Positions 1-64,000 of a stretch of DNA of 64,000 bases are shown piece by piece. How positions within the stretch are numbered: the stretch's first letter is position 1; every line of letters starts with the position of its first letter. Under the pieces are notes generated by a model. It made no database searches. It worked only from the letters and a program-made list of their open reading frames with translations, and had not been told where the DNA came from. A program made the translations under genes and the position numbers. Source of the stretch: a virus; IMG/VR virus record IMGVR_UViG_3300031857_012457, positions 62,001 through 126,000 of that record; one strand, written 5' to 3'.

Positions 1-712
1 GTTCACCAGTTGCTTTTCTTTTCTGAAGTATCTTACCCCATTTTCTACGAGCTTCCGAATCACCTTCTTCTACCTTTCTCATAAACCTATCACTAACCAC
101 AACACATTGATGTAAGTTAAGTGATTGACGATTCACATCTCCCTTTGGTTCTCTGATTTCTAAAAAATCTTCAAAATCCTTATGTTCTACTTTAATGTTT
201 ACCGATGCTGCTCCTCTACGAACTGAACCTTGATTTGTAGCAAGAATAGTTGAATCATAGATTTTAGCAAATGGTACAATACCATCGGATGTTCCGTTAC
301 CAGTAATTTTACTACCTGCTGGTCTAATCATATTGATACCAATACCAACACCACCACCATGCTTTGCCAACAACATCAATTCTAAATTTTTAGAACCAAT
401 TTCATAGATACTATCACCTACATCAATACCGAAACATGAGATTGGTAAACCTCTATCAGTACCAGTATTTGATAATACAGGCGTTGCTAAACACAACCAT
501 CCTTTCCAAATGTAATCAAAGAACTTTGTTGCCAATTGTGGTTTCTCCAATCTTTTAGCAACTGCCGTAGCAACTCTCCAATATGCATCCTTTGGTTTTT
601 CACCAGCTTGTAGGTAAGTTTTAGATATAGTTTTTACATATATCTCATTATTTCCCCAAGATGGGAAATCAACATCTACTTCCCATCCGTATTCTTCTCC
701 GTAATTTCTCAT
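1..712 (-). CDS. nrdA: Ribonucleotide reductase large subunit NrdA (5' part; runs off the window)
   Basis: Catalytic subunit of class I ribonucleotide reductase, which makes deoxynucleotides for phage replication with NrdB. The ATG is at 712 and the frame stays open to base 1, giving about 237 residues. Visible NrdA signatures are SNTGTDRGLPISCFGIDVGD around residues 81-100, with the redox-active Cys at about 93, GGGVGIGINMIRPAG, and NQGSVRRGAASV. Only about 44 residues precede the catalytic-domain helix YWRVA, so the regulatory N-terminal ATP-cone of E. coli NrdA is absent. The gene follows nrdB by 8 bases, the reverse of the common nrdA-nrdB order. The C-terminal half, with the remaining active-site cysteines, is outside the window. 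Confidence 0.93.
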   Translation of the reverse strand, partial: MRNYGEEYGWEVDVDFPSWGNNEIYVKTISKTYLQAGEKPKDAYWRVATAVAKRLEKPQLATKFFDYIWKGWLCLATPVLSNTGTDRGLPISCFGIDVGDSIYEIGSKNLELMLLAKHGGGVGIGINMIRPAGSKITGNGTSDGIVPFAKIYDSTILATNQGSVRRGAASVNIKVEHKDFEDFLEIREPKGDVNRQSLNLHQCVVVSDRFMRKVEEGDSEARRKWGKILQKRKATGE

Positions 713-720
713 AATCTTTT

Positions 721-1734
721 TTAAAATATATCATCCCAATTTTCACCTTCTCCTGCCTTTGAATAATCAGTTGGTCTGATTGCAAAGAAGTCGGTATGTG
801 TAACACCTCCCGTAAGATGATAAAACCAATCCAATTCAGATGCTTTCTTCTCATCAAACTCAAAGTAGTCATCTCCACCTTTGATGGGGGTGTATCCCAA
901 TTCTGCTAACTTCTCATTAACTCTTTTTGTAATGAATTCCTTTAGGTCATCTTTTTTAAGATTCTCCAAATCACCCATTTCAAAAATTTTATCAATGAAT
1001 TTATGTTCCAAATCTCTAATAATTTCAGCTGCTTTGTAGATATCAGCTTTTGCTTCTTCTAACAATTCAGGATACTCTTCACACATATGCCTGAATAACT
1101 GGCAACCCATCTTTGAATGTAGTGATTCATCTCTAACACTCCACTTCATTTGTTGTCCAATTCCTTTTAATAAGTTTCGCATTTGAAAACTATAAAGAAC
1201 TGCAAATGATGAATAAAGTGCTACACCCTCTGTGAATGCTGAAAATATAGCAAGTGAACGTGCTACCTCAACTCTAGCCTGATGATTTGTTTTTAAATCT
1301 TCAGGTGTCCATTCGGCAGTTACATTGGTTAGTAATTCAAATCTTTCTTTCATAACTTCATCATGCATAAAACCTGCGAAGTCATCTAATCCCAATGTTT
1401 CATTTAGATAAGAATATGCAACTGAATGTATTGTTTCTTGAGAACCAAATGCCATTGCCATCTGACGGATTTCATGCTTTGGAAACCATTTAGTAACCAT
1501 ACCAGTCCAATAATCAGAAACGGCACATTCGGTTTGAGCAAATCCTAAAAGTATATTACCTACTAAATGCTTTTCTTCTTTTGTTAAATTCTCATTCCAA
1601 TCTTTCACATCCATCTGCATTGGTATTTCAGTATGCAACCAAAATGCCTGCATTTGTTTCAACCAACCCTCATTGTAATAATCTGGATATTCGAATGGTT
1701 TATATGGGATTCTTTCTGTAAATAATTTACTCAT
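721..1734 (-). CDS. nrdB: Ribonucleotide reductase small subunit NrdB
   Basis: Diiron-tyrosyl radical subunit of class I ribonucleotide reductase, 337 residues. Metal ligands are readable as E69, E100 and H103 (SQETIHS), E169 (FTEGVALY), E203 and H206 (RDESLHS). The radical tyrosine fits Y107, four residues after the first His as in E. coli. The acidic tail ending NWDDIF would dock into NrdA, which follows at once. The start is preceded by an A-rich leader and no Shine-Dalgarno. An 88-base gap separates it from the helicase gene; I found no clear promoter there, so it is probably read through from the replication operon. Confidence 0.95.
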   Translation of the reverse strand: MSKLFTERIPYKPFEYPDYYNEGWLKQMQAFWLHTEIPMQMDVKDWNENLTKEEKHLVGNILLGFAQTECAVSDYWTGMVTKWFPKHEIRQMAMAFGSQETIHSVAYSYLNETLGLDDFAGFMHDEVMKERFELLTNVTAEWTPEDLKTNHQARVEVARSLAIFSAFTEGVALYSSFAVLYSFQMRNLLKGIGQQMKWSVRDESLHSKMGCQLFRHMCEEYPELLEEAKADIYKAAEIIRDLEHKFIDKIFEMGDLENLKKDDLKEFITKRVNEKLAELGYTPIKGGDDYFEFDEKKASELDWFYHLTGGVTHTDFFAIRPTDYSKAGEGENWDDIF

Positions 1735-1822
1735 ATTTTTAATTTATTTATGTTTTGAATTGTAGGTATAACTATCTAATGAACTTACAAATTTTCTATT
1801 TTCTTTAGAAAACTTTATACAA

Positions 1823-3181
1823 TTATCCCATATTCTCAACATACTTTTTGTGTAATAATTTTTTCTCTAATCCCTCTCCGTTTTTACTATCTTTTGTAGA
1901 AGCCATTCCATCAATTGAAGTTGCAGCGTATACATCCATAACTCCATGAAAGGTATCAATCTTTGCAGGAAATGTCATTCCATCAGGTCCAAATCGATTC
2001 TTAACGATGTGAATACGACCTGTGTTTGATAACTTATCCTTTGTTTTTCTACTAACACTCATAATAAAATCAGCAGTTTGTACTTTCTTATACGAGTCAC
2101 CAACCGAATCAGCCTGAATAACTTCGTGGTCAATAGCTGCTCTATTGGTTTGGGTTGCAGTCCATACTGGTATTTGTGCTTCACCACTCAATCCTCTCAA
2201 CTCTTCATAGATTCCACCCAATTCAGCATATAATCCATCTCTATTACCATTACCCGATTTCAATAAGTCCGCGTAATCGATGATAATCAATTTAGGATTA
2301 AACCCAACCTGTCTTACTTTTTCAATATGAGCAGCAATTGTTTTTGCTGATGCAAATTGAGGTGGATAGTATTTGATACGAACTCTACCTGGAATCTGTT
2401 TGATTTTACGAATAATCTCATTCTTTCTTTCCTTATGCTCCGATGTTTGGATACCTGTAAGAATTGTTGTGTATCTCTGCCCTACATAACTTTCGGATAA
2501 TTCCAAAGTATAATGTAACACATCAATTCCTCTTTCCAATGCGGAACACGCTATTTTAGATAAGAACCAACTTTTACCAATACCCGATGGTGCCATAACT
2601 ACTCCTAATTCTCCAGGTCCTAGTCCACCATCCATTAGTTCATCGATAACATCCCATCCAGTTGGACTAGAATCTCTCTTAACATCCTCCATAATGGATT
2701 CAAAGTTTTCAATATAATCCAATCCTAAATCAGATTCTACACCAACTTTGGATGCCGCCATCATCGTATCTATAATCTTATCGTAGTTTCCTGCTTTGAG
2801 CAAATCTACCGATTTTAGAAGGGCATCTTTAACTTTCTGATTTTTAGCAAATGTAAGGTATTCTTTCTTTACATAAGGTAAATCTTCTGAACCAACCTGT
2901 AAATATACATTTTTAAGTTGGTCAACTACCGTTTGTTTTAAACCTTTATCATCTATAGTTCCTACTTTAATTTTGAACACTTCCATTGTAGGAACTGCTC
3001 TGTACTCATTAAAGTAATCTAGTAGAGAATTTATAATCCATTGATTTGCTTGCGATTCAAAGAATGTAGGTTTAGTAATTTCGTTTACCTGTTCAAGAAA
3101 CTTGACATCTGTTATAAGAGAAGCAACAACTTTAGATTGATACGATTGTCCATACTTTACCAATGTATCTACTGCTTCCAT
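1823..3181 (-). CDS. gp41: Replicative DNA helicase, DnaB family (T4 gp41-like)
   Basis: Hexameric 5'-3' replicative helicase, 452 residues, the size of T4 gp41. A DnaB-like N-terminal helical region covers about residues 1-160, followed by the RecA-fold core with Walker A APSGIGKS at 197-204, Walker B LIIIDYADLL around 298-307, and TATQTNR as the motif H3/H4 region. The start codon overlaps the stop of the preceding small ORF (TAATG), so translation is probably coupled. It sits in the operon with gp32, UvsX and the 5' exonuclease. No separate primase (gp61) gene is visible in this window. Confidence 0.92.
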   Translation of the reverse strand: MEAVDTLVKYGQSYQSKVVASLITDVKFLEQVNEITKPTFFESQANQWIINSLLDYFNEYRAVPTMEVFKIKVGTIDDKGLKQTVVDQLKNVYLQVGSEDLPYVKKEYLTFAKNQKVKDALLKSVDLLKAGNYDKIIDTMMAASKVGVESDLGLDYIENFESIMEDVKRDSSPTGWDVIDELMDGGLGPGELGVVMAPSGIGKSWFLSKIACSALERGIDVLHYTLELSESYVGQRYTTILTGIQTSEHKERKNEIIRKIKQIPGRVRIKYYPPQFASAKTIAAHIEKVRQVGFNPKLIIIDYADLLKSGNGNRDGLYAELGGIYEELRGLSGEAQIPVWTATQTNRAAIDHEVIQADSVGDSYKKVQTADFIMSVSRKTKDKLSNTGRIHIVKNRFGPDGMTFPAKIDTFHGVMDVYAATSIDGMASTKDSKNGEGLEKKLLHKKYVENMG

Positions 3182-3387
3182 TATTTTTTACGTTTCTTTC
3201 TTGCTAATTTTTTTTCTTCAATCGATAATTCGGCTACTTCCGCAACTACTTCGGTTTTGATTGGCTTTCTTAACGCTTTCCATTCTGATTTGGGTACGAA
3301 CACCCAACCATATTGTAACACTTTTAAGTCTGCTTCTTCTTCTTTTACTCTGCGGATTTCTCCTTCTTTACTTTTGATACACTTCAT
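3181..3387 (-). CDS. Small basic protein of the replication operon, unknown function
   Basis: A 68-residue protein I do not recognise. The N-terminal half has a KSEWKALRK stretch, and the C-terminus is a charged, probably helical tail (SIEEKKLARKKRKK), which could bind nucleic acid. It is translationally coupled to the helicase gene through a TAATG overlap and lies 21 bases after groES. A role as an accessory to the helicase is only inference from position. Confidence 0.7.
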   Translation of the reverse strand: MKCIKSKEGEIRRVKEEEADLKVLQYGWVFVPKSEWKALRKPIKTEVVAEVAELSIEEKKLARKKRKK

Positions 3388-3408
3388 CTGTTCCGTGTTT
3401 AATTTAAA

Positions 3409-3714
3409 TTATTTAACTACCATTAAAATTTCCGATTCTCTTAATAGGATATATTTGTTCCCACCAATTTTAATTTCTTGTCCTTGATGGTATGGTGGGA
3501 GAATTACTTCATCACCTACTTCAACATTCATTGGAATCAATGTTCCACTTTGCGTATAAATGCCAGGTCCTGTTGATTCTACCTTTGCTCTTTTTACATC
3601 TTCACTTCTTACTGAATCGGGTATAATAATACCACCTGCAGTTTGTGAAACTTCTGGTGCTAATTCTGTTAGTAGAACTCTATCTCCTAACGGCTTTACT
3701 AATTTGTTTGTCAT
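3409..3714 (-). CDS. groES: GroES-type co-chaperonin (Cpn10)
   Basis: Heptameric lid for the host chaperonin GroEL, 101 residues, the normal Cpn10 length. It starts with the typical KPLGDRVLL strand and keeps the mobile loop (SQTAGGIIIPDS) that contacts GroEL, plus the closing VGDEVILPPYHQGQEIKIGGNKY and RESEILMVV segments. In T4 this role is played by the divergent gp31, which helps gp23 capsid protein fold; here the phage carries a protein close to ordinary GroES. It lies between the exonuclease and helicase genes, so it would be made early, before capsid synthesis. Confidence 0.93.
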   Translation of the reverse strand: MTNKLVKPLGDRVLLTELAPEVSQTAGGIIIPDSVRSEDVKRAKVESTGPGIYTQSGTLIPMNVEVGDEVILPPYHQGQEIKIGGNKYILLRESEILMVVK

Positions 3715-3718
3715 TTTT

Positions 3719-4777
3719 TTAAAATTTTGCTATGTGAGAAAATGTGGATTGTAACCAGTCCGTAACATTTGGAAACGAATCCAATATACGGGCTTTCAAT
3801 CCTACTTTTAGGAATTCTTGCTTACTGAACTTTGGTGGTGATTCTTCAAATCTATCTATAATTTTCATTCGAAGATTACCACTAAATGTTGGTTCGGATA
3901 GTTGAAACAACTTACGATTTCTTTTTAATAATTCCAAGTTATTTTCAAACAATTCGTGTCCTTTTACCTTTTTTGGTTGCGAGTTAATGTATTCTAACAT
4001 AGAATCAGTAGTATGAACTTCCTCATCTGCTAATATTGGAAATGCTTTAAGAATAGTTTTCAATCCTAATCCTGAAATGCCCTCTACATTATCGGATTTA
4101 TCACCATCAATTATTCTGAAATTGATAAAATTATGTGGGTGAATACCAAATTCCTCAATTACTTCGGGAATGTTGTAGATTTTCTTTTTAGATGGTGAAT
4201 ATACACTTACGTCTTTGTTGACTAATTGAATGAAATCCTTATCGGAACTCATTATTACAACCTTTTCGTTTTCTTTCTTTAATTGAGTAGCAATATATGC
4301 CATCACATCATCGGCTTCAATTCCATCGTAAATCATAATTGTAACAGGTAGAACCGAAAGTAATTCACCTAATGCCGTCATTTGACGTTTCATAGATGCA
4401 CCTTCTTCTTCAGGTGTCATTTCCATAGATGCAGCACGATTCAATCTCATTTTGATTTTATTCTTGCCTCTCTCTGATTTGTATCCGGAATATATTTCCT
4501 TTCTACTATTAGAGCCACCTTTACCGTCAAATACGATTACAACTCTTGTGGGGTTGATTGTTCGGATGGCATAGCCGATACTTTTTAAAGTACCGACTAT
4601 TCCTCCAATATGGTCACCATTTTCGTTAAGATTAGGTGCCGTTGACCAGGAACGAATGAAGGTATTAAGACCATCAATAACTAATGTTTTGGAGTTACGA
4701 TGTAAATCTCCAAAATCATTATGTTCCCTATCTATTTGTTTTAGTATATCTAAATACTTTTTGTTAATCTGACTCAT
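3719..4777 (-). CDS. rnh: 5'-3' exonuclease / RNase H of the FEN-1 family (T4 Rnh-like)
   Basis: Flap/5' nuclease that removes RNA primers from Okazaki fragments. About 352 residues. Acidic metal-binding residues are visible in LVIDGLNTFIRSW, VVIVFDGKGG, YDGIEADDVMAYIA and MSSDKDFIQLV, followed by the helix-hairpin-helix segment IDGDKSDNVEGISGLGLKT. I place the start at the Met at 4777 rather than the upstream Met at 4807, because the shorter overlap (14 nt) with uvsX is more natural and MSQINKKYLDIL reads like a true N-terminus. Confidence 0.88.
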   Translation of the reverse strand: MSQINKKYLDILKQIDREHNDFGDLHRNSKTLVIDGLNTFIRSWSTAPNLNENGDHIGGIVGTLKSIGYAIRTINPTRVVIVFDGKGGSNSRKEIYSGYKSERGKNKIKMRLNRAASMEMTPEEEGASMKRQMTALGELLSVLPVTIMIYDGIEADDVMAYIATQLKKENEKVVIMSSDKDFIQLVNKDVSVYSPSKKKIYNIPEVIEEFGIHPHNFINFRIIDGDKSDNVEGISGLGLKTILKAFPILADEEVHTTDSMLEYINSQPKKVKGHELFENNLELLKRNRKLFQLSEPTFSGNLRMKIIDRFEESPPKFSKQEFLKVGLKARILDSFPNVTDWLQSTFSHIAKF

Positions 4778-5870
4778 TGGCTTCGTCCGTTGTAAGTTCA
4801 ACTTCATCCGAATTGGAATTGTTTTTGTATAATAAAATTGTTGCTTCGCAAATTCTACGATAGATTTGGTCTTTTAGTTCTTCATCCTCTAATAATTTTG
4901 CAAAATCTTTAGATTGGAATTTGATTTCTTCACCACTTTCAATATCGACGTATGAATACCAAGCTCCACCTTGCTTTAATAATTTAGCATCTTTCATAAC
5001 TGCTAACCATCCTCCGTAGTTATCAATACCTCTATCAAAGAAAATATCAAAATCTGCGTGTCTTAATGGTGGTCCCATTCTGTTTTTGATAACCTGACAA
5101 CGAACCTTAATACCTACGATTCTATCCCCTGCTTTCAATTGCCCCATATTCTTCAAACGAACTCTAACAGATGCGTGAAATGCCAATGCCTTACCACCCG
5201 ATGTTGTCCACGGGTCACCGAACATTGCGTTCATCTTCTGTCTCAATTGATTTGTGAATATAAGTGCAATAGATTGTCTACCAATCATATTGGTAATCTT
5301 TCTCATTGCTTTGGAAATGATAATTGCCTTATCAGTTGCGTAACCATCCTTACCATAATCGGCTTCTAACTCCTTATGTGTAGATGCTGCTGCTACTGAA
5401 TCCACAACGATAGTTACTAATCTATCTTTATCACCTTTACGAACTTGCTCAATAATTGTTTCACATGCTTCGAAAATACCTTCAACGGTATCAACTGAAA
5501 CATATAGGAGTTTTGAAACATCTACTCCAATTGCTTCTAAAAATTCTCTACTAACTGCGGTTTCCGTATCAATCAATACTGCTACTCCACCTTTCTTTTG
5601 GGTTTCGGCAAGAAGATGGGCAGAGAGCAGAGATTTTCCACTCTGCTCTAAACCCGTAATCTCCGTAATACGTCCAACTGGCAATCCACCATAAGGTCGG
5701 TTTGAGATTGCTACATCTAACATTGCGTTTCCGGTAGATACCCAATCCTTTACATTGGTAGGGGCATCTCCACCCTCATCAGTTAGAAAGTAAGCAATCT
5801 TACCATCCTTATTTTGTTTGTTTAGAGAATCGGCAAGTAAACTTGCTAAATCTTCTTCTCTTTTTGCCAT
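4764..5870 (-). CDS. uvsX: UvsX/RecA-family recombinase
   Basis: Strand-exchange ATPase for recombination-dependent replication and repair, 368 residues. Walker A is GLEQSGKS at 73-80, Walker B lies in LVTIVVDSVAA, and the DNA-binding loop 2 region is followed by TSGGKALAFHASVRVRL. The acidic C-terminal tail resembles those of RecA and UvsX. It follows gp32 by 11 bases and overlaps the 5' exonuclease, so these genes form one transcription unit under the promoter at 6839. A RecA-like C-terminal domain is not evident, which favours UvsX over bacterial RecA. Confidence 0.92.
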   Translation of the reverse strand: MAKREEDLASLLADSLNKQNKDGKIAYFLTDEGGDAPTNVKDWVSTGNAMLDVAISNRPYGGLPVGRITEITGLEQSGKSLLSAHLLAETQKKGGVAVLIDTETAVSREFLEAIGVDVSKLLYVSVDTVEGIFEACETIIEQVRKGDKDRLVTIVVDSVAAASTHKELEADYGKDGYATDKAIIISKAMRKITNMIGRQSIALIFTNQLRQKMNAMFGDPWTTSGGKALAFHASVRVRLKNMGQLKAGDRIVGIKVRCQVIKNRMGPPLRHADFDIFFDRGIDNYGGWLAVMKDAKLLKQGGAWYSYVDIESGEEIKFQSKDFAKLLEDEELKDQIYRRICEATILLYKNNSNSDEVELTTDEANESD

Positions 5871-5881
5871 TATAATTTTTT

Positions 5882-6739
5882 TTAATTGTTAAATAAATCA
5901 TCGAATGCCGATGCTACATCTTCTTTAAGAGGAGATGCTTTTTGTGCAGTCTTTGGAGTTTCATCTTCCCACGGAAGTTCACCAATATCTTGCGAACCAC
6001 CCATATCGGTAGATACGGTTGATTGTTTAGGTTGAGGTTTTGCCGCTGCTAATTCCTCATTGATTGGGTTTCCACTACCATTAGCTGGAGCAGATGGGTT
6101 TAACCAATTTTCCAATACACCCTTCAATTCATCATAAGATAATTCAGAATACAATTCCGTAATTTCTTTCTGTGCGTTCAACAATTCAGTTACTGCATCT
6201 GCATCTGGTAAGATTTTAGATGTTGCAGGTTTAACTCTGATTGTAGTTGTTGGGTATGCTGCATTTGATTCTTCTGCAGATACTACTTCCAATACAATAT
6301 CACGACCTGTATGTGGGTCTGTAATATCACCATAATCAGGGTCTGCAATATATCCTAAAATATCCTGATATACGGTCTTACCGAATCCCCAAAATTTAAC
6401 ACCTTCACTCTCCTTACCTCTTACGATTACAGGTGCGAATGTTCTTAATTTTGGTTCCATCTTCTTACCTGCTTTCCAATCATCAGTGTCACCAGTTCGT
6501 TTAAGTTTTTCTGCAAACTCTACGATTGGGTCAGGTCTACCAAATGAGATAGGACTCAAATAAGTTTTGTTGTTAATGTTGTAGTGAAAATACAATTCGA
6601 TAAAAGGATTATCCTTATTGAATTTGTAAGGTACTAAACGGATTTGAGATTTTCCGTTTGCCGGTTTCCAAATTGAGTCCGACTTCTTTGTGTTGTTTTG
6701 AAGAGAGCTAAATCTCTTGAGTGCTAATGAAATGTCCAT
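5882..6739 (-). CDS. gp32: Single-stranded DNA-binding protein (T4 gp32-like)
   Basis: Coats single-stranded DNA at the fork and recruits UvsX and helicase, 285 residues. The N-terminal segment DISLALKRFSSLQ and the following IWKPANGKSQIRLVPY resemble the gp32 cooperativity and OB-fold regions, with FWGFGKTVYQDIL and the C-terminal acidic tail ending SAFDDLFNN. There is not one Cys in the protein, so the T4 zinc-binding site is absent. It is the first gene of the replication operon, with a roughly 90-base leader after a host-type promoter; T4 gp32 represses its own mRNA through its leader, but no such structure could be verified here. Confidence 0.88.
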   Translation of the reverse strand: MDISLALKRFSSLQNNTKKSDSIWKPANGKSQIRLVPYKFNKDNPFIELYFHYNINNKTYLSPISFGRPDPIVEFAEKLKRTGDTDDWKAGKKMEPKLRTFAPVIVRGKESEGVKFWGFGKTVYQDILGYIADPDYGDITDPHTGRDIVLEVVSAEESNAAYPTTTIRVKPATSKILPDADAVTELLNAQKEITELYSELSYDELKGVLENWLNPSAPANGSGNPINEELAAAKPQPKQSTVSTDMGGSQDIGELPWEDETPKTAQKASPLKEDVASAFDDLFNN

Positions 6740-6838
6740 TGCTTTTTTAAGTTTTAAGTGTTAATAAATTGTTTTAAGTTTGAAGGTTTTATCGCGATTC
6801 CCTTATATCTAAATATAACCTTTTTACTTTTGTTGTAA

Positions 6839-6869
6839 CAAATATACAATATTTTTGTTACATTTCCAA
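6839..6869 (-). promoter_or_regulatory. Host-type promoter for the gp32 replication operon
   Basis: In the sense direction TTG (6869-6867) is followed by exactly 20 bases and TATATTTG (6846-6839), matching the Bacteroidota pattern TTG/TTTG - TAnnTTTG. The predicted start near 6832 gives a leader of about 92 bases before gp32. Confidence 0.65.
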
Positions 6870-6872
6870 GTA

Positions 6873-7229
6873 TTATTTTGCCCACTTTCCTCTACTCACT
6901 AATTGAGAAATTACGGAGTAAACTGCTAGGTCTTGATAGGTATCTTCGATGGTTTCACCCACTTCATCAGGGTGTCCTAATACTACCAATTGTTTTAATC
7001 TGTTGATTTTATCATTCTTTCTGAACCATAGACCACTCAATGATAATTTAATATCTTCTTTAGTTTTAAGTTGTGTACCTACTGAAATATTTCCAGGTCC
7101 ATAGTTTCTTTGCTTTTTACAAAAAGTAGCATACATTTCATCCAAAATGTTTTTGAATTCAAAAGTCATTTCTGGATAATTTTCTTCACAATACTCAATT
7201 GCGGATTGTTCTTTTTTGGTGTTTAACAT
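6873..7229 (-). CDS. Nucleotide-modification-associated (DUF1599-like) domain protein
   Basis: 118 residues. The segment KKQRNYGPGNIS followed by GLWFRKNDKINRLKQL and ETIEDTYQDLAVYSVI matches the pattern of the DUF1599 / nucleotide modification associated domain 1 family: an aromatic-Gly-Pro patch, then R-x-x-D-K-x-x-R-L, then an acidic E-D-x-x-D-L-A-Y helix like those of MazG-type all-alpha nucleotide pyrophosphohydrolases. A role in nucleotide metabolism is therefore likely, but no substrate can be read. Its start overlaps the preceding gene by 7 bases. The promoter of gp32 lies just upstream of its stop. Confidence 0.6.
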   Translation of the reverse strand: MLNTKKEQSAIEYCEENYPEMTFEFKNILDEMYATFCKKQRNYGPGNISVGTQLKTKEDIKLSLSGLWFRKNDKINRLKQLVVLGHPDEVGETIEDTYQDLAVYSVISQLVSRGKWAK

Positions 7230-7549
7230 AACTTATTTTTTAGTAACTTTTTATTTATTTTATTTTTTAATTTAACTCCTAAAGCACACATTTCATACTC
7301 CTCATATTCTACGAGGGTTTCTATGTTTTCATCCAATAAATTTAAAAATTCTTTACTCTCAATTGCAAGCATAATAACAATCGAATGTTTGATTATTACA
7401 TGCGCAAAATCAACGCGTGATTTATCGTTTCGAATTCCGAAAGAAATCGAGTCAATAATTGCTTTAGATATTTCCATTCTATGAGTTTGGAAAATATCTA
7501 CAGGGTCTTCAACATAAATTTGGATAGGTTTAAATCTATTTTTTTTCAT
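7223..7549 (-). CDS. Unknown small protein
   Basis: 108 residues, not recognised. The middle part (residues about 26-75) is predicted helical and hydrophobic but too charged overall for a membrane protein, and the C-terminus is Lys-rich. The start codon is separated by only four bases from an ATATTCATA element (variant of the late motif), so the message may be nearly leaderless. It overlaps the next gene by 7 bases. Confidence 0.7.
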   Translation of the reverse strand: MKKNRFKPIQIYVEDPVDIFQTHRMEISKAIIDSISFGIRNDKSRVDFAHVIIKHSIVIMLAIESKEFLNLLDENIETLVEYEEYEMCALGVKLKNKINKKLLKNKLC

Positions 7550-7578
7550 ACTATGAATATATGAAAAAAAAATCAGAA

Positions 7579-7980
7579 TTACAACTCATCTGTGTTAAAA
7601 CTTTTAAAAACTTTTGTAGGGATTTTTTTGTATCCAATCGAAGATGTTGTAATGATGCAATTTTTAAATTCATCCCAATCAATCATATAAGAATTATCCA
7701 GTATTCCACCTGTCTTTGATTTAACTACTTCGTTGAGTGCATTGATGGTGTATATTGTATTTGATTGTTTTTTTCTATGAACTAAAATCGTTTTCCATTC
7801 GGAATCTATTGCAGAAGAACCTTTCTCTACATTAAACGTAATGTATAGTTCTCCCTCATTTATTTTATTTTCTAGTACAAATACGTTTGGATTTGTAAGT
7901 ATATACTGATTTAGAACGAATTCTACCGATTTATTTAACTCTCCCTTTGTGGTAAAAAGGCATAATAACTGTGTATTCAT
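7579..7980 (-). CDS. Unknown protein
   Basis: 133 residues, not recognised. The pattern of short beta-like segments (ELYITFNVE, WKTILVHRK, TIYTINALNEVV) suggests a small globular alpha/beta domain without signal peptide or membrane helix. It has a late-motif copy 26 bases upstream (8006-8014), unlike the neighbouring replication genes. Confidence 0.7.
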   Translation of the reverse strand: MNTQLLCLFTTKGELNKSVEFVLNQYILTNPNVFVLENKINEGELYITFNVEKGSSAIDSEWKTILVHRKKQSNTIYTINALNEVVKSKTGGILDNSYMIDWDEFKNCIITTSSIGYKKIPTKVFKSFNTDEL

Positions 7981-8005
7981 CTATTTTTGGTTTATTAACT
8001 TTACC

Positions 8006-8014
8006 GATAAATAT
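8006..8014 (-). promoter_or_regulatory. Late-promoter-like motif, one mismatch
   Basis: Sense ATATTTATC, 26 bases before the ATG at 7980. Confidence 0.35.
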
Positions 8015-8039
8015 AAAATTTCAAACCAAAAGTGATTTA

Positions 8040-9911
8040 TTAAGGATAAACCTGTCTATTAGCCTTTATAATTTCTTTAGCAAACTCGTCATTTACCACC
8101 ATTTCAAACTTAAATTGCCCTCCATAATTTCTACCATCTTCTCTAATATCTATGTTTGCAATAGGTATAACTCTACCTCCAACTTTAACTTTAAATGCAA
8201 TAAATGGTGGTGGTCCAGGTTCTGAAATTAATCCTTGTTTAAATTCTTCAAAATCACTTGTACCAAATATAACTTCCATTGTACTCTTATCCAACATATA
8301 TTCCCCTAATGCAATACTTTCTTCACCATCTGCAACAGATTTTAGTGGAAATTCCGTTTTAACCTCATTTAACATACCATCTCTCAATCTCTCATTGGTT
8401 GTAATTGCCTTTACCGCCTCTGCAACATAATTAGCATGGTCCGCATCCATTTCATTGATAAAATCAGTAGCTACTTTAGATGATTCTCCTTCTCCTTTTC
8501 TTTGTAAAGCCCGTATCCCTTCAAATAAAACTTTATTCTTTTCTCTACTACCTTTTCCTTTAAGAGTATCAGCCAGTGCAGTATCGAAATCAATACCTTT
8601 TTCTTCCATTGCCTTTTTAAAATCTTCATCTTCTTCGGCAAGTTGTCTAATAGCATCTGCGTTTTCTTCGCAGAATTTTGCCAGTTTCGCCCTTTCATTT
8701 TTTGCAAACATTTGAGGGTTGATATTATCAGGAACATCATCTTTCCCCAGCCATTCAAAAAACTTACCTGTTCCAGAATTAAGTAAGTTAACTTTTAGAT
8801 TTTGTTTTAGAGATATTTCTTCCAAAAGTGGTTCTCCGTTTTCATTCTCAAGTCGTATATAAATGTCAGTTGAAAATCCTTTATCACCATAACTACCTAA
8901 TCCAAGTGATTCAACATCAGATTTGGTATCCCAAGATGCTGCGGTGATTTTATGACCTGGATATTGTTTTTCTACTTTTTTAAGTATTGCTTTTCTGTTG
9001 TTTGTAGCAGCCTTTAACCAAGTTTGATTTACAATTCGGGTACCATCTTTTTTCAATTCTGGATTCTGTGATGTTAATGCTTTTATATGTTCCGATACTG
9101 CTGATTGCATTTCATTCCACTCATCATCACTCATCGTACACGCCATCATCGTCATCAACTCACCAGCTTGAGCTGGCAGTTTACCAGCTCCACCTGGAAA
9201 ATTTGAAAAGTGAGAAATCTTTTTTGCTGCTCCGACATGTTGTGTATTCATCATTCTCTCAAACAATTTCAAATATTTTTTAGGAAATTTTGGATTGTTA
9301 GCAATACTTTCTGGTATTTTAAATGGTGGTGGTGGAATCGGATTTGCAAACTTTTTATTTTTTTCAGCAAATTCTTCATCATTTGGGTCTAAATCTTTTT
9401 CAAATTCTTCAGTTTCCAATGGATTTTCCGAACTTAAAGTTTTATCCTTTCCGTTTACAATTCGTTTTTTAGGTTCTGTTTCGGTTGGTTCTGTGGATGG
9501 CTCATCAAATACACTTGCACCGCCACCAGTACCGAATACGTTTGTACCTTTAACTGGCTCTTCTTCATCGGAAGATGGAAGTTTGCCACCACTTTTTTCT
9601 TTTGCCTGTTTTATTTCGGCAGGTGTTGGTTTATCGTGTTTGTCTGGGTCCATCTTCTGAACTGTGTAGATATTACCAGATTTTTTACTCTTTACAATAT
9701 CTTCTTCTTTAAGAACACGTTTTGGTTTTGGAGTATTTTCTAGGATGTATTTGAATACAACGGATGCTCTATCCACCAATTGTTGTGCAGATGGAATATC
9801 TCTTTCTCTTAAAAGTTTTACCAATAATTGTTTATGTGATTCTTTTGTTAAATCAGGAATCCCTACGTGAAATTTTAATTCGTCTAGTATTTCATCAAAA
9901 TCTGGATACAT
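8040..9911 (-). CDS. Large phage protein of unknown function, possible nuclease-like C-terminal half
   Basis: 623 residues. The N-terminal 100 residues are helical and basic, residues about 100-200 are low-complexity and rich in Pro, Glu and Asp (probably disordered), and the rest is folded. Around residues 335-385 the sequence STDIYIRLENENGEPLLEEI is followed by SLKQNLKVNLLNSGTGKFF. An Asp, then E-x-S-L-K, then a basic helix resembles the layout of PD-(D/E)XK nuclease cores, but the match is weak and no family can be named with confidence. A perfect late motif lies 26 bases upstream, which suggests late expression and a packaged or packaging-time role. Confidence 0.75.
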   Translation of the reverse strand: MYPDFDEILDELKFHVGIPDLTKESHKQLLVKLLRERDIPSAQQLVDRASVVFKYILENTPKPKRVLKEEDIVKSKKSGNIYTVQKMDPDKHDKPTPAEIKQAKEKSGGKLPSSDEEEPVKGTNVFGTGGGASVFDEPSTEPTETEPKKRIVNGKDKTLSSENPLETEEFEKDLDPNDEEFAEKNKKFANPIPPPPFKIPESIANNPKFPKKYLKLFERMMNTQHVGAAKKISHFSNFPGGAGKLPAQAGELMTMMACTMSDDEWNEMQSAVSEHIKALTSQNPELKKDGTRIVNQTWLKAATNNRKAILKKVEKQYPGHKITAASWDTKSDVESLGLGSYGDKGFSTDIYIRLENENGEPLLEEISLKQNLKVNLLNSGTGKFFEWLGKDDVPDNINPQMFAKNERAKLAKFCEENADAIRQLAEEDEDFKKAMEEKGIDFDTALADTLKGKGSREKNKVLFEGIRALQRKGEGESSKVATDFINEMDADHANYVAEAVKAITTNERLRDGMLNEVKTEFPLKSVADGEESIALGEYMLDKSTMEVIFGTSDFEEFKQGLISEPGPPPFIAFKVKVGGRVIPIANIDIREDGRNYGGQFKFEMVVNDEFAKEIIKANRQVYP

Positions 9912-9936
9912 ATTTTATCTGTGTTTCTGTATATCT

Positions 9937-9945
9937 TATAAATAT
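9937..9945 (-). promoter_or_regulatory. Late-promoter-like motif
   Basis: Sense ATATTTATA, 26 bases before the ATG at 9911. Confidence 0.45.
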
Positions 9946-9950
9946 ATAAT

Positions 9951-11216
9951 TTATCCTAAATGAACCAAATTATTGTAACTGGTTCCTTCATCAATTCGAA
10001 CGGGAAACCCACCCTTTTCCATAATGGTCGGTAAAAGTTTTAAAATCCCCTCCCTCTCCATCGGATGTGTATCTATGAGAAACGCATCATAGGTGTATAG
10101 AATCAATTTCGATTTCATCTCACTCATTTGGTTTAGGATATCACTCATCTTTTTATAATTCACTTCCGTTTCTAGAGCTTGTAAGAGATAATTAAATACC
10201 TTTTGTTCAGTCCCTCCTTCTATTTTAGTGAAATGAATTTCCCTTCCGTATAGGGGTGTTTTCAGAACTCCGGAGATTACGAACTTTTGGTAAACCTCTT
10301 TGATGTATTTATCAACGGTTTGAAAAAACGGTATCTCCCTTGCGAACGAATCCAACCCCCCATAGAGATACTTAAAGGTTAGAGCTTTGGCCGTTTCGTA
10401 ATCCGTTCCATAAAGATTGGCAAGGTGTTGGTGAGCAGTTTCTCCTTTTGGAAATTCATACCCTACGATTTTCGCAATCAAACGGATGTGGTAAGACTCG
10501 TAATCGAATTGTAAGAGAGTACCCCCATCAAAACGGCTAACAAAACAATCTCTACTACCATCGGATTTGTTAAGAGCGGAGTAATTTACATTAAGGTGTC
10601 TATTGGATGGTCTACCTGTAGTTGTGTATGGATTGTATTTCGTATACACTTTACCATTATGTATGTGCTTGGGAGAGAAACTAAATCTATCAATAAATTT
10701 TTCCTCTTCGACTTGTACCCCAGCCCCCTCCAGCCTCCCTAACTCTTTTATGGAATCTGAATAAATACGATACCAACTCTTTCTGTTTTTTATATCAGGG
10801 ATTGATTTTAAGAGTTCGTACCACTTCATTAGCGGGATACAATCATTCAACTCATTATAATCGGACCTATACCCCTTAAAAAGAGTTTCTACCCATTCAG
10901 AGAAATTAAATGGTTTACCATATTCTTCGAAGTAGACCCATTCATAATCTAACCCTTCTGATTGAATGTATCGGTTTCCCAAAACCAATGTATTTTCATT
11001 ACAAAGTTTATGTATTGGAAAATTTGGTAAGGTTGAAGCATCAACATGATTGAAATTTATTATACCATCATCGGTTTCAGTTCTGTAATACAGAAACGAT
11101 AGATGCGTACCAAATTCATGTGCTTTGGGTGAACTCCACACTGGTATCAATAATCTAATGTTTGGATTAGATTGGACAAAAAAATGTAGGGTATCCCTAT
11201 TTTCTATTAAGTTCAT
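9951..11216 (-). CDS. Compact family A DNA polymerase-like protein
   Basis: 421 residues. The C-terminal 230 residues carry the polymerase I palm and fingers signatures in order: T-x-x-GRPSNRHLN at 199-209, motif A LLQFDYESYHIRL with Asp238, motif B AKALTFKYLYGG with Lys277, FNYLLQALETE at 341-351 (the N-x-x-x-Q motif), and motif C LYTYDAFLID with Asp377. Both catalytic aspartates are present, but the usual HDE of motif C is YDA. The first 150 residues may be a decayed 3'-5' exonuclease domain; its acidic residues are not evident. T4 itself uses a family B polymerase. A host-type promoter overlaps the gene start, and the sequence is visibly richer in G+C than its neighbours. Confidence 0.8.
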   Translation of the reverse strand: MNLIENRDTLHFFVQSNPNIRLLIPVWSSPKAHEFGTHLSFLYYRTETDDGIINFNHVDASTLPNFPIHKLCNENTLVLGNRYIQSEGLDYEWVYFEEYGKPFNFSEWVETLFKGYRSDYNELNDCIPLMKWYELLKSIPDIKNRKSWYRIYSDSIKELGRLEGAGVQVEEEKFIDRFSFSPKHIHNGKVYTKYNPYTTTGRPSNRHLNVNYSALNKSDGSRDCFVSRFDGGTLLQFDYESYHIRLIAKIVGYEFPKGETAHQHLANLYGTDYETAKALTFKYLYGGLDSFAREIPFFQTVDKYIKEVYQKFVISGVLKTPLYGREIHFTKIEGGTEQKVFNYLLQALETEVNYKKMSDILNQMSEMKSKLILYTYDAFLIDTHPMEREGILKLLPTIMEKGGFPVRIDEGTSYNNLVHLG

Positions 11217-11222
11217 ACCCTA

Positions 11223-11253
11223 CAAATATATAAAATTTATTTCAATAATCCAA
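11223..11253 (-). promoter_or_regulatory. Host-type promoter of the polymerase gene, leaderless geometry
   Basis: Sense TTG (11253-11251), 20 bases, TATATTTG (11230-11223), then six bases TAGGGT and the ATG at 11216. With a start 6-7 bases after the -7 element, transcription would begin at the start codon itself. Confidence 0.6.
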
Positions 11254-11254
11254 G

Positions 11255-12034
11255 TTATTCTCCCCAATGGTTTTTACGAAGTTCATATACATCGATTGGC
11301 TCACGTTTCATGTGATTACCTTGATTAAAGTATGCTCCTTTTTTTAGATATCCACCCAAAAAGTTTCGTCTAAATCTATTTGATTTATTTGGTTCTGAAC
11401 CATGAATTGTGTGTGAGTGAAGTAAAACAACTTCTCCTTTACGAAGATATCCTTCTACTTTTCTAAAATCATGTCCTTCTGGCATAACACACGGCTTACC
11501 TCTTTCGTTTCTCCAAAACTTTGGATTACTCTTTGCTCTTTCCTCATCAATTTCAATCGGTAAGACTGGTAATCTGTGTGAACCTTCGTAATTCCAAACT
11601 GCTCCGTTTTCGGGATCGTGGTTATCCAACGCTAAAGCAGTATTGATAATTTCGTTATGTTTACAACCTGTATAGAATCCATTTTGGTGTTGGTCTCTAC
11701 CCAATTGTCCTGGTGGTTTGAAATATGCCCAAGTTTGTAAGCCTATCAACTCCCCCTCCATCAAAAACTCCATTGCTTCAATCAACTTTGGATGGACAAA
11801 TAATTTTTCTAATTTTGATGATAATTTGTGTGGATATGCAAATGGGTCCCATTCTCCCCATTCATCACCATTGTCTTTAGTAGTCAATGACCGTTCTTGA
11901 CGTAATCTTTCTAATTCATCATTAATTTCATCACATTGTTCCTCTGTAAGGAGTTGTAATACGGTCCAACCTCGATATCTCCAATCGAAGGTCATTTGTT
12001 GAATTTCTTCTTGTGTAAGATGTTTAAATGCCAT
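11255..12034 (-). CDS. PhyH-family (phytanoyl-CoA dioxygenase-like) 2OG-Fe(II) oxygenase
   Basis: 259 residues. The family layout is clear: an N-terminal YRGWTVLQLLTEEQCDEIN segment, the metal-site strand GRDQHQNGFYTG at 112-123, ALALDNHDPENGAVWNYEGS at about 134-152 (typical D-x-x-x-x-NG-x-W-x-x-x-GSH), and the distal LLHSHTIHGSEPNKSNR at 204-220. Iron would be held by H116, the residue two further on, and H211. In most members that second ligand is Asp; here it is Asn118, so metal binding or the reaction may differ. The substrate cannot be read. It precedes the polymerase gene but has a late-type motif 32 bases upstream. Confidence 0.8.
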   Translation of the reverse strand: MAFKHLTQEEIQQMTFDWRYRGWTVLQLLTEEQCDEINDELERLRQERSLTTKDNGDEWGEWDPFAYPHKLSSKLEKLFVHPKLIEAMEFLMEGELIGLQTWAYFKPPGQLGRDQHQNGFYTGCKHNEIINTALALDNHDPENGAVWNYEGSHRLPVLPIEIDEERAKSNPKFWRNERGKPCVMPEGHDFRKVEGYLRKGEVVLLHSHTIHGSEPNKSNRFRRNFLGGYLKKGAYFNQGNHMKREPIDVYELRKNHWGE

Positions 12035-12065
12035 AACTATTAATTTGTTCTTTAGGTAAATATAC

Positions 12066-12074
12066 TATAAATAT
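12066..12074 (-). promoter_or_regulatory. Late-promoter-like motif
   Basis: Sense ATATTTATA followed by GTATATTTACC, 32 bases before the ATG at 12034. Confidence 0.45.
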
Positions 12075-12101
12075 TTTTTATTTCCAAATTTTTAAATAAT
12101 T

Positions 12102-12479
12102 TTATGATTTGTAAAATTGTGTTACATTTGGTAAATACAATCCTATATTTTTTAATGTAGTAGATGCAATGAACAAAGATGATTTATTTGAATCAATGAT
12201 TCCCTTATCGGTAATATCACCTTTTTCATTATAAACTGCATTTAATGGTCCTGATATTCTCCATCTAACGATTTCAACATTCCAATTTGGATTTTCATTT
12301 AATTTTTGAAATGTATTTAATGAAATTTCATATACAAATCCGTTTACATCGTTTGCTTTTTGTGCAAAATATCTATCTATACTTCCAATTGAATAATCGT
12401 CTTCGGTTGGAGACGGTACAATCGTACTTGGAGTAGATAGTGGATAAAAAGTTTTATTTTTAATTAAATCTTTATACAT
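12102..12479 (-). CDS. Conserved baseplate-region protein
   Basis: 125 residues starting at the Met at 12479. An upstream in-frame Met at 12551 lies deep inside the previous gene and is preceded by an unnatural Lys run, so I reject it. The sequence has SIDRYFAQKANDVNGFVYEI, WNVEIVRWRISGPLN and TLKNIGLYLPNVTQF, a pattern I associate with a small conserved protein in tail regions of T4-like phages. Its exact T4 counterpart is unclear. The start follows the previous stop with one base between. Confidence 0.7.
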   Translation of the reverse strand: MYKDLIKNKTFYPLSTPSTIVPSPTEDDYSIGSIDRYFAQKANDVNGFVYEISLNTFQKLNENPNWNVEIVRWRISGPLNAVYNEKGDITDKGIIDSNKSSLFIASTTLKNIGLYLPNVTQFYKS

Positions 12480-12480
12480 A

Positions 12481-14715
12481 TTAATCTTCTTCTTCTTCTT
12501 TAACTTCAATTCTATAAGATGCGACAATTGTAGTTTTCCAACCATTTTCATCTAATCCATGTTTTACATTCGTAATTTGAAAATACCCATTTCTGTTGTA
12601 TATTTCAGGAACTCCATCTATAAGGAAATATTCTCCAGAACTCAATCCAGCAATTCCATCTATTGCTAGAGTTATTTCTAAAAATGTTAGAGCAGTGGTT
12701 CCTTTTGATTGTTTTCCTATTGTAGATTGTATTAAACTTTTATCAGTATAAATTAAATTATTAGCAGAAGTTTTACTATCTTTATTTGATTTAAATTTAA
12801 CGAAATTTTGACTCAAAACTTCATTCATATTTGTTTTTTCCTTTTCCCCATCTTTGTTTTCGGTAATGTTTGTTACACTTCCTCCAGAAGTTAGAATTTT
12901 ATTCCATTCATCGGAATCTTTTACCAATTTAATTTCAAGAGCATTTATTGAATAGTATCCATCAGCATTTGGTGTTCTATAATTAATAGCATCTTTATAT
13001 GTTCTACTTGCATTTGTTTCCGTATCTTCAGTTTTATCCTTTTGAATATTATTTATTGCAAGTTGAGATGAATATAATGCCTGTGATTGAGCTAAAACAT
13101 CTAATGCCATATCAAACGTAAATTCTTTTACGATAGAACCCTTTGCACCTATTTTAAATCTATATTTTTCAACAGGTGGTGGTGGTGTTTGTAATTTTCT
13201 ATCAATTATAGTATTAGTTGAAGAAGCGTTTGGATTATCATCTGGTTTACCGATTTCTAATTCACATAACCCAAACATATTATCATTAATCAAACTTGTT
13301 AAAGCATTTACAATATCAGCTTGAGCGTATGCTTGTGAATAAAATTGTACAAATGTGGACCATTTAACAAATACATTTAAAAGATTACCACTTATAGATG
13401 ATAATGAAACAGTTTCAGATGTGTTAGATTTACTGGTTAATGTTATGTTTGTAGCTTCTTTTCCATTTGAAATATTAAAACTATATCCATTTATCGGCGC
13501 ATCTACAAAACTTCCGCTTTTATCTATTATTATTTGTTCTTTTAAATTAGCATCAGTTACTACTTTTATAGATGGTAATCGTCCTGGTAATATAAAATCT
13601 GATGTAGTTGATATAATATGTGGTGATGAATTTACTGGTATAATATCTTTACCATCCAATGTATACGCCGCATCTAAAATGTTTTTAGATTGTTTATATA
13701 CCTGAATATTATTTAATATTTTCATTAGTAATCTAAATGAAACATATTGTTCTTTATTAAATTTAGTATCTTCCTGCTTTTCGTTTAAAACCCCCCAGTT
13801 AAAAAATTCATTCTTGTCATCTTTTTCAGTTATTACGTTTTCAAGTGGTGGTTCATTCATATCCGCAGCGATTTTTTTAACCCAAGATTGAAATCCTGTT
13901 ACGTTTGGGTCACTTGAAGGTTTACTTCCTTTCGCTGCTGGTTTTGCTTGTTTTACGGGCATCCATAATTGCAATTCATTTCCTGCGGATACTTCTAACA
14001 TTATATCGTATGTACCATCTTCCTGGGGACTGAATGTGTAATTAGTAACATTCCCTGCCATGTAATCATACTCATAGTTAGTTTCCTCTATCGTTTTTAA
14101 ATACGCCAATCTAGCCTCTCTATATGCGTTATCTTTGTGAGAAAATATTTTCATATAGGCATCTACATAATCTGTAAATTTCTTTTTTGCAAATAATTTA
14201 GAACCAATTATATATTTATTGGATTTGTTTTTAATATCAGTATTCCACCCCCATTCTACTACAACTTTAGTAGCAGGTCTTAAAAAAAACAATTCAAACA
14301 TTTCTAGTTGTTTCAAACTAAATACTTTTATTTGAAGTTGTGCAGTTTTTAGTGTATTATTATTACCATCCGTATCCAACTCCATTGATAATATAATTGG
14401 AGTAGATATTCTTCTATTTGTTTCTTTTAGAACTTCTATTGGTTTCCCATTTAAATCATATCCAACAATTGTGTTACCAGTTTGATATAAGTTTTTTATA
14501 TCAGTAGTATTTGCAACCACACATCCTTGAAACGCGTTTGTATAATCTTGATTTTTTACTATTTCTTCATACGGAATACTTTTATCCGTAACTACGGTAG
14601 CAGAACTCAACATGATAAATGGTGATAGAGAATTTACATAACTAATATCATTTTCTCTTTCTGTTAATTTTTTTACTATACCCGGTTTTAAAGGGGCTAA
14701 AAATGGAAATCCCAT
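12481..14715 (-). CDS. Large baseplate protein, candidate hub component
   Basis: 744 residues. The N-terminal third contains PATKVVVEWGWNTD, a beta-rich segment seen in baseplate hub proteins of T4-like marine phages, and the C-terminal part ends GEYFLIDGVPEIYNRNGYF and HGLDENGWKTTIVASYRIEV, like the closing strands of tail hub (gp27/gpD-type) domains. It lies directly after the LysM gp53-like gene, four bases away. A central hub role is inference from these features and position. The alternative is a wedge protein. Confidence 0.6.
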   Translation of the reverse strand: MGFPFLAPLKPGIVKKLTERENDISYVNSLSPFIMLSSATVVTDKSIPYEEIVKNQDYTNAFQGCVVANTTDIKNLYQTGNTIVGYDLNGKPIEVLKETNRRISTPIILSMELDTDGNNNTLKTAQLQIKVFSLKQLEMFELFFLRPATKVVVEWGWNTDIKNKSNKYIIGSKLFAKKKFTDYVDAYMKIFSHKDNAYREARLAYLKTIEETNYEYDYMAGNVTNYTFSPQEDGTYDIMLEVSAGNELQLWMPVKQAKPAAKGSKPSSDPNVTGFQSWVKKIAADMNEPPLENVITEKDDKNEFFNWGVLNEKQEDTKFNKEQYVSFRLLMKILNNIQVYKQSKNILDAAYTLDGKDIIPVNSSPHIISTTSDFILPGRLPSIKVVTDANLKEQIIIDKSGSFVDAPINGYSFNISNGKEATNITLTSKSNTSETVSLSSISGNLLNVFVKWSTFVQFYSQAYAQADIVNALTSLINDNMFGLCELEIGKPDDNPNASSTNTIIDRKLQTPPPPVEKYRFKIGAKGSIVKEFTFDMALDVLAQSQALYSSQLAINNIQKDKTEDTETNASRTYKDAINYRTPNADGYYSINALEIKLVKDSDEWNKILTSGGSVTNITENKDGEKEKTNMNEVLSQNFVKFKSNKDSKTSANNLIYTDKSLIQSTIGKQSKGTTALTFLEITLAIDGIAGLSSGEYFLIDGVPEIYNRNGYFQITNVKHGLDENGWKTTIVASYRIEVKEEEED

Positions 14716-14719
14716 AACT

Positions 14720-15022
14720 TTATTTATTTATTTTTTCTAAATCATTTAATACCGTAGATATGCTACCTGGAATTCTTAATTGAGTTCCTGGATTTATAAA
14801 AAACGATGCATCATTTAAGTTATTTGCAACTGCTATTACCCACCATAATGCTTTATCTCCAAAATATTTAGAAGCAAGTATATCCAATCTATCCGATGCC
14901 TCTGAAATAATATAAAAATCATTATCGGATGGTTTTATTTTTGGATATATAGTACTACTTATATACTGCTTTTTAGTATCTTTGGTTGTTAAATTTTTGG
15001 AATACAAATATCTACTTGCCAT
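14720..15022 (-). CDS. gp53: Baseplate wedge protein with LysM-like fold (gp53-like)
   Basis: 100 residues. SDRLDILASKYFGDKALWWV, then IAVANNLND and PGTQLRIPGS, make a LysM-type module as found in T4 gp53, which joins neighbouring wedges of the baseplate. T4 gp53 is longer (196 residues), so this is a minimal form. It is coupled to the preceding gene by a one-base TAATG overlap. Confidence 0.7.
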   Translation of the reverse strand: MASRYLYSKNLTTKDTKKQYISSTIYPKIKPSDNDFYIISEASDRLDILASKYFGDKALWWVIAVANNLNDASFFINPGTQLRIPGSISTVLNDLEKINK

Positions 15023-16476
15023 TATTCTTTTGTTTCATTTATAATAAATTTACCACCATTTATTCGAGAAGTACTCATTCCCCATACATTGTTAAAATCA
15101 TTATTAGGTGTTATACCATCGGATTGATATGATAATCCATCGAAATTGTACTTGTATTTAGTTATTCCTCCTTCGGTTACTGTTTTATGATTTTCAATAA
15201 TTTTCATACCAATTTGTACATCTATTACAGATGGATATAGTGTATTATCATTATTTAATCCAAATTTTACATAAATAGGATGTCTTCCATCTTGTGAGCC
15301 ATTAGGGTCACCATTAGGCCATACGGTATTATCATCTATTTCAAATGATAAACTTTCTATATATCCGTAAATGTTTTTATACATATCACCAATTGTTAAG
15401 TAAAACAAATTTGGAGAAAATGCATATTGTGAAGTTTGCGTATCATTACCATATTTCATTTGTGAAATTTCTTCATAAGGAAATGCTAATGATTTAAGAT
15501 AATTTACCTTTTTTATCATTACATCTTTTTCTTTAACAGTTGTGTAATATAATTTTAAAGTAAATTGTAAAGTACGCTCCACTCCCAAATATCTATTCAC
15601 TTTAAATGGTGAACCTAAATATCTGAAATTTGTCCATTCAGGACTTACATTTTCAGATAATCCTGTTACTGCTCCCGCAAATGGAACTATTGATTTATTT
15701 CCTTCTTTTCTGAATAATACCCAAATTTGATTTACATCTCTATATTTTTGTATATCGGTATTTAATAAAGTTATATCATCATATTTTTCCTTCTCATTTA
15801 CATTTTTAGTAGCACCATCCCATCCGTTTCTAGAAATTCCATTTCTAAATTCAGTAGATGTTATTGTATCATCAGTAAGTGGACTTTTTGCAGGTGTGAA
15901 TCCACCAAAACTCAAGTTTGTAATTTGTTTATAATCTGAAAACTTTTTTTCTGGAGCCATAGTCTTACCTCCAAGTTGGGTTCTTCCAAATAATGGAGCA
16001 AACCCTTCAGGAGCTCCATTTTTTATTTTTAATTCTTTTGCTAATTTTTTTAATTCTCTGGCTGAACCAAATTTATTTAAAGCCTGTTGAGCAACAAATC
16101 CAGCTGCTGAAGCAGGAGATGTTCCATCTAATAACCTTTTTATTATTGAGTTTGGAGCGGGTGTATCTTTTACATAATAAGATTTACCAGCTTCTACCGC
16201 GTTTCTTAATTGAGCTTGAGTTAATGCAACGAGGGTTATTGGTTTTGCAAATGGTAATTCACTTCTAAAAATAGTATCATCTGGCCTGTTTGCAAATCCA
16301 CCTAAAGCACCTCCGACTTGATTTCCAACGATATCTGCTACTTTATTGGGTGATGATGTTAATAATGCTGCACTACGGGCTACATCAACGAATCCTTTGC
16401 TTTCAATTCGGACTTCTCCTAATTTTCCATAAAGGTCTTTTTTTTGTGATTTGAAAAGGTCTCTAATTTGTGCCAT
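15022..16476 (-). CDS. Baseplate tube-initiator-like protein (gp48/gp54 region)
   Basis: 484 residues. After a low-complexity N-terminal region, the C-terminal half reads FAGAVTGLSENVSPEWTNFR, then YLGSPFKVNRYLGVERTLQF and a two-stranded YGYIESLSFEIDD segment. This arrangement of tube-like beta strands is what I expect in proteins that cap the baseplate and start tail tube growth. Position between tape measure and gp53 supports that. The T4 counterpart (gp48 or gp54) cannot be decided by eye. Confidence 0.55.
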   Translation of the reverse strand: MAQIRDLFKSQKKDLYGKLGEVRIESKGFVDVARSAALLTSSPNKVADIVGNQVGGALGGFANRPDDTIFRSELPFAKPITLVALTQAQLRNAVEAGKSYYVKDTPAPNSIIKRLLDGTSPASAAGFVAQQALNKFGSARELKKLAKELKIKNGAPEGFAPLFGRTQLGGKTMAPEKKFSDYKQITNLSFGGFTPAKSPLTDDTITSTEFRNGISRNGWDGATKNVNEKEKYDDITLLNTDIQKYRDVNQIWVLFRKEGNKSIVPFAGAVTGLSENVSPEWTNFRYLGSPFKVNRYLGVERTLQFTLKLYYTTVKEKDVMIKKVNYLKSLAFPYEEISQMKYGNDTQTSQYAFSPNLFYLTIGDMYKNIYGYIESLSFEIDDNTVWPNGDPNGSQDGRHPIYVKFGLNNDNTLYPSVIDVQIGMKIIENHKTVTEGGITKYKYNFDGLSYQSDGITPNNDFNNVWGMSTSRINGGKFIINETKE

Positions 16477-16494
16477 CTATAGTTCTACATTTAC

Positions 16495-16503
16495 TATAAA
16501 TAT
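16495..16503 (-). promoter_or_regulatory. Late-promoter-like motif
   Basis: Sense TTAGAGATATTTATAGT, 19 bases before the ATG at 16476. Confidence 0.5.
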
Positions 16504-16538
16504 CTCTAATTCAGATTTATTATTAATTTTCAAATGTA

Positions 16539-19346
16539 TTATATGAAATCACCAATGGTCTTTCTACCGTTTCCACCTAATGCATAAGACCTTCTGGCTT
16601 CTTCACGAAGTCTTTCTGAAATTACTTTACCATCCAGATTAAGTGTGCCTTCAAATAGACCTTGTGTATTTATAGCAATTTCTGTCAATATTGTAGTAGC
16701 CAATCCGAGTAATGAAACGGTTTCTATTTGTAAAGCGGAATTAAATTCGGCTTCAGTTAATTGACTAGCTCCTGTTTCTTGTAGTTTTTTATCTAACTCT
16801 TCTTGAGTTAACGCTTGAGTAAATAACTGACTACCATTGGTTATTGTGGCATTTTTAGCTTCGTCCATTTTTAGCTTTACTTCCTCCTGGTTTGCTACGT
16901 CAGATAGGCCGTTTGTTGCAACATTATTAGCTAATTCTAATGTTTTCTCTGTATTTTCTTCAGTAGCTGCAACTGTAGATTTATAACCTACTAAATTTGC
17001 CTGTCTTAATTCTTCTAATTTTTTCTGGTCAACAAAATACTCTGTATTGGCTTGGCCTTTAAATCGTCCTTGTTGTATTATCACCTGTTGTGACCCAACT
17101 AAACTCTTTATCATCTCAAATTCTTTATCCGATACTCCCTGCTGCTTTTTCCAATAGGCTCCCCCATCACGTAAAATGGGACCTCCTTCATTAATAAAAG
17201 ATTGCGCAAGATTTTGAATTCGTCTAATTTCTCTATCTGTGTCCTTATTCTTGTCTGCTATTTGAGTTCCAAATGTAGATTGAGTTACTTGTCCCAATGT
17301 TGCTTCTACCGCTGCTTTATCTTTCATATCCACATTATTTTTCTCTAATGCATCATTGAAAGATAAAACTAATTTACCAACATCTTCACTTTTTATACGT
17401 TCCTCCTTCAATAACTGCATTACTAGATTACTAGTTTCTGCACCTTGTCCTATACTCGCATCTAACCCATAAGCCGCCATTGCGGTGGCCATATCTGATT
17501 TACTTTTCGCACCCATCAAAAGAGCACCACTTGCAACGTCAGCTAACTCCTGTGCTGCTAGGTCTTCCTTTTCCATATCGGCAGCAAACTTTAATTCCCA
17601 GTATGCTCTATATCTTGCTTCTTCTTTTATTAAATCCATTTTTTGAGCCTGTTCTAACAACATCATTGCCGCTCTCTGTCTCTGCTCAAACTCTAATAAC
17701 TTTTTTCTCTGTTCTTGCTCTAATGCCAATTTTGCACCAGCATTTGCCAAATCTTGATTAAGAGCCGCATCTGCAAATGCTTTTCCTTTGGCAGCTTCCG
17801 CTTTTAATTCACCAGCAACTTTTGGGTCTTCTTTACCTTCCATTAATGCCATTAACGCAGATATATCCATTCCGGTAGCCTGTGATAATTGTTGTTTAGC
17901 AAATGGATTCATTGCACCGATATCCATGCCACCCAACGCGGATTTAAGAGCAGCTGCACCTCCTGCTTGGTCACCTGCCATTAATTTAGCTCTTACTTCG
18001 GAAAGATTTACATTTTTACCCAACATTGCGGATAAACTCATTTCCGCTTTAATACTATCTTTATAGTTTAATACCATAGTATCCGATGCCTTCATCATTG
18101 ATGACATTGATACACTCATTTTACTTAATAAAACCGCTTGTTTTGCAAAACTATCAGCAGTACCATTACTGAATTTATATATATCTTCACCCGCTTCTTT
18201 AATTTGATTGAAGATTACTTGAGGTGCTATATCATTTATTTTAGCAAATGACTCAAATCCTCCTATTAAATTTTGAGCCGTTTCAGCTGAAGTTTTACCC
18301 ATCAAACTGAATAATTTTGTCATATTCATGACATCCTCATCACTTCCACTTAAATGATATGCCAATCCTTGCGCGTTTTCAGATAGTTGAAAACTTTGTT
18401 TAATTCCCAATCCAAATGTAGCAGTGAATTTACCTACACCTTCGAGTATTTGTTTTGTACCAGAACCGATTGCTTTTAAGGCTCTTTCTGAAATTGTTGC
18501 ATATTTTTCTATAAATGAGATACCAGAAGCTGATATTGCTTTTCGTTTTTCTAATTCAGCATCTAATGTTTCTTTTGCTTGGTCTAATTGGAATTGTAAC
18601 GCATCTTTTCTTAAACCCATTTCATACTCAACTTCATCCTTGACTAAACTATGTTCGAATGCCATCTTATCCATCGCAATCCCTTTTGAATGGTCAAAAA
18701 TTTCTCTCTGAAGTTGTTGTTGTAATTCTAATGGTTTTTGATAAGCATATTTTGCATCTATTTTTCTAAATGCTTCCGTACCTTCTAAACTACCTTTCAT
18801 GTCTGCTATCCCACCAGGCCCTAACATACTACCTTTATTTGTAGCCATTTTTACTCCTGCTACCAATTTAGCTAATCCACCACTATTCCAAAAATCAAAG
18901 GCCATTTTTAAACCACTCAATACCATTCCTGCTGGTCCAGCTGCTCTTAATATCGCACCTCCAGCGGAACCTAGTCCTGCTGCAGCTTTACCCAACATAC
19001 CACCTGTTCCACCACCACCCTTTATACCAGCTAATCCTTTTTTGAATCCATTAAAATTTTCCTTACCCATTAATTTTCCGGCTACGCGCATGGTTTTTTT
19101 ACCGAACATGTTTTCAAATTGGTCGACAGCATTGGCCACTTTTTTCTGGTCCCCTCTTTCTGCTTTCTTTTCTGATTCTACCTTTTTCTTTGCTTTTCGG
19201 TCTAGCTCTTGTGTTTTTGCAAATCCGGCAAAAGAATCTGCTAATCTTTCTGCTACTTTTGAAAAATTGTCAACAGTTGCTTGAAAAGTACCTATACTTC
19301 TTTCTTGAGCTAAATCTAATTCTTCTTGTTTGCGACTCTTTGCCAT
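16539..19346 (-). CDS. gp29: Tail tape measure protein (gp29-like)
   Basis: 935 residues. It has the features of a tape measure: a charged helical N-terminus, a Gly/Ala-rich hydrophobic stretch at about 110-150 (GGAILRAAGPAGMVLSGLK), long helical segments such as KDALQFQLDQAKETLDAELE, a second hydrophobic region near 290-310, and many Met/Ala-rich helices. It would set tail length and be ejected during infection. The two genes just upstream are tail assembly proteins, as expected. It is longer than T4 gp29 (590 residues), which would fit a longer tail. Confidence 0.75.
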   Translation of the reverse strand: MAKSRKQEELDLAQERSIGTFQATVDNFSKVAERLADSFAGFAKTQELDRKAKKKVESEKKAERGDQKKVANAVDQFENMFGKKTMRVAGKLMGKENFNGFKKGLAGIKGGGGTGGMLGKAAAGLGSAGGAILRAAGPAGMVLSGLKMAFDFWNSGGLAKLVAGVKMATNKGSMLGPGGIADMKGSLEGTEAFRKIDAKYAYQKPLELQQQLQREIFDHSKGIAMDKMAFEHSLVKDEVEYEMGLRKDALQFQLDQAKETLDAELEKRKAISASGISFIEKYATISERALKAIGSGTKQILEGVGKFTATFGLGIKQSFQLSENAQGLAYHLSGSDEDVMNMTKLFSLMGKTSAETAQNLIGGFESFAKINDIAPQVIFNQIKEAGEDIYKFSNGTADSFAKQAVLLSKMSVSMSSMMKASDTMVLNYKDSIKAEMSLSAMLGKNVNLSEVRAKLMAGDQAGGAAALKSALGGMDIGAMNPFAKQQLSQATGMDISALMALMEGKEDPKVAGELKAEAAKGKAFADAALNQDLANAGAKLALEQEQRKKLLEFEQRQRAAMMLLEQAQKMDLIKEEARYRAYWELKFAADMEKEDLAAQELADVASGALLMGAKSKSDMATAMAAYGLDASIGQGAETSNLVMQLLKEERIKSEDVGKLVLSFNDALEKNNVDMKDKAAVEATLGQVTQSTFGTQIADKNKDTDREIRRIQNLAQSFINEGGPILRDGGAYWKKQQGVSDKEFEMIKSLVGSQQVIIQQGRFKGQANTEYFVDQKKLEELRQANLVGYKSTVAATEENTEKTLELANNVATNGLSDVANQEEVKLKMDEAKNATITNGSQLFTQALTQEELDKKLQETGASQLTEAEFNSALQIETVSLLGLATTILTEIAINTQGLFEGTLNLDGKVISERLREEARRSYALGGNGRKTIGDFI

Positions 19347-19366
19347 AGTTAATTATAATAATTACA

Positions 19367-19375
19367 TATAAATAT
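19367..19375 (-). promoter_or_regulatory. Late-promoter-like motif
   Basis: Sense TATGTATATTTATATG, 21 bases before the tape measure ATG at 19346. Confidence 0.5.
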
Positions 19376-19383
19376 ACATATTA

Positions 19384-19617
19384 CTATTTTCTTCGTGCTC
19401 TACTAGGAGCAGATGCTGCTTTTTTAGTCGCGTTTTCATACAATTTAGCTTCGGTGTTCTTACTATTAAGTAATTCATTCCAATAAAATTCTCTTAATTT
19501 AGTGGGCATGAAATATACATCATGCCAAGTAAACCCGCCATTTGAGTTATAGATTAGTGAAAATATTTGTTTGTGTAAAGTTACAGAATGATTAGTCGGC
19601 AGGGTAAAAAAAGTCAA
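19384..19617 (-). CDS. Tail/baseplate assembly protein, possibly made by frameshifting
   Basis: 77 residues if read from the TTG at 19617. There is no ATG before the internal Met at about residue 37, and the frame is closed by a stop at 19621-19623. NSNGGFTWHDVYFMPTKLRE, then FYWNELLNSKN, matches a small conserved protein that follows the gp26-like gene in T4-like phages (gp51 or tail assembly chaperone position). The 26-base overlap with the upstream gene contains a seven-T run, so it may be reached by a +1 or -2 shift from the upstream frame. The basic C-terminal tail ends in SRARRK. Confidence 0.65.
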   Translation of the reverse strand: MTFFTLPTNHSVTLHKQIFSLIYNSNGGFTWHDVYFMPTKLREFYWNELLNSKNTEAKLYENATKKAASAPSRARRK

Positions 19618-20410
19618 GTCCTATTGGGACTTTAAGAGCCTCCTTCTCCCCTGTGAACGGTGATGTATATTCAAAACTTAAATTTATATCTGGAGTAATT
19701 TTTTGTATATATTTTCTTAAAGCTCTGGAGTCAGAAGCTCTCAATTGATTTACAACAAAATTACTGATAAAACCCAAATCTCTGTTACCATCTATTTCTA
19801 AAATAATTCTTCTTAATCGTGTAGTAACTTCTTTACCTTCTTTCAAAGTTTTTTCAGATGCTTCAATATCTTTATTTATAGCCATTTCATCACCATGCGT
19901 CAATAATTTAAATTTAATTATTGATTTAGATTGTGGTAATGTGAATTGATATTCATTTTCTCTGTTAAGTAAATTTTCATCAATTTCTTTAATTGATAAT
20001 TTACTCATATCAACTTTAGTTTGAACTGCTTCGTTTTCTACTGGGTCTGTAACGGTAACATCATACTCTGGTCCGTATGCCAACACTCTAGTTGCAATTA
20101 GAATTGCATTCTTATCTCCAATTATCAAATCAGAAAGACTTACTCCTGGTTCTACAATTATTGATTCTAATAATTTATCAATTACTATACCCTTACGGAT
20201 AAGATTTGTAGAAGTAAGAATATCTTCTTCTTTAGCAGTCATTAATTTAACAGTCACCTCACCTTTTGATAATGGAGATGATTCGGGATAACATAATCCC
20301 TTTGATGGTAAACTAATAATTTCCGTTGGGAATGGATACGATTTTTGTTGTTGATAAACAGGATTAGAATTTAATCCTCTACTAACTGCTTGTTCGGTAA
20401 TTTCTTCCAT
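19592..20410 (-). CDS. Baseplate hub assembly protein of the T4 baseplate family (gp26-like)
   Basis: 272 residues from the Met at 20410; the upstream in-frame Met at 20479 lies inside a terminator hairpin and is rejected. Diagnostic segments are TEIISLPSKGLCYPE, VKLMTAKEEDILTSTNLIRK, GDKNAILIATRVLAYG and FKLLTHGDEMAINKD, which I know from the T4 baseplate protein family (gp26). Relatives often carry a CPxC zinc motif after the YG-x-x-Y stretch; here it reads VTDPVENEA without cysteines. It precedes the 77-residue ORF and the tape measure gene. Confidence 0.7.
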   Translation of the reverse strand: MEEITEQAVSRGLNSNPVYQQQKSYPFPTEIISLPSKGLCYPESSPLSKGEVTVKLMTAKEEDILTSTNLIRKGIVIDKLLESIIVEPGVSLSDLIIGDKNAILIATRVLAYGPEYDVTVTDPVENEAVQTKVDMSKLSIKEIDENLLNRENEYQFTLPQSKSIIKFKLLTHGDEMAINKDIEASEKTLKEGKEVTTRLRRIILEIDGNRDLGFISNFVVNQLRASDSRALRKYIQKITPDINLSFEYTSPFTGEKEALKVPIGLDFFYPAD

Positions 20411-20431
20411 AATAATAACATTTTGTTTAAT

Positions 20432-20440
20432 TATAAGTAT
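20432..20440 (-). promoter_or_regulatory. Late-promoter-like motif, one mismatch
   Basis: Sense ATACTTATA, 22 bases before the chosen ATG at 20410 and directly after a terminator; this supports the downstream start. Confidence 0.4.
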
Positions 20441-20444
20441 ATGT

Positions 20445-20479
20445 AAAACAAAAAAATGGGATGTATTTCTACACCCCAT
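20445..20479 (-). terminator. Intrinsic terminator closing the small-gene cassette
   Basis: Sense ATGGGG-TGTA, loop GAAA, TACA-TCCCAT (one A-C mismatch), followed by seven T. It lies 29 bases after the stop of the 64-residue gene. Confidence 0.8.
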
Positions 20480-20507
20480 ATTAAATTATTTTAAAATACT
20501 ATTTTAA

Positions 20508-20702
20508 CTACCAACCAGGATAACCCCTTTGAGCTAATTCCTGTGTAACCTCATGATACTTCTCCTCACTCACTACACCATTCCAAAAACACCAATCATA
20601 ATTGGTCTTATGGGGGTCATTATGTCCATTGAACTCCGCAGTAGAAATCAACAAATCACAATACTCACTTACACTCATGCCAGCAATTTCTTCAGTTTCC
20701 AT
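20508..20702 (-). CDS. Unknown small protein of the inserted cassette
   Basis: 64 residues, acidic, not recognised. It contains SVSEYCDLLISTAEF and TNYDWCFWNGVVSEEKYHEV, compact and aromatic-rich, no membrane segment. It is the second gene of a two-gene unit with its own host-type promoter (21030) and terminator (20445). Confidence 0.7.
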   Translation of the reverse strand: METEEIAGMSVSEYCDLLISTAEFNGHNDPHKTNYDWCFWNGVVSEEKYHEVTQELAQRGYPGW

Positions 20703-20720
20703 ATCTTATTTATTTATTTG

Positions 20721-20984
20721 TTAGTATTCAATTAAGGAAATTGGAACGATAAACACACCACCACTCTTTACACTTAAAGTAGCCTTTGTTCGATTAATTT
20801 TATTAACCCACAAATCTTTACCTCGCAATTTCGGGTGATTAACCGTAACTTGCATACCCACACTTAAACCCACTTTCTTTTGAAGTGATTCGATATTGCG
20901 TTTTTGTTTGATTAACTCAACAACAATCTGATTGATGTTACGCAATTCTGATACTGACAATTTTGATAATTCTGAAATGTTCAT
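20721..20984 (-). CDS. Unknown small protein with a KOW/SH3-like C-terminal half
   Basis: 87 residues. The first 38 form a helical region (ELSKLSVSELRNINQIVVEL). The rest, VGMQVTVNHPKLRGKDLWV then KINRTKATLSVKSGG, reads like a small beta-barrel of the KOW or SH3 type: a strand, a K-x-x-G turn and two further strands. Such barrels often bind nucleic acid or ribosomal/transcription proteins. It is the first gene of a unit driven by a host-type promoter, so early expression is likely, unlike the tail genes around it. Confidence 0.7.
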   Translation of the reverse strand: MNISELSKLSVSELRNINQIVVELIKQKRNIESLQKKVGLSVGMQVTVNHPKLRGKDLWVNKINRTKATLSVKSGGVFIVPISLIEY

Positions 20985-21029
20985 AACTTTTAGATTTTAG
21001 ATTTTAAATGTTTAACTCTTATTACATAG

Positions 21030-21060
21030 TAAAGGTAATACATTCTGCTATAAAAGTCAA
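21030..21060 (-). promoter_or_regulatory. Host-type promoter of the small-gene cassette
   Basis: Sense TTG (21060-21058), 20 bases, TACCTTTA (21037-21030). Spacing is identical to the gp32 and polymerase promoters; the final G of TAnnTTTG is A. Predicted leader about 39 bases. Confidence 0.55.
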
Positions 21061-21103
21061 GTCTTTTTTCAATTATTTTTTAAATTTATAATGGTTCTAA
21101 ATA

Positions 21104-21139
21104 AGACATAAAAAAAGGGATAGAAATCTACCCCTTTTT
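21104..21139 (-). terminator. Intrinsic terminator after the tail tube gene
   Basis: Sense AAAAGGGG-TAG, loop ATTT, CTA-TCCCTTTT followed by further T. Same build, including the A-C mismatch, as the terminator at 20445. Confidence 0.85.
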
Positions 21140-21166
21140 AATTATTTTAAAGTTTACAATTAAAGA

Positions 21167-21655
21167 TTAGTATTCAAGAATTGCGTAATCATAAGTTAAA
21201 GTTAATTCTATCGATAGTGGGTCGTTTGAAGCCCAATCCAATTCACCAAAGTTTGCTGAAGTGATAAATGCTCCTTTTAAAGTCCATTGTTCAATCTTAT
21301 CACCTACTGGTCCTAATAAGAAGAAGTTAATATCTTTCTTATAGAATGCCGCGTATCCATCTCTACCTGTTAGAGATTCGTGTGAACTTCTAACCCACTC
21401 CATTACTTGCTGTGCTCCAGATGGAACGATTGGGTCATAAAGAGAGATAGTAATATCATCCCAAGTGGATTTACCCTTAATCTTTCTTTTTACGTTGATG
21501 TGGTCTAGTTCAACTATTTCCGATGTGAAAGTTGGTCTACTAGCCGTTTTGATGATGTATGATTCAATACCATTGATTTCCATAATAAATCTATTCCCCA
21601 ATTTGGGTTCAAAATTTCTGTAGAACATCTTGTCAAACTCTAATATTTCTGGCAT
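21167..21655 (-). CDS. gp19: Tail tube protein (gp19)
   Basis: 162 residues, the T4 gp19 size (163). Reads NRFIMEINGIESYIIKTASR, then EIVELDHINVKRKIKGKSTW and DDITISLYDPIVPSGAQQV, ending FGELDWASNDPLSIELTLTY: the strand pattern of the myovirus tube/Hcp fold. It polymerises inside the sheath encoded just upstream and is followed by a strong terminator. Confidence 0.9.
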   Translation of the reverse strand: MPEILEFDKMFYRNFEPKLGNRFIMEINGIESYIIKTASRPTFTSEIVELDHINVKRKIKGKSTWDDITISLYDPIVPSGAQQVMEWVRSSHESLTGRDGYAAFYKKDINFFLLGPVGDKIEQWTLKGAFITSANFGELDWASNDPLSIELTLTYDYAILEY

Positions 21656-21680
21656 CTTTTTTTTATTTAATTGTTTCTAA

Positions 21681-21689
21681 TATAAATAT
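21681..21689 (-). promoter_or_regulatory. Late-promoter-like motif
   Basis: Sense TTAGATATTTATATTAG, 26 bases before the tube ATG at 21655. Confidence 0.5.
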
Positions 21690-21701
21690 CTAATTTCTAA
21701 A

Positions 21702-23936
21702 TTATCCGTTAAAACTTGCTCCAGTTGGTAAGATGTTGAAATCAATTTGAATGAATTCAGCGGTTTTAGTCGGTTGTAAGAAGATAGCTCCTGCTAATAT
21801 GTTTCTATCAATTACATCAGGCGTATTGTTAGTATCATCCATCACTACTCTAAACGCGTAAAGTCCTTGTCTCTGTTGGATGCTATCCAAATATGGATTA
21901 ACAATGTTTAAGAATCTGTTTCTAGTTTCAGAAGTATTTTGTTCAAACACTAAATATCTAGATGAAGATGCGATATACTTTCTAACAGTCAACAACAATC
22001 TTCTTACGTTGATTCTATCCAATGCAGATGGTCTATCTTGCAATGTTTTTTGTCCGAATACTACAATTCCTTGTCCAGGGAACTGAACGATTGGGTTTAC
22101 TTTGTTTTCGTATAATGAATCTTTTTCGGATTGAGTTAAACGATTTTGAACACTTACTGCTCCAATTAAACCACCTCTATTCAAACCTGCTGGTGCAAAC
22201 CATTCAGCTGCTACTCTATCGTTAGCCGCAAATACCCCAGGCAATAATACTGATGGTGGTACTGCGATTAGTTTGTTAGTGTTAACATCGATTGTTTTAA
22301 CCCAAGGGTAGTAAGTTGCTACCATATTTGAATCGATTGATTGTGCTTCTGTATTTGCTTGTCCAATTGAATCACCATAAGCGGTTGTATCCAAAATGTA
22401 GAAACAATCATTTCGTTGCTCAACCATATCCAATACTGAAGTTGCTACTGAAGAGTGTAATCGTTTGATAACACCTGGAGTTACAACCATATTGATGTCA
22501 AATTCATCTACATTTGATAATGCCGCGATATGTTTAGCGTATGCTGCTGAACCACTAGCATTTACTGTTGATAAGTTAAATCCTTGTGAGTTTCCTGCTG
22601 AAATATCTGCTCCTGTCAATATTGGAGTTGCTGGATTCATACCATCAAATCCTTCTTGGAATCCTACAATGAATTGTGCCGAAGTTGAACCTACTGCTAA
22701 TGTACCACCATTTGATGCATCTAATCCAAATACAGAGTTAGAACCTACACCTGCTCCAGTCGGAATTGGCTTTAAGTAGATATTGTTATCAGTATTACCA
22801 TCTAAATTGATACCACCATATTGTGTTGCCGATGAAGTTAAGAATGTTACTGCAGGAATCAATGCTCCAACTGCTGCCGATGCGGATACTGGTAAAGTAT
22901 ACGCTGCGTGTCCGAATGGAACTGCTTGTACGGGAGCCGATGTATTTAAGTTAGCAATTCTAACATATTTTGAATTACTTACCCAATCTCCAGATTCAGA
23001 TATTTTACCCTCTGAATCAATTGATAATTTTCTATCACCGATTACTCTACTAATATAGTTAGGAGAATTAGGGTCTAAATTTACATTTGAATAAGTTTCT
23101 AATACTACTTTTTTCTTATTTGTATCACCAAATTCTCTTACAACTACGGTGAATGTACCATAATCAGTACCATTTACAGAACCTGCTGCTTTAATATTTG
23201 TGATACCAATTTTTACTTTAGTATTTGCCGCATTACCTGCTCCGATTGTTTCAAATTGGAATAAGTTATATCTATCACCAGAGATTACTTGAGATGTAAT
23301 CATTGGTGTTAACGCCTCTTGCGCATCAAATGTAAAAAGTTGGTCACCCAATACAGTTACTGAAGAAGATGCACTGGAATTAAATGTTATAGAAGAATTT
23401 TTAAAGAATCCATACACATAAGGGTCTTTAGAACCAAACGCAGATGTTCCAAATACTGCTTCAATATCGTTTGTATCGGTTACATCCAAAGAAGCAGATA
23501 GGTTTAATCCACTACCTCTTAATACGAAATCACCTGCTCCTGCATTAGAAGAAGTTAATTGTGCGTCTGCAAAACCTCCGTTTGCACTTCCTGAAGTATT
23601 GAATAAGATACCTAAAGATGCTGATACAGCTCCTGAAGTTGCAGTTAATAATAAAGGTGCTACTTCGGTATATCCTCCAACACCCCCAACTCTACAAATT
23701 GTAGCAGTTCCTGCCTCTCTTAAATAATTTTGTACGGCTAAAGGAGTAAGATATGTGCCATCTGCTGCTCCAAATAATTTTTCAAATTCTGCCTGTGAAT
23801 TTACGATTGTAGGTACCAATGGTCCTTCTTTGAAAGGTCCGATAAATGCTGCTCCAATATCTGCTACCCCTTGCTGTAAGAATGAAAGGTCATTTTCTTT
23901 TGTAAATACACCTGGTGATACTATTTTGTCTGCCAT
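21702..23936 (-). CDS. gp18: Contractile tail sheath protein (gp18)
   Basis: 744 residues. It starts KIVSPGVFTKENDLSFLQQG and continues IGAAFIGPFKEGPLVPTIV, the usual sheath N-terminus, and the C-terminal domain has VFGQKTLQDRPSALDRINVR, then RRLLLTVRKYIASSSRYLVF and a final FIQIDFNILPTGAS, which are sheath family hallmarks. The variable middle (about residues 100-470) is a beta-rich, Ser/Gly/Ala-rich surface insertion. It is longer than T4 gp18 (659). Unlike T4, where sheath and tube lie between terminase and portal, here they follow the fibre genes. Confidence 0.93.
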   Translation of the reverse strand: MADKIVSPGVFTKENDLSFLQQGVADIGAAFIGPFKEGPLVPTIVNSQAEFEKLFGAADGTYLTPLAVQNYLREAGTATICRVGGVGGYTEVAPLLLTATSGAVSASLGILFNTSGSANGGFADAQLTSSNAGAGDFVLRGSGLNLSASLDVTDTNDIEAVFGTSAFGSKDPYVYGFFKNSSITFNSSASSSVTVLGDQLFTFDAQEALTPMITSQVISGDRYNLFQFETIGAGNAANTKVKIGITNIKAAGSVNGTDYGTFTVVVREFGDTNKKKVVLETYSNVNLDPNSPNYISRVIGDRKLSIDSEGKISESGDWVSNSKYVRIANLNTSAPVQAVPFGHAAYTLPVSASAAVGALIPAVTFLTSSATQYGGINLDGNTDNNIYLKPIPTGAGVGSNSVFGLDASNGGTLAVGSTSAQFIVGFQEGFDGMNPATPILTGADISAGNSQGFNLSTVNASGSAAYAKHIAALSNVDEFDINMVVTPGVIKRLHSSVATSVLDMVEQRNDCFYILDTTAYGDSIGQANTEAQSIDSNMVATYYPWVKTIDVNTNKLIAVPPSVLLPGVFAANDRVAAEWFAPAGLNRGGLIGAVSVQNRLTQSEKDSLYENKVNPIVQFPGQGIVVFGQKTLQDRPSALDRINVRRLLLTVRKYIASSSRYLVFEQNTSETRNRFLNIVNPYLDSIQQRQGLYAFRVVMDDTNNTPDVIDRNILAGAIFLQPTKTAEFIQIDFNILPTGASFNG

Positions 23937-23969
23937 TTTATATACTAATTTAAAATTTTATTATCTCAT

Positions 23970-23978
23970 TATAAATAT
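23970..23978 (-). promoter_or_regulatory. Late-promoter-like motif
   Basis: Sense GTTTATATTTATAATG, 34 bases before the sheath ATG at 23936. Confidence 0.45.
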
Positions 23979-24004
23979 AAACTTTTATTTCAAAACAACA
24001 ATTA

Positions 24005-25732
24005 TTACTTTAATGTTGTTGAGAAATGATTATATACCTGCGCTACTGATGTAGAATTCTGTAATACATTGTAGAATAATACGGCTTGGATACCTCCATT
24101 CCAAAATGTTGTTCTTGCACTATTACATCCAATTGTTACAAAGTTAGTAGAAGATGGAGCAGTAAATGCTGATGAAGTGAATGTTCCTACTGAACTACCA
24201 TCAACGTATATGGTACAAGTACCTGATGGTTGGAATGCTGCTGAAATTAAATAGTTTACCCCACTCGTTAATGATGTGGTTAATTGTGCACTATTTCCTA
24301 ATGAACTACCATAAAACTTAACTCTATTTAATGTAGAATTATCAGTAGATTCGATTGCTAACCCATAAAATCCAGCATAATCAAAAATATGTCGCGATGC
24401 TACACCCAATGTTGTAGTTGGTCTAATCCAAACGTGGATTGTACCAGTATTTGTATTAAATTGTGAATATCCACCATTAATGTTAGTTGTCGTATCTTTG
24501 TAGAAGAATTGGTTAGTTCCGTTAAATGTTACAAATGATGCTTTCTTATTTGCACCATTTGTAGATGTTGGATTACCACCCGTAATTCCCGCATCGTTTA
24601 TAACACCTGCAGGTCTAACACCTGTATTATATCCACTCAAATCTAACCAGTCTGCTGCTGCAGAACCTGAATTATAAGATGCCGTTTTATATTGGTCAAC
24701 ATATAATCTTAATCCTGAAGATGGAATATATGGTTGTGTAGTTGTTCCTTTGTTATGAGATATGATACCGTTTGCCAAATAAACGTCAGCATTTTCCACA
24801 TTAAGTGTTACGATTTCAACATCTTCAATTATTACTTCAATATCAGTAATTTCTACCTCATTTAAACCAGTTACCGAATCGTATGTTACTACTAAATCAC
24901 CAATTAATACATCTTCGATATTCTTAAAACGATATTTTTCGATTTCAGAATCCCAAACCCAAAGAGGGTGAGTTCCAGTTGCTTTTATCAATCCACCATT
25001 TAAATCGTAATATCCACTTGCAAAGTTAAATACAATATCTGCTACATTTACTTCTTGATATGAACCAGATTGATTTTCTAACATATAGAATCTCCAATCA
25101 ACTTGGTCTGATTCTGGATCCTGGTCTTCATCAGGTAAACCATCAGGTACCCATGCTTTAATAGTATCACCTACTGAAAGGTCTTCTACATTTACAAGAG
25201 TTCCATCTGCTTTAGTTATTTTTGTTCCAAATAGTAAACAGAAATCTGGTTGGTTAATTGTATTATAAACATCTACTGCAAATAGGGTTTTGGTAGATGG
25301 TGTGTTATATCCAGTTGCTGCCAAATTATAACCATCGGCATAATTTAAAGTCAATACTGAAGATGCTTCCGAATATGTTGATTGTGCAATAGATGCAGGT
25401 GTAATTGGAAATGACGGAGATGCACCTAATGTTGGAGAACCTACTGAAAAGTTTGCGTTATTAAAAGATGCAGTATAATTTGCAGCTACACTACCTACTT
25501 TCGAACCATGTAATGAACCCGCTGTCCCAAATGAGAATGTTGCGGTTTCTGTTGTAGATTCTACTATATAAGTAAAAGTTGGCAAATTTGGCGTTACGGA
25601 GTCTATTGCGAATGAAGTTAGTGAACTATTCGAAGCTCCACCTGATAACCCTCCCAATGAAACTGCTCCGGCTCTGTTTGAACCACTAACCGCTCTAAAT
25701 AAATTTCCTAATGATAAATTAGTTCTTGGCAT
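24005..25732 (-). CDS. Virion/fibre protein with an internal Hint (intein-like) domain and a LamG-like lectin domain
   Basis: 575 residues in three parts. Residues 1-164 are a Ser/Gly-rich beta region. Residues 165-327 are a Hint domain: Cys165 begins CLLFGTKITKADGTLVNVED, block B is GGLIKATGTHPLW with His255, and the end is DVYLANGIISHNKG with His326-Asn327. Residues 330-575 resemble a concanavalin/LamG-like domain (TGTIHVWIRPTT, CTIYVDGSSVGTF). The residue after the terminal Asn is Lys, not Cys/Ser/Thr, as in bacterial intein-like domains, so cleavage or unusual splicing would separate or join the flanks. It lies between the glycosyltransferase and sheath genes. Confidence 0.82.
   Translation of the reverse strand: MPRTNLSLGNLFRAVSGSNRAGAVSLGGLSGGASNSSLTSFAIDSVTPNLPTFTYIVESTTETATFSFGTAGSLHGSKVGSVAANYTASFNNANFSVGSPTLGASPSFPITPASIAQSTYSEASSVLTLNYADGYNLAATGYNTPSTKTLFAVDVYNTINQPDFCLLFGTKITKADGTLVNVEDLSVGDTIKAWVPDGLPDEDQDPESDQVDWRFYMLENQSGSYQEVNVADIVFNFASGYYDLNGGLIKATGTHPLWVWDSEIEKYRFKNIEDVLIGDLVVTYDSVTGLNEVEITDIEVIIEDVEIVTLNVENADVYLANGIISHNKGTTTQPYIPSSGLRLYVDQYKTASYNSGSAAADWLDLSGYNTGVRPAGVINDAGITGGNPTSTNGANKKASFVTFNGTNQFFYKDTTTNINGGYSQFNTNTGTIHVWIRPTTTLGVASRHIFDYAGFYGLAIESTDNSTLNRVKFYGSSLGNSAQLTTSLTSGVNYLISAAFQPSGTCTIYVDGSSVGTFTSSAFTAPSSTNFVTIGCNSARTTFWNGGIQAVLFYNVLQNSTSVAQVYNHFSTTLK
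24752..25240 (-). other. Hint domain coding segment (Cys165 to Asn327)
   Basis: Marks the bases coding the self-processing domain inside the host gene. The Hint blocks A, B, F and G are all present, and there is no homing endonuclease insert: the domain is only 163 residues. Confidence 0.8.
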
Positions 25733-25743
25733 ATTCGTATGTA

Positions 25744-26742
25744 TTATTCTCCGTTATAAATATCTAAAAGTTTTTCTTTCCATACTTCTTTGTTTGAAAA
25801 GTGGTTTATCATCCAACTTTTAAGTTTTTCAAATTCTGTTTTACGGGTTTCGTAATCATCGTTACAAATCGTTTGGTAGGTCTGCTTAAATGTTTCCGCA
25901 TCACTAGCTTTGTATTTGTAGTCAAGTGGAACATGCCAGTCTTCATGTAATATGGGAAGCTTACCCCAATCCACTGCCTCAAATATACCGTATCCGAAGG
26001 GTTCGTACTCAAAACAAGAATGAGAGATTCCCCAATCAAGTCCATAGAACCTTTCTTTAAATTTGTAATCAAATTTGTAAACCTTTGACTTTTCGAATTT
26101 GAAGCCATATTTCTTTTTATAGTATTTGTTGAATGTTTCTGAATTTGTAGAAATAAATCCACCCAAACCATCCATATATTCAACATTCTTTCTACCTTCT
26201 ACTCTTGCGGCATATCCTATCTCAATAGATTTAGAAAGTTCTTTATTTTGTGTAAATTCATATACATTTGGAATGTGATATAAATTTTCTGTTTCGTATG
26301 GAAAATGGTATAATCCTACCCAAACTTTATTTTTAATTTTATTAATTAATTCACTTTCGTATTCCCAATTACCATACCAATGAAGATATTCATCTTTCTC
26401 CATTTGTGCCAATAAAGACACTTTTGTTAAATTGTGGAAAATAATCGAATCAATTTTTTCCAAATTTTGATGTATAGCTCTGGTTGGAGTGTAATGACCA
26501 TGTAATATGTGAATACGTCTAGCACTATCTAATATTTTTATAATTTCATCTTCAGATGTTTCCCAAATATGTTCAATATCAATAGGGAATTCTTCGTAAT
26601 TTTGGGGTTTATGTCTATGGAAAAGAAGAAGTGGCTTCACTTCTAAATGAGGAGCCACTTCTTTTATCCATTCGGTTACCCACATATCAGCACCGCTATT
26701 GAACCAAGGACCTCCAGCGGTGGTGTAGTACACATCATACAT
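25744..26742 (-). CDS. GT-B fold glycosyltransferase (GT4-like)
   Basis: 332 residues. The C-terminal Rossmann half has EIGYAARVEGRKNVEYMDGL at about 174-193 (the G-x-x-x-R-x-x-x-K donor-binding pattern) and YEPFGYGIFEAVDWGKLPIL with the E247-x7-E255 motif typical of retaining GT4 enzymes. The N-terminal half has a Gly-rich loop (TTAGGPWFNSGADMW) and ILHGHYTP. No signal peptide, so it acts in the cytoplasm. Lying between a fibre and the Hint protein, it may glycosylate virion fibres; modification of host glycans or phage DNA are the alternatives. Confidence 0.78.
   Translation of the reverse strand: MYDVYYTTAGGPWFNSGADMWVTEWIKEVAPHLEVKPLLLFHRHKPQNYEEFPIDIEHIWETSEDEIIKILDSARRIHILHGHYTPTRAIHQNLEKIDSIIFHNLTKVSLLAQMEKDEYLHWYGNWEYESELINKIKNKVWVGLYHFPYETENLYHIPNVYEFTQNKELSKSIEIGYAARVEGRKNVEYMDGLGGFISTNSETFNKYYKKKYGFKFEKSKVYKFDYKFKERFYGLDWGISHSCFEYEPFGYGIFEAVDWGKLPILHEDWHVPLDYKYKASDAETFKQTYQTICNDDYETRKTEFEKLKSWMINHFSNKEVWKEKLLDIYNGE
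25755..25763 (-). promoter_or_regulatory. Late-promoter-like motif
   Basis: Sense TTTTAGATATTTATAACG, 23 bases before the ATG at 25732; it lies within the last codons of the glycosyltransferase gene. Confidence 0.45.
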
Positions 26743-26745
26743 TGA

Positions 26746-29616
26746 TTATAAACCTTTGTTATTTCTACAATTATTTAAATCTATTCTTAATTGCTCTATT
26801 TGTAATTGTTGTTCTTTAATACCTTCAATTAGTAATGCTACTAACTTATCGTATTTAACTGCTTTGAATCCACTTTCTCTCGTCTGAACTAATTGTGGTA
26901 ATACTGCTTCAATTTCTTGTGCAATTACACCCACATCGTTTCCTTCGTATCCGTGCTCAACTTTATTTTCTTCTTTCCAATCGTAAGTGTTACCACTAAT
27001 CTTTCTGATTTTGTCGATTGCGTTTTCAATTGGTTTGATGTTTTCTTTGAAACGAATATCAGAAGATGAGAATGCTACAACATCATTTGCCGCATCAATT
27101 CTACCAGCGGTAGCGGATGCTGTCATACCAATACCCAATGAGTTGAATTGTACGTTAGATGATGTTGCTACTGCTTGTCCGATTGCAATTGTTGGGGTTG
27201 CTCCCTCACCACTATTATTTGTAATAGTAACACCAGTTCCTTGTACCAAAGATGCTACATAATCACCCGTTGTATCAGTGCCCAATGCAACTTGATTTGC
27301 CGCTACCGTAGTTGCAAATGAAACATTACCTAAATTTGTAATAGTTCCTGTACCAGTTACATCACCAGTTAAAGTGATTGTAATATCAGTACCTTCCAAA
27401 TTACTTAATCTTGTTAATGCAGAAGAACTAAATGCTTCTAAATTAGCAGTTTCAACTTCCAATACACCTAATCTAGTGATTGCAGAACCACTTGCAGTTG
27501 ATAATTGGTCTAATCTACTCGTTTGTGTAGTGTTAGTCGTATCATTTGATGCGGTGTATGAGTTTAATGAACTCAATATGCCGATTACTTGCGATGAACC
27601 ACTAACAACCGTTTCTGCATTTAATCTTGTCTTAATTGTTGTATTAATAGAAGATGTAAATAATTCTAAATTAGCAGCTTCAACTTCTAATGCCGATAAT
27701 CTAGTTAATGCAGAAGAACTAAATGATTCTAAATTAGCAGTTTCAATTAGTAAACTCGCAGTTGTGGAGTTTACATTTGAATTAAATACTGAAATATCAA
27801 CTCCATCAACTGTTCCTGATATTGTTATACTACCAGTTACTGCTACATTTGAACCCAATGAAATTGTAGTTCCATCATCAAATATATTTGAATCTACGAT
27901 ATGCTCTTTACCAGTTCCTTTTACTAATCTATTATTTGTTAAGTAAGTTTCATTACCTAAATTATTATAAGTTTCAGGACCCATCAATAGAACCGATGAT
28001 GTTGTATCAGTTCCATTTCCTCTGTGAATAAATAGAAGTTCGTCTTGTACCGCATCGTATAGGAATGAACCAGAACCACCAGATGAACCACTGTCTATAA
28101 TTTGTAATCCTGCAAATCTAGATGATGGAGTTGCTGTATTTAATGTTACAATTGATGCTCCAATTACTAAATTTGAAGAACTAATAGTTTGAATTGATGA
28201 AGAACCTAATACAATTAAATCTTCTGTTACAGTCAATGAACCACTAACAGTTTGAGAACCGTTAAATGTATTTGTTGAATTTGTTCTTGCAAAAGTCCCA
28301 CTAACTGCCTCATTTGCTGCAACTCTTTGTGTTAAACTTGCAGTTGTAGAGTTTAAGTTTGTTATTGAAATATCTTGTGAGTCATTTGTAGTTTTAGCAG
28401 CTGATGCCGAACTAATTAATGAACCTGTGATAGTTGCTAATGCACTATTTTGAGTTAATTGCGAACCACTAAAATTATTTAAATTTGATACTGAAATATT
28501 TAAACTAGCGGTAGTTGATTCTAAATTAGTTAATCTACCATCTTGTGAGTCATTTGTAGTTTTAGCAGCTGATGCTGAACTAATTAATGAACCACTTATT
28601 GTTGATAAAGCAGTATCAAATGCGGAAAATCCAGTTGTTGATTGTAAAGTTACTTGAGATGAACCACTTACAACCCCATTTGTTGCTGCAATGGAACCAG
28701 TGATGTTTGCACGAATTGAGCCCGATATTTCAACTACCGAACCACTATTACCTATAGTAATAAACTCACTATTATATGCTCCAATTTGTACATAATCACC
28801 ATATACTAATGCTTGTGATTGTCCATTTTTTAAATCTTGGACAGATACATTTGCTGTATTGCCACCAAGTACCCCTCCCGAAGGATATGCCTGCATATGT
28901 GCTCTGAATGGTGATACATTTAATTCCGCACCATAAGTTGGATTAGAATCATTATCAAAAGAATGTATTTGTAAAGAATGTTCGTATGTATCCGTACCAT
29001 CATTCCAATGTTCAATTGCAATACCAATACCTTCATAAGGTCTGCCATTAGATGCAGTAAATGGTGCAAGTCTTAAAAAGTGTGACTCGCTTCCTACTGA
29101 TGGCCATCCTCTTGTAAATTCTATATTAGAACCACTTGCAATCAATGAACCAGTTATACTTACACCGTTTGAAAAGTTTTGAGAACCATCTGCATTAGCA
29201 GATAATGTAGATATAACTGTATTATTTGCTACAAATTTAATAGAGCCTGTTGAAACATACAAATCTCTCCAAACTTTAGTAGCAGAACCTAAATCAAATG
29301 CATTTGTAGTTTGTGGGATAAGTGAAGAACTTAAAGATGCTACAACATTTACAGTATCTGCAGTTGCATCACCAATTGTAATAGCTCCACCAATTGTTAC
29401 GTTACCTCCAATGTTTGCGTTGCCAGTAATATCCAATCCAGAACCTGAAATAGGTCCGAAATTTCCTGTGCTACCTGTACCACCTGCTGATAAAACGATG
29501 TCTCCGTTTGGACCACCGACTAATAGAGTTCCTAATGTTGTGTTTACGAATGGTTCTCCGAATGCTAACGAACCTGATTGTTGTGCGGTTGTCCCACGTC
29601 TAAATTTAAGTGCCAT
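26746..29616 (-). CDS. Tail fibre protein with C-terminal intramolecular chaperone (peptidase S74)
   Basis: 956 residues. The N-terminus LKFRRGTTAQQSGSLAFGE is the attachment-type domain shared by several fibres here. The middle has the shared ID-module (VLGSSSIQTI, then RFAGLQIIDSGSSGGSGSFL) and many Ser/Thr-rich coiled-coil repeats (TTASLN, GSLISSASAAK). Residues about 852-956 are the chaperone of endosialidase domain: SSDIRFKENIKPIENAI, ISGNTYDWKEE, NDVGVIAQEIEAVLPQLV, ending in a coiled coil. That domain trimerises the fibre and cuts itself off before the Ser-Asp. Probable receptor-binding fibre. Confidence 0.85.
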   Translation of the reverse strand: MALKFRRGTTAQQSGSLAFGEPFVNTTLGTLLVGGPNGDIVLSAGGTGSTGNFGPISGSGLDITGNANIGGNVTIGGAITIGDATADTVNVVASLSSSLIPQTTNAFDLGSATKVWRDLYVSTGSIKFVANNTVISTLSANADGSQNFSNGVSITGSLIASGSNIEFTRGWPSVGSESHFLRLAPFTASNGRPYEGIGIAIEHWNDGTDTYEHSLQIHSFDNDSNPTYGAELNVSPFRAHMQAYPSGGVLGGNTANVSVQDLKNGQSQALVYGDYVQIGAYNSEFITIGNSGSVVEISGSIRANITGSIAATNGVVSGSSQVTLQSTTGFSAFDTALSTISGSLISSASAAKTTNDSQDGRLTNLESTTASLNISVSNLNNFSGSQLTQNSALATITGSLISSASAAKTTNDSQDISITNLNSTTASLTQRVAANEAVSGTFARTNSTNTFNGSQTVSGSLTVTEDLIVLGSSSIQTISSSNLVIGASIVTLNTATPSSRFAGLQIIDSGSSGGSGSFLYDAVQDELLFIHRGNGTDTTSSVLLMGPETYNNLGNETYLTNNRLVKGTGKEHIVDSNIFDDGTTISLGSNVAVTGSITISGTVDGVDISVFNSNVNSTTASLLIETANLESFSSSALTRLSALEVEAANLELFTSSINTTIKTRLNAETVVSGSSQVIGILSSLNSYTASNDTTNTTQTSRLDQLSTASGSAITRLGVLEVETANLEAFSSSALTRLSNLEGTDITITLTGDVTGTGTITNLGNVSFATTVAANQVALGTDTTGDYVASLVQGTGVTITNNSGEGATPTIAIGQAVATSSNVQFNSLGIGMTASATAGRIDAANDVVAFSSSDIRFKENIKPIENAIDKIRKISGNTYDWKEENKVEHGYEGNDVGVIAQEIEAVLPQLVQTRESGFKAVKYDKLVALLIEGIKEQQLQIEQLRIDLNNCRNNKGL

Positions 29617-29663
29617 CTAGTTTACCTTTTTTTTAGTACGTTAATAAAATTATTATGTATGTG

Positions 29664-29672
29664 TATAAATAT
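29664..29672 (-). promoter_or_regulatory. Late-promoter-like motif
   Basis: Sense AATAGATATTTATACAC, 48 bases before the ATG at 29616, which is further than most copies. Confidence 0.4.
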
Positions 29673-31268
29673 CTATTTATTTTCCAATACTTTAATTTTA
29701 GCTGATAATTCTTTGATTGCCTCAATTAGTAATGGAACTATTTTTTCATATTGAACTGCTTTAAATCCGTTATCTCTATTTGTTACAATTTGTGGAAGTA
29801 TTTGTTCAATTTCTTGTGCAATTACCCCAACATCATTTCCTTTATGAGAATGAACTACATCATATCCCTCTTTCCAATCGTAAGTGTTACCACTAATTGA
29901 TTCAACTTTTTCTAATGCATTTTGAATTGGTTGGATATTTTCTTTTAATCTAATATCAGATGAATAAAATGCAGTAATATCTCCAGTTGCTCTAATCTCA
30001 CCAGTAGTTGTTGATGCGGCAGTTCCTATACCCAATGAATTGAATTGTGGATTTGCATCGGTTTTTATACTCTGTGCTAATGTCAATGTTACATCTGCAC
30101 TTTCCAATCCGGAACCCGCAGCAGTTAAACCATTAGAAGTATTGCCCGTAATAGTTTGAACATAATTACCAGATGTTCTCGTTCCTAATGCAATATCACC
30201 CGTTGTGGATGCTACATTGATTTGAGATGAACCAGAAACAACACCATCCGTATTTAATTTATCTTTAATAGTTGTATTAATGGATGATGTAAATGTATTT
30301 AAACTCCCAGTCGAAGTTTCTAATAAACCTAATCTAGTATTTGCTGATGATGTAAATGTTTCTATATTTGTTATAGAAATTTTAGCAGAAGCAGAAAATG
30401 TATTTAATTCAGTTAAAATTGATATTATTTGAGATGAACCCGATACAATCCCCGCAGGTATATTTGATAAATTAGGATACGAAACTTGTGATGAACCAGA
30501 TACTAATGTAGTTCCAGTTGCGTAAAATGTTCCGTTTACAACCGAATTTGACCCAAGAGTTATTAAAGTTCCAGTATCAGTGATATTTGAATCATTGAGG
30601 TGTTCTTTACCACTTCCTTTTGGTACTCTATTATTTGTAAGATAGGTTTCATTTCCTAAATCATCGTATGTTTCAGGTCCTAATAGGAAATGGGATGATG
30701 TTACATTTGTTCCATTACCTCTGTGTACAAATATGAATTCATCTTGAAGTGCATCATATAGGAATGAACCAGATTGTCCTGCGGAACCACTATCGATTAC
30801 TGCAATACCACCAAATCTTACCGATGGTTGATTTACTGCTACAGTAATTAAATTAGTTCCAATATCTAAAGTAGATGAACTAATATGTTGTATAGATGAT
30901 GAACCCAAAACTACAAAATCTTGAGTTACAGTTAATGAACCACTAATTATTTGATTATCAGTAAATGTATTTACCGCAGCTAATCTTGCAAAACTAGATG
31001 TTAATTGAGAAGAACCCGAAACTACACCTTCTGGAAGATTTGAACTAACGCTTCCTATTTGTAATTGAGTCCAACCATTTGAATTTCCAACATTTGTGGT
31101 ATCAGTCAATACCCATATTGTGTTACTATCTTGTTGAAAAACTAGTAACCCTTCATATACATTAGCAGATGATAAAGCGTAACGGGCAGTCTGGTCCGCT
31201 AATGTTATTCTAGCATCAACGGGTTCGTTGTTAGTTATGTTAAATCCACCAGGTAATATAATTGCCAT
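29673..31268 (-). CDS. Second tail fibre protein with S74 chaperone domain
   Basis: 531 residues, a shorter paralogue of the next fibre downstream. It starts ILPGGFNITNNEPVDARITL, a different N-terminal domain, and then shares the ID-module (FVVLGSSSIQHIS, RFGGIAVIDSGSAGQSGSFL, GPETYDDLGNETYLTNNRV). Residues about 437-531 form the self-cleaving chaperone: SSDIRLKENIQPIQNAL, NTYDWKEGYDV and NDVGVIAQEIEQILPQIV. Two different N-termini on nearly identical C-terminal machinery suggest two fibres on different attachment sites or a duplication. Confidence 0.83.
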   Translation of the reverse strand: MAIILPGGFNITNNEPVDARITLADQTARYALSSANVYEGLLVFQQDSNTIWVLTDTTNVGNSNGWTQLQIGSVSSNLPEGVVSGSSQLTSSFARLAAVNTFTDNQIISGSLTVTQDFVVLGSSSIQHISSSTLDIGTNLITVAVNQPSVRFGGIAVIDSGSAGQSGSFLYDALQDEFIFVHRGNGTNVTSSHFLLGPETYDDLGNETYLTNNRVPKGSGKEHLNDSNITDTGTLITLGSNSVVNGTFYATGTTLVSGSSQVSYPNLSNIPAGIVSGSSQIISILTELNTFSASAKISITNIETFTSSANTRLGLLETSTGSLNTFTSSINTTIKDKLNTDGVVSGSSQINVASTTGDIALGTRTSGNYVQTITGNTSNGLTAAGSGLESADVTLTLAQSIKTDANPQFNSLGIGTAASTTTGEIRATGDITAFYSSDIRLKENIQPIQNALEKVESISGNTYDWKEGYDVVHSHKGNDVGVIAQEIEQILPQIVTNRDNGFKAVQYEKIVPLLIEAIKELSAKIKVLENK

Positions 31269-31282
31269 TTCTTATTTTTATT

Positions 31283-34200
31283 TTATGTTAATGTATATGT
31301 TATGCTACTTCCTGCACCACCTGCATTCGGAACAGTTGTTCTGTAAACCTTATACTGTCCAATCGTTGTTAATGTAAATTGTCCTAATACCGCAAAACCA
31401 CTCGTTGAGATACCTGTTAAGTTTGGTCTTGCTGAATCAAATACTATATAAAGATATTTATCACCCGTCCAACTAATTGTTAGGGTTTGTCCACTTGCAG
31501 TAGTTGTTCCTTTTGATATTGTACCAATTGAACCACCCAATGTAGTATCCCATGCTCCAATATTTTCCAATTCTCCGGCAGTAAATGAAGATGCGTCACT
31601 TGCACCATATCTTAAACTTCTAATTTTTGTATAAGTAGTAGTTGTCGTAGATGTGGTTGTTAAATCTGGTATATTATCACCTATTGGAGATGCGTAGTTC
31701 GCAGTAGCGGTTATACTAATTGAAGTAGAACCCGTTGCAGAACCTGTCACAAAGTATGGTGTACTAACATTTGTTGTAGTATTTACCAAATTCCAACTAT
31801 TAGATGGGTCTGCTGATGAAGATGTGAATGAAATACTACCAGTCGCACCTTGTTCGATTTGATTTGATGATGCCCCTAACTGAACTGTCGCAGTTGGTGT
31901 CAACGTAGGAGAAGCGGGGCTTGATTTGGAAATTGTTCCAGTAGCCGTAGTTGACGTTTTATACAAAGTACCATCTAATGGAGAACTTGCAGTATATTCT
32001 AATCTATATGTATGTGAACCAGATGTAGTTGTACTGAATGATAATGATGTTCCACTACCAACTTCAGTTAATAAAGTAGAACCTTCGTATAAAGATGCAC
32101 TTACTAATGTATATCCCTGATTACTCCAAGTACCATTTACAATGTACGCATCATTTACATTATTAAATCTATCTGTTAAAAATCCACTTAAAGATGTTGC
32201 TATTGATGTTGGTATTGCTGGAGTTCCGAAAATAAATTTCAAAGTTCCATTTATAAATGTTACTGCCACATTACTATCAAAATCTGCCACTTCGATTCCT
32301 GTTAATTGTTCTATACTATTTGTTACATAATTGATATATCCACTACTTGATTCTAATGCTGCAATAGATGCGGATACGGATTCACTAAAAGATGATGTAA
32401 ATGTATTTAAATTTTCAATCGAAATTTTAGCAGAAGCAGAAAATGTATTTAATTGTGTTAAAGGATTTCCTCCACTAATTCCACCAATTCCTTCTAAATA
32501 CACAAGTCTTTCTTCGTGGTCTTTAACAGACGATGTCATCAATGATGCACTTATATATGATTGAGATGCGGATATTATTAATGAACCCGTAATCGTTGCT
32601 AATGCAGTATTTTGAGTTAATTGAGAACCTGTGAAATTATTTAAACTTGCAGTAGTTTGGTAAATAGATTCCAACGAAGCGGTTACACTTGCACTAAATA
32701 AATTTATAGATGCAGTAGTTTGGTAAACGGATTCCAACGAAGCAGTTACACTTGCACTAAAATTATTTAAACTTGCGGTAGTTTGGTAAACGGATTCTAA
32801 TGATGATGTTACACTTGCACTAAAATTATTTAAACTTGCCGTAGTTTCGTAAATAGAACTCAACGAAGCAGTTACACTTGCACTAAAATTATTTAAACTT
32901 GCGGTAGTTTGGTAAACGGATTCTAATGATGATGTTACACTTGCACTAAATAAATTTAAAGATGCTGATGATTGGTGAATACTTGCCAAATCATTATTTA
33001 CAGATTGAGTATATAAATTTAAACTCGCAGTCGTCTGATATACGGAAACCAATGAAGCCGTTACACTTGCACTAAATAAGTTTAATGAAGAGGTAGTTTG
33101 ATAAATGGATTCTAATGAAGTGGTTACACTTGCACTAAAATTATTTAAACTTGCCGTAGTTTGATTTAAAGAGGCAGTTGTATTATTTATTTCAGTTAAT
33201 TGTAGTGAAGATGTAAATACACTATCACCACCTGCTAAAAGTATTTTTGATTCAGCTCCTTTTTTACCAGCCTTCCAATAATCGATTGTACTATCCCATA
33301 ACAATGAACCCGATAGTAAAGAACCACCAGTTGCATCCGTTACTTCAATACCCGCTTGGGTTTGAGAATATCCATAATTTAATTGTATTATGTTATCTCC
33401 AATATTAACTTCATTACTATGAACTGTTGTAGTTACACCTAATACTGATAAATTTCCTAAAATGGTTGTATTAACACCATCAACTGTGATTGCAGTTTTT
33501 AAAGATGATGTATAGGAATTTAAACTAGCCGTAGTTTGATATATAGATTCTAATGATGAGGTTACACTTGCACTAAAATTATTTAGTGGATTTAATATAG
33601 ATATTATTTGTGATGAACCTGATACTAGCGTTGGTTTATTTAGAACATTTGCAAATTCTACGTCAGCAGCGGTTACACCAGTCAATCCACTACCATCCCC
33701 AACAAATGAAGAACTAATTACCGATGCACTTACATATCCACTAAAGTATGTATTAGATGAACTAATCAATAGTTCATTTACATTTGCACTGATTGTGTAT
33801 TCGGATGTAGTTGTTACTTCACCTAATCCAGCCAATTTCAAACTTGCCAATCCTTCTCTTGCGGTTAAATTAGCCTGTGTAAATGTACCACCTACCAATA
33901 CATTATCATTTGGTAGAAGTGTTACCGAGTTTACACTACCTGTGTTTAATCTATATGTACTAGTAGAAAATCCATCTATGAGACTTCCATTATCATAATC
34001 TACTATTATAAATCTATTAGTGGTTTGATATGATGCTAGAGGATTTCCAAGACTGGTAAAACTACCACCTATTAATATTTTATCACCATCGTAAAAATCA
34101 AAATCATTTACATATTGTACTCCTGGAGTATTTTGGTCTGAACCACTTATGTATAGTCTAAATCCATTATCATATGCACCCCTTCCAAAAGCCACATCAT

Positions 34201-35824
34201 CGGTTGTTAATCTTGCAAATCCGGCATTTCTACCTTGTGCTCCTACTCTAGTATCTTTAAATCTACCAGCAATATAGATATAACCATTATCACCTGCGGT
34301 GTAGGCATCAGTTACTTTAATTTTTTGAATTCTATCTAAACTATTACCAGTAGCTATATCTAAATTATTACCAGCAAATCCAAAATCTAAAGCACCACTA
34401 GGATGAAGTTTTACAAGATGATGGTAGTCGGAGAATGAATTCCATTGTTGAAAATCACCACCAATTAAAATTGCCTCTTCGGAACCACTAGGTAGTAATG
34501 CTACTGAATAAAAATTATCATCTCCAAATCCAGGAGATGTAGATACTACTAAAGAAGTATCAATAGTACCATCTGGATTTACTCGTCTACTTCCTGATGG
34601 AAAACTACCTACACAAACTATTTTATTATCGCTTTGAATTGCAATATCTCTAATTTCACCAAATGAACCCCAAGATTGAGCCTCAAATGATGTATCTAAT
34701 ATACCATCGGAATCTAACCTTGCAAGTCCATAACGCAATGCACCATTAACTCTACTAAAATTACCACCTACTATAATTTTACCATCAGATTGAGTAACAA
34801 ATGTATTTACATATCCGCCAGTATCACCTCCTATTGTTGTACTAAATACAGGTGCGGAGAAAGAAGTATCTATCGTACCATTCGAATTTAATCTTGCTAT
34901 ATCATTTGTAGTATGTCCATCTACAGATGTAAATCTACCAGCAATTAATATCTTACCATCACCTAATACTAATGATTTTTTTATAATTGTAGATTCTGAA
35001 CCTGAAAAATCTAAATTGAATGTGGAATTTAAAGCAGGTATATTTTGTGTCAATGATGCATCTAATTCAAACCCATCAGAATTAATACTACCACTCACTA
35101 AAACTGAACCAGATAGTATTGTTGGACCTATATTTCTAAAAGTAGATGAACCACTAATAGTTAAGGAACCACTAATAGTTTGATTACCTACAAATATATT
35201 ACTTCCAGTAGTCGCATAACTTGCAGTTACACTTTGTAAATTATCTACTTCACCTTGTAATGATGAAGTGATAAGTTCTATATTATCTAATCTACTATCA
35301 GCAGATTGAGTAAAAGTGTTATATCCAGTATTGATTGATTCTTGTGATGCAGTAAATGCATTTAAAGATTGAGATACAATTGATATTGCATCAAATTGGG
35401 AATCTATTGAAGATGATAATAATACTATATCAATACCATTTACACTACCAGTAAAAGATGCACTTATACTATTAGCATATACAGTTCTCCATTTTGCACC
35501 AGATGTTCCTAAATCGAGAGTTCCGTTTCCACCTGGAACTAAATTAGTTGTAAATACACCTGGAACACTAATATTATCCCCGGTGTTGTTTCCTAAAAAT
35601 AAGTTACCAGATATTGCAACATCACCACTAAAATATGCGTTTGATGCGGTTATATTTCCTGTCAATATAACATCACCATTTACAGGTGCATTTAAAGTTA
35701 ATACATTGTAGTTATTTGAACCACTACCAAATTGTAAAGAACCAGAACCCTGATGTAGATATAATTCACCTTCTGTAAGTGATTCATTTGTAGTTCCTCT
35801 TCTTATTTGAAATATAGCTGCCAT
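31283..35824 (-). CDS. Giant tail fibre with beta-propeller and tandem coiled-coil repeats
   Basis: 1513 residues. N-terminal attachment domain IFQIRRGTTNESLTEGELYL, then a coiled-coil part, then at about residues 265-665 a chain of Delta-60 (DUF5122) beta-propeller repeats of the form DGKILIAGRF - RLNSNGTIDTSF. After the shared ID-module comes an eightfold 21-residue coiled-coil repeat (TASLNNFSASVTASLESVYQ) and a C-terminal Thr/Ser-rich Ig-like region ending SSITYTLT. There is no S74 domain. It probably forms a long trimeric fibre with a propeller knob; propeller and C-terminal tip are the likely ligand-binding parts. Confidence 0.82.
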   Translation of the reverse strand: MAAIFQIRRGTTNESLTEGELYLHQGSGSLQFGSGSNNYNVLTLNAPVNGDVILTGNITASNAYFSGDVAISGNLFLGNNTGDNISVPGVFTTNLVPGGNGTLDLGTSGAKWRTVYANSISASFTGSVNGIDIVLLSSSIDSQFDAISIVSQSLNAFTASQESINTGYNTFTQSADSRLDNIELITSSLQGEVDNLQSVTASYATTGSNIFVGNQTISGSLTISGSSTFRNIGPTILSGSVLVSGSINSDGFELDASLTQNIPALNSTFNLDFSGSESTIIKKSLVLGDGKILIAGRFTSVDGHTTNDIARLNSNGTIDTSFSAPVFSTTIGGDTGGYVNTFVTQSDGKIIVGGNFSRVNGALRYGLARLDSDGILDTSFEAQSWGSFGEIRDIAIQSDNKIVCVGSFPSGSRRVNPDGTIDTSLVVSTSPGFGDDNFYSVALLPSGSEEAILIGGDFQQWNSFSDYHHLVKLHPSGALDFGFAGNNLDIATGNSLDRIQKIKVTDAYTAGDNGYIYIAGRFKDTRVGAQGRNAGFARLTTDDVAFGRGAYDNGFRLYISGSDQNTPGVQYVNDFDFYDGDKILIGGSFTSLGNPLASYQTTNRFIIVDYDNGSLIDGFSTSTYRLNTGSVNSVTLLPNDNVLVGGTFTQANLTAREGLASLKLAGLGEVTTTSEYTISANVNELLISSSNTYFSGYVSASVISSSFVGDGSGLTGVTAADVEFANVLNKPTLVSGSSQIISILNPLNNFSASVTSSLESIYQTTASLNSYTSSLKTAITVDGVNTTILGNLSVLGVTTTVHSNEVNIGDNIIQLNYGYSQTQAGIEVTDATGGSLLSGSLLWDSTIDYWKAGKKGAESKILLAGGDSVFTSSLQLTEINNTTASLNQTTASLNNFSASVTTSLESIYQTTSSLNLFSASVTASLVSVYQTTASLNLYTQSVNNDLASIHQSSASLNLFSASVTSSLESVYQTTASLNNFSASVTASLSSIYETTASLNNFSASVTSSLESVYQTTASLNNFSASVTASLESVYQTTASINLFSASVTASLESIYQTTASLNNFTGSQLTQNTALATITGSLIISASQSYISASLMTSSVKDHEERLVYLEGIGGISGGNPLTQLNTFSASAKISIENLNTFTSSFSESVSASIAALESSSGYINYVTNSIEQLTGIEVADFDSNVAVTFINGTLKFIFGTPAIPTSIATSLSGFLTDRFNNVNDAYIVNGTWSNQGYTLVSASLYEGSTLLTEVGSGTSLSFSTTTSGSHTYRLEYTASSPLDGTLYKTSTTATGTISKSSPASPTLTPTATVQLGASSNQIEQGATGSISFTSSSADPSNSWNLVNTTTNVSTPYFVTGSATGSTSISITATANYASPIGDNIPDLTTTSTTTTTYTKIRSLRYGASDASSFTAGELENIGAWDTTLGGSIGTISKGTTTASGQTLTISWTGDKYLYIVFDSARPNLTGISTSGFAVLGQFTLTTIGQYKVYRTTVPNAGGAGSSITYTLT
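32654..33157 (-). repeat. Eight tandem 63-bp repeats (21 residues each) in the giant fibre
   Basis: Units read T-A-S-L-N-x-F-S-A-S-V-T-x-S-L-x-S-(V/I)-Y-Q-T without gaps; unit 3 is the most diverged (NLYTQSVNNDLASIHQS). 21 residues equals three heptads, with hydrophobic residues at coiled-coil positions. An isolated extra copy lies near 33520-33590. Confidence 0.9.
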
Positions 35825-35844
35825 TTATTGTTATTTCTGTTTTG

Positions 35845-35853
35845 TATAAATAT
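35845..35853 (-). promoter_or_regulatory. Late-promoter-like motif
   Basis: Sense TTAAGATATTTATACAA, 21 bases before the giant fibre ATG at 35824. Confidence 0.5.
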
Positions 35854-35854
35854 C

Positions 35855-36655
35855 TTAAATATTAAAATCTAAATCACCTGATTCCGAAATATATTTTGCC
35901 AAGTGCATATAGTTTGCAGTTATACTGCCAGTTGTTACATTTATTGCAGATGCACTTACCGATAAACGAGTAGTATTACCAATTACAACATCAAATGAAC
36001 CTGTCCGTGCTATTGCTAGAGTATTAGCAGTTGAATCTTCTATGAAGTTTACAGTTCCTGCTGCTTCGGGGTCTAAATTAAAATCAAATGTGTTTGGTCC
36101 TGCGGATACACCAACTTCTGTTCCATTTACTAAAAATGAACCACTTACAGAAACTGAACCTGTGAATGAATGAATATCATCGGATGTATTACCGAATTTA
36201 GAACTACCACTTTCAAAAAGTATAGATGAAGAAATTACTGATATATTAAATTGTCTAGCATTTACTTCACCTAATACGGTTAAATTATTTGTAATGGTTT
36301 GAGAACCACTTAATATTAAGCTCCCACTTAATAATGCGGAACTACCTGTAATATCTCCACTTATATCAATATCACCTGCTCCTATAATATCATTTGTTAC
36401 ATACAAATCTCTAGTTATATTGGCGTCTTGTGTTACTACTAATTCCCCAAAGGAACCCGTTCGAGTTAAGGCTATAGAGCCAGTTGTAATTGAGTTTGTT
36501 ACTACAATACCTTCTATGGAATCTAAATTTCCGGAACGCTTAATAAATACCTTACCATCGTAAGTGTTTATTGCTATTTCCCCAACATTTAATGAACCAG
36601 TATCTGGTACTTTGCCAGGTAGCGATGAACGCTTTAGTATAATACTTTGTGCCAT
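35855..36655 (-). CDS. Short fibre-family protein, paralogue of the 216-residue neighbour
   Basis: 266 residues. The N-terminus SIILKRSSLPGKVPDTGSLN then VGEIAINTYDGKVFIKRSG is the attachment domain found in five proteins of this cluster, and the first 100 residues are a clear duplicate of the adjacent 36744-37394 product (KVPDTGSL, YDGKV, LVTTNSITTGSI-like). The remainder is Ser/Thr-rich beta repeats. No enzymatic motif. Likely a minor fibre or adapter. Confidence 0.7.
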   Translation of the reverse strand: MAQSIILKRSSLPGKVPDTGSLNVGEIAINTYDGKVFIKRSGNLDSIEGIVVTNSITTGSIALTRTGSFGELVVTQDANITRDLYVTNDIIGAGDIDISGDITGSSALLSGSLILSGSQTITNNLTVLGEVNARQFNISVISSSILFESGSSKFGNTSDDIHSFTGSVSVSGSFLVNGTEVGVSAGPNTFDFNLDPEAAGTVNFIEDSTANTLAIARTGSFDVVIGNTTRLSVSASAINVTTGSITANYMHLAKYISESGDLDFNI

Positions 36656-36689
36656 ATATATGAGCTGTAGATTATTTGATATTATGTAA

Positions 36690-36716
36690 TAAAAAAAGGT
36701 ACTATATAGTACCTTT
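36690..36716 (-). terminator. Terminator formed by a 22-bp perfect palindrome
   Basis: AAAGGTACTATATAGTACCTTT at 36695-36716 is a complete inverted repeat, followed in the sense direction by a run of T and then ATTACATAA. It ends the 216-residue fibre gene unit. Confidence 0.75.
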
Positions 36717-36724
36717 ATAAATAT
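36716..36724 (-). promoter_or_regulatory. Late-motif copy placed before a terminator
   Basis: Sense ATATTTATA directly abutting the palindrome; 61 bases from the next ATG, with the terminator between. Function as promoter is doubtful. Confidence 0.2.
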
Positions 36725-36743
36725 ATGATATTTTTATAATCGT

Positions 36744-37394
36744 TTAAAATTCTCCAGCATCTGGACCCAATGAAGAAGATGCTTCTAAAGCTGCTAATCT
36801 ATTAGCTACTGAACCACTAAATGCTAATACATCTCCAATTCCATAAAGTGAACCACTAAAACCATTTGTAGTTGTAAAAGTTCCTCTAACTTCCTCATTG
36901 TATCTAAATTCAACTGCGGTAGGAGTAGTTGCTACTTTATAAAGAGAGCCACTACCTTGTATAAATCCGATTGTTCCTGCAAATGGTTCCGAATTGAAAT
37001 CGAAATCATCGGGTCTCATTGAAGCAGTGATACCCGTCAATCCACCACCAAAACCTACATAAGCAGATGCTGATACAATAGATGCGGATACTGCTCCTGC
37101 AATATCAATATCACCATTGCCAACAATATCTCTAGTTACAAATAAATCCTGTCCAATGTTTGCATCAAAATCAATACTAGCTTCACCAAATGAACCAGTT
37201 CCAGTCAATGTTATTGAACCAGTGGTAATCGAATTGGTAGTAACTAATGTTTGAATTGATTGTGAAGAACCCGATTTATGTAAATAAACTTTACCATCAT
37301 ATACGTTTACACCTAACTCACCTACTAATAGAGAGCCAGTATCAGGAACTTTTCCTGCTATGAGCGACCGTTTTTGTAATATTTTTTGAGCCAT
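36744..37394 (-). CDS. Short fibre-family protein
   Basis: 216 residues. It starts KILQKRSLIAGKVPDTGSLL, then VGELGVNVYDGKVYLHKSGS, followed by beta repeats (TGSITLTGTGSFGEASID) and a C-terminal coiled segment SVANRLAALEASSSLGP. Close paralogue of the next gene. Bounded by terminators on both sides, so it is its own transcription unit. Confidence 0.7.
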   Translation of the reverse strand: MAQKILQKRSLIAGKVPDTGSLLVGELGVNVYDGKVYLHKSGSSQSIQTLVTTNSITTGSITLTGTGSFGEASIDFDANIGQDLFVTRDIVGNGDIDIAGAVSASIVSASAYVGFGGGLTGITASMRPDDFDFNSEPFAGTIGFIQGSGSLYKVATTPTAVEFRYNEEVRGTFTTTNGFSGSLYGIGDVLAFSGSVANRLAALEASSSLGPDAGEF

Positions 37395-37423
37395 TATGAT
37401 TGATGTTTTTTGTTCATTTATAA

Positions 37424-37456
37424 TTTTAAAAACCCCCCTCTTTGGAAGGGGGGTTT
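37424..37456 (-). terminator. Strong intrinsic terminator after the 871-residue fibre gene
   Basis: Sense AAACCCCCCT, loop TCCAAAG, AGGGGGGTTT followed by TTTAAAATT: a ten-base-pair GC-rich stem with a T run. Confidence 0.9.
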
Positions 37457-37461
37457 AGTAT

Positions 37462-40077
37462 TTAGAATGAACCACCATCAATTGTGTTACTCATTACAAA
37501 ATCAGTGCCATCCCATTGTAGTAAATCTCCAGCTACACTTGCGGTTGGAACTAAATCCAAATTACCATTTGTGTTTCGGAATGCCACTCGTTTAGAACTT
37601 CCTGCTGCCGAACCCAAATTAAAGGATGCGGTAACCGCAGGTGCAATTAATGCTACCGATGAAGTAAATGATGTAGATGAATGTTGATAAACAAAATTTG
37701 CATTTGCTCCAGCGATTTCTATACCAGCGCCATCTGCCGTTGCCGATGATGTTGAACCACTTGCTAATGTAATTAATTTATCTTCTACTATTAATGTTGC
37801 AGTGTTTAATGTTACAGTATTACCTTGTACTACTAAATCACCACCTACTACTACATCACCTGTCGTTGTTACTTTTGCAAATGTTACATTATTGCCAGTA
37901 CCTACTCCTTGTATTGTTCCAGTTCCTTCTAATGTATCTAATCTACTATCTACTGAAGAACTGAATGTTGTTCCAAAAGATGAAGTAAATGAGTTGATAT
38001 TCGTAATAGAAATATCTACACTAGCTGATTTCGAATTTAAGTTAGTGATAGAAACACTAGCAGCGGATGCCGATGAAATCAATGAACCACTAACTACGCC
38101 GATTTCAGTCAATCTCGTATCAACGCTTGCAGTATAAGTTGCTAAAGTTGAATTTTGAGTTAATTGAGAACCACTAAATGTGTTTAAGTTTGTTATTGAA
38201 ATATTAGCAGCGGATGCGGAACTAATTAATGAACCACTTACTGTTGCTAATGCAGTATTTTGAGTTAATTGAGAACCACTAAATGAATTTAATGCGTCAA
38301 TTGATACTTGCTGTGATGCAGAGGATGAGTTTAATGCAGTTACCGAAGTATTTACACTTGCACTAAATGTATTTAAGTTTGTTATAGAAACTCCTTGTGA
38401 ATCATTTGTAGTTTTTGCTGCCGAAGCTGAAGCAATTAAACTTCCACTAACTACTCCTATTTCCGTTAATCTAGTTTCAACTGAAGCAGTGTAGGTTGCT
38501 AAAGTTGAATTTTGAGTTAATTGAGAAGATGTAAATGAGTTTAAGTTTGTTATGGAAACTCCAACACCAGAACCTACGTTTGCAACTACTTCTGCGATTG
38601 ATGCGGATACTGAACCACTAAATGAACTAAAGTTTGTAGTTTGAGTTACATCAATTTGAGATGAACCACTCACTACTCCGTTAGTTGCGTTTAATGTTCC
38701 AACACTCAATGAACCTGTTACGATTACATCACCTGCTACTGAAATACTTGTCGTACCATTCTGTGTGATAATGGAACTTCCAATGTGGTCTTCACCAAGC
38801 GCAACCATAATTTTACCAGCTGTCAATACGGTTTCATCACCCAATGAACCAGTATTGATTGGACCGTATATTAGTACTGCGGAATTGGCAACTTCTGTTG
38901 AACTTGAAGGTCTAACTGAAACCCAATGGTCTCTTAATGAATCCCAATAAAGTGAACCTGTAGCTTGAGTTGAACCAGAATCAATTACATCGATACCTGC
39001 AAATCTAATTGCTGGGGTTGAGGTGTTCAATACGATTGTATTATCACCTAATTGTAATACACTCGCAGTTACATTTAGAAGTGATGATGAACCATAAACA
39101 ACTAAATCTTGTGTAATATATAATGAACCAGTAATTACTTGTGTTCCATTAAATACATTACCACTATCAGTTCTTGCATAAGAACCACTATCTGCTTCAA
39201 TTGCATCTAATCTTTGTTCGTGATTTGATGCAGTTGCGATTAATGAACCTGTGATGGTTGCTAATGCAGTATTTTGAGTTAATTGAGAACCACTAAATGA
39301 GTTTAAGTTTGTTATTGAAACACTAGCTGCACTTGCAGATGAAATCAATGAACCACTAACAACTCCGATTTCAGTAAATCTAGTTTGAGCGGATTCAGTA
39401 AATGAGTTTATGTTACTAACTGAAGTATTTAAACTTGCAGTTGTAGAATTCAAATTAGTTATTGAAACGTTTTGAGAATCATTTGTAGTTTTAGCTGCTG
39501 ATGCGGATGCTATTAAACTTCCACTTACAACGCCAACTTCTGTTAATCGTGTTTCAACGGAACCTGTATAAGTTGCTAACGTACCATCTTTTTCTAATTG
39601 AGAAGAACTGAATGAATTTAGTGCTCCTAAACTAACTAAAGTACTACCACTAAAAGTATTTAATGCCGCTACAGATGTACCAATTGCACCACTACCAATT
39701 GATGCACTTAATGCGTTGATTGATGATGCAACCGATGAACTAAAGTTACTAATGTTACCTGTTAAATCAGGAATATCATTGGCTCCTTCACCCAACAAAT
39801 ATAAGGTAGAACTACCACTTGCGTAGTAAGGAACTCCTTTTACTAATCCGTTGTAAGTACCAGCCGCAAATGTATTTGGTGCTGCGTTTCCTACGAGAAA
39901 TCTATTTACCGCTTGTACCTGTCCATTTTCTGGAACTGCAAATACAATCGATGCACCATTCGTTACCGTAAGGTTAGATGAGCCTGAAGCAATTACTAAT
40001 TCACCTTTCTGTAAGGATGATGTTACTGCGGATAGGGCTTCTAAACTACCGCGTCTGTGTTTAATGATTTGTGCCAT
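37462..40077 (-). CDS. Tail fibre with repeated coiled-coil modules
   Basis: 871 residues. N-terminal attachment domain IIKHRRGSLEALSAVTSSLQ, ID-module (LVVYGSSSLLNVTASVLQLG, RFAGIDVIDSGSTQATGSLY), and at least six copies of the SLISSASAA - SITNLNSFSGSQLTQNTAL coiled-coil unit. The C-terminal region VVQGNTVTLNTATLIVEDKL then ITLASGSTSSATADGAGIE resembles fibre segments known from T4-like cyanophages. No S74 domain. Structural, probably a long coiled-coil fibre. Confidence 0.78.
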   Translation of the reverse strand: MAQIIKHRRGSLEALSAVTSSLQKGELVIASGSSNLTVTNGASIVFAVPENGQVQAVNRFLVGNAAPNTFAAGTYNGLVKGVPYYASGSSTLYLLGEGANDIPDLTGNISNFSSSVASSINALSASIGSGAIGTSVAALNTFSGSTLVSLGALNSFSSSQLEKDGTLATYTGSVETRLTEVGVVSGSLIASASAAKTTNDSQNVSITNLNSTTASLNTSVSNINSFTESAQTRFTEIGVVSGSLISSASAASVSITNLNSFSGSQLTQNTALATITGSLIATASNHEQRLDAIEADSGSYARTDSGNVFNGTQVITGSLYITQDLVVYGSSSLLNVTASVLQLGDNTIVLNTSTPAIRFAGIDVIDSGSTQATGSLYWDSLRDHWVSVRPSSSTEVANSAVLIYGPINTGSLGDETVLTAGKIMVALGEDHIGSSIITQNGTTSISVAGDVIVTGSLSVGTLNATNGVVSGSSQIDVTQTTNFSSFSGSVSASIAEVVANVGSGVGVSITNLNSFTSSQLTQNSTLATYTASVETRLTEIGVVSGSLIASASAAKTTNDSQGVSITNLNTFSASVNTSVTALNSSSASQQVSIDALNSFSGSQLTQNTALATVSGSLISSASAANISITNLNTFSGSQLTQNSTLATYTASVDTRLTEIGVVSGSLISSASAASVSITNLNSKSASVDISITNINSFTSSFGTTFSSSVDSRLDTLEGTGTIQGVGTGNNVTFAKVTTTGDVVVGGDLVVQGNTVTLNTATLIVEDKLITLASGSTSSATADGAGIEIAGANANFVYQHSSTSFTSSVALIAPAVTASFNLGSAAGSSKRVAFRNTNGNLDLVPTASVAGDLLQWDGTDFVMSNTIDGGSF

Positions 40078-40122
40078 ATTGTGTTGGTTAATCCCTTTTT
40101 GATTTAATTACGATTATACTTT

Positions 40123-40131
40123 AATAAATAT
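40123..40131 (-). promoter_or_regulatory. Late-promoter-like motif, one mismatch
   Basis: Sense ATATTTATT, 46 bases before the ATG at 40077. Confidence 0.3.
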
Positions 40132-40179
40132 GTTTTTTTTTACGAACCGAATGTTTCGCATGTTACATTTATATTTTTT

Positions 40180-40599
40180 TTACCATTCACCCATGTCGAT
40201 GTTAATGTTTGATTGGGATAAGGTAAGTTCTGCATCTGTTGCAAATGTATTATCCAACGATGCGGTGAATTGGTTAATAGATGCGGAATGTTGGTTCAAT
40301 GGATTTAATATATCAATTACTTGTGATGAACCAGAAACTAATGTTGGTCTATTTAGTATATTTTCATATTCTATTGATGATGCCTGTGTTCCACCAACTA
40401 CTCTAGAACCTGTGAGACTTCCCGTAGTATCTGATAATACAACTTGTGCCGATGAAGATATAACTCCTTCGGGTAATACTGCACCAACTTCCGATGTAAT
40501 AACATTAATTACAGATTGCGAAAAATCGTTACCAACTTGTGCCGCCGTATTTAATGCCGAACCACTTTCTATTTGTTTTAATCTTATAAAGTTTGCCAT
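40180..40599 (-). CDS. Small fibre-associated protein
   Basis: 139 residues. It carries a piece also present in the giant fibre: ILNRPTLVSGSSQVIDILNP followed by LNQHSASINQF, against VLNKPTLVSGSSQIISILNP in the other. The rest is a short N-terminal segment FIRLKQIESGSALNTAAQV and a coiled tail. Possibly an adapter or trimerisation partner, or a remnant of a larger fibre gene. The late motif sits only four bases before the ATG. Confidence 0.65.
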   Translation of the reverse strand: MANFIRLKQIESGSALNTAAQVGNDFSQSVINVITSEVGAVLPEGVISSSAQVVLSDTTGSLTGSRVVGGTQASSIEYENILNRPTLVSGSSQVIDILNPLNQHSASINQFTASLDNTFATDAELTLSQSNINIDMGEW

Positions 40600-40603
40600 A
40601 TCC

Positions 40604-40612
40604 TATAAATAT
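40604..40612 (-). promoter_or_regulatory. Late-promoter-like motif with leaderless geometry
   Basis: Sense AAGATATTTATAGGATATG; the ATG at 40599 starts four bases after the motif. Confidence 0.45.
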
Positions 40613-40648
40613 CTTTCTTTATTATAATCCGTTTATTCAATTTTTTTA

Positions 40649-42043
40649 TTATGCAAATCTAGGAGATAAGAAATTATATTGTTGTTGTATTTCGTTCAAT
40701 GATAATTTTCTATTATATAAATACAAATTAGCCAAATATCCCCAAGGTTGACTAACTACATCATTATTACCCCAACCCCAATGAATATTTCCACCTACAC
40801 CTTGTGCAATTGAATTTCCCACTTGTGAACCATTTATATAAAATGTTTGGGATGAATTATCACCAACTACTGCAAATTGAGTCCAAACTTCTTGAAATGC
40901 CGATGCATCGTATCCTGAACTTCTGAATGCAGTATCCCAATAACCCAATATACTTCCACCATTTGAAATAGTAATCGGTGTATATCTTGGTGAACTTGTA
41001 TAAAGTAATGTTCTAAATCCAGAATTATTATTTATCAATCTTGTCCAAGTAATGTATGTGTATCCCGTTGTTGGTAGGGTTGGACCTGTTCCGTTTACTG
41101 CAACTCTATTATTTCCGGTTGTGCAATCAAAACATTTTACACCATTTAATGTAGTAAATGTTGCACCTATCATTGTATGATTATACGAATTAGTTAAATC
41201 ATAAACAGTTGTTCCACTACCAGGATAACTTGTTGAATTATTTGCATCTAATTGAATTAACAATCCATCGGTGGTTAAATTAGGAAGTGTTGATACGGTA
41301 GAATTATAATTAGATAATATCTGTGCATCGGTTAGAGCAGAATTATATACTCTCATTATACCAAATCTACCATCGAAATTAGTTCCATCACCTTGACTTG
41401 TAGAATCTGCAAAACCAAAATTCATATAAAATGCCATAGAACTATTCATTGGTGAATCCCATGCTACATTTACCGAACCTTTATATACACCATCGATATA
41501 TCCTTTACATACCGAACCATTATAAGTTAAAACTATTTGATGCCATTGATTAAATGAAACTGCACCTATGTTGCCACTTGATGTTACTATACCACCATTC
41601 CAAAATCCAACTTCTAAATTACCACCAACTATTTCTATTGCGGAATGGTGATATGATGTGTTTGGACTTGTACTATTATTGTACTGAACTAATACTCCAT
41701 TATTGGTTGGATATACCCATAATTCTACTGAATGGGTTTCATTAGCCGATGTTATTAGTGAACTTAAATTTGGTGTTGTTATATAATCATCAACAAAGGT
41801 AAAATAATTACCAGTCCAAGTTGGAGAACCTGTAATTGTTCCATTTCTACTATTACCACTTATATCAATAATAGTTACCCCACTACCATTATATGATGCC
41901 GTATTAAATGTGTTATAATGTAAAAGTAAATTTTGAGTAACTACTGCAGATGTAGTTGGCCATATTTGATTATTATTCAAAAATGCTTTTGTTGCACTTA
42001 CTCCGTTAAATTTTATATCGGTTGCATTTCCAAATACTGGCAT
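40649..42043 (-). CDS. Fibre protein with two concanavalin/LamG-like lectin domains
   Basis: 464 residues. A short N-terminal adapter (MPVFGNATDIKFNGVSATKA) is followed by two related jelly-roll domains: residues about 35-250 (HSVELWVYPTN, WHQIVLTYNGSVCKGYIDGV, GIMRVYNSALTDAQI) and about 255-464 (YTYITWTRLINNNSGF, TQFAVVGDNSSQTFYINGSQ, LYLYNRKLSLNEIQQQYN). These are the LamG-type strands that close with a short A-L-T-x-x-Q-I helix. Such domains bind glycans, so this is a good candidate for recognising host surface sugar. No signal peptide. Confidence 0.8.
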   Translation of the reverse strand: MPVFGNATDIKFNGVSATKAFLNNNQIWPTTSAVVTQNLLLHYNTFNTASYNGSGVTIIDISGNSRNGTITGSPTWTGNYFTFVDDYITTPNLSSLITSANETHSVELWVYPTNNGVLVQYNNSTSPNTSYHHSAIEIVGGNLEVGFWNGGIVTSSGNIGAVSFNQWHQIVLTYNGSVCKGYIDGVYKGSVNVAWDSPMNSSMAFYMNFGFADSTSQGDGTNFDGRFGIMRVYNSALTDAQILSNYNSTVSTLPNLTTDGLLIQLDANNSTSYPGSGTTVYDLTNSYNHTMIGATFTTLNGVKCFDCTTGNNRVAVNGTGPTLPTTGYTYITWTRLINNNSGFRTLLYTSSPRYTPITISNGGSILGYWDTAFRSSGYDASAFQEVWTQFAVVGDNSSQTFYINGSQVGNSIAQGVGGNIHWGWGNNDVVSQPWGYLANLYLYNRKLSLNEIQQQYNFLSPRFA

Positions 42044-42046
42044 AAC

Positions 42047-42922
42047 TTATCCTATTATAATGTAAAGAGTTCCACTTACGGGTGTCAATGCTGCGTATGA
42101 AGCCGATGTTATGGTTTGTATTGATGCTACATTTGATGAACTAACAAAACTAGCACTCAATGCATATCTTGTATCAAATGAAGATGTTAATTGTGATGAA
42201 CCACTAATTACACTATCTCCACCAATTGTTAAATATCTTGCATCGTATGATGAAGTTAATTGAGATGAAGAACTTATTGCTCCACTTAAACTTGTCAAAA
42301 ATGAACCCGTTTCACTTTCAGTAATCCAACTACCACTTACACTCTCAATTGCATTTAATCTATTTACTAAACTACCAGTCGAAATACTTGCAGTATATTC
42401 ATTAAAAGAAGATGTAGTTACTAAATGTGTTAAACTTTGTTCGTTTGTTGCTGCAATAATTCTATTATCTACCGATGCACTAAATGTATCAAATGAACTG
42501 GTTTGTAATCTAGCATTTATTCCGTTTGTAAATGCAGTATTTAGTGTAGATTGTGAAGATGTAAATGAATTCAATGAACTTATATCTACTGATTCGGATA
42601 TAAACCCAAATGATGTTATTTGTGCAGATGAAGATATAGTTCCCGTTGGTATCGTTACCGATGAACTAATAAATCCAAATGCGGTTATTTGTGCAGATGA
42701 ACTTATAACACTTCTACCTTTTGATTCAAACGAAGATGTTACAGATTCTAACGATGTTAATCTATCTCTATCTAATATATTTACTCTCGATGTAACTGCG
42801 TCTGCAAGAACATCCAATTCTATTCTATAAGTTGTACCACCATCTACACCAACAATTGTTGTATCTAATGATGCGGATGGTAGTGGAGTTAATTCTAGTA
42901 TTCTTTTTCTTACGTTTGCCAT
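42047..42922 (-). CDS. Fibre-family coiled-coil protein
   Basis: 291 residues. N-terminus RKRILELTPLPSASLDTTIV resembles an adapter domain. Then come SSAQITAFGFISSS and VSGSSQLTSSFDTRYALSAS repeats and the coiled-coil unit SLNSFTSSQSTLNTAF. It ends in a hydrophobic strand PVSGTLYIIIG. Belongs to the same repeat family as the large fibres and is adjacent to the lectin-like fibre (3-base gap), so it may form a complex with it. Confidence 0.7.
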   Translation of the reverse strand: MANVRKRILELTPLPSASLDTTIVGVDGGTTYRIELDVLADAVTSRVNILDRDRLTSLESVTSSFESKGRSVISSSAQITAFGFISSSVTIPTGTISSSAQITSFGFISESVDISSLNSFTSSQSTLNTAFTNGINARLQTSSFDTFSASVDNRIIAATNEQSLTHLVTTSSFNEYTASISTGSLVNRLNAIESVSGSWITESETGSFLTSLSGAISSSSQLTSSYDARYLTIGGDSVISGSSQLTSSFDTRYALSASFVSSSNVASIQTITSASYAALTPVSGTLYIIIG

Positions 42923-42925
42923 TTA

Positions 42926-43480
42926 TTATATTATTATATCTAAACCATCTTCGGTTGTTATGATAAAATTATCTTCAGTTGCAATTGGAATATCTACCAA
43001 TTTACCTATAACATATATATCGTTTATTGTTATGGAATCATAATCTATATAATTATCTAATAATGTGATTACCACATTGTTTCCAACTTCTTTAACAGTG
43101 TAATGTCCTGGTAAATGTAATCCATAAACTAATATCTCAAAATTTTCAGGAGATGCTCCTTCAGTTCCATAATCCAATGCTACATTATAAATCGTAAGAG
43201 TTCCAAAACCAGTATTATCAAAAGCATCTATTAGTCTTGATACCACCCTTCCACTAAATTGTAAAATTTCATTATGAAATTCTGATATTTTTGTTTTATT
43301 ATTTACTAATTTAGTTGGGTTTGGATTGGATTTAGAATTTGAATTAAATTTATTTGTAGTCGGTGATTCTATATTCAACAAGCTACCTGTGATGTATAAC
43401 TCATCATTTAAATTATTAGGATTTATTTTTGGTATAATCCTATTTAATTTTTTCGCATTTGAATTAAATCTATTAAGCAT
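42926..43480 (-). CDS. Tail-region protein with a shared C-terminal beta module
   Basis: 184 residues, function unknown. An Asn/Ser/Lys-rich N-terminus (residues 1-60) looks disordered. The C-terminal half FEILVYGLHLPGHYTVKEVG then VVITLLDNYIDYDSITINDI is a beta module also found at the ends of the two preceding gene products. Overlaps the previous gene by 8 bases. Confidence 0.65.
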   Translation of the reverse strand: MLNRFNSNAKKLNRIIPKINPNNLNDELYITGSLLNIESPTTNKFNSNSKSNPNPTKLVNNKTKISEFHNEILQFSGRVVSRLIDAFDNTGFGTLTIYNVALDYGTEGASPENFEILVYGLHLPGHYTVKEVGNNVVITLLDNYIDYDSITINDIYVIGKLVDIPIATEDNFIITTEDGLDIII

Positions 43481-43802
43481 ATTGTTCTATATCACCTGTT
43501 ACTTCAATATAATCATCGTCATCCAACTCAAATTCAAAATTATTTTTTATAAATTTGATTAGTATCCCTTCACTTCCTTGCTCTACTATATAATCGTTTG
43601 CAGAAATATATTGAGTGTTAATTATTACTCTCAATCTATCCTGCATTGCTCTGTATTCTATTTCTCTTAATAACTCAACAAATCTCCAACCTTTTGCTTC
43701 CCATATCGAATATGTAGGATGATTTAAATCCTTTGGAGTCAATTCAGGATCACCTAATTTTCTACTAATTTTTTGAGTTATATCTAAAAGGCTTCTCTTC
43801 AT
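43473..43802 (-). CDS. Small tail-region protein with the shared beta module
   Basis: 109 residues. Helical N-terminal part LLDITQKISRKLGDPELTPK and RFVELLREIEYRAMQDRLRV, then the beta module ISANDYIVEQGSEGILIKFI and FELDDDDYIEVTGDI. The start overlaps the preceding stop (TAATG). No T4 counterpart recognised. Confidence 0.65.
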   Translation of the reverse strand: MKRSLLDITQKISRKLGDPELTPKDLNHPTYSIWEAKGWRFVELLREIEYRAMQDRLRVIINTQYISANDYIVEQGSEGILIKFIKNNFEFELDDDDYIEVTGDIEQYA

Positions 43803-44917
43803 TACACATTTATAAATTTACCTGTTATGGAAATTTCATCACCGCTATCAACTTCAAATCCTAAATTTGCTTGAATAAAATTAATAATTAAAGATGATGA
43901 TGTTATACTGATAGAAAAGTGTGTATTATGATAATATCTTGTACCATTTATATAAACTTTAATATCGTATGTATTATCACCAACGGTTATACCACCAGTA
44001 ACTACGGATGTTAAAGCAGCTGGAGTTTTTATTAGTTTTATTCCAGCAAATGTAATCGTATTAGATGCTATTGGATTTTGTATTTTACTATTATTTAAAG
44101 AAAGAAAATCAATCAAATCTTTATTATCATAATATGGTGATGGTGTAGTTAATATACCTTCCAATCTACCAGTCCCACTTGTTACATCCGTTTCAGTTGA
44201 TACCACCACTCTTTTCGTAGAAAATGATTTTTTAGTAGTATCTTCTCCATCAAATTTTTCAGGAAGTAAATGAGCTTTAACTGATAAACTAAATTCAATT
44301 CTGTTAACTCTTTCAGTACCATCCCCAACTTCGTTTATTACATTAAAATCTCCTAAACTAGTTCTAAATTGAAACCCATTTTTATCTCCCCAATATGTAC
44401 CTGTGTATTGTAATTGTTCTATTACAGAATTTAAATGCTCTATATAAGAAGTCCAAACCATACAATCGTAGTTTAGTTCTACATATTCTGGCATTTGAAT
44501 TTTATATATTTCATACTTTGGTTGAGAATTATTTCCCAATAATGTAAATCTATCATATCTATTATCTTTTGAGTATTTTGTGATACCCTGATATGTTACA
44601 TGCCGATTTTGCATTGGCATAGCATCATCTTTTGCAATAGATGTTCTACGAATCATCATAATCGGTAATTGAAGTTTACCGTTTGCATCTCTGAAAACTC
44701 CCTGTCTCCTTGCTCCATTCCATCGTTCGGAATTACCATATATGACAGGTATTTTTAAAGCTTTACCATTATCATCTAATGTAGGTAATGCAGTATCCTC
44801 CAAATAAGACATCATAGCATAATCAATATCAAATAAAGATATCGATTGTCTTAATTCTCCTTTTTCCTTTTTAGTTTGAAGAATTCTCTCCTGTTTTCTT
44901 AATGGGTTTGTAGACAT
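43802..44917 (-). CDS. Tail sheath stabiliser / tail completion-like protein (gp15-like)
   Basis: 371 residues. The core ALKIPVIYGNSERWNGARRQ, IMMIRRTSIAKD, NRYDRFTLLGNNSQPKYEIY and YDCMVWTSYIEHLNSVIEQL resembles the T4 gp15 layout, where a conserved IPVxY segment is followed by strands and a helix that forms the ring at the top of the tail. The extra C-terminal 90 residues carry the beta module shared with the next two genes. Position right after neck-type proteins fits. Confidence 0.6.
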   Translation of the reverse strand: MSTNPLRKQERILQTKKEKGELRQSISLFDIDYAMMSYLEDTALPTLDDNGKALKIPVIYGNSERWNGARRQGVFRDANGKLQLPIMMIRRTSIAKDDAMPMQNRHVTYQGITKYSKDNRYDRFTLLGNNSQPKYEIYKIQMPEYVELNYDCMVWTSYIEHLNSVIEQLQYTGTYWGDKNGFQFRTSLGDFNVINEVGDGTERVNRIEFSLSVKAHLLPEKFDGEDTTKKSFSTKRVVVSTETDVTSGTGRLEGILTTPSPYYDNKDLIDFLSLNNSKIQNPIASNTITFAGIKLIKTPAALTSVVTGGITVGDNTYDIKVYINGTRYYHNTHFSISITSSSLIINFIQANLGFEVDSGDEISITGKFINV

Positions 44918-44921
44918 ATTT

Positions 44922-45377
44922 TTATGTTATTCTCTTTTCAATATTAAGATTAGATTTGCTTACTAAAAATGCAAAACATACTATACTATAAGTATTATTA
45001 GGTAAGCCACCAATAAATTGTACTTCATTCATATTACCTATTTCATAATACTGATTATCAAAATAAACAACATCACCTATTTCAGGATGTATATTTCGTT
45101 CTTCTAACAATCCTCTATCGAATTTAAATACAACATCTTGGTTTGTATCAGGTCCAAATCCTTCATATAGAGCCGATTCGGGTTCTTTATCAATTAATGC
45201 GTATAGTTCTACGCCAGTATGCCAGGTTTTATTTAATGCTTCACCATAGATATTTACCTTCGTTTCGTTCAAATTTATTTTGTATAAAACGACAGTATTT
45301 TCTATGACAGTATCAACCAATTCTCTGGCTATACTTTTGAAAAAATCAATATCTCTACCTAATAAAAACTTTGGCAT
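44922..45377 (-). CDS. Neck protein, head-tail connector (gp14-like)
   Basis: 151 residues. FKSIARELVDTVIENTVVLY, then KINLNETKVNIYGEALNKTW, RGLLEERNIHPEIGDVVYFD and NQYYEIGNMNEVQFIGGLPN. The GD-V-V-x-F strand followed by Y-Y-E-I-x-x-x-x-E is the pattern of head-completion/neck beta-barrel proteins. Located between the gp13-like and gp15-like genes, as in T4 (13-14-15). Confidence 0.55.
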   Translation of the reverse strand: MPKFLLGRDIDFFKSIARELVDTVIENTVVLYKINLNETKVNIYGEALNKTWHTGVELYALIDKEPESALYEGFGPDTNQDVVFKFDRGLLEERNIHPEIGDVVYFDNQYYEIGNMNEVQFIGGLPNNTYSIVCFAFLVSKSNLNIEKRIT

Positions 45378-45378
45378 A

Positions 45379-46587
45379 TTATCCTACATATATTTTAAGT
45401 GGAACTTTTCTCAACATTTCTTGCTGATGAGTTGATTCATGTGCTTTATTTTCCATCACATTTTTTCTACTCAATTCTTCCAAATTTTCTCTTAATTGAT
45501 TTATCAACATATCCTTCTCCACTTGTGCTTCAGCTCTTAATGCAGCACCATCCAATGATACTTCACCATCAGGTATCGGAACATTTGAGTATTTCTCTCT
45601 AATTGCTCCTAATAATTCTTTTGAAAGTGCCAATGTGTATTTTCTAATCCATTGTTTACCAACATCATTTATATTTGAGTATTGAATAAAATCATATGGA
45701 ACATCGGAATAATCGGAAAGAGAATCTGCTTGAACGGTTTGTGAATCATGTTCAAACTCATCTCTACTCATATATTCAAAATATATTCTACTAACCGTTC
45801 CTTCGGTTGGTATTGGGAATATTTCTAATTTATTATCTACAATGTTAAAGGTATGTGCGGATTTACGAATGTGGTCATTAAACTCAATTTGTTGCATTCT
45901 CAATACATCCTCATATATTGGCATCATTAAGAATTGTGCAGCAGGTGAGAAATTACCAAACCCTAATTCACTAATTAAGTTTAGAGTACCTTGTGCACCA
46001 ACTGAATATGGGTCAAAGAAACGTGCAATAGCAGGGGTTGCTTCGTGATACATTCTAGTTACATCAATTGTAGAGCTTCCTGAAAATAATGTTGTAAATG
46101 ATGCCGATGTTTCCACATCAATAGATGCACTCATTATATTGTATTTCTGTTGTCCAGGAGTTAAATTGATATATGCTTTCTTAATAGATGTATGCCCCCC
46201 AACTCCTGCCAATGTACCATATTGTTGGGACATACGAACTGCAGTTGGAAGAAACGAACCTTCGACAAGTGTTTGTGAATAGTTTGCAACTTTACCTTTC
46301 GGTTGTCCTTTTAGAATATCAAGGTTATTACGAAGATTGAATTGATTTATTTGTGCAGAATACTCTGAAGTTGCTTCTTCAAAACACGCCCAAATTTGTT
46401 GGTTATCCAATTCTATGTTTATAACTGGATACCCCAATCGTTTTGCAACCCATACGGCTGTTTTAGGTGCATCAGTTCTAAATTCTGAATCTGAATCATA
46501 TAATCCAAACGGAGTTGCTTCTGCCGATGCCGATGCCGATAAAAATGCTGCTGCCGTTGAACCCGACCAATATGTGTTTATAGACAT
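45379..46587 (-). CDS. Neck protein (gp13-like)
   Basis: 402 residues. Segments FGLYDSDSEFRTDAPKTAVW, RLGYPVINIELDNQQIWACF then EEATSEYSAQINQFNLRNNL are familiar from a conserved head-completion/neck protein of marine T4-like phages, here assigned to gp13 by order. The C-terminus is a long helix with KDMLINQLRENLEELSRKNV. The Ser/Ala-rich N-terminal 25 residues look disordered. It follows the capsid gene block and precedes the gp14-like gene by one base. Confidence 0.55.
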   Translation of the reverse strand: MSINTYWSGSTAAAFLSASASAEATPFGLYDSDSEFRTDAPKTAVWVAKRLGYPVINIELDNQQIWACFEEATSEYSAQINQFNLRNNLDILKGQPKGKVANYSQTLVEGSFLPTAVRMSQQYGTLAGVGGHTSIKKAYINLTPGQQKYNIMSASIDVETSASFTTLFSGSSTIDVTRMYHEATPAIARFFDPYSVGAQGTLNLISELGFGNFSPAAQFLMMPIYEDVLRMQQIEFNDHIRKSAHTFNIVDNKLEIFPIPTEGTVSRIYFEYMSRDEFEHDSQTVQADSLSDYSDVPYDFIQYSNINDVGKQWIRKYTLALSKELLGAIREKYSNVPIPDGEVSLDGAALRAEAQVEKDMLINQLRENLEELSRKNVMENKAHESTHQQEMLRKVPLKIYVG

Positions 46588-46611
46588 AATTCTTAATTAT
46601 AGTTTTACGAC

Positions 46612-46620
46612 TATAAATAT
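46612..46620 (-). promoter_or_regulatory. Late-promoter-like motif
   Basis: Sense TTCTTATATTTATAGTC, 25 bases before the ATG at 46587. Confidence 0.5.
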
Positions 46621-46639
46621 AAGAATAAAAAAAGAAGTG

Positions 46640-47323
46640 TTATGCTATTTGTGTAATTGTTGCAATAACGGATGGTGTACCTGGAATTGATGGTGTTCCT
46701 GCATCCGTATGTAAGATTCCACCATTATCATTACATGTCCATTTTATCTCCAAATAATCATTATCATTTAAATCTGATAGGAAATTCCAAGCAGCAGGTA
46801 CTTTACCCAATTGTGCCGATTGTGCTTTTGCAACATCAACGTGTGTGTTTGAATTTGGTATTGAATTACCATTTTTTGCAAACCAAATGTTGAATACTAT
46901 ATTAGTATTTACAGTATTTTCTAATTGTGCACTAAATTGTAAATTATAAACACCTGCATTTTCAACTTTGATTTGTGAACCACTTACAATTGAAACACCC
47001 TCACTTAAATCGGTTGTGTTTAATTTCATTGATTGAATTGAACCAGATGAACCACTTTGAGAAGTCATATCATAAAACTGACCATAGTTATATTGTTTGT
47101 GGCCATTATAATATAATGAACCACTAATTTGTAAACTACCTGTAATTGTTTGTGTTCCTATTAAGTCATTGGAGCCAGTTGTTGCCAATTGTCCTGCGGA
47201 AATATACCCCAAATATCCGTCTTCTTGCTTTACTACAAATTCATCGGATTGTTCTAATGTATATACTTTTGTATATTCTTTTGCGGTTTCTTGTCTATGA
47301 TATTGTTTTTCTGGATACCCCAT
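46640..47323 (-). CDS. Virion protein with C1q/TNF-like beta-sandwich
   Basis: 228 residues from the Met at 47323; the longer reading from 47365 adds a Tyr/Phe-rich piece that overlaps the promoter motif and is rejected. The N-terminal 45 residues (GYPEKQYHRQE, EDGYLGYISAGQL) match the next upstream gene product. The C-terminal domain reads YGQFYDMTSQSGSSGSIQSM, then IKVENAGVYNLQFSAQLENT, VFNIWFAKNGNSIPNSN and YLEIKWTCND, a C1q-like fold common in phage decoration and fibre proteins. Its place after the capsid gene suggests an outer capsid role. Confidence 0.68.
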   Translation of the reverse strand: MGYPEKQYHRQETAKEYTKVYTLEQSDEFVVKQEDGYLGYISAGQLATTGSNDLIGTQTITGSLQISGSLYYNGHKQYNYGQFYDMTSQSGSSGSIQSMKLNTTDLSEGVSIVSGSQIKVENAGVYNLQFSAQLENTVNTNIVFNIWFAKNGNSIPNSNTHVDVAKAQSAQLGKVPAAWNFLSDLNDNDYLEIKWTCNDNGGILHTDAGTPSIPGTPSVIATITQIA

Positions 47324-47337
47324 TATATGATGTTTTA

Positions 47338-47346
47338 TATAAATAT
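47338..47346 (-). promoter_or_regulatory. Late-promoter-like motif
   Basis: Sense ATATTTATATAAAACA, directly after a terminator T run, 15 bases before the ATG at 47323. Confidence 0.5.
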
Positions 47347-47351
47347 AAAAA

Positions 47352-47381
47352 AAAAGAGATAACATTTCTATTATCTCTTTT
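47352..47381 (-). terminator. Intrinsic terminator
   Basis: Sense AAAAGAGATAA, eight-base loop, TTATCTCTTTT plus further T, ending the 114-residue gene. Confidence 0.85.
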
Positions 47382-47400
47382 TAATAAATTTAATTATACT

Positions 47401-47745
47401 TTATGATAATCTTACTTTAACCGCTCCTTGTGAGTGATACATTTGCCCAACCGCAACACCTGCCGCAGATGCCGATGCATCGTTCCAAGCCGCCGATGCT
47501 GAACCTGTGATATATGCAAATGATGTGTTTGCCATTTTAGTTGCAACACTACCACTTAAATTAGTAATATCGGTATCAGTTGCTAAACCTGCACCATCTA
47601 ATGTTGTTTGTAAGTTGGATGCAGAGATATATCCCCAATTACCATCTTGATTTTTTGCTAATAAAGTTGTTCCTGTTACACTTTGATATTCAGGAAAGTC
47701 CATTGCTGCTCCAAATACGGAGTATTTTTGTTCGGGATATGCCAT
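47401..47745 (-). CDS. Small virion protein, capsid-adjacent
   Basis: 114 residues. N-terminus AYPEQKYSVFGAAMDFPEYQ with NQDGNWGYISASNLQ parallels the C1q-like neighbour, so both likely dock to the same site. The C-terminus VAVGQMYHSQGAVKVRLS resembles the short beta ends of small phage surface proteins. It is a single-gene unit: late motif upstream and terminator downstream. Confidence 0.65.
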   Translation of the reverse strand: MAYPEQKYSVFGAAMDFPEYQSVTGTTLLAKNQDGNWGYISASNLQTTLDGAGLATDTDITNLSGSVATKMANTSFAYITGSASAAWNDASASAAGVAVGQMYHSQGAVKVRLS

Positions 47746-47780
47746 TTTTAATTTGTTTTTAGTTATTGTTAAATTACTAA

Positions 47781-47789
47781 TATAAATAT
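47781..47789 (-). promoter_or_regulatory. Late-promoter-like motif
   Basis: Sense ATATTTATATTAGTAA, directly after the capsid-gene terminator, 36 bases before the ATG at 47745. Confidence 0.5.
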
Positions 47790-47819
47790 AAAAAAAAGAG
47801 GGAACATTACTGCTCCCTC
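47790..47819 (-). terminator. Intrinsic terminator after the major capsid gene
   Basis: Sense GAGGGA, ten-base loop, TCCCTC followed by eight T; 24 bases beyond the capsid stop codon. Confidence 0.88.
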
Positions 47820-47843
47820 AATTTTTATTTAAAACTCTAAATA

Positions 47844-49457
47844 TTAAAGAGTTTCTAAACCATCTACGAGAATCTTACCGTAGAATTCTGGTCTTACGAT
47901 TTTCTTTGCGTAACGAGTCATAACACCTCTACGTGGAGTAAAGTTGGTTGGGTCGTACACTAAAGGAGTCATAATCAATGGTACATAAGGTGCGTAAACT
48001 GCTCCAGTCTCGAAGAAGTTAGAACCTTTGAAACCTAACAAGATTACGTTTTCAGTCATGTAAGGGTTTTTGTAAACATCGTATCTGTTAGAGATTGAAC
48101 CGATGTTAGTTACACCTGCTGCGAAAGTCAACGCATCTTTACCAGGGTTTGCAGAGAATCCGTTCATTGATTCCAAAATTGTAGCTACGTTTGGAGAAAC
48201 AACCAAGAAGTTTGCTCCACCACGCATAGTCAATTGGTGAATTTTGTTAGATACTTTCTGCAATTTGATACCCAAAGTTTGGAACCAAGTATTCTTTTGG
48301 TAAGCCGAAGCAGCTGCTGCGTTAGAATCAATAGCGAATCCAGCACCAGTCCACTCATATCCTACTTTAGATGACCAGTATTCAGTTGTGAATGCGTTCT
48401 GCTGCAACATCTCAAGGATTTCCAAATCAATCTCCAAAGAGATGTATTCAGATAACATTTGAGTCAATTCAGCTTCTGCATCTACAGAGTGATATGCGTT
48501 CAAATCTTGCGCCAATTCAGGAGTCCAAATTGCCTTCAACTTACGTGTTTTAGCAACGATAGGCTCTGATTTCAATTCCAATTCAATTTCTGGAATTGCC
48601 AAATCTGTTCCTCTATCTTCGAAATCACCACGAGAAATATCAGTAGGTTGTACGTGATATGCCAATGATACACCAACAGTTGTAAGGTTAGATAAACCAG
48701 TTACAGATGCAACGAATTCAACATTTGAACCATTTTTAGTTGTGTATTGTGGATAGTATCCTGTTACAGAACCTGTTAATAAAGTTGGTTCGAAAGCTCT
48801 AACACCATTGAAATCAGCATCAGCTGGTAAAGCTACAACGATTTTCTTCAATGTGTTACCTGCGAATGATGCAGAAACTGAACCAGAAGATAAATCATAA
48901 TCGATATCAGCTAAAGATGCAGATGCAAAAGTAGCAGTGATAGCAGCAGTAGCGTTGTTGATTGTATAACCAAAACGTCCTGCACCATAAAGACCTCCTT
49001 CTGGAGATTGAGTTGAACCTAGTTTGTTACCAGCTGGAGATAAAGAATCTTTACCGAAAGTACCACTGTTACCAAACAAAGATGAACCTGTGAAATTTGG
49101 ATTACCCGCTGGGTTAGTACCATATTTGAAGTCCATGTAGAAAATAAGACCTGATGGTAAGTTCATTGGTTGAACTGAAACGAATTCTTTCGCTGCAATA
49201 GAACCGAAGATACGTCTTACCAAAGGAAGAGCCACACCAGCCCACTCTTCAGAACCTGAAGAAGTACCAGTACGAGTTGCCTCATCCAATAATTGTTTAG
49301 CCTGGTTTTCTAACATTACTGCCATACCATGCTTTGTAGTTTCAGAACCTACTCCTTCAAGTAGACCTGTTCTTTCCCATTTGCCTTTCAAACCTCTGGT
49401 TTGCTCAAGCATCACGCTCTGTGGGTTCGCGCCGCTCATTAATTTTTTAATGTTCAT
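47844..49457 (-). CDS. gp23: Major capsid protein (gp23)
   Basis: 537 residues, close to T4 gp23 (521). GLKGKWERTGLLEGVGS, HGMAVMLENQAKQLLDEATR, WAGVALPLVRRIFGSIAAKE, then VQPMNLPSGLIFYMDFKYGT are strong T4-type capsid signatures, and RKLKAIWTPELAQDLNAYHS plus RYDVYKNPYMTENVILLGFK confirm the HK97-like core. A candidate maturation cut for the gp21 protease is after LLE at residue 34. It follows the scaffold gene and is closed by its own terminator, as expected for the most abundant product. Confidence 0.95.
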   Translation of the reverse strand: MNIKKLMSGANPQSVMLEQTRGLKGKWERTGLLEGVGSETTKHGMAVMLENQAKQLLDEATRTGTSSGSEEWAGVALPLVRRIFGSIAAKEFVSVQPMNLPSGLIFYMDFKYGTNPAGNPNFTGSSLFGNSGTFGKDSLSPAGNKLGSTQSPEGGLYGAGRFGYTINNATAAITATFASASLADIDYDLSSGSVSASFAGNTLKKIVVALPADADFNGVRAFEPTLLTGSVTGYYPQYTTKNGSNVEFVASVTGLSNLTTVGVSLAYHVQPTDISRGDFEDRGTDLAIPEIELELKSEPIVAKTRKLKAIWTPELAQDLNAYHSVDAEAELTQMLSEYISLEIDLEILEMLQQNAFTTEYWSSKVGYEWTGAGFAIDSNAAAASAYQKNTWFQTLGIKLQKVSNKIHQLTMRGGANFLVVSPNVATILESMNGFSANPGKDALTFAAGVTNIGSISNRYDVYKNPYMTENVILLGFKGSNFFETGAVYAPYVPLIMTPLVYDPTNFTPRRGVMTRYAKKIVRPEFYGKILVDGLETL

Positions 49458-49486
49458 TTTAAATGAATTTATTTGTTTTATTTAAA

Positions 49487-50740
49487 TTATTTAATAATAC
49501 CTGCTAATTTCTTAAATCTGTTAGCAAAATTAGCTGATTCATTGATTACCGCTTTAGATTGAGCAGGTTTTGTAGATTTAACTGCTTTACTAGCGATACC
49601 TTCTGAAATAGCCTTTTTAGTTAATTTGTTAGAAGATGAAGTATATTTGAAATTCTCTGCTAATGTAGAGAACACTAATTTAACCTCTCTTACTGATTTT
49701 GTTCTATCCAAAGTTTCAATCACTTTCACTTTTTGTTCGTTAGTCATGTTATGAGCTCTGAATAATTTGTTTGCAAACAATAATTTGGCGTTCAATAAGT
49801 TCACCTCATTAATAGTTTTTTGAAGAGTTCTGATAGTTCGGTACGCCTCATTCAAGTCTTTCTTTAGAGATTCTGCCTTTGGCTCTTCTTCACTTGAACC
49901 ATACTCATCTTCCATTTCTCTCAAGATTTCTGCTAAATCAACCGTATCTTCATCTTCTTCTTCACCTTCGTTAGTTACCACTACTTTAGGGTCTTCACCT
50001 TTATCAGTACCTGCTTCTGAACCATCTGCTAAATTTTCGTTAGCTGGGAAAGGGTTTTCTTCGTATTCTTCTTCTTCACCTTCCATAGCTGGCTCTTCTT
50101 CATCACCTAACTGTGCTTCTAATTCTCTGATGATAGCTTCCAATCCCATTTCGTCTTCTTCTTCACCCTCCATTGGGTCTTCTCCAAAAGAATCTTCTTC
50201 ACCACCAGCCATTGCCATTGGGTCTTCTTCTTCTGTTGCTGCGAAAGGGTCACCTTCTTCTTCACCACCGAATTCATCTGCACCACCAAATTCGTCTTCA
50301 CCTTCTAATTCTGCTAATCTTGCTTTTAATTCAGCAATTTCTGCATCCTTATCAGATTCTTCTTCACCACCGAAGTCGAATTCATCTTCTTCGTTAATAT
50401 CTGCTACTTTTTTGTAGTCAGTACCTGCTGCCTCTGGCTTACCACTATCTTTCTTTACACCTACTGATAAATCAGTAATTGCATCGTAAGATGGATTTGC
50501 TCCAGGGGTTTCAGGGTATCCAGCATCTGATTTAGACCCGATACCATCTGAACTTAATTCCTCGTCTACTTGTTCTGCATCATCTTCCATTTCTGCTTCT
50601 GCTCTCATCTTTTGAGATAAGATAGATTGAAGTCGTGGAGTAAATGCCTCTTCAAGCGCAAGTTTTGCGTTTGCTAAAGCGGTTTCTTTAACGGCTTTGG
50701 CATCAGCGATTGCTTCTTTCAATAATTTTGAATTTGCCAT
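49487..50740 (-). CDS. gp22: Prohead core scaffolding protein (gp22-like)
   Basis: 417 residues, longer than T4 gp22 (269). The N-terminal helix KLLKEAIADAKAVKETALAN and C-terminal helices LNAKLLFANKLFRAHNMTNE and VREVKLVFSTLAENFKYTSS resemble gp22-type scaffold proteins. The middle (about residues 50-290) is extremely acidic low complexity, e.g. GGEEDSFGEDPMEGEEEDEM, expected to be disordered and degraded by gp21. It directly precedes gp23, as in T4. No late motif is visible in the 170-base gap upstream, so its promoter is unidentified. Confidence 0.85.
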   Translation of the reverse strand: MANSKLLKEAIADAKAVKETALANAKLALEEAFTPRLQSILSQKMRAEAEMEDDAEQVDEELSSDGIGSKSDAGYPETPGANPSYDAITDLSVGVKKDSGKPEAAGTDYKKVADINEEDEFDFGGEEESDKDAEIAELKARLAELEGEDEFGGADEFGGEEEGDPFAATEEEDPMAMAGGEEDSFGEDPMEGEEEDEMGLEAIIRELEAQLGDEEEPAMEGEEEEYEENPFPANENLADGSEAGTDKGEDPKVVVTNEGEEEDEDTVDLAEILREMEDEYGSSEEEPKAESLKKDLNEAYRTIRTLQKTINEVNLLNAKLLFANKLFRAHNMTNEQKVKVIETLDRTKSVREVKLVFSTLAENFKYTSSSNKLTKKAISEGIASKAVKSTKPAQSKAVINESANFANRFKKLAGIIK

Positions 50741-50849
50741 TTTTGTTGTATGTTGATTGTGAAGTTATTTCTAAAAAACTCCAATAGGATTATGCTGATT
50801 GTTCGGTCACATCTTATATGAAAGAGTATTCGTTAATCAACTGTACTTT

Positions 50850-50877
50850 AATTAAAAAATCCTATATGAGATAGGAT
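50850..50877 (-). terminator. Intrinsic terminator between bS21 and the scaffold gene
   Basis: Sense ATCCTAT, loop CTCAT, ATAGGAT followed by TTTTTAATTAAAG. It isolates the scaffold-capsid unit from the head-assembly genes upstream. Confidence 0.85.
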
Positions 50878-50910
50878 ATTCGAAAATAAATATATAAATT
50901 TTTTAGAAAA

Positions 50911-51099
50911 CTAAAGAAAACCCAAATCTTTTTGATTCTTTCTTATAGCTTTTTCTTTTTCTAATCTATTTTTAACGGATGGTTTAACAAATGTCTGCCG
51001 TTCTCTTAACTGCTCTACTTGTTTAATGTTCTGAACTTTTCTCTTATATTGTTTCAGAGCTAGTTCTATATTACCGTTTTTAATATCAATTATAATCAT
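50911..51099 (-). CDS. rpsU: Ribosomal protein bS21 homologue
   Basis: 62 residues, the size of Bacteroidota bS21. Reads MIIIDIKNGNIELALKQYKR then KVQNIKQVEQLRERQTFVKP and SVKNRLEKEKA: the ALK-x-YKRK helix, LR-x-R-x-x-F-x-KPS turn and Arg/Lys-rich second helix are those of bS21, closest in type to Bacteroidota versions. bS21 sits at the 30S platform near the 16S 3' end. Here it is the last gene of the head-assembly unit, six bases after the DUF5856-like gene, with no Shine-Dalgarno (the leader reads AATCATCAATAATAATT). It could replace host bS21 on ribosomes late in infection. Confidence 0.9.
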   Translation of the reverse strand: MIIIDIKNGNIELALKQYKRKVQNIKQVEQLRERQTFVKPSVKNRLEKEKAIRKNQKDLGFL

Positions 51100-51104
51100 A
51101 ATTA

Positions 51105-51476
51105 TTATTGATGATTTACTAATTTGTATTTTGTTCTATATAACAGAGATACAACCGTATCAATATCGTTTTGTAACCAACTATCTTTTAATTTAGGATT
51201 TTGTCTTAATCTAGCTACCATATTACATAAAGTATCAAAGTATTTAATGATATTTTTAATATCATTATTTTTATCCAATGTTCCAATGCCAGATAATTGA
51301 ATTAATCCTTCTTTACCCTGATATGTTTCTACTAACCCATCAATCAATCCACCAATTGAATCATAGTAATCTCCCAATGCCAAATGAGCAGAATGAGAAC
51401 CAATTCCTTTAACTCCTAAATGAAATGAGTGAGCTTGGGTTCTACTTTGTAATAATAATGATGCTAATTCTTCCAT
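51105..51476 (-). CDS. DUF5856-like, ferritin/Dps-fold helical protein
   Basis: 123 residues. LASLLLQSRTQAHSFHLGVK, then GSHSAHLALGDYYDSIGGLI and DGLVETYQGKEGL follow the DUF5856 pattern seen in T4-like phages, a four-helix arrangement with His and Glu at ferritin-like positions. Whether it binds metal is not shown. It lies in the head region directly before bS21. Function unknown. Confidence 0.65.
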   Translation of the reverse strand: MEELASLLLQSRTQAHSFHLGVKGIGSHSAHLALGDYYDSIGGLIDGLVETYQGKEGLIQLSGIGTLDKNNDIKNIIKYFDTLCNMVARLRQNPKLKDSWLQNDIDTVVSLLYRTKYKLVNHQ

Positions 51477-51482
51477 TTATTT

Positions 51483-51920
51483 TTATGCTTTCCATTTCAT
51501 TGCCTGCATTTTCTTACTCATGTCAGATGTTATTCCTCTTTCGGTAGCCTCATCATTCATTGCTTTGGTTGCAGTTCTTGTCAATTCCAATTCTAATTCT
51601 TGGTAATTAATATCTGGATCGTCTTTATATTGTTTTAATATCCGTTGTGTATATGAATCGTTAACAAATGCAGTTATCCAAGCTGGTCCAATTCCAGTAG
51701 TAGAAACAATATCATTCATTCTACTAATAAACCCTCTGTTACCATATAATTTTTTGTAAATATCTTTTAATGCTCTCTGTACTCCAACACTTCTACCATG
51801 ATAATATGCATCGACATTATCGGCTAATTTACTAAAGAACATAGTAATAAACCCAAAGAATGCAATAGTGCCAAGTATTGCCAATAATCCTAGTTCATTC
51901 AAAGGTTCTTTTTGTGACAT
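51483..51920 (-). CDS. Membrane-anchored protein of unknown function
   Basis: 145 residues with one N-terminal transmembrane helix (about residues 8-30, LGLLAILGTIAFFGFITMFF). The rest is a soluble helical domain with RALKDIYKKLYGNRGFISRM and ELELELTRTATKAMNDEATE. No recognisable family. Its position between protease and bS21 genes does not reveal a role. Confidence 0.65.
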   Translation of the reverse strand: MSQKEPLNELGLLAILGTIAFFGFITMFFSKLADNVDAYYHGRSVGVQRALKDIYKKLYGNRGFISRMNDIVSTTGIGPAWITAFVNDSYTQRILKQYKDDPDINYQELELELTRTATKAMNDEATERGITSDMSKKMQAMKWKA

Positions 51921-51932
51921 TATTTTTATATT

Positions 51933-52568
51933 TTAATATTTTGGACCCATATTACCTTTTGCCATAGAATCTGCCCAAATTTGGAACATCTTCTTTAAAT
52001 CAGCAGGTAATTGTTTATCTCTAATGGATAGTTTTCCATCAGGTGAAATATGTGCGATTATTTTGTAATCACCATGTTGTTCTTCTGCTCTATTCCAAAT
52101 AGTTAAACCATTTCCCATATAGCCAGAACCAATATCGTATTTTTTAGCTTCTTGAATTGAACTTCTACCCAATCGTTGCTTCATAACTTCTTCAGATACA
52201 TCAGCAATTTCAAAGTATCTACCCAATACATGACCCATATCTTCGTACAATGCTTCTAATCTTTCTTCCTGTGCTTTTGCTTCAAGTGATTCTTTTTCGA
52301 ATGCAGATTGTAATTTTTTCAATTCATTCATATTACGCTTAATTGTAACTCTATCGAACCAATCACCACCCTCTCTTAAAGTATATTCTTGTGCAGCATC
52401 TGCAATCCCACCTAAAGTTTCTGCAATAGTTCTGATGTCAGATTTTCTACGCATTCCCTCTCTATGCTGTCCATAGGTAGAAATAATTTCCAAAAAGTGT
52501 CTTTTCAACTCTGTTGGGAGTTGTTGAAGTTCTTCTGATTCTTTGAGTAAATTTTTTAAACGTATCAT
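51933..52568 (-). CDS. Unknown helical head-region protein
   Basis: 211 residues. The first 130 are charged helices (MIRLKNLLKESEELQQLPTE, MNELKKLQSAFEKESLEAKA). The last 60 form a small alpha/beta domain DYKIIAHISPDGKLSIRDKQ then LPADLKKMFQIWADSMAKG. Not recognised; probably a core or internal head protein given its place after the protease. Confidence 0.65.
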   Translation of the reverse strand: MIRLKNLLKESEELQQLPTELKRHFLEIISTYGQHREGMRRKSDIRTIAETLGGIADAAQEYTLREGGDWFDRVTIKRNMNELKKLQSAFEKESLEAKAQEERLEALYEDMGHVLGRYFEIADVSEEVMKQRLGRSSIQEAKKYDIGSGYMGNGLTIWNRAEEQHGDYKIIAHISPDGKLSIRDKQLPADLKKMFQIWADSMAKGNMGPKY

Positions 52569-52569
52569 A

Positions 52570-52836
52570 TTATTTCTTTAATATATCGTTTTTCTTAATT
52601 TTTGAAACGTATCTCATCATTTCTTGCTTATCAATTCCCATAGCATCGATTACCTTTGCTAATACAAGAATTTCTTTTTTACGAGAAAGACTCATTCCTT
52701 TGATTTGAGCTACCATTTTATCCAAATATCTTTCTATCGATACTGGTAAGTTAGTGTCCAAATCATCCAATGCTTCTTTGATTGTTGGTTTTGGAGCTGC
52801 GTTTCTGCCTGGTATAAAATTTACTAATTTTGCCAT
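52570..52836 (-). CDS. Small basic protein, possible prohead core component
   Basis: 88 residues, Lys-rich helices (SIERYLDKMVAQIKGMSLSR, KKEILVLAKVIDAMGIDKQE). One base separates its stop from the next start. T4 has small core proteins (gp67, gp68) near gp21, and this could be an analogue, but the sequence alone does not show it. Confidence 0.6.
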   Translation of the reverse strand: MAKLVNFIPGRNAAPKPTIKEALDDLDTNLPVSIERYLDKMVAQIKGMSLSRKKEILVLAKVIDAMGIDKQEMMRYVSKIKKNDILKK

Positions 52837-52843
52837 ATTTTTG

Positions 52844-53434
52844 TTAATTTAATTCTATTATAATTTCTCTCATTAAATCTTGTGATTTACACCACTTACC
52901 ACATTCTTCTGCCATTTTAGCCCACTGCTTTGATTCATTCATTGGTGCCATAAATGCTCCATGTGTGGATGGATTAGAAACGAAATCCCAACCAACCAAT
53001 TCGAAATCTTCCTGAACCATTACGGTCCCATCTTTTAATTCCTTTACTGAACCTAATCCTCGTGATGAAATACCTAAACGGATATTATTTTTTAATAATT
53101 CTTTTAAGATATTACCAGATGGAGTTGAAAGAATTTCTACTACACCACATACATCATCACCTTCCCAATAAATTTCTCTAATGTTGTGGGATACATTTTT
53201 TAAGTTGATAACAGGAGAATCTGGATGGTCCAACTCACCTAGCGCTCTACGTTCTTTAATAAGTTGTTTGTATTTTGCACATTCTCTTTCTAAAATTTCT
53301 CTAGGATAGCGTCTACCATTTTGATTAGCAGCACCTGCTCTTTGTAAGATGCCCTTTACCAAATATGTTCCATTTTCTTCTTGTTGAAGTTTTGCTTCAA
53401 ACAAATGGGTTTCTATCAATAATCCTTTATTCAT
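52844..53434 (-). CDS. gp21: Prohead core protease (gp21)
   Basis: 196 residues, like T4 gp21 (212). Catalytic signatures are LGELDHPDSPVINLKNVSH with His70 and IRLGISSRGLGSVKEL with Ser123, plus VGWDFVSNPSTHGAF with Asp150. It matures the prohead by cutting scaffold and capsid proteins after (L/I)-x-E. Start chosen at the first Met, which fits the homologous N-terminus (GLLIETHLFEAKL). Confidence 0.92.
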   Translation of the reverse strand: MNKGLLIETHLFEAKLQQEENGTYLVKGILQRAGAANQNGRRYPREILERECAKYKQLIKERRALGELDHPDSPVINLKNVSHNIREIYWEGDDVCGVVEILSTPSGNILKELLKNNIRLGISSRGLGSVKELKDGTVMVQEDFELVGWDFVSNPSTHGAFMAPMNESKQWAKMAEECGKWCKSQDLMREIIIELN

Positions 53435-53435
53435 C

Positions 53436-53771
53436 TTACTTTATATCGTTTTTAACCTTTTCAATTGCTTTCTTACTATCGTTAGACCAAGCTTTCAAAA
53501 ATATATTTTTTAAACCACTTTCAATATCTTCTTTATCAACATTATCGTTATTTACTTTTTTAATAAGAGATTGAATATAATCAGATTTAACCATTTTATC
53601 TGCAGCTGCAGCGTTTACTCCGTTATTCTTTTCAATATATTCAGTAACATCACTTATAAATTTTTTATTTGATTGTAATTCATCTAATATTCCTGATATT
53701 TCTTTTTCAGTTTCTTTAGAACCACTAAAGTATTTAATTCCTTTTTCTATTAAACCCCCTATGTAATACAT
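53436..53771 (-). CDS. Membrane-linked protein, probable -1 frameshift extension of the upstream gene
   Basis: 111 residues from the ATG at 53771. The frame is open for 25 more codons to 53846 and codes a clean hydrophobic helix (NENIAIGILATLTGIIIGKI), but contains no ATG, GTG or TTG there. Starting at 53771 would cut this helix in half. The upstream gene ends on A-AAA-AAG-TAA, and a -1 slip continues into this frame. The soluble part has helices ETEKEISGILDELQSNKKFI and SLIKKVNNDNVDKEDIESGL. Function unknown. Confidence 0.65.
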   Translation of the reverse strand: MYYIGGLIEKGIKYFSGSKETEKEISGILDELQSNKKFISDVTEYIEKNNGVNAAAADKMVKSDYIQSLIKKVNNDNVDKEDIESGLKNIFLKAWSNDSKKAIEKVKNDIK

Positions 53772-53833
53772 TGCAATTTTACCAATAATGATACCAGTTA
53801 GTGTTGCCAGTATTCCAATAGCTATATTTTCAT

Positions 53834-54523
53834 TTACTTTTTTTTTTTAACCCCCTCGTTTGTTGATTCAGTTGTTATCTTATTTTTTTTGAAATATGCA
53901 ATTACATCTTTACCAGTATCAAATGCTTTTTGACCTCCCCAAGAAGAATGATACATCCAATATGAATTGCTTCCATCTTCCCAATCAAAATCACCCGAAG
54001 ATATTTCTCTACCATCATAGGTTAAATACCCAACACCTTGTTTAGAATAAAAACGATATTTACCATCTCTAAAATTAACATCTTCGTTTACTTTTGATTC
54101 GCTTTTGTTTATTTCTTTACCAGCTTTTACCGCATCTTTATGTGCATCAGAATTACCATGTGCAGGTTCTTCTCCTCTGGCTTTTTTAGCTCTTATGTTA
54201 GCCCACAACCCTGGATTTTCTTCTTCTACTTTTTTACCAGCTCTTAATGCTGCTAAATCGGAACCTTCAATTTCACCATCACCATCGGTATCAATTTTCT
54301 TTTGACCCGCAGTTAATTCAGCTTCATTATATCCTCTTAATCTTCCTTCAGATTTCGCTTTGTAAGCGGTATCTACTGCATTAAAAAATTTCTTCTTTTG
54401 TTCATCAGACATATCAGTAATTGATTTACCAACTTTATCCAACATATGTTTAAAAAGTTGTTGATAGTCTTGTTCCTCTCTAACAACATTTTTAATAAGT
54501 TCCAATAATTGTGATTTTTTCAT
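53834..54523 (-). CDS. EF-hand-like protein ending on a slippery sequence
   Basis: 229 residues. An EF-hand calcium loop is readable as DTDGDGEIEGSDLAAL at about residues 77-92. Around it are helical regions, NPGLWANIRAKKARGEEPAH, which recurs in other phage proteins, and a C-terminal domain with YLTYDGREISSGDFDWEDGS. The last codons are GTT AAA AAA AAA AAG TAA, an A11 run including the dnaX-type heptamer. Role unknown. Confidence 0.72.
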   Translation of the reverse strand: MKKSQLLELIKNVVREEQDYQQLFKHMLDKVGKSITDMSDEQKKKFFNAVDTAYKAKSEGRLRGYNEAELTAGQKKIDTDGDGEIEGSDLAALRAGKKVEEENPGLWANIRAKKARGEEPAHGNSDAHKDAVKAGKEINKSESKVNEDVNFRDGKYRFYSKQGVGYLTYDGREISSGDFDWEDGSNSYWMYHSSWGGQKAFDTGKDVIAYFKKNKITTESTNEGVKKKK

Positions 54524-54554
54524 TATTTGTACTTTTAGTATTACTTCTATAATG

Positions 54555-54563
54555 TATAAATAT
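54555..54563 (-). promoter_or_regulatory. Late-promoter-like motif
   Basis: Sense ACATATATTTATACATT, 32 bases before the ATG at 54523. Confidence 0.45.
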
Positions 54564-54570
54564 ATGTATT

Positions 54571-56244
54571 TTATTTATCCGTAGTAGATTTACCAAAAAC
54601 TCTTTGTATTTCCGGTCCTTTTGAAGAATCTACTTTTGATTTTATAATTTTAAGTGCATCTTTTTTTAATTCACTAGGATGAGAATTAAACCATTCTGAA
54701 ATATCTTCATTACTCTTTATTGCTCTTCTTCTTTGTCCACCATCATCGATATAATTTGTGTAAAAATCATACCATCTTAATACGGAATCCGCTAATTCTT
54801 TTCCAGTTTTGGCAGGTGTGTTTTGACTTGCTTCGTTTACTGATTCGTATTTAATCATATCTGGATTAAACTTTTCAAAATTCTTTCTTGCCCATTTTAC
54901 GGCAGCTTCATAAGAATTGAATTTAATCCTATCCTGTTTGAACCCCTTTGCCTTATTTAAGAAATCAATATAAACTTTTTCTTCGTTTATAGATTCTTGA
55001 ATTTTATTTCTTTTCATCCATTCTTCTAAATTACGAATTGCTGAATCAAATACTCTACTTCTATCATGGTCCATTCCAAAGTTTTTGAAGTATTCTTTCA
55101 TCATCTGATACGGTGAATCTAATTGCTCACCGTTTCTTTTCATATCTTTGATATTCATAGCAACTTGATAAGCTGCCATCTTACCACCAAAGAAAATAGC
55201 TTCGGATGTAATATCATTCCAAAATCTATCCACCAATGAAGATAATGGTTTTCCTTTTGAGCGATACCCAAATTTTTCGTTACCTAATGATTCTACAAAG
55301 TAAATCAATCTTTCTGCGTTGGTTACTTTATCTAAAAACTTTTCCTTTACCATTCCTTGAAGAACTTTTTCACCCTGTGATGAAATTGGAATTTTGTTGA
55401 TTCCTAATTCTTTCATTTTAGAATCAACATCACGAGGCATCATAAATTCGTTTATTGATTTACCTTCACTAATTACTTTATTACTTGGAAATGATACTGA
55501 TGGTTGGTTTCCAAATGTTTTATCAACTTTAGCATTGATTCCAAATTGTGATTTTAACATTTTTACAACACCACTGCCAAACTTTATATCAGTAAGTTTA
55601 AGATAAATGTAATTTCTATTAGGTGCATTCTTAATTTCACCACTTACAAACTTTGAACCTATTAATTTAATAATATCATCTACTACATCTGCTGCAAGGT
55701 ATCCTTTAAGTTCGGATTCTTTTACTACGGAATATCCAGTTAAATCGGCTTGCCTCTTTCCCTTTTTCTCTTCACTATCTTTACCACTAAATGCGAATGG
55801 AGTATTGTATCCTTCAACACCACCAGTAGTATTCATCTCATCTACTTTTAATTCGGCATCTTTGTACATATCACTAACTTTGTCATTCAATTCTGCTGCC
55901 AATTTTTTCTTTTGTGCAGTTAGTGTTTTTAGTTGTTGTATGTGTTGTTTTTCGGCAGGAGTACCTTTGGATTTTTTATATGCTTCTAAACTCTTTTCCA
56001 TAGAATCTAAAACTTTTGCATAATCCGTTTGAATGGCCTTAACAGAACGTAATTCAGCCAACACCATTTCTTTTATTTTATCAGGCAATCCTTTGTGAGA
56101 TGTTGATGCAAAATCTTTAGCATCTTTATCACTCATTGAATCTGCTGCTTTTTCAACTTCTGGGGATGGGTTTTCCATATCGCCCTTTTGAGCGGCGTGT
56201 ACCATACCCATAAATTTTTGTTGTGCTTTAGATACTGCTGGCAT
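54571..56244 (-). CDS. Large protein with an N-terminal DUF3008-like domain
   Basis: 557 residues. The first 60 (PAVSKAQQKFMGMVHAAQKG, KDFASTSHKGLPDKI) match the DUF3008 family, normally a stand-alone protein of about 60 residues, here fused to a long extension. The rest contains a helical segment, AADVVDDIIKLIGSKFVSGE, and later FVESLGNEKFGYRSKGKPLS and EAAVKWARKNFEKFNPD. No enzyme motif was recognised. Its place between portal and protease suggests a head-internal protein, perhaps ejected with DNA, but that is a guess. Confidence 0.65.
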   Translation of the reverse strand: MPAVSKAQQKFMGMVHAAQKGDMENPSPEVEKAADSMSDKDAKDFASTSHKGLPDKIKEMVLAELRSVKAIQTDYAKVLDSMEKSLEAYKKSKGTPAEKQHIQQLKTLTAQKKKLAAELNDKVSDMYKDAELKVDEMNTTGGVEGYNTPFAFSGKDSEEKKGKRQADLTGYSVVKESELKGYLAADVVDDIIKLIGSKFVSGEIKNAPNRNYIYLKLTDIKFGSGVVKMLKSQFGINAKVDKTFGNQPSVSFPSNKVISEGKSINEFMMPRDVDSKMKELGINKIPISSQGEKVLQGMVKEKFLDKVTNAERLIYFVESLGNEKFGYRSKGKPLSSLVDRFWNDITSEAIFFGGKMAAYQVAMNIKDMKRNGEQLDSPYQMMKEYFKNFGMDHDRSRVFDSAIRNLEEWMKRNKIQESINEEKVYIDFLNKAKGFKQDRIKFNSYEAAVKWARKNFEKFNPDMIKYESVNEASQNTPAKTGKELADSVLRWYDFYTNYIDDGGQRRRAIKSNEDISEWFNSHPSELKKDALKIIKSKVDSSKGPEIQRVFGKSTTDK

Positions 56245-56256
56245 TTTTAGTAAAGT

Positions 56257-56481
56257 TTAGGCTAATACATAAACAGAACCACCATTGGTTACTGTTACAC
56301 TTTTAACATAGCAAGGGAATGGTTCTCCTGCGGTTAGATGTGCTAACGAAATAGTTGTTCCACCTTCCAATGTAATTGTACCAGTTACACCACTTACAGG
56401 CAATACTCCCCAAACTCTATCTATTAATGAAGCAGAACCAGATGTTACTAATTTTGCGTCAAATGCTCTATAATTTACCAT
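56257..56481 (-). CDS. Small beta-rich protein, possible decoration protein
   Basis: 74 residues, mostly beta and Gly/Thr-rich: SLIDRVWGVLPVSGVTGTIT, LAHLTAGEPFPCYVKSVTVT, NGGSVYVLA. This looks like one small barrel domain of the kind used for phage head or spike decoration. No family identified. Adjacent genes are two and twelve bases away. Confidence 0.6.
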   Translation of the reverse strand: MVNYRAFDAKLVTSGSASLIDRVWGVLPVSGVTGTITLEGGTTISLAHLTAGEPFPCYVKSVTVTNGGSVYVLA

Positions 56482-56483
56482 TT

Positions 56484-57356
56484 TTATTTATTTAAACTAT
56501 TTTTTAATTCTTTTAACAACTCATAACTCATCATCATTGCCGATAAATGTTGTTCCTTAATTTTTTTAACTGATTTAATTTTTCTAATGTTAGATATAGT
56601 TTCAGCTAATTTAATTTTTGTTACCTTATCTGGTATTTTAGAACCAACTTCTTTCAACCCATTAATTAATTTAATAATTTCGGTTGAAATATATTCATTC
56701 AATTTACCAGTATTATTAATGTTATTTATGTATTCTCTCAATAAAAGTTTTTGTTCTTCTGTAAGGTTTTTGTATTTGTTATTAAAAGATTCTACCAACA
56801 TCTTATAAGAGATTGCTCTCAAATCTTCGTCCTGCTTTTTATATTCTTCCAAAACTGCATCTTTGATTCTAGCATCTTTATTTTGAATGGATGAATTGAT
56901 TATACTTTCAGCAATAGTAAAACGAGAACTTACAATATCCGTTGGGTCATATTGTTGATTAGTTGATACTACTTCGAATATTTTATATATAGATGCTAAT
57001 GTTTTATAATTAGAAATTGGAGATTTAATAAACTCATCTAAACCATAAGTTTCTTTAATTTGTTTAATTAAATTATACTTTTCTTTTATAAGCTTCTTTT
57101 CATCCAATTGCTTTCGTGCTTCCAGAATTGTATCTATAAATTTTTCAGCTTTAACTTCTGAATTATATTTTTCATTTATCAAAAATTGATATAATTTTAA
57201 TTCTTTGGATAATTCCTTTTTAGAATTAAAATGCTCTTTCAATATACTTTCTGCTACTGATTTATTTGCAGACATTATTTCTGATGTAATTTGTCTTACA
57301 AGCAATTCAAATATAAATCCAGTATTTTTAAACTTTGAATGTTTTATTTTTTTCAT
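56484..57356 (-). CDS. Conserved helical head-assembly-region protein
   Basis: 290 residues from the ATG at 57356; a TTG directly before it (57359) is an alternative start. Reads KKIKHSKFKNTGFIFELLVR then QITSEIMSANKSVAESILKE, and is almost entirely charged alpha-helix. I associate this N-terminal motif with a protein next to the portal gene in marine T4-like phages. Function unknown; a portal or core-assembly factor would fit position. Confidence 0.68.
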   Translation of the reverse strand: MKKIKHSKFKNTGFIFELLVRQITSEIMSANKSVAESILKEHFNSKKELSKELKLYQFLINEKYNSEVKAEKFIDTILEARKQLDEKKLIKEKYNLIKQIKETYGLDEFIKSPISNYKTLASIYKIFEVVSTNQQYDPTDIVSSRFTIAESIINSSIQNKDARIKDAVLEEYKKQDEDLRAISYKMLVESFNNKYKNLTEEQKLLLREYINNINNTGKLNEYISTEIIKLINGLKEVGSKIPDKVTKIKLAETISNIRKIKSVKKIKEQHLSAMMMSYELLKELKNSLNK

Positions 57357-57377
57357 CAATTTTTATAATTTGTCAGA

Positions 57378-57386
57378 TATAAATAT
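57378..57386 (-). promoter_or_regulatory. Late-promoter-like motif
   Basis: Sense AAATATATTTATATCTG, 21 bases before the ATG at 57356. Confidence 0.5.
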
Positions 57387-57403
57387 ATTTTTATATTTCT
57401 TTA

Positions 57404-59146
57404 TTACTTTTTGGTTAAATCTTCTGTCAAAATAGTTTTTTTATTACCATCCATATCCTTAAAAACTTCAAAATATGAACTCTTTCTCGGTTTGTATGGA
57501 ACAGAACCTTCTTTTGCTTTAAGAGTTTTTATTCCTAATGGGTCTCTACCTTCAGGATGGTCATCATGCCCATATCTAACAGGGTCTTTTGGTCTACCAA
57601 CCTGTCCATCTAATTCAAGTTTTAACTTATTCAACTCCTCTTCAACATTAGTTGGTCCACCTTCAGTTCCAGTTTCTTTTGCTGGGTCTACACCTTGTGT
57701 TTCAATTGAAGTTAAACGGAACATTTGTTTAGTATCATCTAATACCTGCAATGTTAATTCATCCTGCTCATCTTTTGCCATCTTCATTACGGATTCATAC
57801 ATCCATTCTTTGGAGAACATCTTTGTTTGTTGCATTTGTTGAATTAGGGCTACTTTTGAAGTGTATAGTTCAACCTGCTCCTGCTCATAAATTCTAGATG
57901 GAACTGTTAATTCCAATGTAAAGTCTGTTAAACGGTCATCGTTAATACCTTGTGCGTATAAATGAACGATTGCAATTTTAGTTAATTCGGAAATCAATAC
58001 TCTCTGAACTCTTTCAATTGTTTTGGCAAAACGAATATCCATTGATGCCAATGTTGCTTTACCATTAGTATCTTCCTCATAACCCAAATATGCTTTTGGA
58101 ATTTTAAGTGCAGCCATCAACTTCCCTTTTAAGTAATTGATGTCATCAATCATATTGTACTCTAAACCTTTTAGGGTATCAATTGAAGTTCCATTATCAC
58201 TACCTCGAACTGGCATATAATAATCTTCAATAAGATTCATCATATTGTACTTTAAGTTGTACTCACCCGTTCTTTCATCAACAAATGGAACTTTCTTTGA
58301 TGCGTTGATGATTTTTTGCATGTAGTTATCCACTTCGTTTGGTGGGATATTACCAACATCCACTTTAAAAATTCTCTTTTCAGGAGCTCTCATTACTCTG
58401 TGGATTAACATTGCATCTTCCATCAACATTAATTGTTTCCAAACTCTTCTAGCTCCTTCAACCATAGATTTTCCATAAGGTAAGAAGTTTGAATCTGAAT
58501 TTAAACGGAAGTGAGCAATCTCATAGTTTTCAAATTCCTTTTTAGTAGTTTGACCTACTGCCATATATGGGTTTTGATATGGGGCATATACGAATTTAAC
58601 TCTTTGTGGATTTTCAGGATCAAATCCCTCTACTCTACTCATTTCGTATGATGATAATGGCATTACGTTTATAATTCCCAATTCATCTGCAATTTCTAAT
58701 TCTAAAAAGAAATCACCATATTTTACCAAGTTTCGTGTCCAAGGCCATAAGTTGAACTCAATGTTAAGAATATCGTAAAATAAGTTTTCTAATATTTGTT
58801 TGATGTTATCATCATCGTGATGAATTTTTAAAATACTACCATGTTCGTTTTTAGCGGTACATTCATCTGCATATACATCCAATGCGGATGATAAAATGGG
58901 GTCCATATCCATTGAATCGTAATCTCTAAACAAATCGATACGAACTTGTTGGTATGCCATTGCAGATTCCACCCCACCTACACCGTAGTTACTTACTTTG
59001 AGTTTCATATAACGGTCTACAAGGTTAGTTGTCATATTCTGATACTCATCAGTATCGACTATTTTAACTCCTTTTTCCGTTTTTCTTACTATGGTATTTG
59101 TTGAAAATAATTTCTGTAACCTACCGAATAATGTTTTATCTGCCAT
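57404..59146 (-). CDS. gp20: Portal vertex protein (gp20)
   Basis: 580 residues, near T4 gp20 (524). Typical segments are VDRYMKLKVSNYGVGGVESA, SALDVYADECTAKNEHG, LPYGKSMVEGARRVWKQLML then MEDAMLIHRVMRAPEKRIFK, and AALKIPKAYLGYEEDTNGKA, all characteristic of T4-type portals. It forms the dodecameric channel through which gp17 pumps DNA. The C-terminal 100 residues (DPAKETGTEGGPTN, DPVRYGHDDHPEGRDP) look disordered. Confidence 0.95.
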   Translation of the reverse strand: MADKTLFGRLQKLFSTNTIVRKTEKGVKIVDTDEYQNMTTNLVDRYMKLKVSNYGVGGVESAMAYQQVRIDLFRDYDSMDMDPILSSALDVYADECTAKNEHGSILKIHHDDDNIKQILENLFYDILNIEFNLWPWTRNLVKYGDFFLELEIADELGIINVMPLSSYEMSRVEGFDPENPQRVKFVYAPYQNPYMAVGQTTKKEFENYEIAHFRLNSDSNFLPYGKSMVEGARRVWKQLMLMEDAMLIHRVMRAPEKRIFKVDVGNIPPNEVDNYMQKIINASKKVPFVDERTGEYNLKYNMMNLIEDYYMPVRGSDNGTSIDTLKGLEYNMIDDINYLKGKLMAALKIPKAYLGYEEDTNGKATLASMDIRFAKTIERVQRVLISELTKIAIVHLYAQGINDDRLTDFTLELTVPSRIYEQEQVELYTSKVALIQQMQQTKMFSKEWMYESVMKMAKDEQDELTLQVLDDTKQMFRLTSIETQGVDPAKETGTEGGPTNVEEELNKLKLELDGQVGRPKDPVRYGHDDHPEGRDPLGIKTLKAKEGSVPYKPRKSSYFEVFKDMDGNKKTILTEDLTKK

Positions 59147-59167
59147 TTTAATATTTTGTATCTAATT

Positions 59168-59176
59168 TATAAAGAT
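59168..59176 (-). promoter_or_regulatory. Late-promoter-like motif, one mismatch
   Basis: Sense ATCTTTATA, 22 bases before the portal ATG at 59146. Confidence 0.35.
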
Positions 59177-59203
59177 AAGTAAATTTTTGGAAATTTCCAA
59201 GTT

Positions 59204-59707
59204 TTACCATTTTCTACAAGACCAATATCTAGCTTTATGTCTAGGTCCTGGTTGGTCACAATTATGTCTTGCTCTAAAACTTCTTCTTCTATCTGGATTG
59301 TTCTTTTTAATTTTTACACCCTTTTGTCCAAAGTTTACTTTAACAACATTACCTTGTGGATTTTTTACATATACTTTAAATTTCTTAACATCACCTGCCA
59401 TTGGTTTTCCCAACTGCACTTCTCTACCCTGATATTCTGCTTCTCGTAAACATTGACAACCTTCATTTAATGTTTTATCGTACCCTCTCATAAAAGAAAT
59501 AAAATCTTCCATGTCCTCATCTTCTACATCGTATTCTTCTGGTTCAACATATCCATAATTTACATCATCATCACTATCTATATCTTCCGACATAGGTACA
59601 CAATTGGGAACTTCTCTACCATCTTTGGTTTTCATTCCAACTTGCTGATACCCTTTCCAACAAGGTCCTTGTTTTTCTTTTAAAGGAATTAAATTTATTA
59701 GTCTCAT
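59204..59707 (-). CDS. Conserved Cys/His-containing phage protein
   Basis: 167 residues. Two recognisable pieces: GPCWKGYQQVGMKTKDGREV then PNCVPM near the N-terminus, and a C-terminal basic module NFGQKGVKIKKNNPDRRRSF then RARHNCDQPGPRHKARYWSC. I know both pieces from head-region proteins of T4-like and other large phages. They are separated by a highly acidic linker (DIDSDDDVNYGYVEPEEYDV). Cys and His spacing could bind zinc. Function unknown. Confidence 0.68.
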   Translation of the reverse strand: MRLINLIPLKEKQGPCWKGYQQVGMKTKDGREVPNCVPMSEDIDSDDDVNYGYVEPEEYDVEDEDMEDFISFMRGYDKTLNEGCQCLREAEYQGREVQLGKPMAGDVKKFKVYVKNPQGNVVKVNFGQKGVKIKKNNPDRRRSFRARHNCDQPGPRHKARYWSCRKW

Positions 59708-59725
59708 ATTATAATAGTTTCAACA

Positions 59726-59734
59726 TATAAATAT
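59726..59734 (-). promoter_or_regulatory. Late-promoter-like motif
   Basis: Sense TTATATATTTATATGTT, 19 bases before the ATG at 59707. Confidence 0.5.
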
Positions 59735-59741
59735 ATAAAAT

Positions 59742-61349
59742 TTAACGAAGTAACCAAGTTAGGTTTTCTACATCACCTTTACCTACTTCCATTTCGTATG
59801 GATTCTTACCAGACCAACCAGTGGAGTACACACCACTAAACTGATTTATTTGAGTTGAGTTCAACATACTCTTTGTTAAATCAATACCTTCTTGTCTCAA
59901 ACGAAGTGCAGTGTTACGAACCCACAACCCAATTGCCAATGCCATTACCAAGTCATCATTGTACCCCTTCATTGCTTCTGCTCTACCACCATGCCATATA
60001 AAGGTAAACATCTCATCTATTAAACGATTTGAACGTATTAGAATATCTTTATCACTCATATATGTATCCAATGCTGAAATGATAAGAGGACGAGTTTTAG
60101 ATGTTGTGGAGAATCCGGCAACCATTTGTTTTTCATCTCTGTAAAACTTATTACTCATTTGTTTTTCAACATCAATATATTTCAAATCGTTACTCATATA
60201 AAACAGATTTGGATACCCTCTATCTATGATTTGTTGAATACATGCCCAACCTACGTTTGAATTTTCTACAACTAATAAAGCGTTGTTATATTCAGTTGCT
60301 AATGAAGTTAAAAAATTACCAAAATCTTTTGTTTCAATTTTACCTCTGTATTCTGCTACTTGACAACAATCTTCTATATCAATTACCTGTGCAGTAGAAT
60401 AATCGGCTCCATCTCCTCTCGCAACGTCAGCACATACCATGTACTGCTTGTTATAGTTTGGGTACTCCCATATCCATAAGTTATTATCAAACCCTCTCTT
60501 CTCAACTGGGTCCATCACATAGGTATCTTTGTACCAAGTTAATAATGCGGGGTCAATTACGGTATCACCTGAACCAATAAAGTCACAATCACATTCTTGT
60601 GCTGCACCTTTAACCCCCAAAATACGAGTCTGTTCATCTCTCCAAGCCTGGTTTCTTTCAGGGTGTACTGTCCAATGTAGGTTAATACAATTGAAACCAT
60701 TTGCACCACTTTCACCTTCTACCCACATTTTATGGAACCAGTTACCAACACCGTTTGGTGTAGATAATACTATTGCGTTACCACCTGTTGATAGGGTTGA
60801 TTGTGCCGATAACCAAATTTCATCGATATCTCTAATGAATGCCGCTTCATCCACTACTAAAAGTGATAGAGCTTCCGAACGACCTGCATCTGGTGAAGAT
60901 GCAATTGCCTTTACCTGTGAACCATTCTTTAATTTAAGTGATAGTTTGTTATCTTCAGCCGCTGCAGTTCCACCATCTCTCAACCATACTGGCAATAAAT
61001 CGTGCATAACCCTAACCTTTTCTACAAGGTTTTTGGCTACCGTTACTTTTGTTGCAATAACCAATGCGTTAAAGTCCTGATTGAATATCATTTTCCAAAG
61101 AATAAATCCCGCAGAAAGTGTTGATAAACCTAACTGACGAGATTTTAGAATGATATTAAAACGATGGTCTTTAAAATCAGTTAAACACTCCTCTTGAAAA
61201 GGATAAAGGTGAAAGGGAATTTTCCCTCTCACCGGATGTTGAATAACACAATACTTCTTCATAAAGTAAATGGGGTCAGCCGCACATTTACGATATTCTT
61301 CAGAAATTATTTCTTTTAAAGTTTTTTTTGGTTGTCCTTGAACTCCCAT
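59742..61349 (-). CDS. gp17: Terminase large subunit (gp17)
   Basis: Packaging motor with ATPase and nuclease, 535 residues. Walker A is SRQLGLST at 70-77 (T4 gp17: SRQLGKTT), Walker B LLVVDEAAFI at 163-172, the coupling motif LSTPNG at 195-200. The RNase H-like nuclease domain shows VCADVARGDGADYS with Asp308, LVVENSNVGW with Glu362, and GYNDDLVMALAIG with Asp465/466. Ends cleanly before the 167-residue gene. The small subunit gp16 was not identified in the window. Confidence 0.95.
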   Translation of the reverse strand: MGVQGQPKKTLKEIISEEYRKCAADPIYFMKKYCVIQHPVRGKIPFHLYPFQEECLTDFKDHRFNIILKSRQLGLSTLSAGFILWKMIFNQDFNALVIATKVTVAKNLVEKVRVMHDLLPVWLRDGGTAAAEDNKLSLKLKNGSQVKAIASSPDAGRSEALSLLVVDEAAFIRDIDEIWLSAQSTLSTGGNAIVLSTPNGVGNWFHKMWVEGESGANGFNCINLHWTVHPERNQAWRDEQTRILGVKGAAQECDCDFIGSGDTVIDPALLTWYKDTYVMDPVEKRGFDNNLWIWEYPNYNKQYMVCADVARGDGADYSTAQVIDIEDCCQVAEYRGKIETKDFGNFLTSLATEYNNALLVVENSNVGWACIQQIIDRGYPNLFYMSNDLKYIDVEKQMSNKFYRDEKQMVAGFSTTSKTRPLIISALDTYMSDKDILIRSNRLIDEMFTFIWHGGRAEAMKGYNDDLVMALAIGLWVRNTALRLRQEGIDLTKSMLNSTQINQFSGVYSTGWSGKNPYEMEVGKGDVENLTWLLR

Positions 61350-61350
61350 A

Positions 61351-62001
61351 TTATTTTTTCAATTTAATCTTCCAATATGTTCCAAATCCAACATAAGGAG
61401 AGAATGCGCCAGTTGTTCCATCAGTGGTTCTATTGTTAACACCAATGTTTAAGTTGTAAATTTTATCTTTTTTAGTTTTAAGAATTAAACCAGCTCCAAC
61501 TGCTGATACATAATCTTCTTTATTAAATCCCCCATTCAAACCGAAATATACTTGATTTTTTGCGGGTTCTTTAACAATGAGTTCTTCTCTTATAGTTCTT
61601 TCTCTAACTTTAGCATCAAATGTTCTACCTAAAATTCTGTTTTGAGATATAGTATCAGTTACCGATACGGTTCCCAATGAATCAGGTAATACTAATACAT
61701 CTTTGTATAAAACTTTAGAATAGTAATTTTTTAACAATGCTGCCGTATCTATTACCGCAGGAATTTTTACTTCTTTTTCAACAATTATTTCATGATAGAT
61801 GTCATCTCCTTTTTTGGTTACTACTTTGGTTTTGATTACATCAACGGTATCAATTGTATGTTTAATTACTTCGTATTTTTTACCGTCTATTTTAATAATC
61901 CTACCACCTGGCATTACTCCACCTGGGTTAAACCATTGTAATAATACATAGATAATTAGTACTGCTATTGCAATGTTTTTAAATGTTACAAATTTTTTCA
62001 T
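61351..62001 (-). CDS. Membrane-anchored envelope protein, spanin-like candidate
   Basis: 216 residues. One N-terminal transmembrane helix at about 9-24 (NIAIAVLIIYVLLQWF), then a charged region with DTVDVIKTKVVTKKGDD and VKIPAVIDTAALLKNYYSKV, likely periplasmic, and a C-terminal beta segment NQVYFGLNGGFNKEDYVSAV, KIYNLNIGVNNRT, FSPYVGFGTYWKIKLKK, reminiscent of outer-membrane strand patterns. Such a bridge between membranes would suit lysis, but no spanin signature was verified. It lies one base upstream of the terminase gene. Confidence 0.65.
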   Translation of the reverse strand: MKKFVTFKNIAIAVLIIYVLLQWFNPGGVMPGGRIIKIDGKKYEVIKHTIDTVDVIKTKVVTKKGDDIYHEIIVEKEVKIPAVIDTAALLKNYYSKVLYKDVLVLPDSLGTVSVTDTISQNRILGRTFDAKVRERTIREELIVKEPAKNQVYFGLNGGFNKEDYVSAVGAGLILKTKKDKIYNLNIGVNNRTTDGTTGAFSPYVGFGTYWKIKLKK

Positions 62002-62004
62002 AAT

Positions 62005-62673
62005 TTAGTTTTTTATTAATTCTGAATGATTCAACTCTCGTAACTTATTTTCTAATGCCAATTTACGTTCTAACAATGCTTCAATTGCATCGTAAGCACC
62101 TTCAATATCAGTTTTTAAATCAGATTTTACTTTTTCAATGTCAATATCCCATTGCCATTTACTAAATGTACCATCTTCATTAACCATTTCAATTTGTTGC
62201 GTTACACTATCCAACGCTTCTTCTAATTGTGATTTAGTATCTCTAACAAAATCCAATTTATTTAATGTTATTCTATAATCTTCATAAAAAGGCCAACTAC
62301 CATCTTCTCGTAATGATTGTTCTATTTTCCTCATACAAGTTACACAATACCCAGTTCTAACAATTAATTTTTTATCTGCACTACTGTATTGTATTGTTCC
62401 ACAATTTTCAGAAGAACAAGTTGTTATTTTTTTCAAATACTCTCTGGCATCATCTAATTTAGTGGCATTGATTTTGAAACCTTCTTTTTGTTCCCATTCG
62501 ATACCATTTTCATCTACCCAAATTTCGCCAACTTCTCGTTTTGTTTCATCTGCCTTTTCATAACCAAACACATTTTGATTATCATCAGTTCTACCAAAAA
62601 CCGTATCAATAATTAATTGACGGGATTTGTGTATGTGTTTATTTTTTTCGTCAAAACTTTTTCTTTTTGCCAT
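62005..62673 (-). CDS. Zinc-ribbon-like protein with C-terminal coiled coil
   Basis: 222 residues. Two Cys pairs fit a zinc ribbon: TTCSSENCGTIQYSS and RTGYCVTCMRKIEQSLREDG, about 20 residues apart. The C-terminus is a coiled coil (KSDLKTDIEGAYDAIEALLE, RKLALENKLRELNHSEL). The N-terminal part has VGEIWVDENGIEWEQKEG. Not assigned to a family. No late motif lies upstream; the 46-base gap to the ligase-like gene has no clear signal. Confidence 0.68.
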   Translation of the reverse strand: MAKRKSFDEKNKHIHKSRQLIIDTVFGRTDDNQNVFGYEKADETKREVGEIWVDENGIEWEQKEGFKINATKLDDAREYLKKITTCSSENCGTIQYSSADKKLIVRTGYCVTCMRKIEQSLREDGSWPFYEDYRITLNKLDFVRDTKSQLEEALDSVTQQIEMVNEDGTFSKWQWDIDIEKVKSDLKTDIEGAYDAIEALLERKLALENKLRELNHSELIKN

Positions 62674-62718
62674 TTTTCTATATTGTTATAACCTATTTAT
62701 TAATTATATATATTAAAA

Positions 62719-64000
62719 TTATTCGTAAAATATACCTAATATCTGATTTAGTGGTGCAAATGTGCCTGTAAGTTTGTATGTATTACCCTTATACACAAAC
62801 ACTATACCTTCATTAGGAACTATCTTACCCTTACCACCAATACTAGCTAATCTACTTAATTCCATTTTTAATTTAGCTATTTTAGATACATCACCACTAC
62901 CTCTTACTTTTTCCGCAGTAGATTCCAATCTGTTTTTCATATCGGCAACTGCTGCATTTGGATTTGCAGTTAAAACTGAACTCATAAACGAAAGAACATC
63001 GGCACCAACTCCCAAAAATATCTCTTCAAATTGTCTAACATTTTCTTTTTGTTGCTTTACTACATTTACTTTATCATTATCCATTGCCCACTTTTGAGCT
63101 TCCTTATCTACAATTGCATTTAAACGGAATGATTTATCACCAAACGCCCATCTCTTTATTAATGCATCTCTTTCAAATTTCTCTAATTTAACTTTTGATT
63201 TATCTATAAAATTAGACCACCATGCTTGATGATATTCGGAAACACCATCGTTGTTAGATAATTGAAATTCAGATTGTAATTTTTGTAATTTACTTAAATA
63301 CTTACCTTGCTTTGAACTCAAATTTTCATTTTTAGGAAGTTGTGTAACAGGAGGTCCTTGTATAGTATATTTAGATTGAACATCCGCATTCACTTGCTTA
63401 ATCATCCCTGCCAATTTAGTTGCTGCAGATTGGTCAGCAGAAACTGCTTTACCACTTTCATCATAACAAGTTGTGTTATGAAATACCAATAAAGCCTGTC
63501 CGTAAGGAATAACATTTACAGAAGTTGGCCATATTACTTCCAAATTCATAAAACAATGTCCTTCATTAAATATTTTCTTTCGTTGTGGTTCCGAAAGAGA
63601 TTGGATTGCCGCTGATAAATCTTTCATTGCAAAATTATATGCATCGGTTAATCCACCTCTACCACTAAATTTAGATGCAACATCTTCAATTCCCATTGCG
63701 TTTGCTCCACCATTTGCCAAATGTCCTTTGTTTCTTGCTGCAATCAATCTACCATTCTTCCAGCTAATTGCTAATGCCTGTCCATCGGTTTTTTCTCTTG
63801 TCAATTCTAACTCACCAGTCAATGCTCCTGTGATTATATTTTTTAAATCACCAAAAGTTAAATCCATATCATCAAATGGGTGAGACATGTGACCGTATGC
63901 ACCACCTTCAGTTAAAATCGTTTCATTTGTCTTTTTTTTTAAGTTTCTTTTTTGAAGAACTAATTTATTTAATTCTGAAAATAAATCAGCAATATCTTTA
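62719..64000 (-). CDS. Ligase-like nucleotidyltransferase candidate (5' end outside the window)
   Basis: At least 427 codons: the frame is open beyond the Met at 63888 to the window edge, and the upstream part reads NETILTEGGAYGHMSHPFDD, so that Met is internal. Counting from it, motif order matches polynucleotide ligases: motif I EKTDGQ with Lys33, arginine R52 in AARNKG, Glu117 in NLEVIWP (motif III), Glu360-Gly in NEGIVFVYKG (motif IV) and Lys372 in YKLTG (motif V). RNA or DNA ligase, or another enzyme of that fold, is inferred; no family name is certain. Confidence 0.7.
   Translation of the reverse strand, partial: KDIADLFSELNKLVLQKRNLKKKTNETILTEGGAYGHMSHPFDDMDLTFGDLKNIITGALTGELELTREKTDGQALAISWKNGRLIAARNKGHLANGGANAMGIEDVASKFSGRGGLTDAYNFAMKDLSAAIQSLSEPQRKKIFNEGHCFMNLEVIWPTSVNVIPYGQALLVFHNTTCYDESGKAVSADQSAATKLAGMIKQVNADVQSKYTIQGPPVTQLPKNENLSSKQGKYLSKLQKLQSEFQLSNNDGVSEYHQAWWSNFIDKSKVKLEKFERDALIKRWAFGDKSFRLNAIVDKEAQKWAMDNDKVNVVKQQKENVRQFEEIFLGVGADVLSFMSSVLTANPNAAVADMKNRLESTAEKVRGSGDVSKIAKLKMELSRLASIGGKGKIVPNEGIVFVYKGNTYKLTGTFAPLNQILGIFYE

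Follow-up and report, generated by a model that had tools for sequence, protein, structure and literature searches.

How is the small open reading frame (ORF) that overlaps the 3' end of a gp26-like gene, just ahead of a putative tape-measure gene, expressed when it has no usable start of its own? The question is raised by a stretch of viral DNA of 64,000 nucleotides (the window), part of the 201,940-base IMG/VR record IMGVR_UViG_3300031857_012457, which may be incomplete. Our results suggested that the gp26-like gene and the next ORF are a single recoded tail-assembly-chaperone gene, in which a +1 frameshift would give a short and a long form. From the sequences compared here, we put the probability of this reading at about 0.85. 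The locus contains the following features:

16539..19346, minus strand: putative tape-measure gene, 935 aa, assigned by position and length; begins 38 nt after the extension
19384..19611, minus strand: +1-frame extension, 75 aa after the shift, supported by pN/pS, three predicted helices and membership of one family in the +1 clade
19592..20410, minus strand: gp26-like gene, short form, 272 aa; ATG at 20410, a start common to the relatives
19606..19612, minus strand: T7 slip run in TTT_TTT_TAC_CCT, the proposed +1 shift site, nearly invariant in 81 close loci
21167..21655, minus strand: tail tube gene, gp19 type (PF06841, E=4.9e-9)
21702..23936, minus strand: tail sheath gene (PF04984, E=1.2e-18)

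The gene order and the overlap

The gp26-like gene matched the Pfam profile PF12322 (T4_baseplate) with 33.7 bits, against a curated cut-off of 24.5 (E=3.8e-8), and was assigned to PHROG 150, baseplate hub; NCBIfam has no model for the family. It was compared with its 80 nearest IMG/VR relatives from a viral-contig search, giving 81 sequences with the window; the 65 relatives below 90% amino acid identity were used as representatives. The tube gene lies upstream on the same strand in 80/80 loci and the sheath gene in 75, and tape-measure homologues lie downstream in 44. The putative tape-measure gene of the window had no Pfam or PHROG match; the gene at the equivalent position is annotated as tape measure in phages immuto and LIS04. 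Thus, the gp26-like gene sits between the tube and tape-measure genes, on their strand, as is typical of the G/GT class of chaperone genes.

Some neighbouring features were also observed. For two small minus-strand ORFs between the tube and gp26-like genes (20508-20702 and 20721-20984), homologues were found in just 5 and 2 loci out of 80, respectively; these ORFs look like recent or lineage-specific insertions. The gap from the extension to the next long ORF, 38 nt in the window, is about 300 nt in most of the relatives L003-L080 (median 301.5), which leaves room for a further small gene, and one is annotated at this place in Mel-JY01. A 575-aa ORF adjacent to the sheath gene (24005-25732, minus) contains LFGTKITKADGTLVNVEDLSVGD ... 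HPLW ... NVENADVYLANGIISHN; on visual reading of the translation alone, this stretch resembles a Hint/intein-type domain within a structural-looking protein.

The gp26-like ORF ends GGA CTT GAC TTT TTT TAC CCT GCC GAC TAA, with its stop at 19594-19592 (minus). The downstream ORF, which follows an in-frame TAG and stops at 19386-19384, lies in the +1 frame; its first candidate start is a TTG at 19617 and its earliest ATG lies at about residue 37 of the listed ORF. This bears out the original prediction, which had singled out the locus for an overlap lacking an ATG before the tape-measure gene. Note that the −1 frame closes within a few codons in the window, which does not fit a canonical X_XXY_YYZ −1 signal.

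The slip site is conserved

An alignment across relatives had been proposed as a check, and it showed that both the site and the missing start are conserved. The gp26-like ORF ends in FF[YW]P, with the +1 ORF coming next, in 81/81 sequences. This end is encoded as TTTTTTTACCC in 44 of them, TTTTTTTGGCC in 34, TTTTTTTATCC in 2 and TTCTTTTACCC in 1, and the T7 run is present in 80/81, the exception being TTCTTTT. Both Phe residues are encoded by TTT almost throughout, in 64/65 and 65/65 representatives, compared to 80% TTT elsewhere in the same genes, and the next codon, where it encodes Tyr, is TAC in 34/36, compared to 21% elsewhere. Since the slip codons are synonymously constrained in this way, the T7 run is more than chance. 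In one relative of the +1 type (L037) a stop cuts the extension short about 70 nt after the slip site, which may be a sequencing error or decay.

The second frame is probably read from the slip site onward

Many loci have a +1 frame that is open from just 2 nt ahead of the run; therefore, the shift there would have to occur between the run and the zero-frame stop. Over the stretch from slip+12 to a near-universal Met at +100/103, pN/pS in the +1 frame was 0.30 and 0.44 in two groups, compared to about 1.0 and 1.7-1.9 in the other frames. In 31 of the 65 representatives no ATG, GTG or TTG occurs in the +1 frame at or before slip+16, yet in these, too, the +1 reading is under selection from the site on. 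The combination found here, a conserved slippery site, a 3' overlap with an ORF in a second frame and no independent start, is the one that characterizes G/GT-type recoding.

These results bear on whether the second ORF is simply translated from a start of its own, be it the TTG at 19617, an internal ATG or a non-standard codon reached by coupled reinitiation. The window does carry that TTG just before the run, several relatives have a TTG at −11 or −5, and Pseudomonas phage Cygsa01 has an overlapping TAATG start. However, the 31 startless representatives are under +1-frame selection in the very region that such initiation would have to explain, initiation at the near-universal Met would delete the first predicted helix of the extension, and the synonymous constraint on the slip codons would be left unexplained. 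We consider independent initiation very unlikely. An ordinary ATG start beyond the upstream stop in homologues had been named in advance as the observation that would speak against a frameshift; what we found instead is that the startless group keeps the selected reading.

Interrupted T runs favour a +1 shift

The original prediction had left the direction of the shift at the T run as either +1 or −2. Among 130 distinct sites of the +1 clade, 99 have T7 and 31 have TTT_CTT, TTT_CTA or TTC_TTT. In all 130, one or both of the two codons could re-pair forward to UUU or UUC. In the immuto-like loci the extension is in the +1 frame in 79/79 intact cases, many with TTT_CTT_TGG or TTT_CTA_TGG. The sites of Microcystis Mel-JY01 and Rhodothermus RM378 read TTT_TTT_TGG; those of LR756508 (TTT_CTA_TTC) and Streptococcus GXN1 (TTC_TTT_CGT) have no T run above three and keep the +1 relation. 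Bacillus SP-15 and Listeria LIS04 also keep the +1 ORF with other sites, where the exact slip codon is ambiguous. Because relatives with a broken T run (TTT_CTT_TGG, TTC_TTT_TAC) keep the +1 frame, +1 slippage is favoured, and both −2 and transcriptional slippage are disfavoured.

A −2 ribosomal frameshift on the seven T, as in phage Mu, would lead to the same frame with one extra Phe, and the T7 run does let a P-site UUU re-pair two bases back. However, this re-pairing is mismatched at the 31 interrupted sites out of 130, those of GXN1 and LR756508 likewise, and upstream hairpins are reported to oppose backward shifts (PMC3639245). A −2 shift thus has little chance of being the right explanation, and of the two directions first proposed only +1 is supported, together with the frameshift itself. 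Polymerase slippage into mRNAs with six or nine U, which would also fuse the frames, draws on the tendency of homopolymer runs to slip and on the T7 in most loci, and is scarcely credible, since the frame relation is kept with four T (L044), with TTTCTTT or TTTCTAT (immuto-like loci) and with no more than three T (LR756508, GXN1), and the −1 relatives use one phased heptamer, T_TTT_TTC.

Some points count against the preferred reading, a +1 ribosomal frameshift: the A-site codon (TAC, TAT or TGG in the +1 clade) is neither a stop nor obviously starved, and the +1 A-site codons ACC and GGC are rare. On the evidence as a whole, it is very probable that in a large group of T4-type phages the ribosome moves past one base at a fixed T run.

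A predicted hairpin precedes the slip site in the +1 clade

Two further elements were identified upstream of the run:

19616..19632, minus strand: predicted hairpin AAGTCC-CAATA-GGACTT, ending 3 nt before the slip run, supported by folding energy and a codon-permutation control
19639..19643, minus strand: Shine-Dalgarno-like GGAGG, 26 nt before the run, position conserved in 46/65 representatives

In the close relatives, no other stretch examined in the gene is as structured as the 30 nt before the run, where the mean minimum free energy (MFE) is −6.39 compared to about −0.9 to −3.9 further upstream. A codon-usage control gave −3.78 (sd 0.25), and permuting synonymous codons within columns gave −5.44 (sd 0.21), with 0/200 permutations as low as the observed value. 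The immuto-like group showed a weaker trend (−5.21, controls −4.15 and −4.86; 12/200), and the cyanophage −1 group showed no excess of upstream structure (MFE −3.04). The upstream hairpin thus appears to be synonymously constrained and specific to the +1 clade. It has a median of 6 predicted pairs and ends 0-6 nt before the run. Covariation in a fixed register was moderate among 49 distinct sequences, 30/500 shuffles reaching the observed percentage of paired positions and 4/500 the number of double changes, in part because the register of the hairpin slides.

The GGAGG occurs at exactly −26 nt in those 46 representatives, compared to 14 occurrences at all other upstream positions together, and the Glu codon in it is GAG in 48/49, GAG being 15% of Glu codons. 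Folding of the hairpin might bring this element within reach of the anti-Shine-Dalgarno. A downstream stimulatory structure was looked for in the window and not found. In one subgroup that has no GGAGG, a downstream hairpin is present (GCCGCC-9 nt-GGCGGC); all of its pairs are kept, and 3/6 show changes on both sides.

The +1 and −1 types lie on opposite sides of one family

T4 gp26 and gp51 both belong to PF12322, gp51 having an extra tail of about 48 aa. In the cyanophage-type loci the extension is in the −1 frame in 80/80, with TTTTTTC in 75/75 distinct sites. In a 59-row tree, a branch with support 100/99 separates the 40 +1 sequences from the −1 and T4-type sequences. The extension is one family across the +1 clade (profile E=1e-22 and 3.8e-9, the latter for the extensions of Firmicutes phages against that of the window). 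Since the extension of the window matched that of the cyanophages only weakly (E=0.011, probability 4%) and gave no significant profile match to the gp51 tail, we do not claim homology of the extensions across the −1/+1 divide. The cyanophage extension does match the gp51 tail (E=2.4e-5). A scan with the SP-15 protein returned SP-15 itself as the only match.

Several annotations at these loci deserve mention. In the cultured Flavobacterium phage immuto (L082, MW353176), only a 36-aa CDS is annotated at 5233-5458, where the +1 extension lies, so that most of it is unannotated. Small ORFs of S-RIM8 (L092, 4232-4369) and S-SCSM1 (L091, 4210-4374) carry the annotation 'baseplate hub assembly catalyst'; each is probably the gp26-like gene's extension. 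A −1 shift at TTTTTTC fits S-RIM8. The S-SCSM1 extension, unlike its −1 relatives, has an ATG of its own and lies in the +1 frame, and may reflect an indel or sequencing error. A −1 type locus (L117) has a stop in the extension 41 nt after the zero-frame stop, from sequencing error or decay.

A putative G/GT-type chaperone and how it may be made

The short form and the extension were modelled separately with AlphaFold. The short-form model (pLDDT 86.6) matched the SP-15 baseplate hub subunit in BFVD (TM 0.78/0.86), and its viral fold matches are T4-like baseplate hub proteins. The most probable PDB fold match was the HK97 chaperone 2OB9, which was not significant (probability 0.44, TMt 0.47, E=1.1), and the gp26-like profile gave no match when searched against the sequences of solved structures. 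The extension was modelled as three helices (8-22, 29-33 and 37-66; pLDDT 83.4). A G/GT-type tail-assembly chaperone is the best reading of the pair, given its place between the tube and tape-measure genes, its short/long architecture and the membership of PF12322 that it shares with gp26/gp51.

Site, frame, selection, hairpin and gene order are all visible in the sequences; that the shift occurs at all and how often, which tRNA slips, what the hairpin does and what the products do, we infer. Most ribosomes would terminate at the TAA and give the 272-aa short form. A minority would move +1 at UUU_UUU_UAC, the P-site tRNA-Phe re-pairing on the overlapping UUU, and make a fusion of about 341 aa, the long form, whose C-terminal domain would be helical. 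If the pair works like lambda gpG/gpGT, the tape measure would be coated by the short form, and tube subunits would be recruited by the long one. The hairpin, refolding just behind the ribosome, would probably bias the slip forward, as engineered hairpins do: in yeast, −1 frameshifting was attenuated and +1 frameshifting stimulated when a 6-bp hairpin stood a few nt ahead of the slippery site (Cho et al. 2013, PMC3639245). The phage hairpin resembles that element in size (about 6 bp) and in lying a few nt before the slip site; the published one is engineered and acts in eukaryotic systems, whereas this one is natural, conserved and predicted. We propose, tentatively and at slightly under even odds, that the hairpin behind the slip site sets the direction of recoding, the +1 clade having it and the −1 cyanophage clade lacking it, with T4 using two genes instead.

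Comparison with known systems

The conserved frameshift of tail-assembly chaperone genes was reportedly described by Xu, Hendrix and Duda in 2004. As occurs with lambda gpG/gpGT, a short gene between tube and tape measure would be recoded near its 3' end into the next small ORF; here the predicted shift is +1 rather than −1 and lies in an unrelated-looking PF12322 protein. As in T4 gp26/gp51, the protein belongs to PF12322, and gp51, with the family domain and its 48-aa tail, resembles the fused form. T4, however, makes short and long forms from two genes without recoding, whereas the 201,940-base record, possibly incomplete, has a single PF12322 gene and no T4-style pair of paralogues. The cyanophage (Kyanoviridae-type) gp26 and its small 'gp51' ORF share the family, the gene order and an extension in another frame at a T-rich site, and differ in shifting −1 at T_TTT_TTC, in having no upstream hairpin excess and in lying on the other side of the tree. 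As in prfB (CUU_UGA) and influenza PA-X (UCC_UUU_CGU), a P-site UUU or CUU would re-pair one base forward, and the GXN1 site (TTC_TTT_CGT) resembles that of PA-X. Unlike prfB, there is no A-site stop and no Shine-Dalgarno 3 nt upstream, the GGAGG lying 26 nt before the run with the hairpin directly upstream instead.

According to a 2016 review (PMC5009743), G/GT frameshifting is a conserved property of long-tailed phages other than T4, and tailed phages include cases of −1, −2 and +1 shifts. The original prediction knew of no T4-type case, a view now outdated: the T4-like chaperones were identified in 2022 (Vladimirov, Gautam and Davidson) as gp26/gp51, according to PMC10885494 and PMC12846349, which cite that work, and the cyanophage relatives have a −1 version. 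In addition, PMC10885494 describes some T4-like phages with a two-gene solution, and PMC12846349 describes −1 signals of the poly-T kind in the short-chaperone genes of T4-like phages. The +1 chaperone frameshift would then be a variant of the already known G/GT recoding, in a family whose chaperone role in T4 was, according to the same papers, reported in 2022. No description of the +1 clade or its upstream hairpin was found in the literature searched, in which the 2022 chaperone study is represented by papers that cite it.

Implications

The annotation of this family is corrected in two respects. In these genomes, the gp26 homologues labelled 'baseplate hub' are probably chaperones; the small ORF that follows them, labelled 'hypothetical' or 'hub assembly catalyst', is probably their extension and not a separate gene. 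The clade is also a source of many natural variants of a bacterial +1 site in which an upstream hairpin is conserved; this kind of stimulator has otherwise been examined with engineered reporters in yeast. Finally, the +1, −1 and two-gene solutions now lie on one PF12322 tree, and how T4 came to dispense with recoding becomes a testable question.

Follow-up and report, generated by a model that had tools for sequence, protein, structure and literature searches.

A conserved A-run junction in the head gene cluster of T4-like phages that probably adds a membrane module by -1 recoding

The frameshift site of Escherichia coli dnaX is composed of the slippery heptamer A_AAA_AAG, a downstream stem-loop and an upstream Shine-Dalgarno-like stimulator, and the shifted frame gives a shorter product. 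Other sites, among them that of Thermus thermophilus dnaX, are based on transcriptional slippage at runs of at least nine A or T. According to passages in PMC5009743, bacterial RNA polymerase slips in vivo at runs of nine or more, and the usual spacer at frameshift sites is 5-9 nt. Frameshifted capsid and tail proteins of phages, as well as the logic of Gag-Pol fusions, are already known (parts of PMC5009743, PMC3711429 and PMC10885494). Among titles and abstract openings of the open-licence PMC literature, we found no description of recoding in a prohead core gene.

Here we describe a junction at which, judging from sequence comparison, -1 recoding at a run of 9 to 12 adenines probably adds a membrane module to a share of the protein encoded at the prohead-core position, with the ribosome as the likeliest agent.

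The junction and its place in the head gene cluster

The window analyzed (64,000 nt, positions 62,001 to 126,000) is part of the 201,940-base IMG/VR virus record IMGVR_UViG_3300031857_012457 and carries a T4-like head cluster on the minus strand, in the order portal, other genes, 229-aa ORF, -1 module, prohead protease and further genes. The features referred to below are as follows.

57404-59146, minus strand: portal protein (gp20-like; PHROG 213, E 4.8e-66), upstream in the head cluster
53834-54523, minus strand: zero-frame ORF of 229 aa, with leader MKKSQLLE, an EF-hand-like motif, a C-terminal domain shared with L029, L036 and L045, and the end VKKKK-stop
53838-53848, minus strand: A11 run, read directly from the sequence
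53837-53843, minus strand: in-phase slippery heptamer A_AAA_AAG, read directly
53834-53836, minus strand: zero-frame stop TAA directly 3' of the heptamer, read directly
53830-53832, minus strand: TGA closing the +1 frame just past the slip site (+1 stops lie near the site in relatives too)
53436-53837, minus strand: -1-frame ORF of 133 codons plus stop, with a VNE motif, a TM helix and a helical domain of about 105 aa
53829-53837, minus strand: V-N-E, which fits [VIL]-x-E and is a putative cleavage site of the prohead protease, immediately ahead of the TM helix
53757-53825, minus strand: predicted transmembrane helix, -1-frame residues 5-27 (Kyte-Doolittle and AlphaFold)
53775-53828, minus strand: place matching the downstream stem-loop of relatives, unfolded in the window's own copy
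52844-53434, minus strand: prohead protease (gp21-like; PHROG 207, E 1.3e-53), the next gene downstream of the module
51483-51920, minus strand: ORF starting at an ATG of its own (MSQKEPLNELGLLAILG...), possibly a distant paralogue of the TM module (module HMM, 35 bits)

Direct reading revealed that the 229-aa ORF ends GTT AAA AAA AAA AAG TAA and that A_AAA_AAG (53843 to 53837) follows the X_XXY_YYZ pattern in the correct phase, both as proposed in the initial annotation. In the -1 frame the run continues as KKK-VNENIAIGILATLTGIIIGKIAMYY... up to a stop at 53438-53436 (read as KKK VNENIAIGILATLTGIIIGKIAMYYIGG..., the 133 codons being counted from VNEN), and the in-frame stop preceding this frame is a TAA whose T lies just ahead of the run and whose A's open it. 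Two further points of the annotation held on re-examination: the -1 frame is free of start codons up to the ATG at 53771 (codon 26 counting KKK), and a start there would remove most of the predicted TM helix. The helix itself is supported as a prediction, with a Kyte-Doolittle 19-residue maximum of 2.10 in the window and of 1.98-2.39 over 71 modules; the AlphaFold model of the module consists of a helix (residues 3-27) and a helical domain (mean pLDDT 80.6, with low confidence in residues 1-13). Two other routes past the zero-frame stop were rejected, namely stop-codon readthrough (the window's zero frame meets the next stop four codons on) and reinitiation at TAAATG (wrong frame).

The junction run is the longest A run of the window. 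A9 words are rarer there than in dinucleotide shuffles (7 observed, shuffled mean 15.25), and three of the seven lie inside the junction A11; at the other four A9 runs (7564, 40141, 47347 and 63940), no comparable frame-change junction was seen when the translations were judged by eye. An A9 run at 63932-63940 (minus strand) lies in an open frame reading ...LKKKTNETILTEGG..., another KKK-xNE junction, here in frame.

Since homopolymers are error-prone in principle, a sequencing or assembly error had been offered as an explanation of the run. The same A11 length was found, however, in four further IMG/VR contigs (L001, L002, L009 and L060), which are identical to the window for 214-4672 bases on the upstream side and for 4015 bases on the downstream side (with one mismatch beyond, in a longer fetch) and represent the same population, not independent lineages. 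Moreover, the same phase is kept in 71 of 75 junctions, including the variants A10GG, A11G, C-A11 and A12G. An error can thus be given practically no weight.

The 229-aa ORF and the module lie between the portal and prohead protease genes, a position occupied in T4 by gp67/gp68; no match to the gp67, gp68 or IP families was obtained. The ORF starts with MKKSQLLE, an N-terminal leader of the L/I-x-E type, and the LL(x)E pattern is shared by the protease (MNKGLLIE) and two other head genes. Among the 57 ORFs of the window the pattern occurs in six: four of the head cluster, one at 9951-11216 and one that is an artefact of an internal ATG. These leaders resemble the gp21 site L/I-X-E and the T4 leaders as given in a part of PMC9026906. 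The -1 module has no LL(x)E-type leader of its own. A [VIL]xE motif is present within the first six residues past the slip in all 71 modules (V in 67, I in 3, L in 1), and is looser than the L/I of T4.

The initial annotation had described the 229-aa protein as EF-hand-like; the motif DxDGDGEIEGSDL is indeed present, but no Pfam EF-hand model reached its cut-off (highest score 14.3 bits, cut-off 30). The sole match of this ORF was phrog_22379, of unknown function. No PHROG match within 0.001 was found for the 111-aa ORF of the -1 frame, and 14 modules gave single-member matches only (best E 0.00079, unknown function). In named phages, tblastn revealed no match for the window module, the L039 module or the 229-aa ORF; the nearest named relatives by portal are Microcystis phage Mel-JY01 (50%) and Flavobacterium phage immuto (47%), whose genes between portal and protease, compared by annotation only, are all designated 'hypothetical protein'. 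A search of bacterial and archaeal genomes with one pattern matched 490 stretches, of which none was confirmed, and the PDB contained no significant match (best E 0.19 by sequence and 0.43 by fold). In BFVD there was one match under 0.001, A0A6J5M8K1 (204 aa, 40% identity to the module model). This protein of an uncultured Caudovirales phage has some 70 residues beyond the match and could be an own-start or a fused form.

The possible paralogue at 51483-51920 is a small membrane-type protein with an LNE motif directly before a hydrophobic helix; it is graded as possible because a whole-record search with the same alignment did not recover it at E 0.01. The head-core ORFs (53834-56244 on the minus strand, and those of L008, L029, L036 and L045) look like shuffled modules with S[VIKT]NE linkers, a motif found among the 57 window ORFs only in 53834-54523 (once) and 54571-56244 (three times).

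Conservation of the junction and selection on its two frames

Loci were gathered from IMG/VR phage contigs by scans for the 229-aa ORF (best 80 of 209 relatives) and for the module; the pattern scans for the module give counts of at least the numbers found, and the family is larger than the sample. One scan pattern (KKKVNENI) lay on the junction itself, the others inside the module. Among the matches listed, the module HMM recognized 189 ORFs in 165 loci; we removed 24 matches scoring below 60 bits, which may be paralogues, and two that did not reach the module start, and kept 163. These loci include repeat fetches of the same contigs and correspond to 75 distinct junctions. For their classification we used where the zero-frame stop lies and whether the upstream ORF is open; an A run was not required.

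In 71 of the 75 distinct junctions (among the matches listed) the geometry is kept: an A9-A12 run, an immediate zero-frame stop, the module in the -1 frame and no upstream start. Comparison of run length and frame in related genomes, which had been proposed as a check, therefore gave the run and the -1 arrangement almost throughout. Near-identical junctions remain among the 71 (26 representatives at no more than 85% identity over 150 nt), and the counts accordingly overstate independence. Identity to the window's module is 36-48% for 12 of 13 modules picked for alignment, the remaining one, of the own-start type, having 85%.

The run is A9 in one junction, A10 in 41, A11 in 28 and A12 in one. 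The final 7 nt ahead of the stop are AAAAAAG in 55, AAAAAGG in eight, AAAAAAA in seven and AAAGAAT in one, and in the junctions other than the 55 the listed codons contain A_AAA_AAA or A_AAA_AAG in phase. The zero-frame stop is TAA in 35 and TAG in 36. In the +1 frame a stop follows after one codon (69 junctions) or two codons (two junctions), partly because the V-N-E codons force such stops. Phase variation was rejected, a single phase being kept in 71 of the 75 junctions.

In one of the 75 junctions (L118, IMGVR_UViG_3300008113_002210) the module and A11 run are like those of L119, and shortly ahead of the run the upstream ORF is broken, by a real deletion or an assembly fault. In other loci (L005-L007, L010, L018, L021, L033, L037, L041-L043, L046, L058, L059, L071, L073, L077 and L078) the module is missing and the EF-hand ORF is directly followed by the protease start (TAATG); a module search of the records behind L006, L010, L033, L071 and L073 (209 kb), which may be fragments, gave no match.

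The purity of the run was evident from third bases. At the K/E/Q codons -2 to -4 of the 71 junctions A occupies the third position in 212 of 213 cases, with L110, whose run ends one codon earlier, as the sole exception; codon -4 varies among K, Q and E. Control A:G ratios at K/E/Q codons were 1732:345 within the module and 1347:341 at codons further upstream. Of the other columns, five contain 60 or more K/E/Q; each of these has 3 to 16 G and none is fully pure, although near purity of a single column could arise by chance. In the last codon before the stop the third base is G in 55 and A in seven, as suits A_AAA_AAG and equally the GTA codon for Val in the -1 frame.

The -1 frame is coding from its first codons on. 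Within codons 1-25, dN/dS in this frame is 0.36 for the VNEN type (45 junctions) and 0.27 for the VVxE type (25 junctions), with no stops (70 of the 71 junctions, L110 left out; pairs up to 30% different), and the other two frames contain stops. Differences are distributed over the three codon positions as 41/14/46% in the VNEN type and 33/13/55% in the VVxE type; the third-position bias of the VNEN type is modest and weaker than further along, and was counted against the frameshift reading. The family thus has a conserved -1 ORF without its own start and under coding selection from the slip onward.

These data also bear on whether the module might be a separate gene, expressed from an internal start (the ATG at 53771 or a non-standard codon) or by reinitiation after the zero-frame stop. 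Consistent with this, an ATG is present at 53771, the possible paralogue has its own ATG, and so does the module of some relatives (3 of 75 distinct junctions and 17 of 163 loci, among the matches listed). Nevertheless, we consider a separate gene very improbable: purifying selection in the -1 frame spans codons ahead of most ATGs, the ATG within TAAATGA opens just a short zero-frame peptide in the window, and use of 53771 entails the loss of helix noted above. In all 71 junctions the stretch from the preceding -1-frame stop to the slip is free of ATG, GTG and TTG, and the first start past the slip is found anywhere from codon 5 to codon 62, which makes a conserved internal start a poor explanation.

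Relatives with a normal ATG, which according to the initial annotation would speak against a frameshift, do exist (the L004, L027 and L028 types, the closest relatives of the window's module), but a run followed by a stop is missing from their junction, and they have an additional leader that is absent from the window, reading M-I-K-L-K-S-[LI]-L-I-E-V-M-K-K-K-S-V-N-E-N; their downstream structure is weak (z -1.25 to -1.40). They appear to represent an alternative way to express the module and not a refutation of the slip. Their LIE leader suggests that the module needs a leader and that the frameshift would normally supply it.

In an ML protein tree of 68 modules the window groups with L004 (support 100/99) within a clade of otherwise own-start members. 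L004 is 91% identical to the 229-aa ORF over residues 1-154 and then diverges, and the A11-G-TAA-ATGA element and -1 phase are common to the window, L062 and L065, of which the latter two are also stem-weak. The simplest reading is that an upstream swap replaced the ORF end and own start with a slippery A11-type end as in L062 and L065. It is conceivable, although unlikely, that the window's fusion is a recent recombination product whose module is not or barely expressed, the frameshift being real in the family. Such a history would agree with the nesting of the window module among own-start relatives, with its lack of a stem and with seven nonsynonymous to three synonymous changes on its branch (three and seven on the L004 branch, three ambiguous), yet 7:3 against 3:7 is a small sample. 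Furthermore, the ORF is intact over 133 codons, the junction element and phase match those of L062 and L065, and total dN/dS between the window and L004 modules is 0.225, the L004 branch included (0.06 for the protease gene). We regard the branch counts as a weak sign of relaxed constraint on the window copy, which may be less efficient, differently tuned or relaxed.

Downstream RNA structure and the agent of slippage

Folding downstream of the run was better than in synonymous-codon controls (z < -2) in 39 of 62 distinct sequences. The effect is strong in the VNEN type (mean z -4.04, 34 of 40 below -2) and weak in the VVxE type (mean z -1.64, 5 of 22), both by synonymous-codon randomization; in VNEN stretches further along the mean z is -2.27, -1.30, 0.11 and 0.44, so that the signal fades with no sharp end. 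For the 26 representatives, home-made shuffles of a 60-nt stretch beginning about 6 nt 3' of the heptamer gave a mean z of -3.06 (18 below -2), and control stretches gave -0.52 further downstream and -0.81 upstream (3 of 26 below -2). Dinucleotide shuffles placed 14 of 20 sequences chosen from the 71 below -2 (L106, -5.99; L110, -5.77; L075, -4.69). No stem was detected in the window's own copy (z 0.39, -0.75 and 0.03 in three estimates).

A spacer of 8 nt (pairing begins 9 nt beyond the last base ahead of the stop) was found in 26 of 40 sequences with an MFE under -14. Structure 5-9 nt past the heptamer is present in many relatives and absent from the window copy. Lack of this optional stimulator in the window lowers the expected efficiency or favours the polymerase.

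For a covariation test, a named 23-pair stem was derived from the L106 fold and compared with shuffled and slid controls. The stem forms in 75.5% of cells (72.2% shuffled, 34-51% slid), and 52 cells are altered on both stem sides (34.8 in shuffles, 16-31 in slid controls). Three of five measures exceeded the controls, whereas the two least swayed by relatedness did not exceed the shuffles (double-change pairs, 9 versus 8.9; pair types, 30 versus 29.1). RNAalifold found no common structure in 40 VNEN-type sequences, in which the pairing registers of single folds differ, and a weak structure in 22 VVxE-type sequences. An upstream Shine-Dalgarno-like element is not conserved (6 of 71), the window's best match being at most GAGG.

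The observed stems with a normal spacer favour a ribosomal slip, while the purity of the run beyond need and the closed +1 frames favour polymerase slippage or both. In programmed transcriptional realignment, RNA polymerase would add an A on the A9-A12 run and part of the mRNAs would encode the fusion by ordinary translation. All 71 runs reach the length of nine, they are purer (212:1) than the 7 nt required by a ribosome, and the +1 frame is shut within one or two codons in all 71, if partly forced by the V-N-E codons. This mechanism is also the best fit for the stem-less window, and longer runs accompany weaker stems (run length versus MFE, Spearman 0.51, n = 62, kinship uncorrected). On the other hand, the stem of the relatives lies downstream of the run, is untranscribed when polymerase slips and cannot act on it, and is typical of ribosomal sites; there is no comparable upstream hairpin (the upstream control stretches given above), and L110, the single A9 member, folds with the lowest energy among the 62 (-23 kcal/mol). 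We thus regard realignment as a serious but rather improbable alternative. For the family, ribosomal frameshifting is more likely than polymerase slippage; for the window, the two are close.

Proposed function and comparison with known systems

In the mechanism that we favour, the ribosome would slip back by one base at A_AAA_AAG or A_AAA_AAA, next to the stop codon, assisted in many relatives by a stem-loop about 8 nt downstream. In the window this would yield, in a fraction of copies, a fusion of about 362 aa, composed of the 229-aa zero-frame product and the 133-aa membrane-spanning module. The zero-frame leader, with its L-L-E motif resembling T4 capsid-targeting and protease sites, may deliver the leaderless module to the prohead core by means of the fusion, and the prohead protease could free the module by cutting [VIL]xE at the junction.

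Parts of PMC9958956 describe T4 proheads as beginning on the inner membrane and being released after maturation cleavages. This motivates, without showing it, a tentative and somewhat doubtful extension, in which recoding would determine what share of the prohead-core subunits has a membrane anchor, these anchors would tether the growing prohead to the inner membrane and a protease cut at [VIL]xE would release the mature head, in a manner like Gag-Pol. Alternatively, the module may be carried in the head and ejected.

If the proposed recoding is true, uncultivated T4-like phages have a conserved recoding site in the scaffold/core region, where gene callers that require a start codon would call two genes and begin the second inside the TM helix. 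With its naturally graded A-run lengths and stem strengths, the family would be suited to studying the trade-off between ribosomal and transcriptional slippage, and it would give access to the attachment of T4-like proheads to the membrane and their release from it.

Among the described systems, E. coli dnaX has the same in-phase A_AAA_AAG and a stem-loop like the short-spacer one present here in many relatives. The junction differs from it in the longer run (9-12), the lack of a conserved Shine-Dalgarno-like element, the adjacent zero-frame stop, the stem-less window copy and a shifted frame that encodes the longer product. With T. thermophilus dnaX and other transcriptional-slippage sites it has in common a pure, conserved run of at least nine and the potential for two products per gene; in contrast to them, many relatives possess a downstream stem-loop, which is of no use to polymerase slippage.

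T4 gp67/gp68 and the capsid-targeted internal proteins share with the 229-aa protein the portal-protease position and a short N-terminal leader with an L-x-E-like site, but not a sequence family, and neither the EF-hand-like motif nor the frameshifted TM module has a T4 counterpart known to us. Retroviral and totiviral Gag-Pol offer a parallel in logic, since a cargo joined by recoding to a component of the core or capsid is packaged at a set ratio and can be freed by a protease; the genes are unrelated, the virus here is a DNA phage, and the cargo is a TM module with putative packaging and cleavage. Finally, the frameshifts of T7/T3 gene 10, of the Lactobacillus A2 and Listeria PSA/A118 capsid proteins and of the tail chaperones G/GT likewise extend a fraction of a structural protein at its C terminus, whereas here the protein is encoded at the prohead-core position and the extension is a predicted membrane-spanning module.
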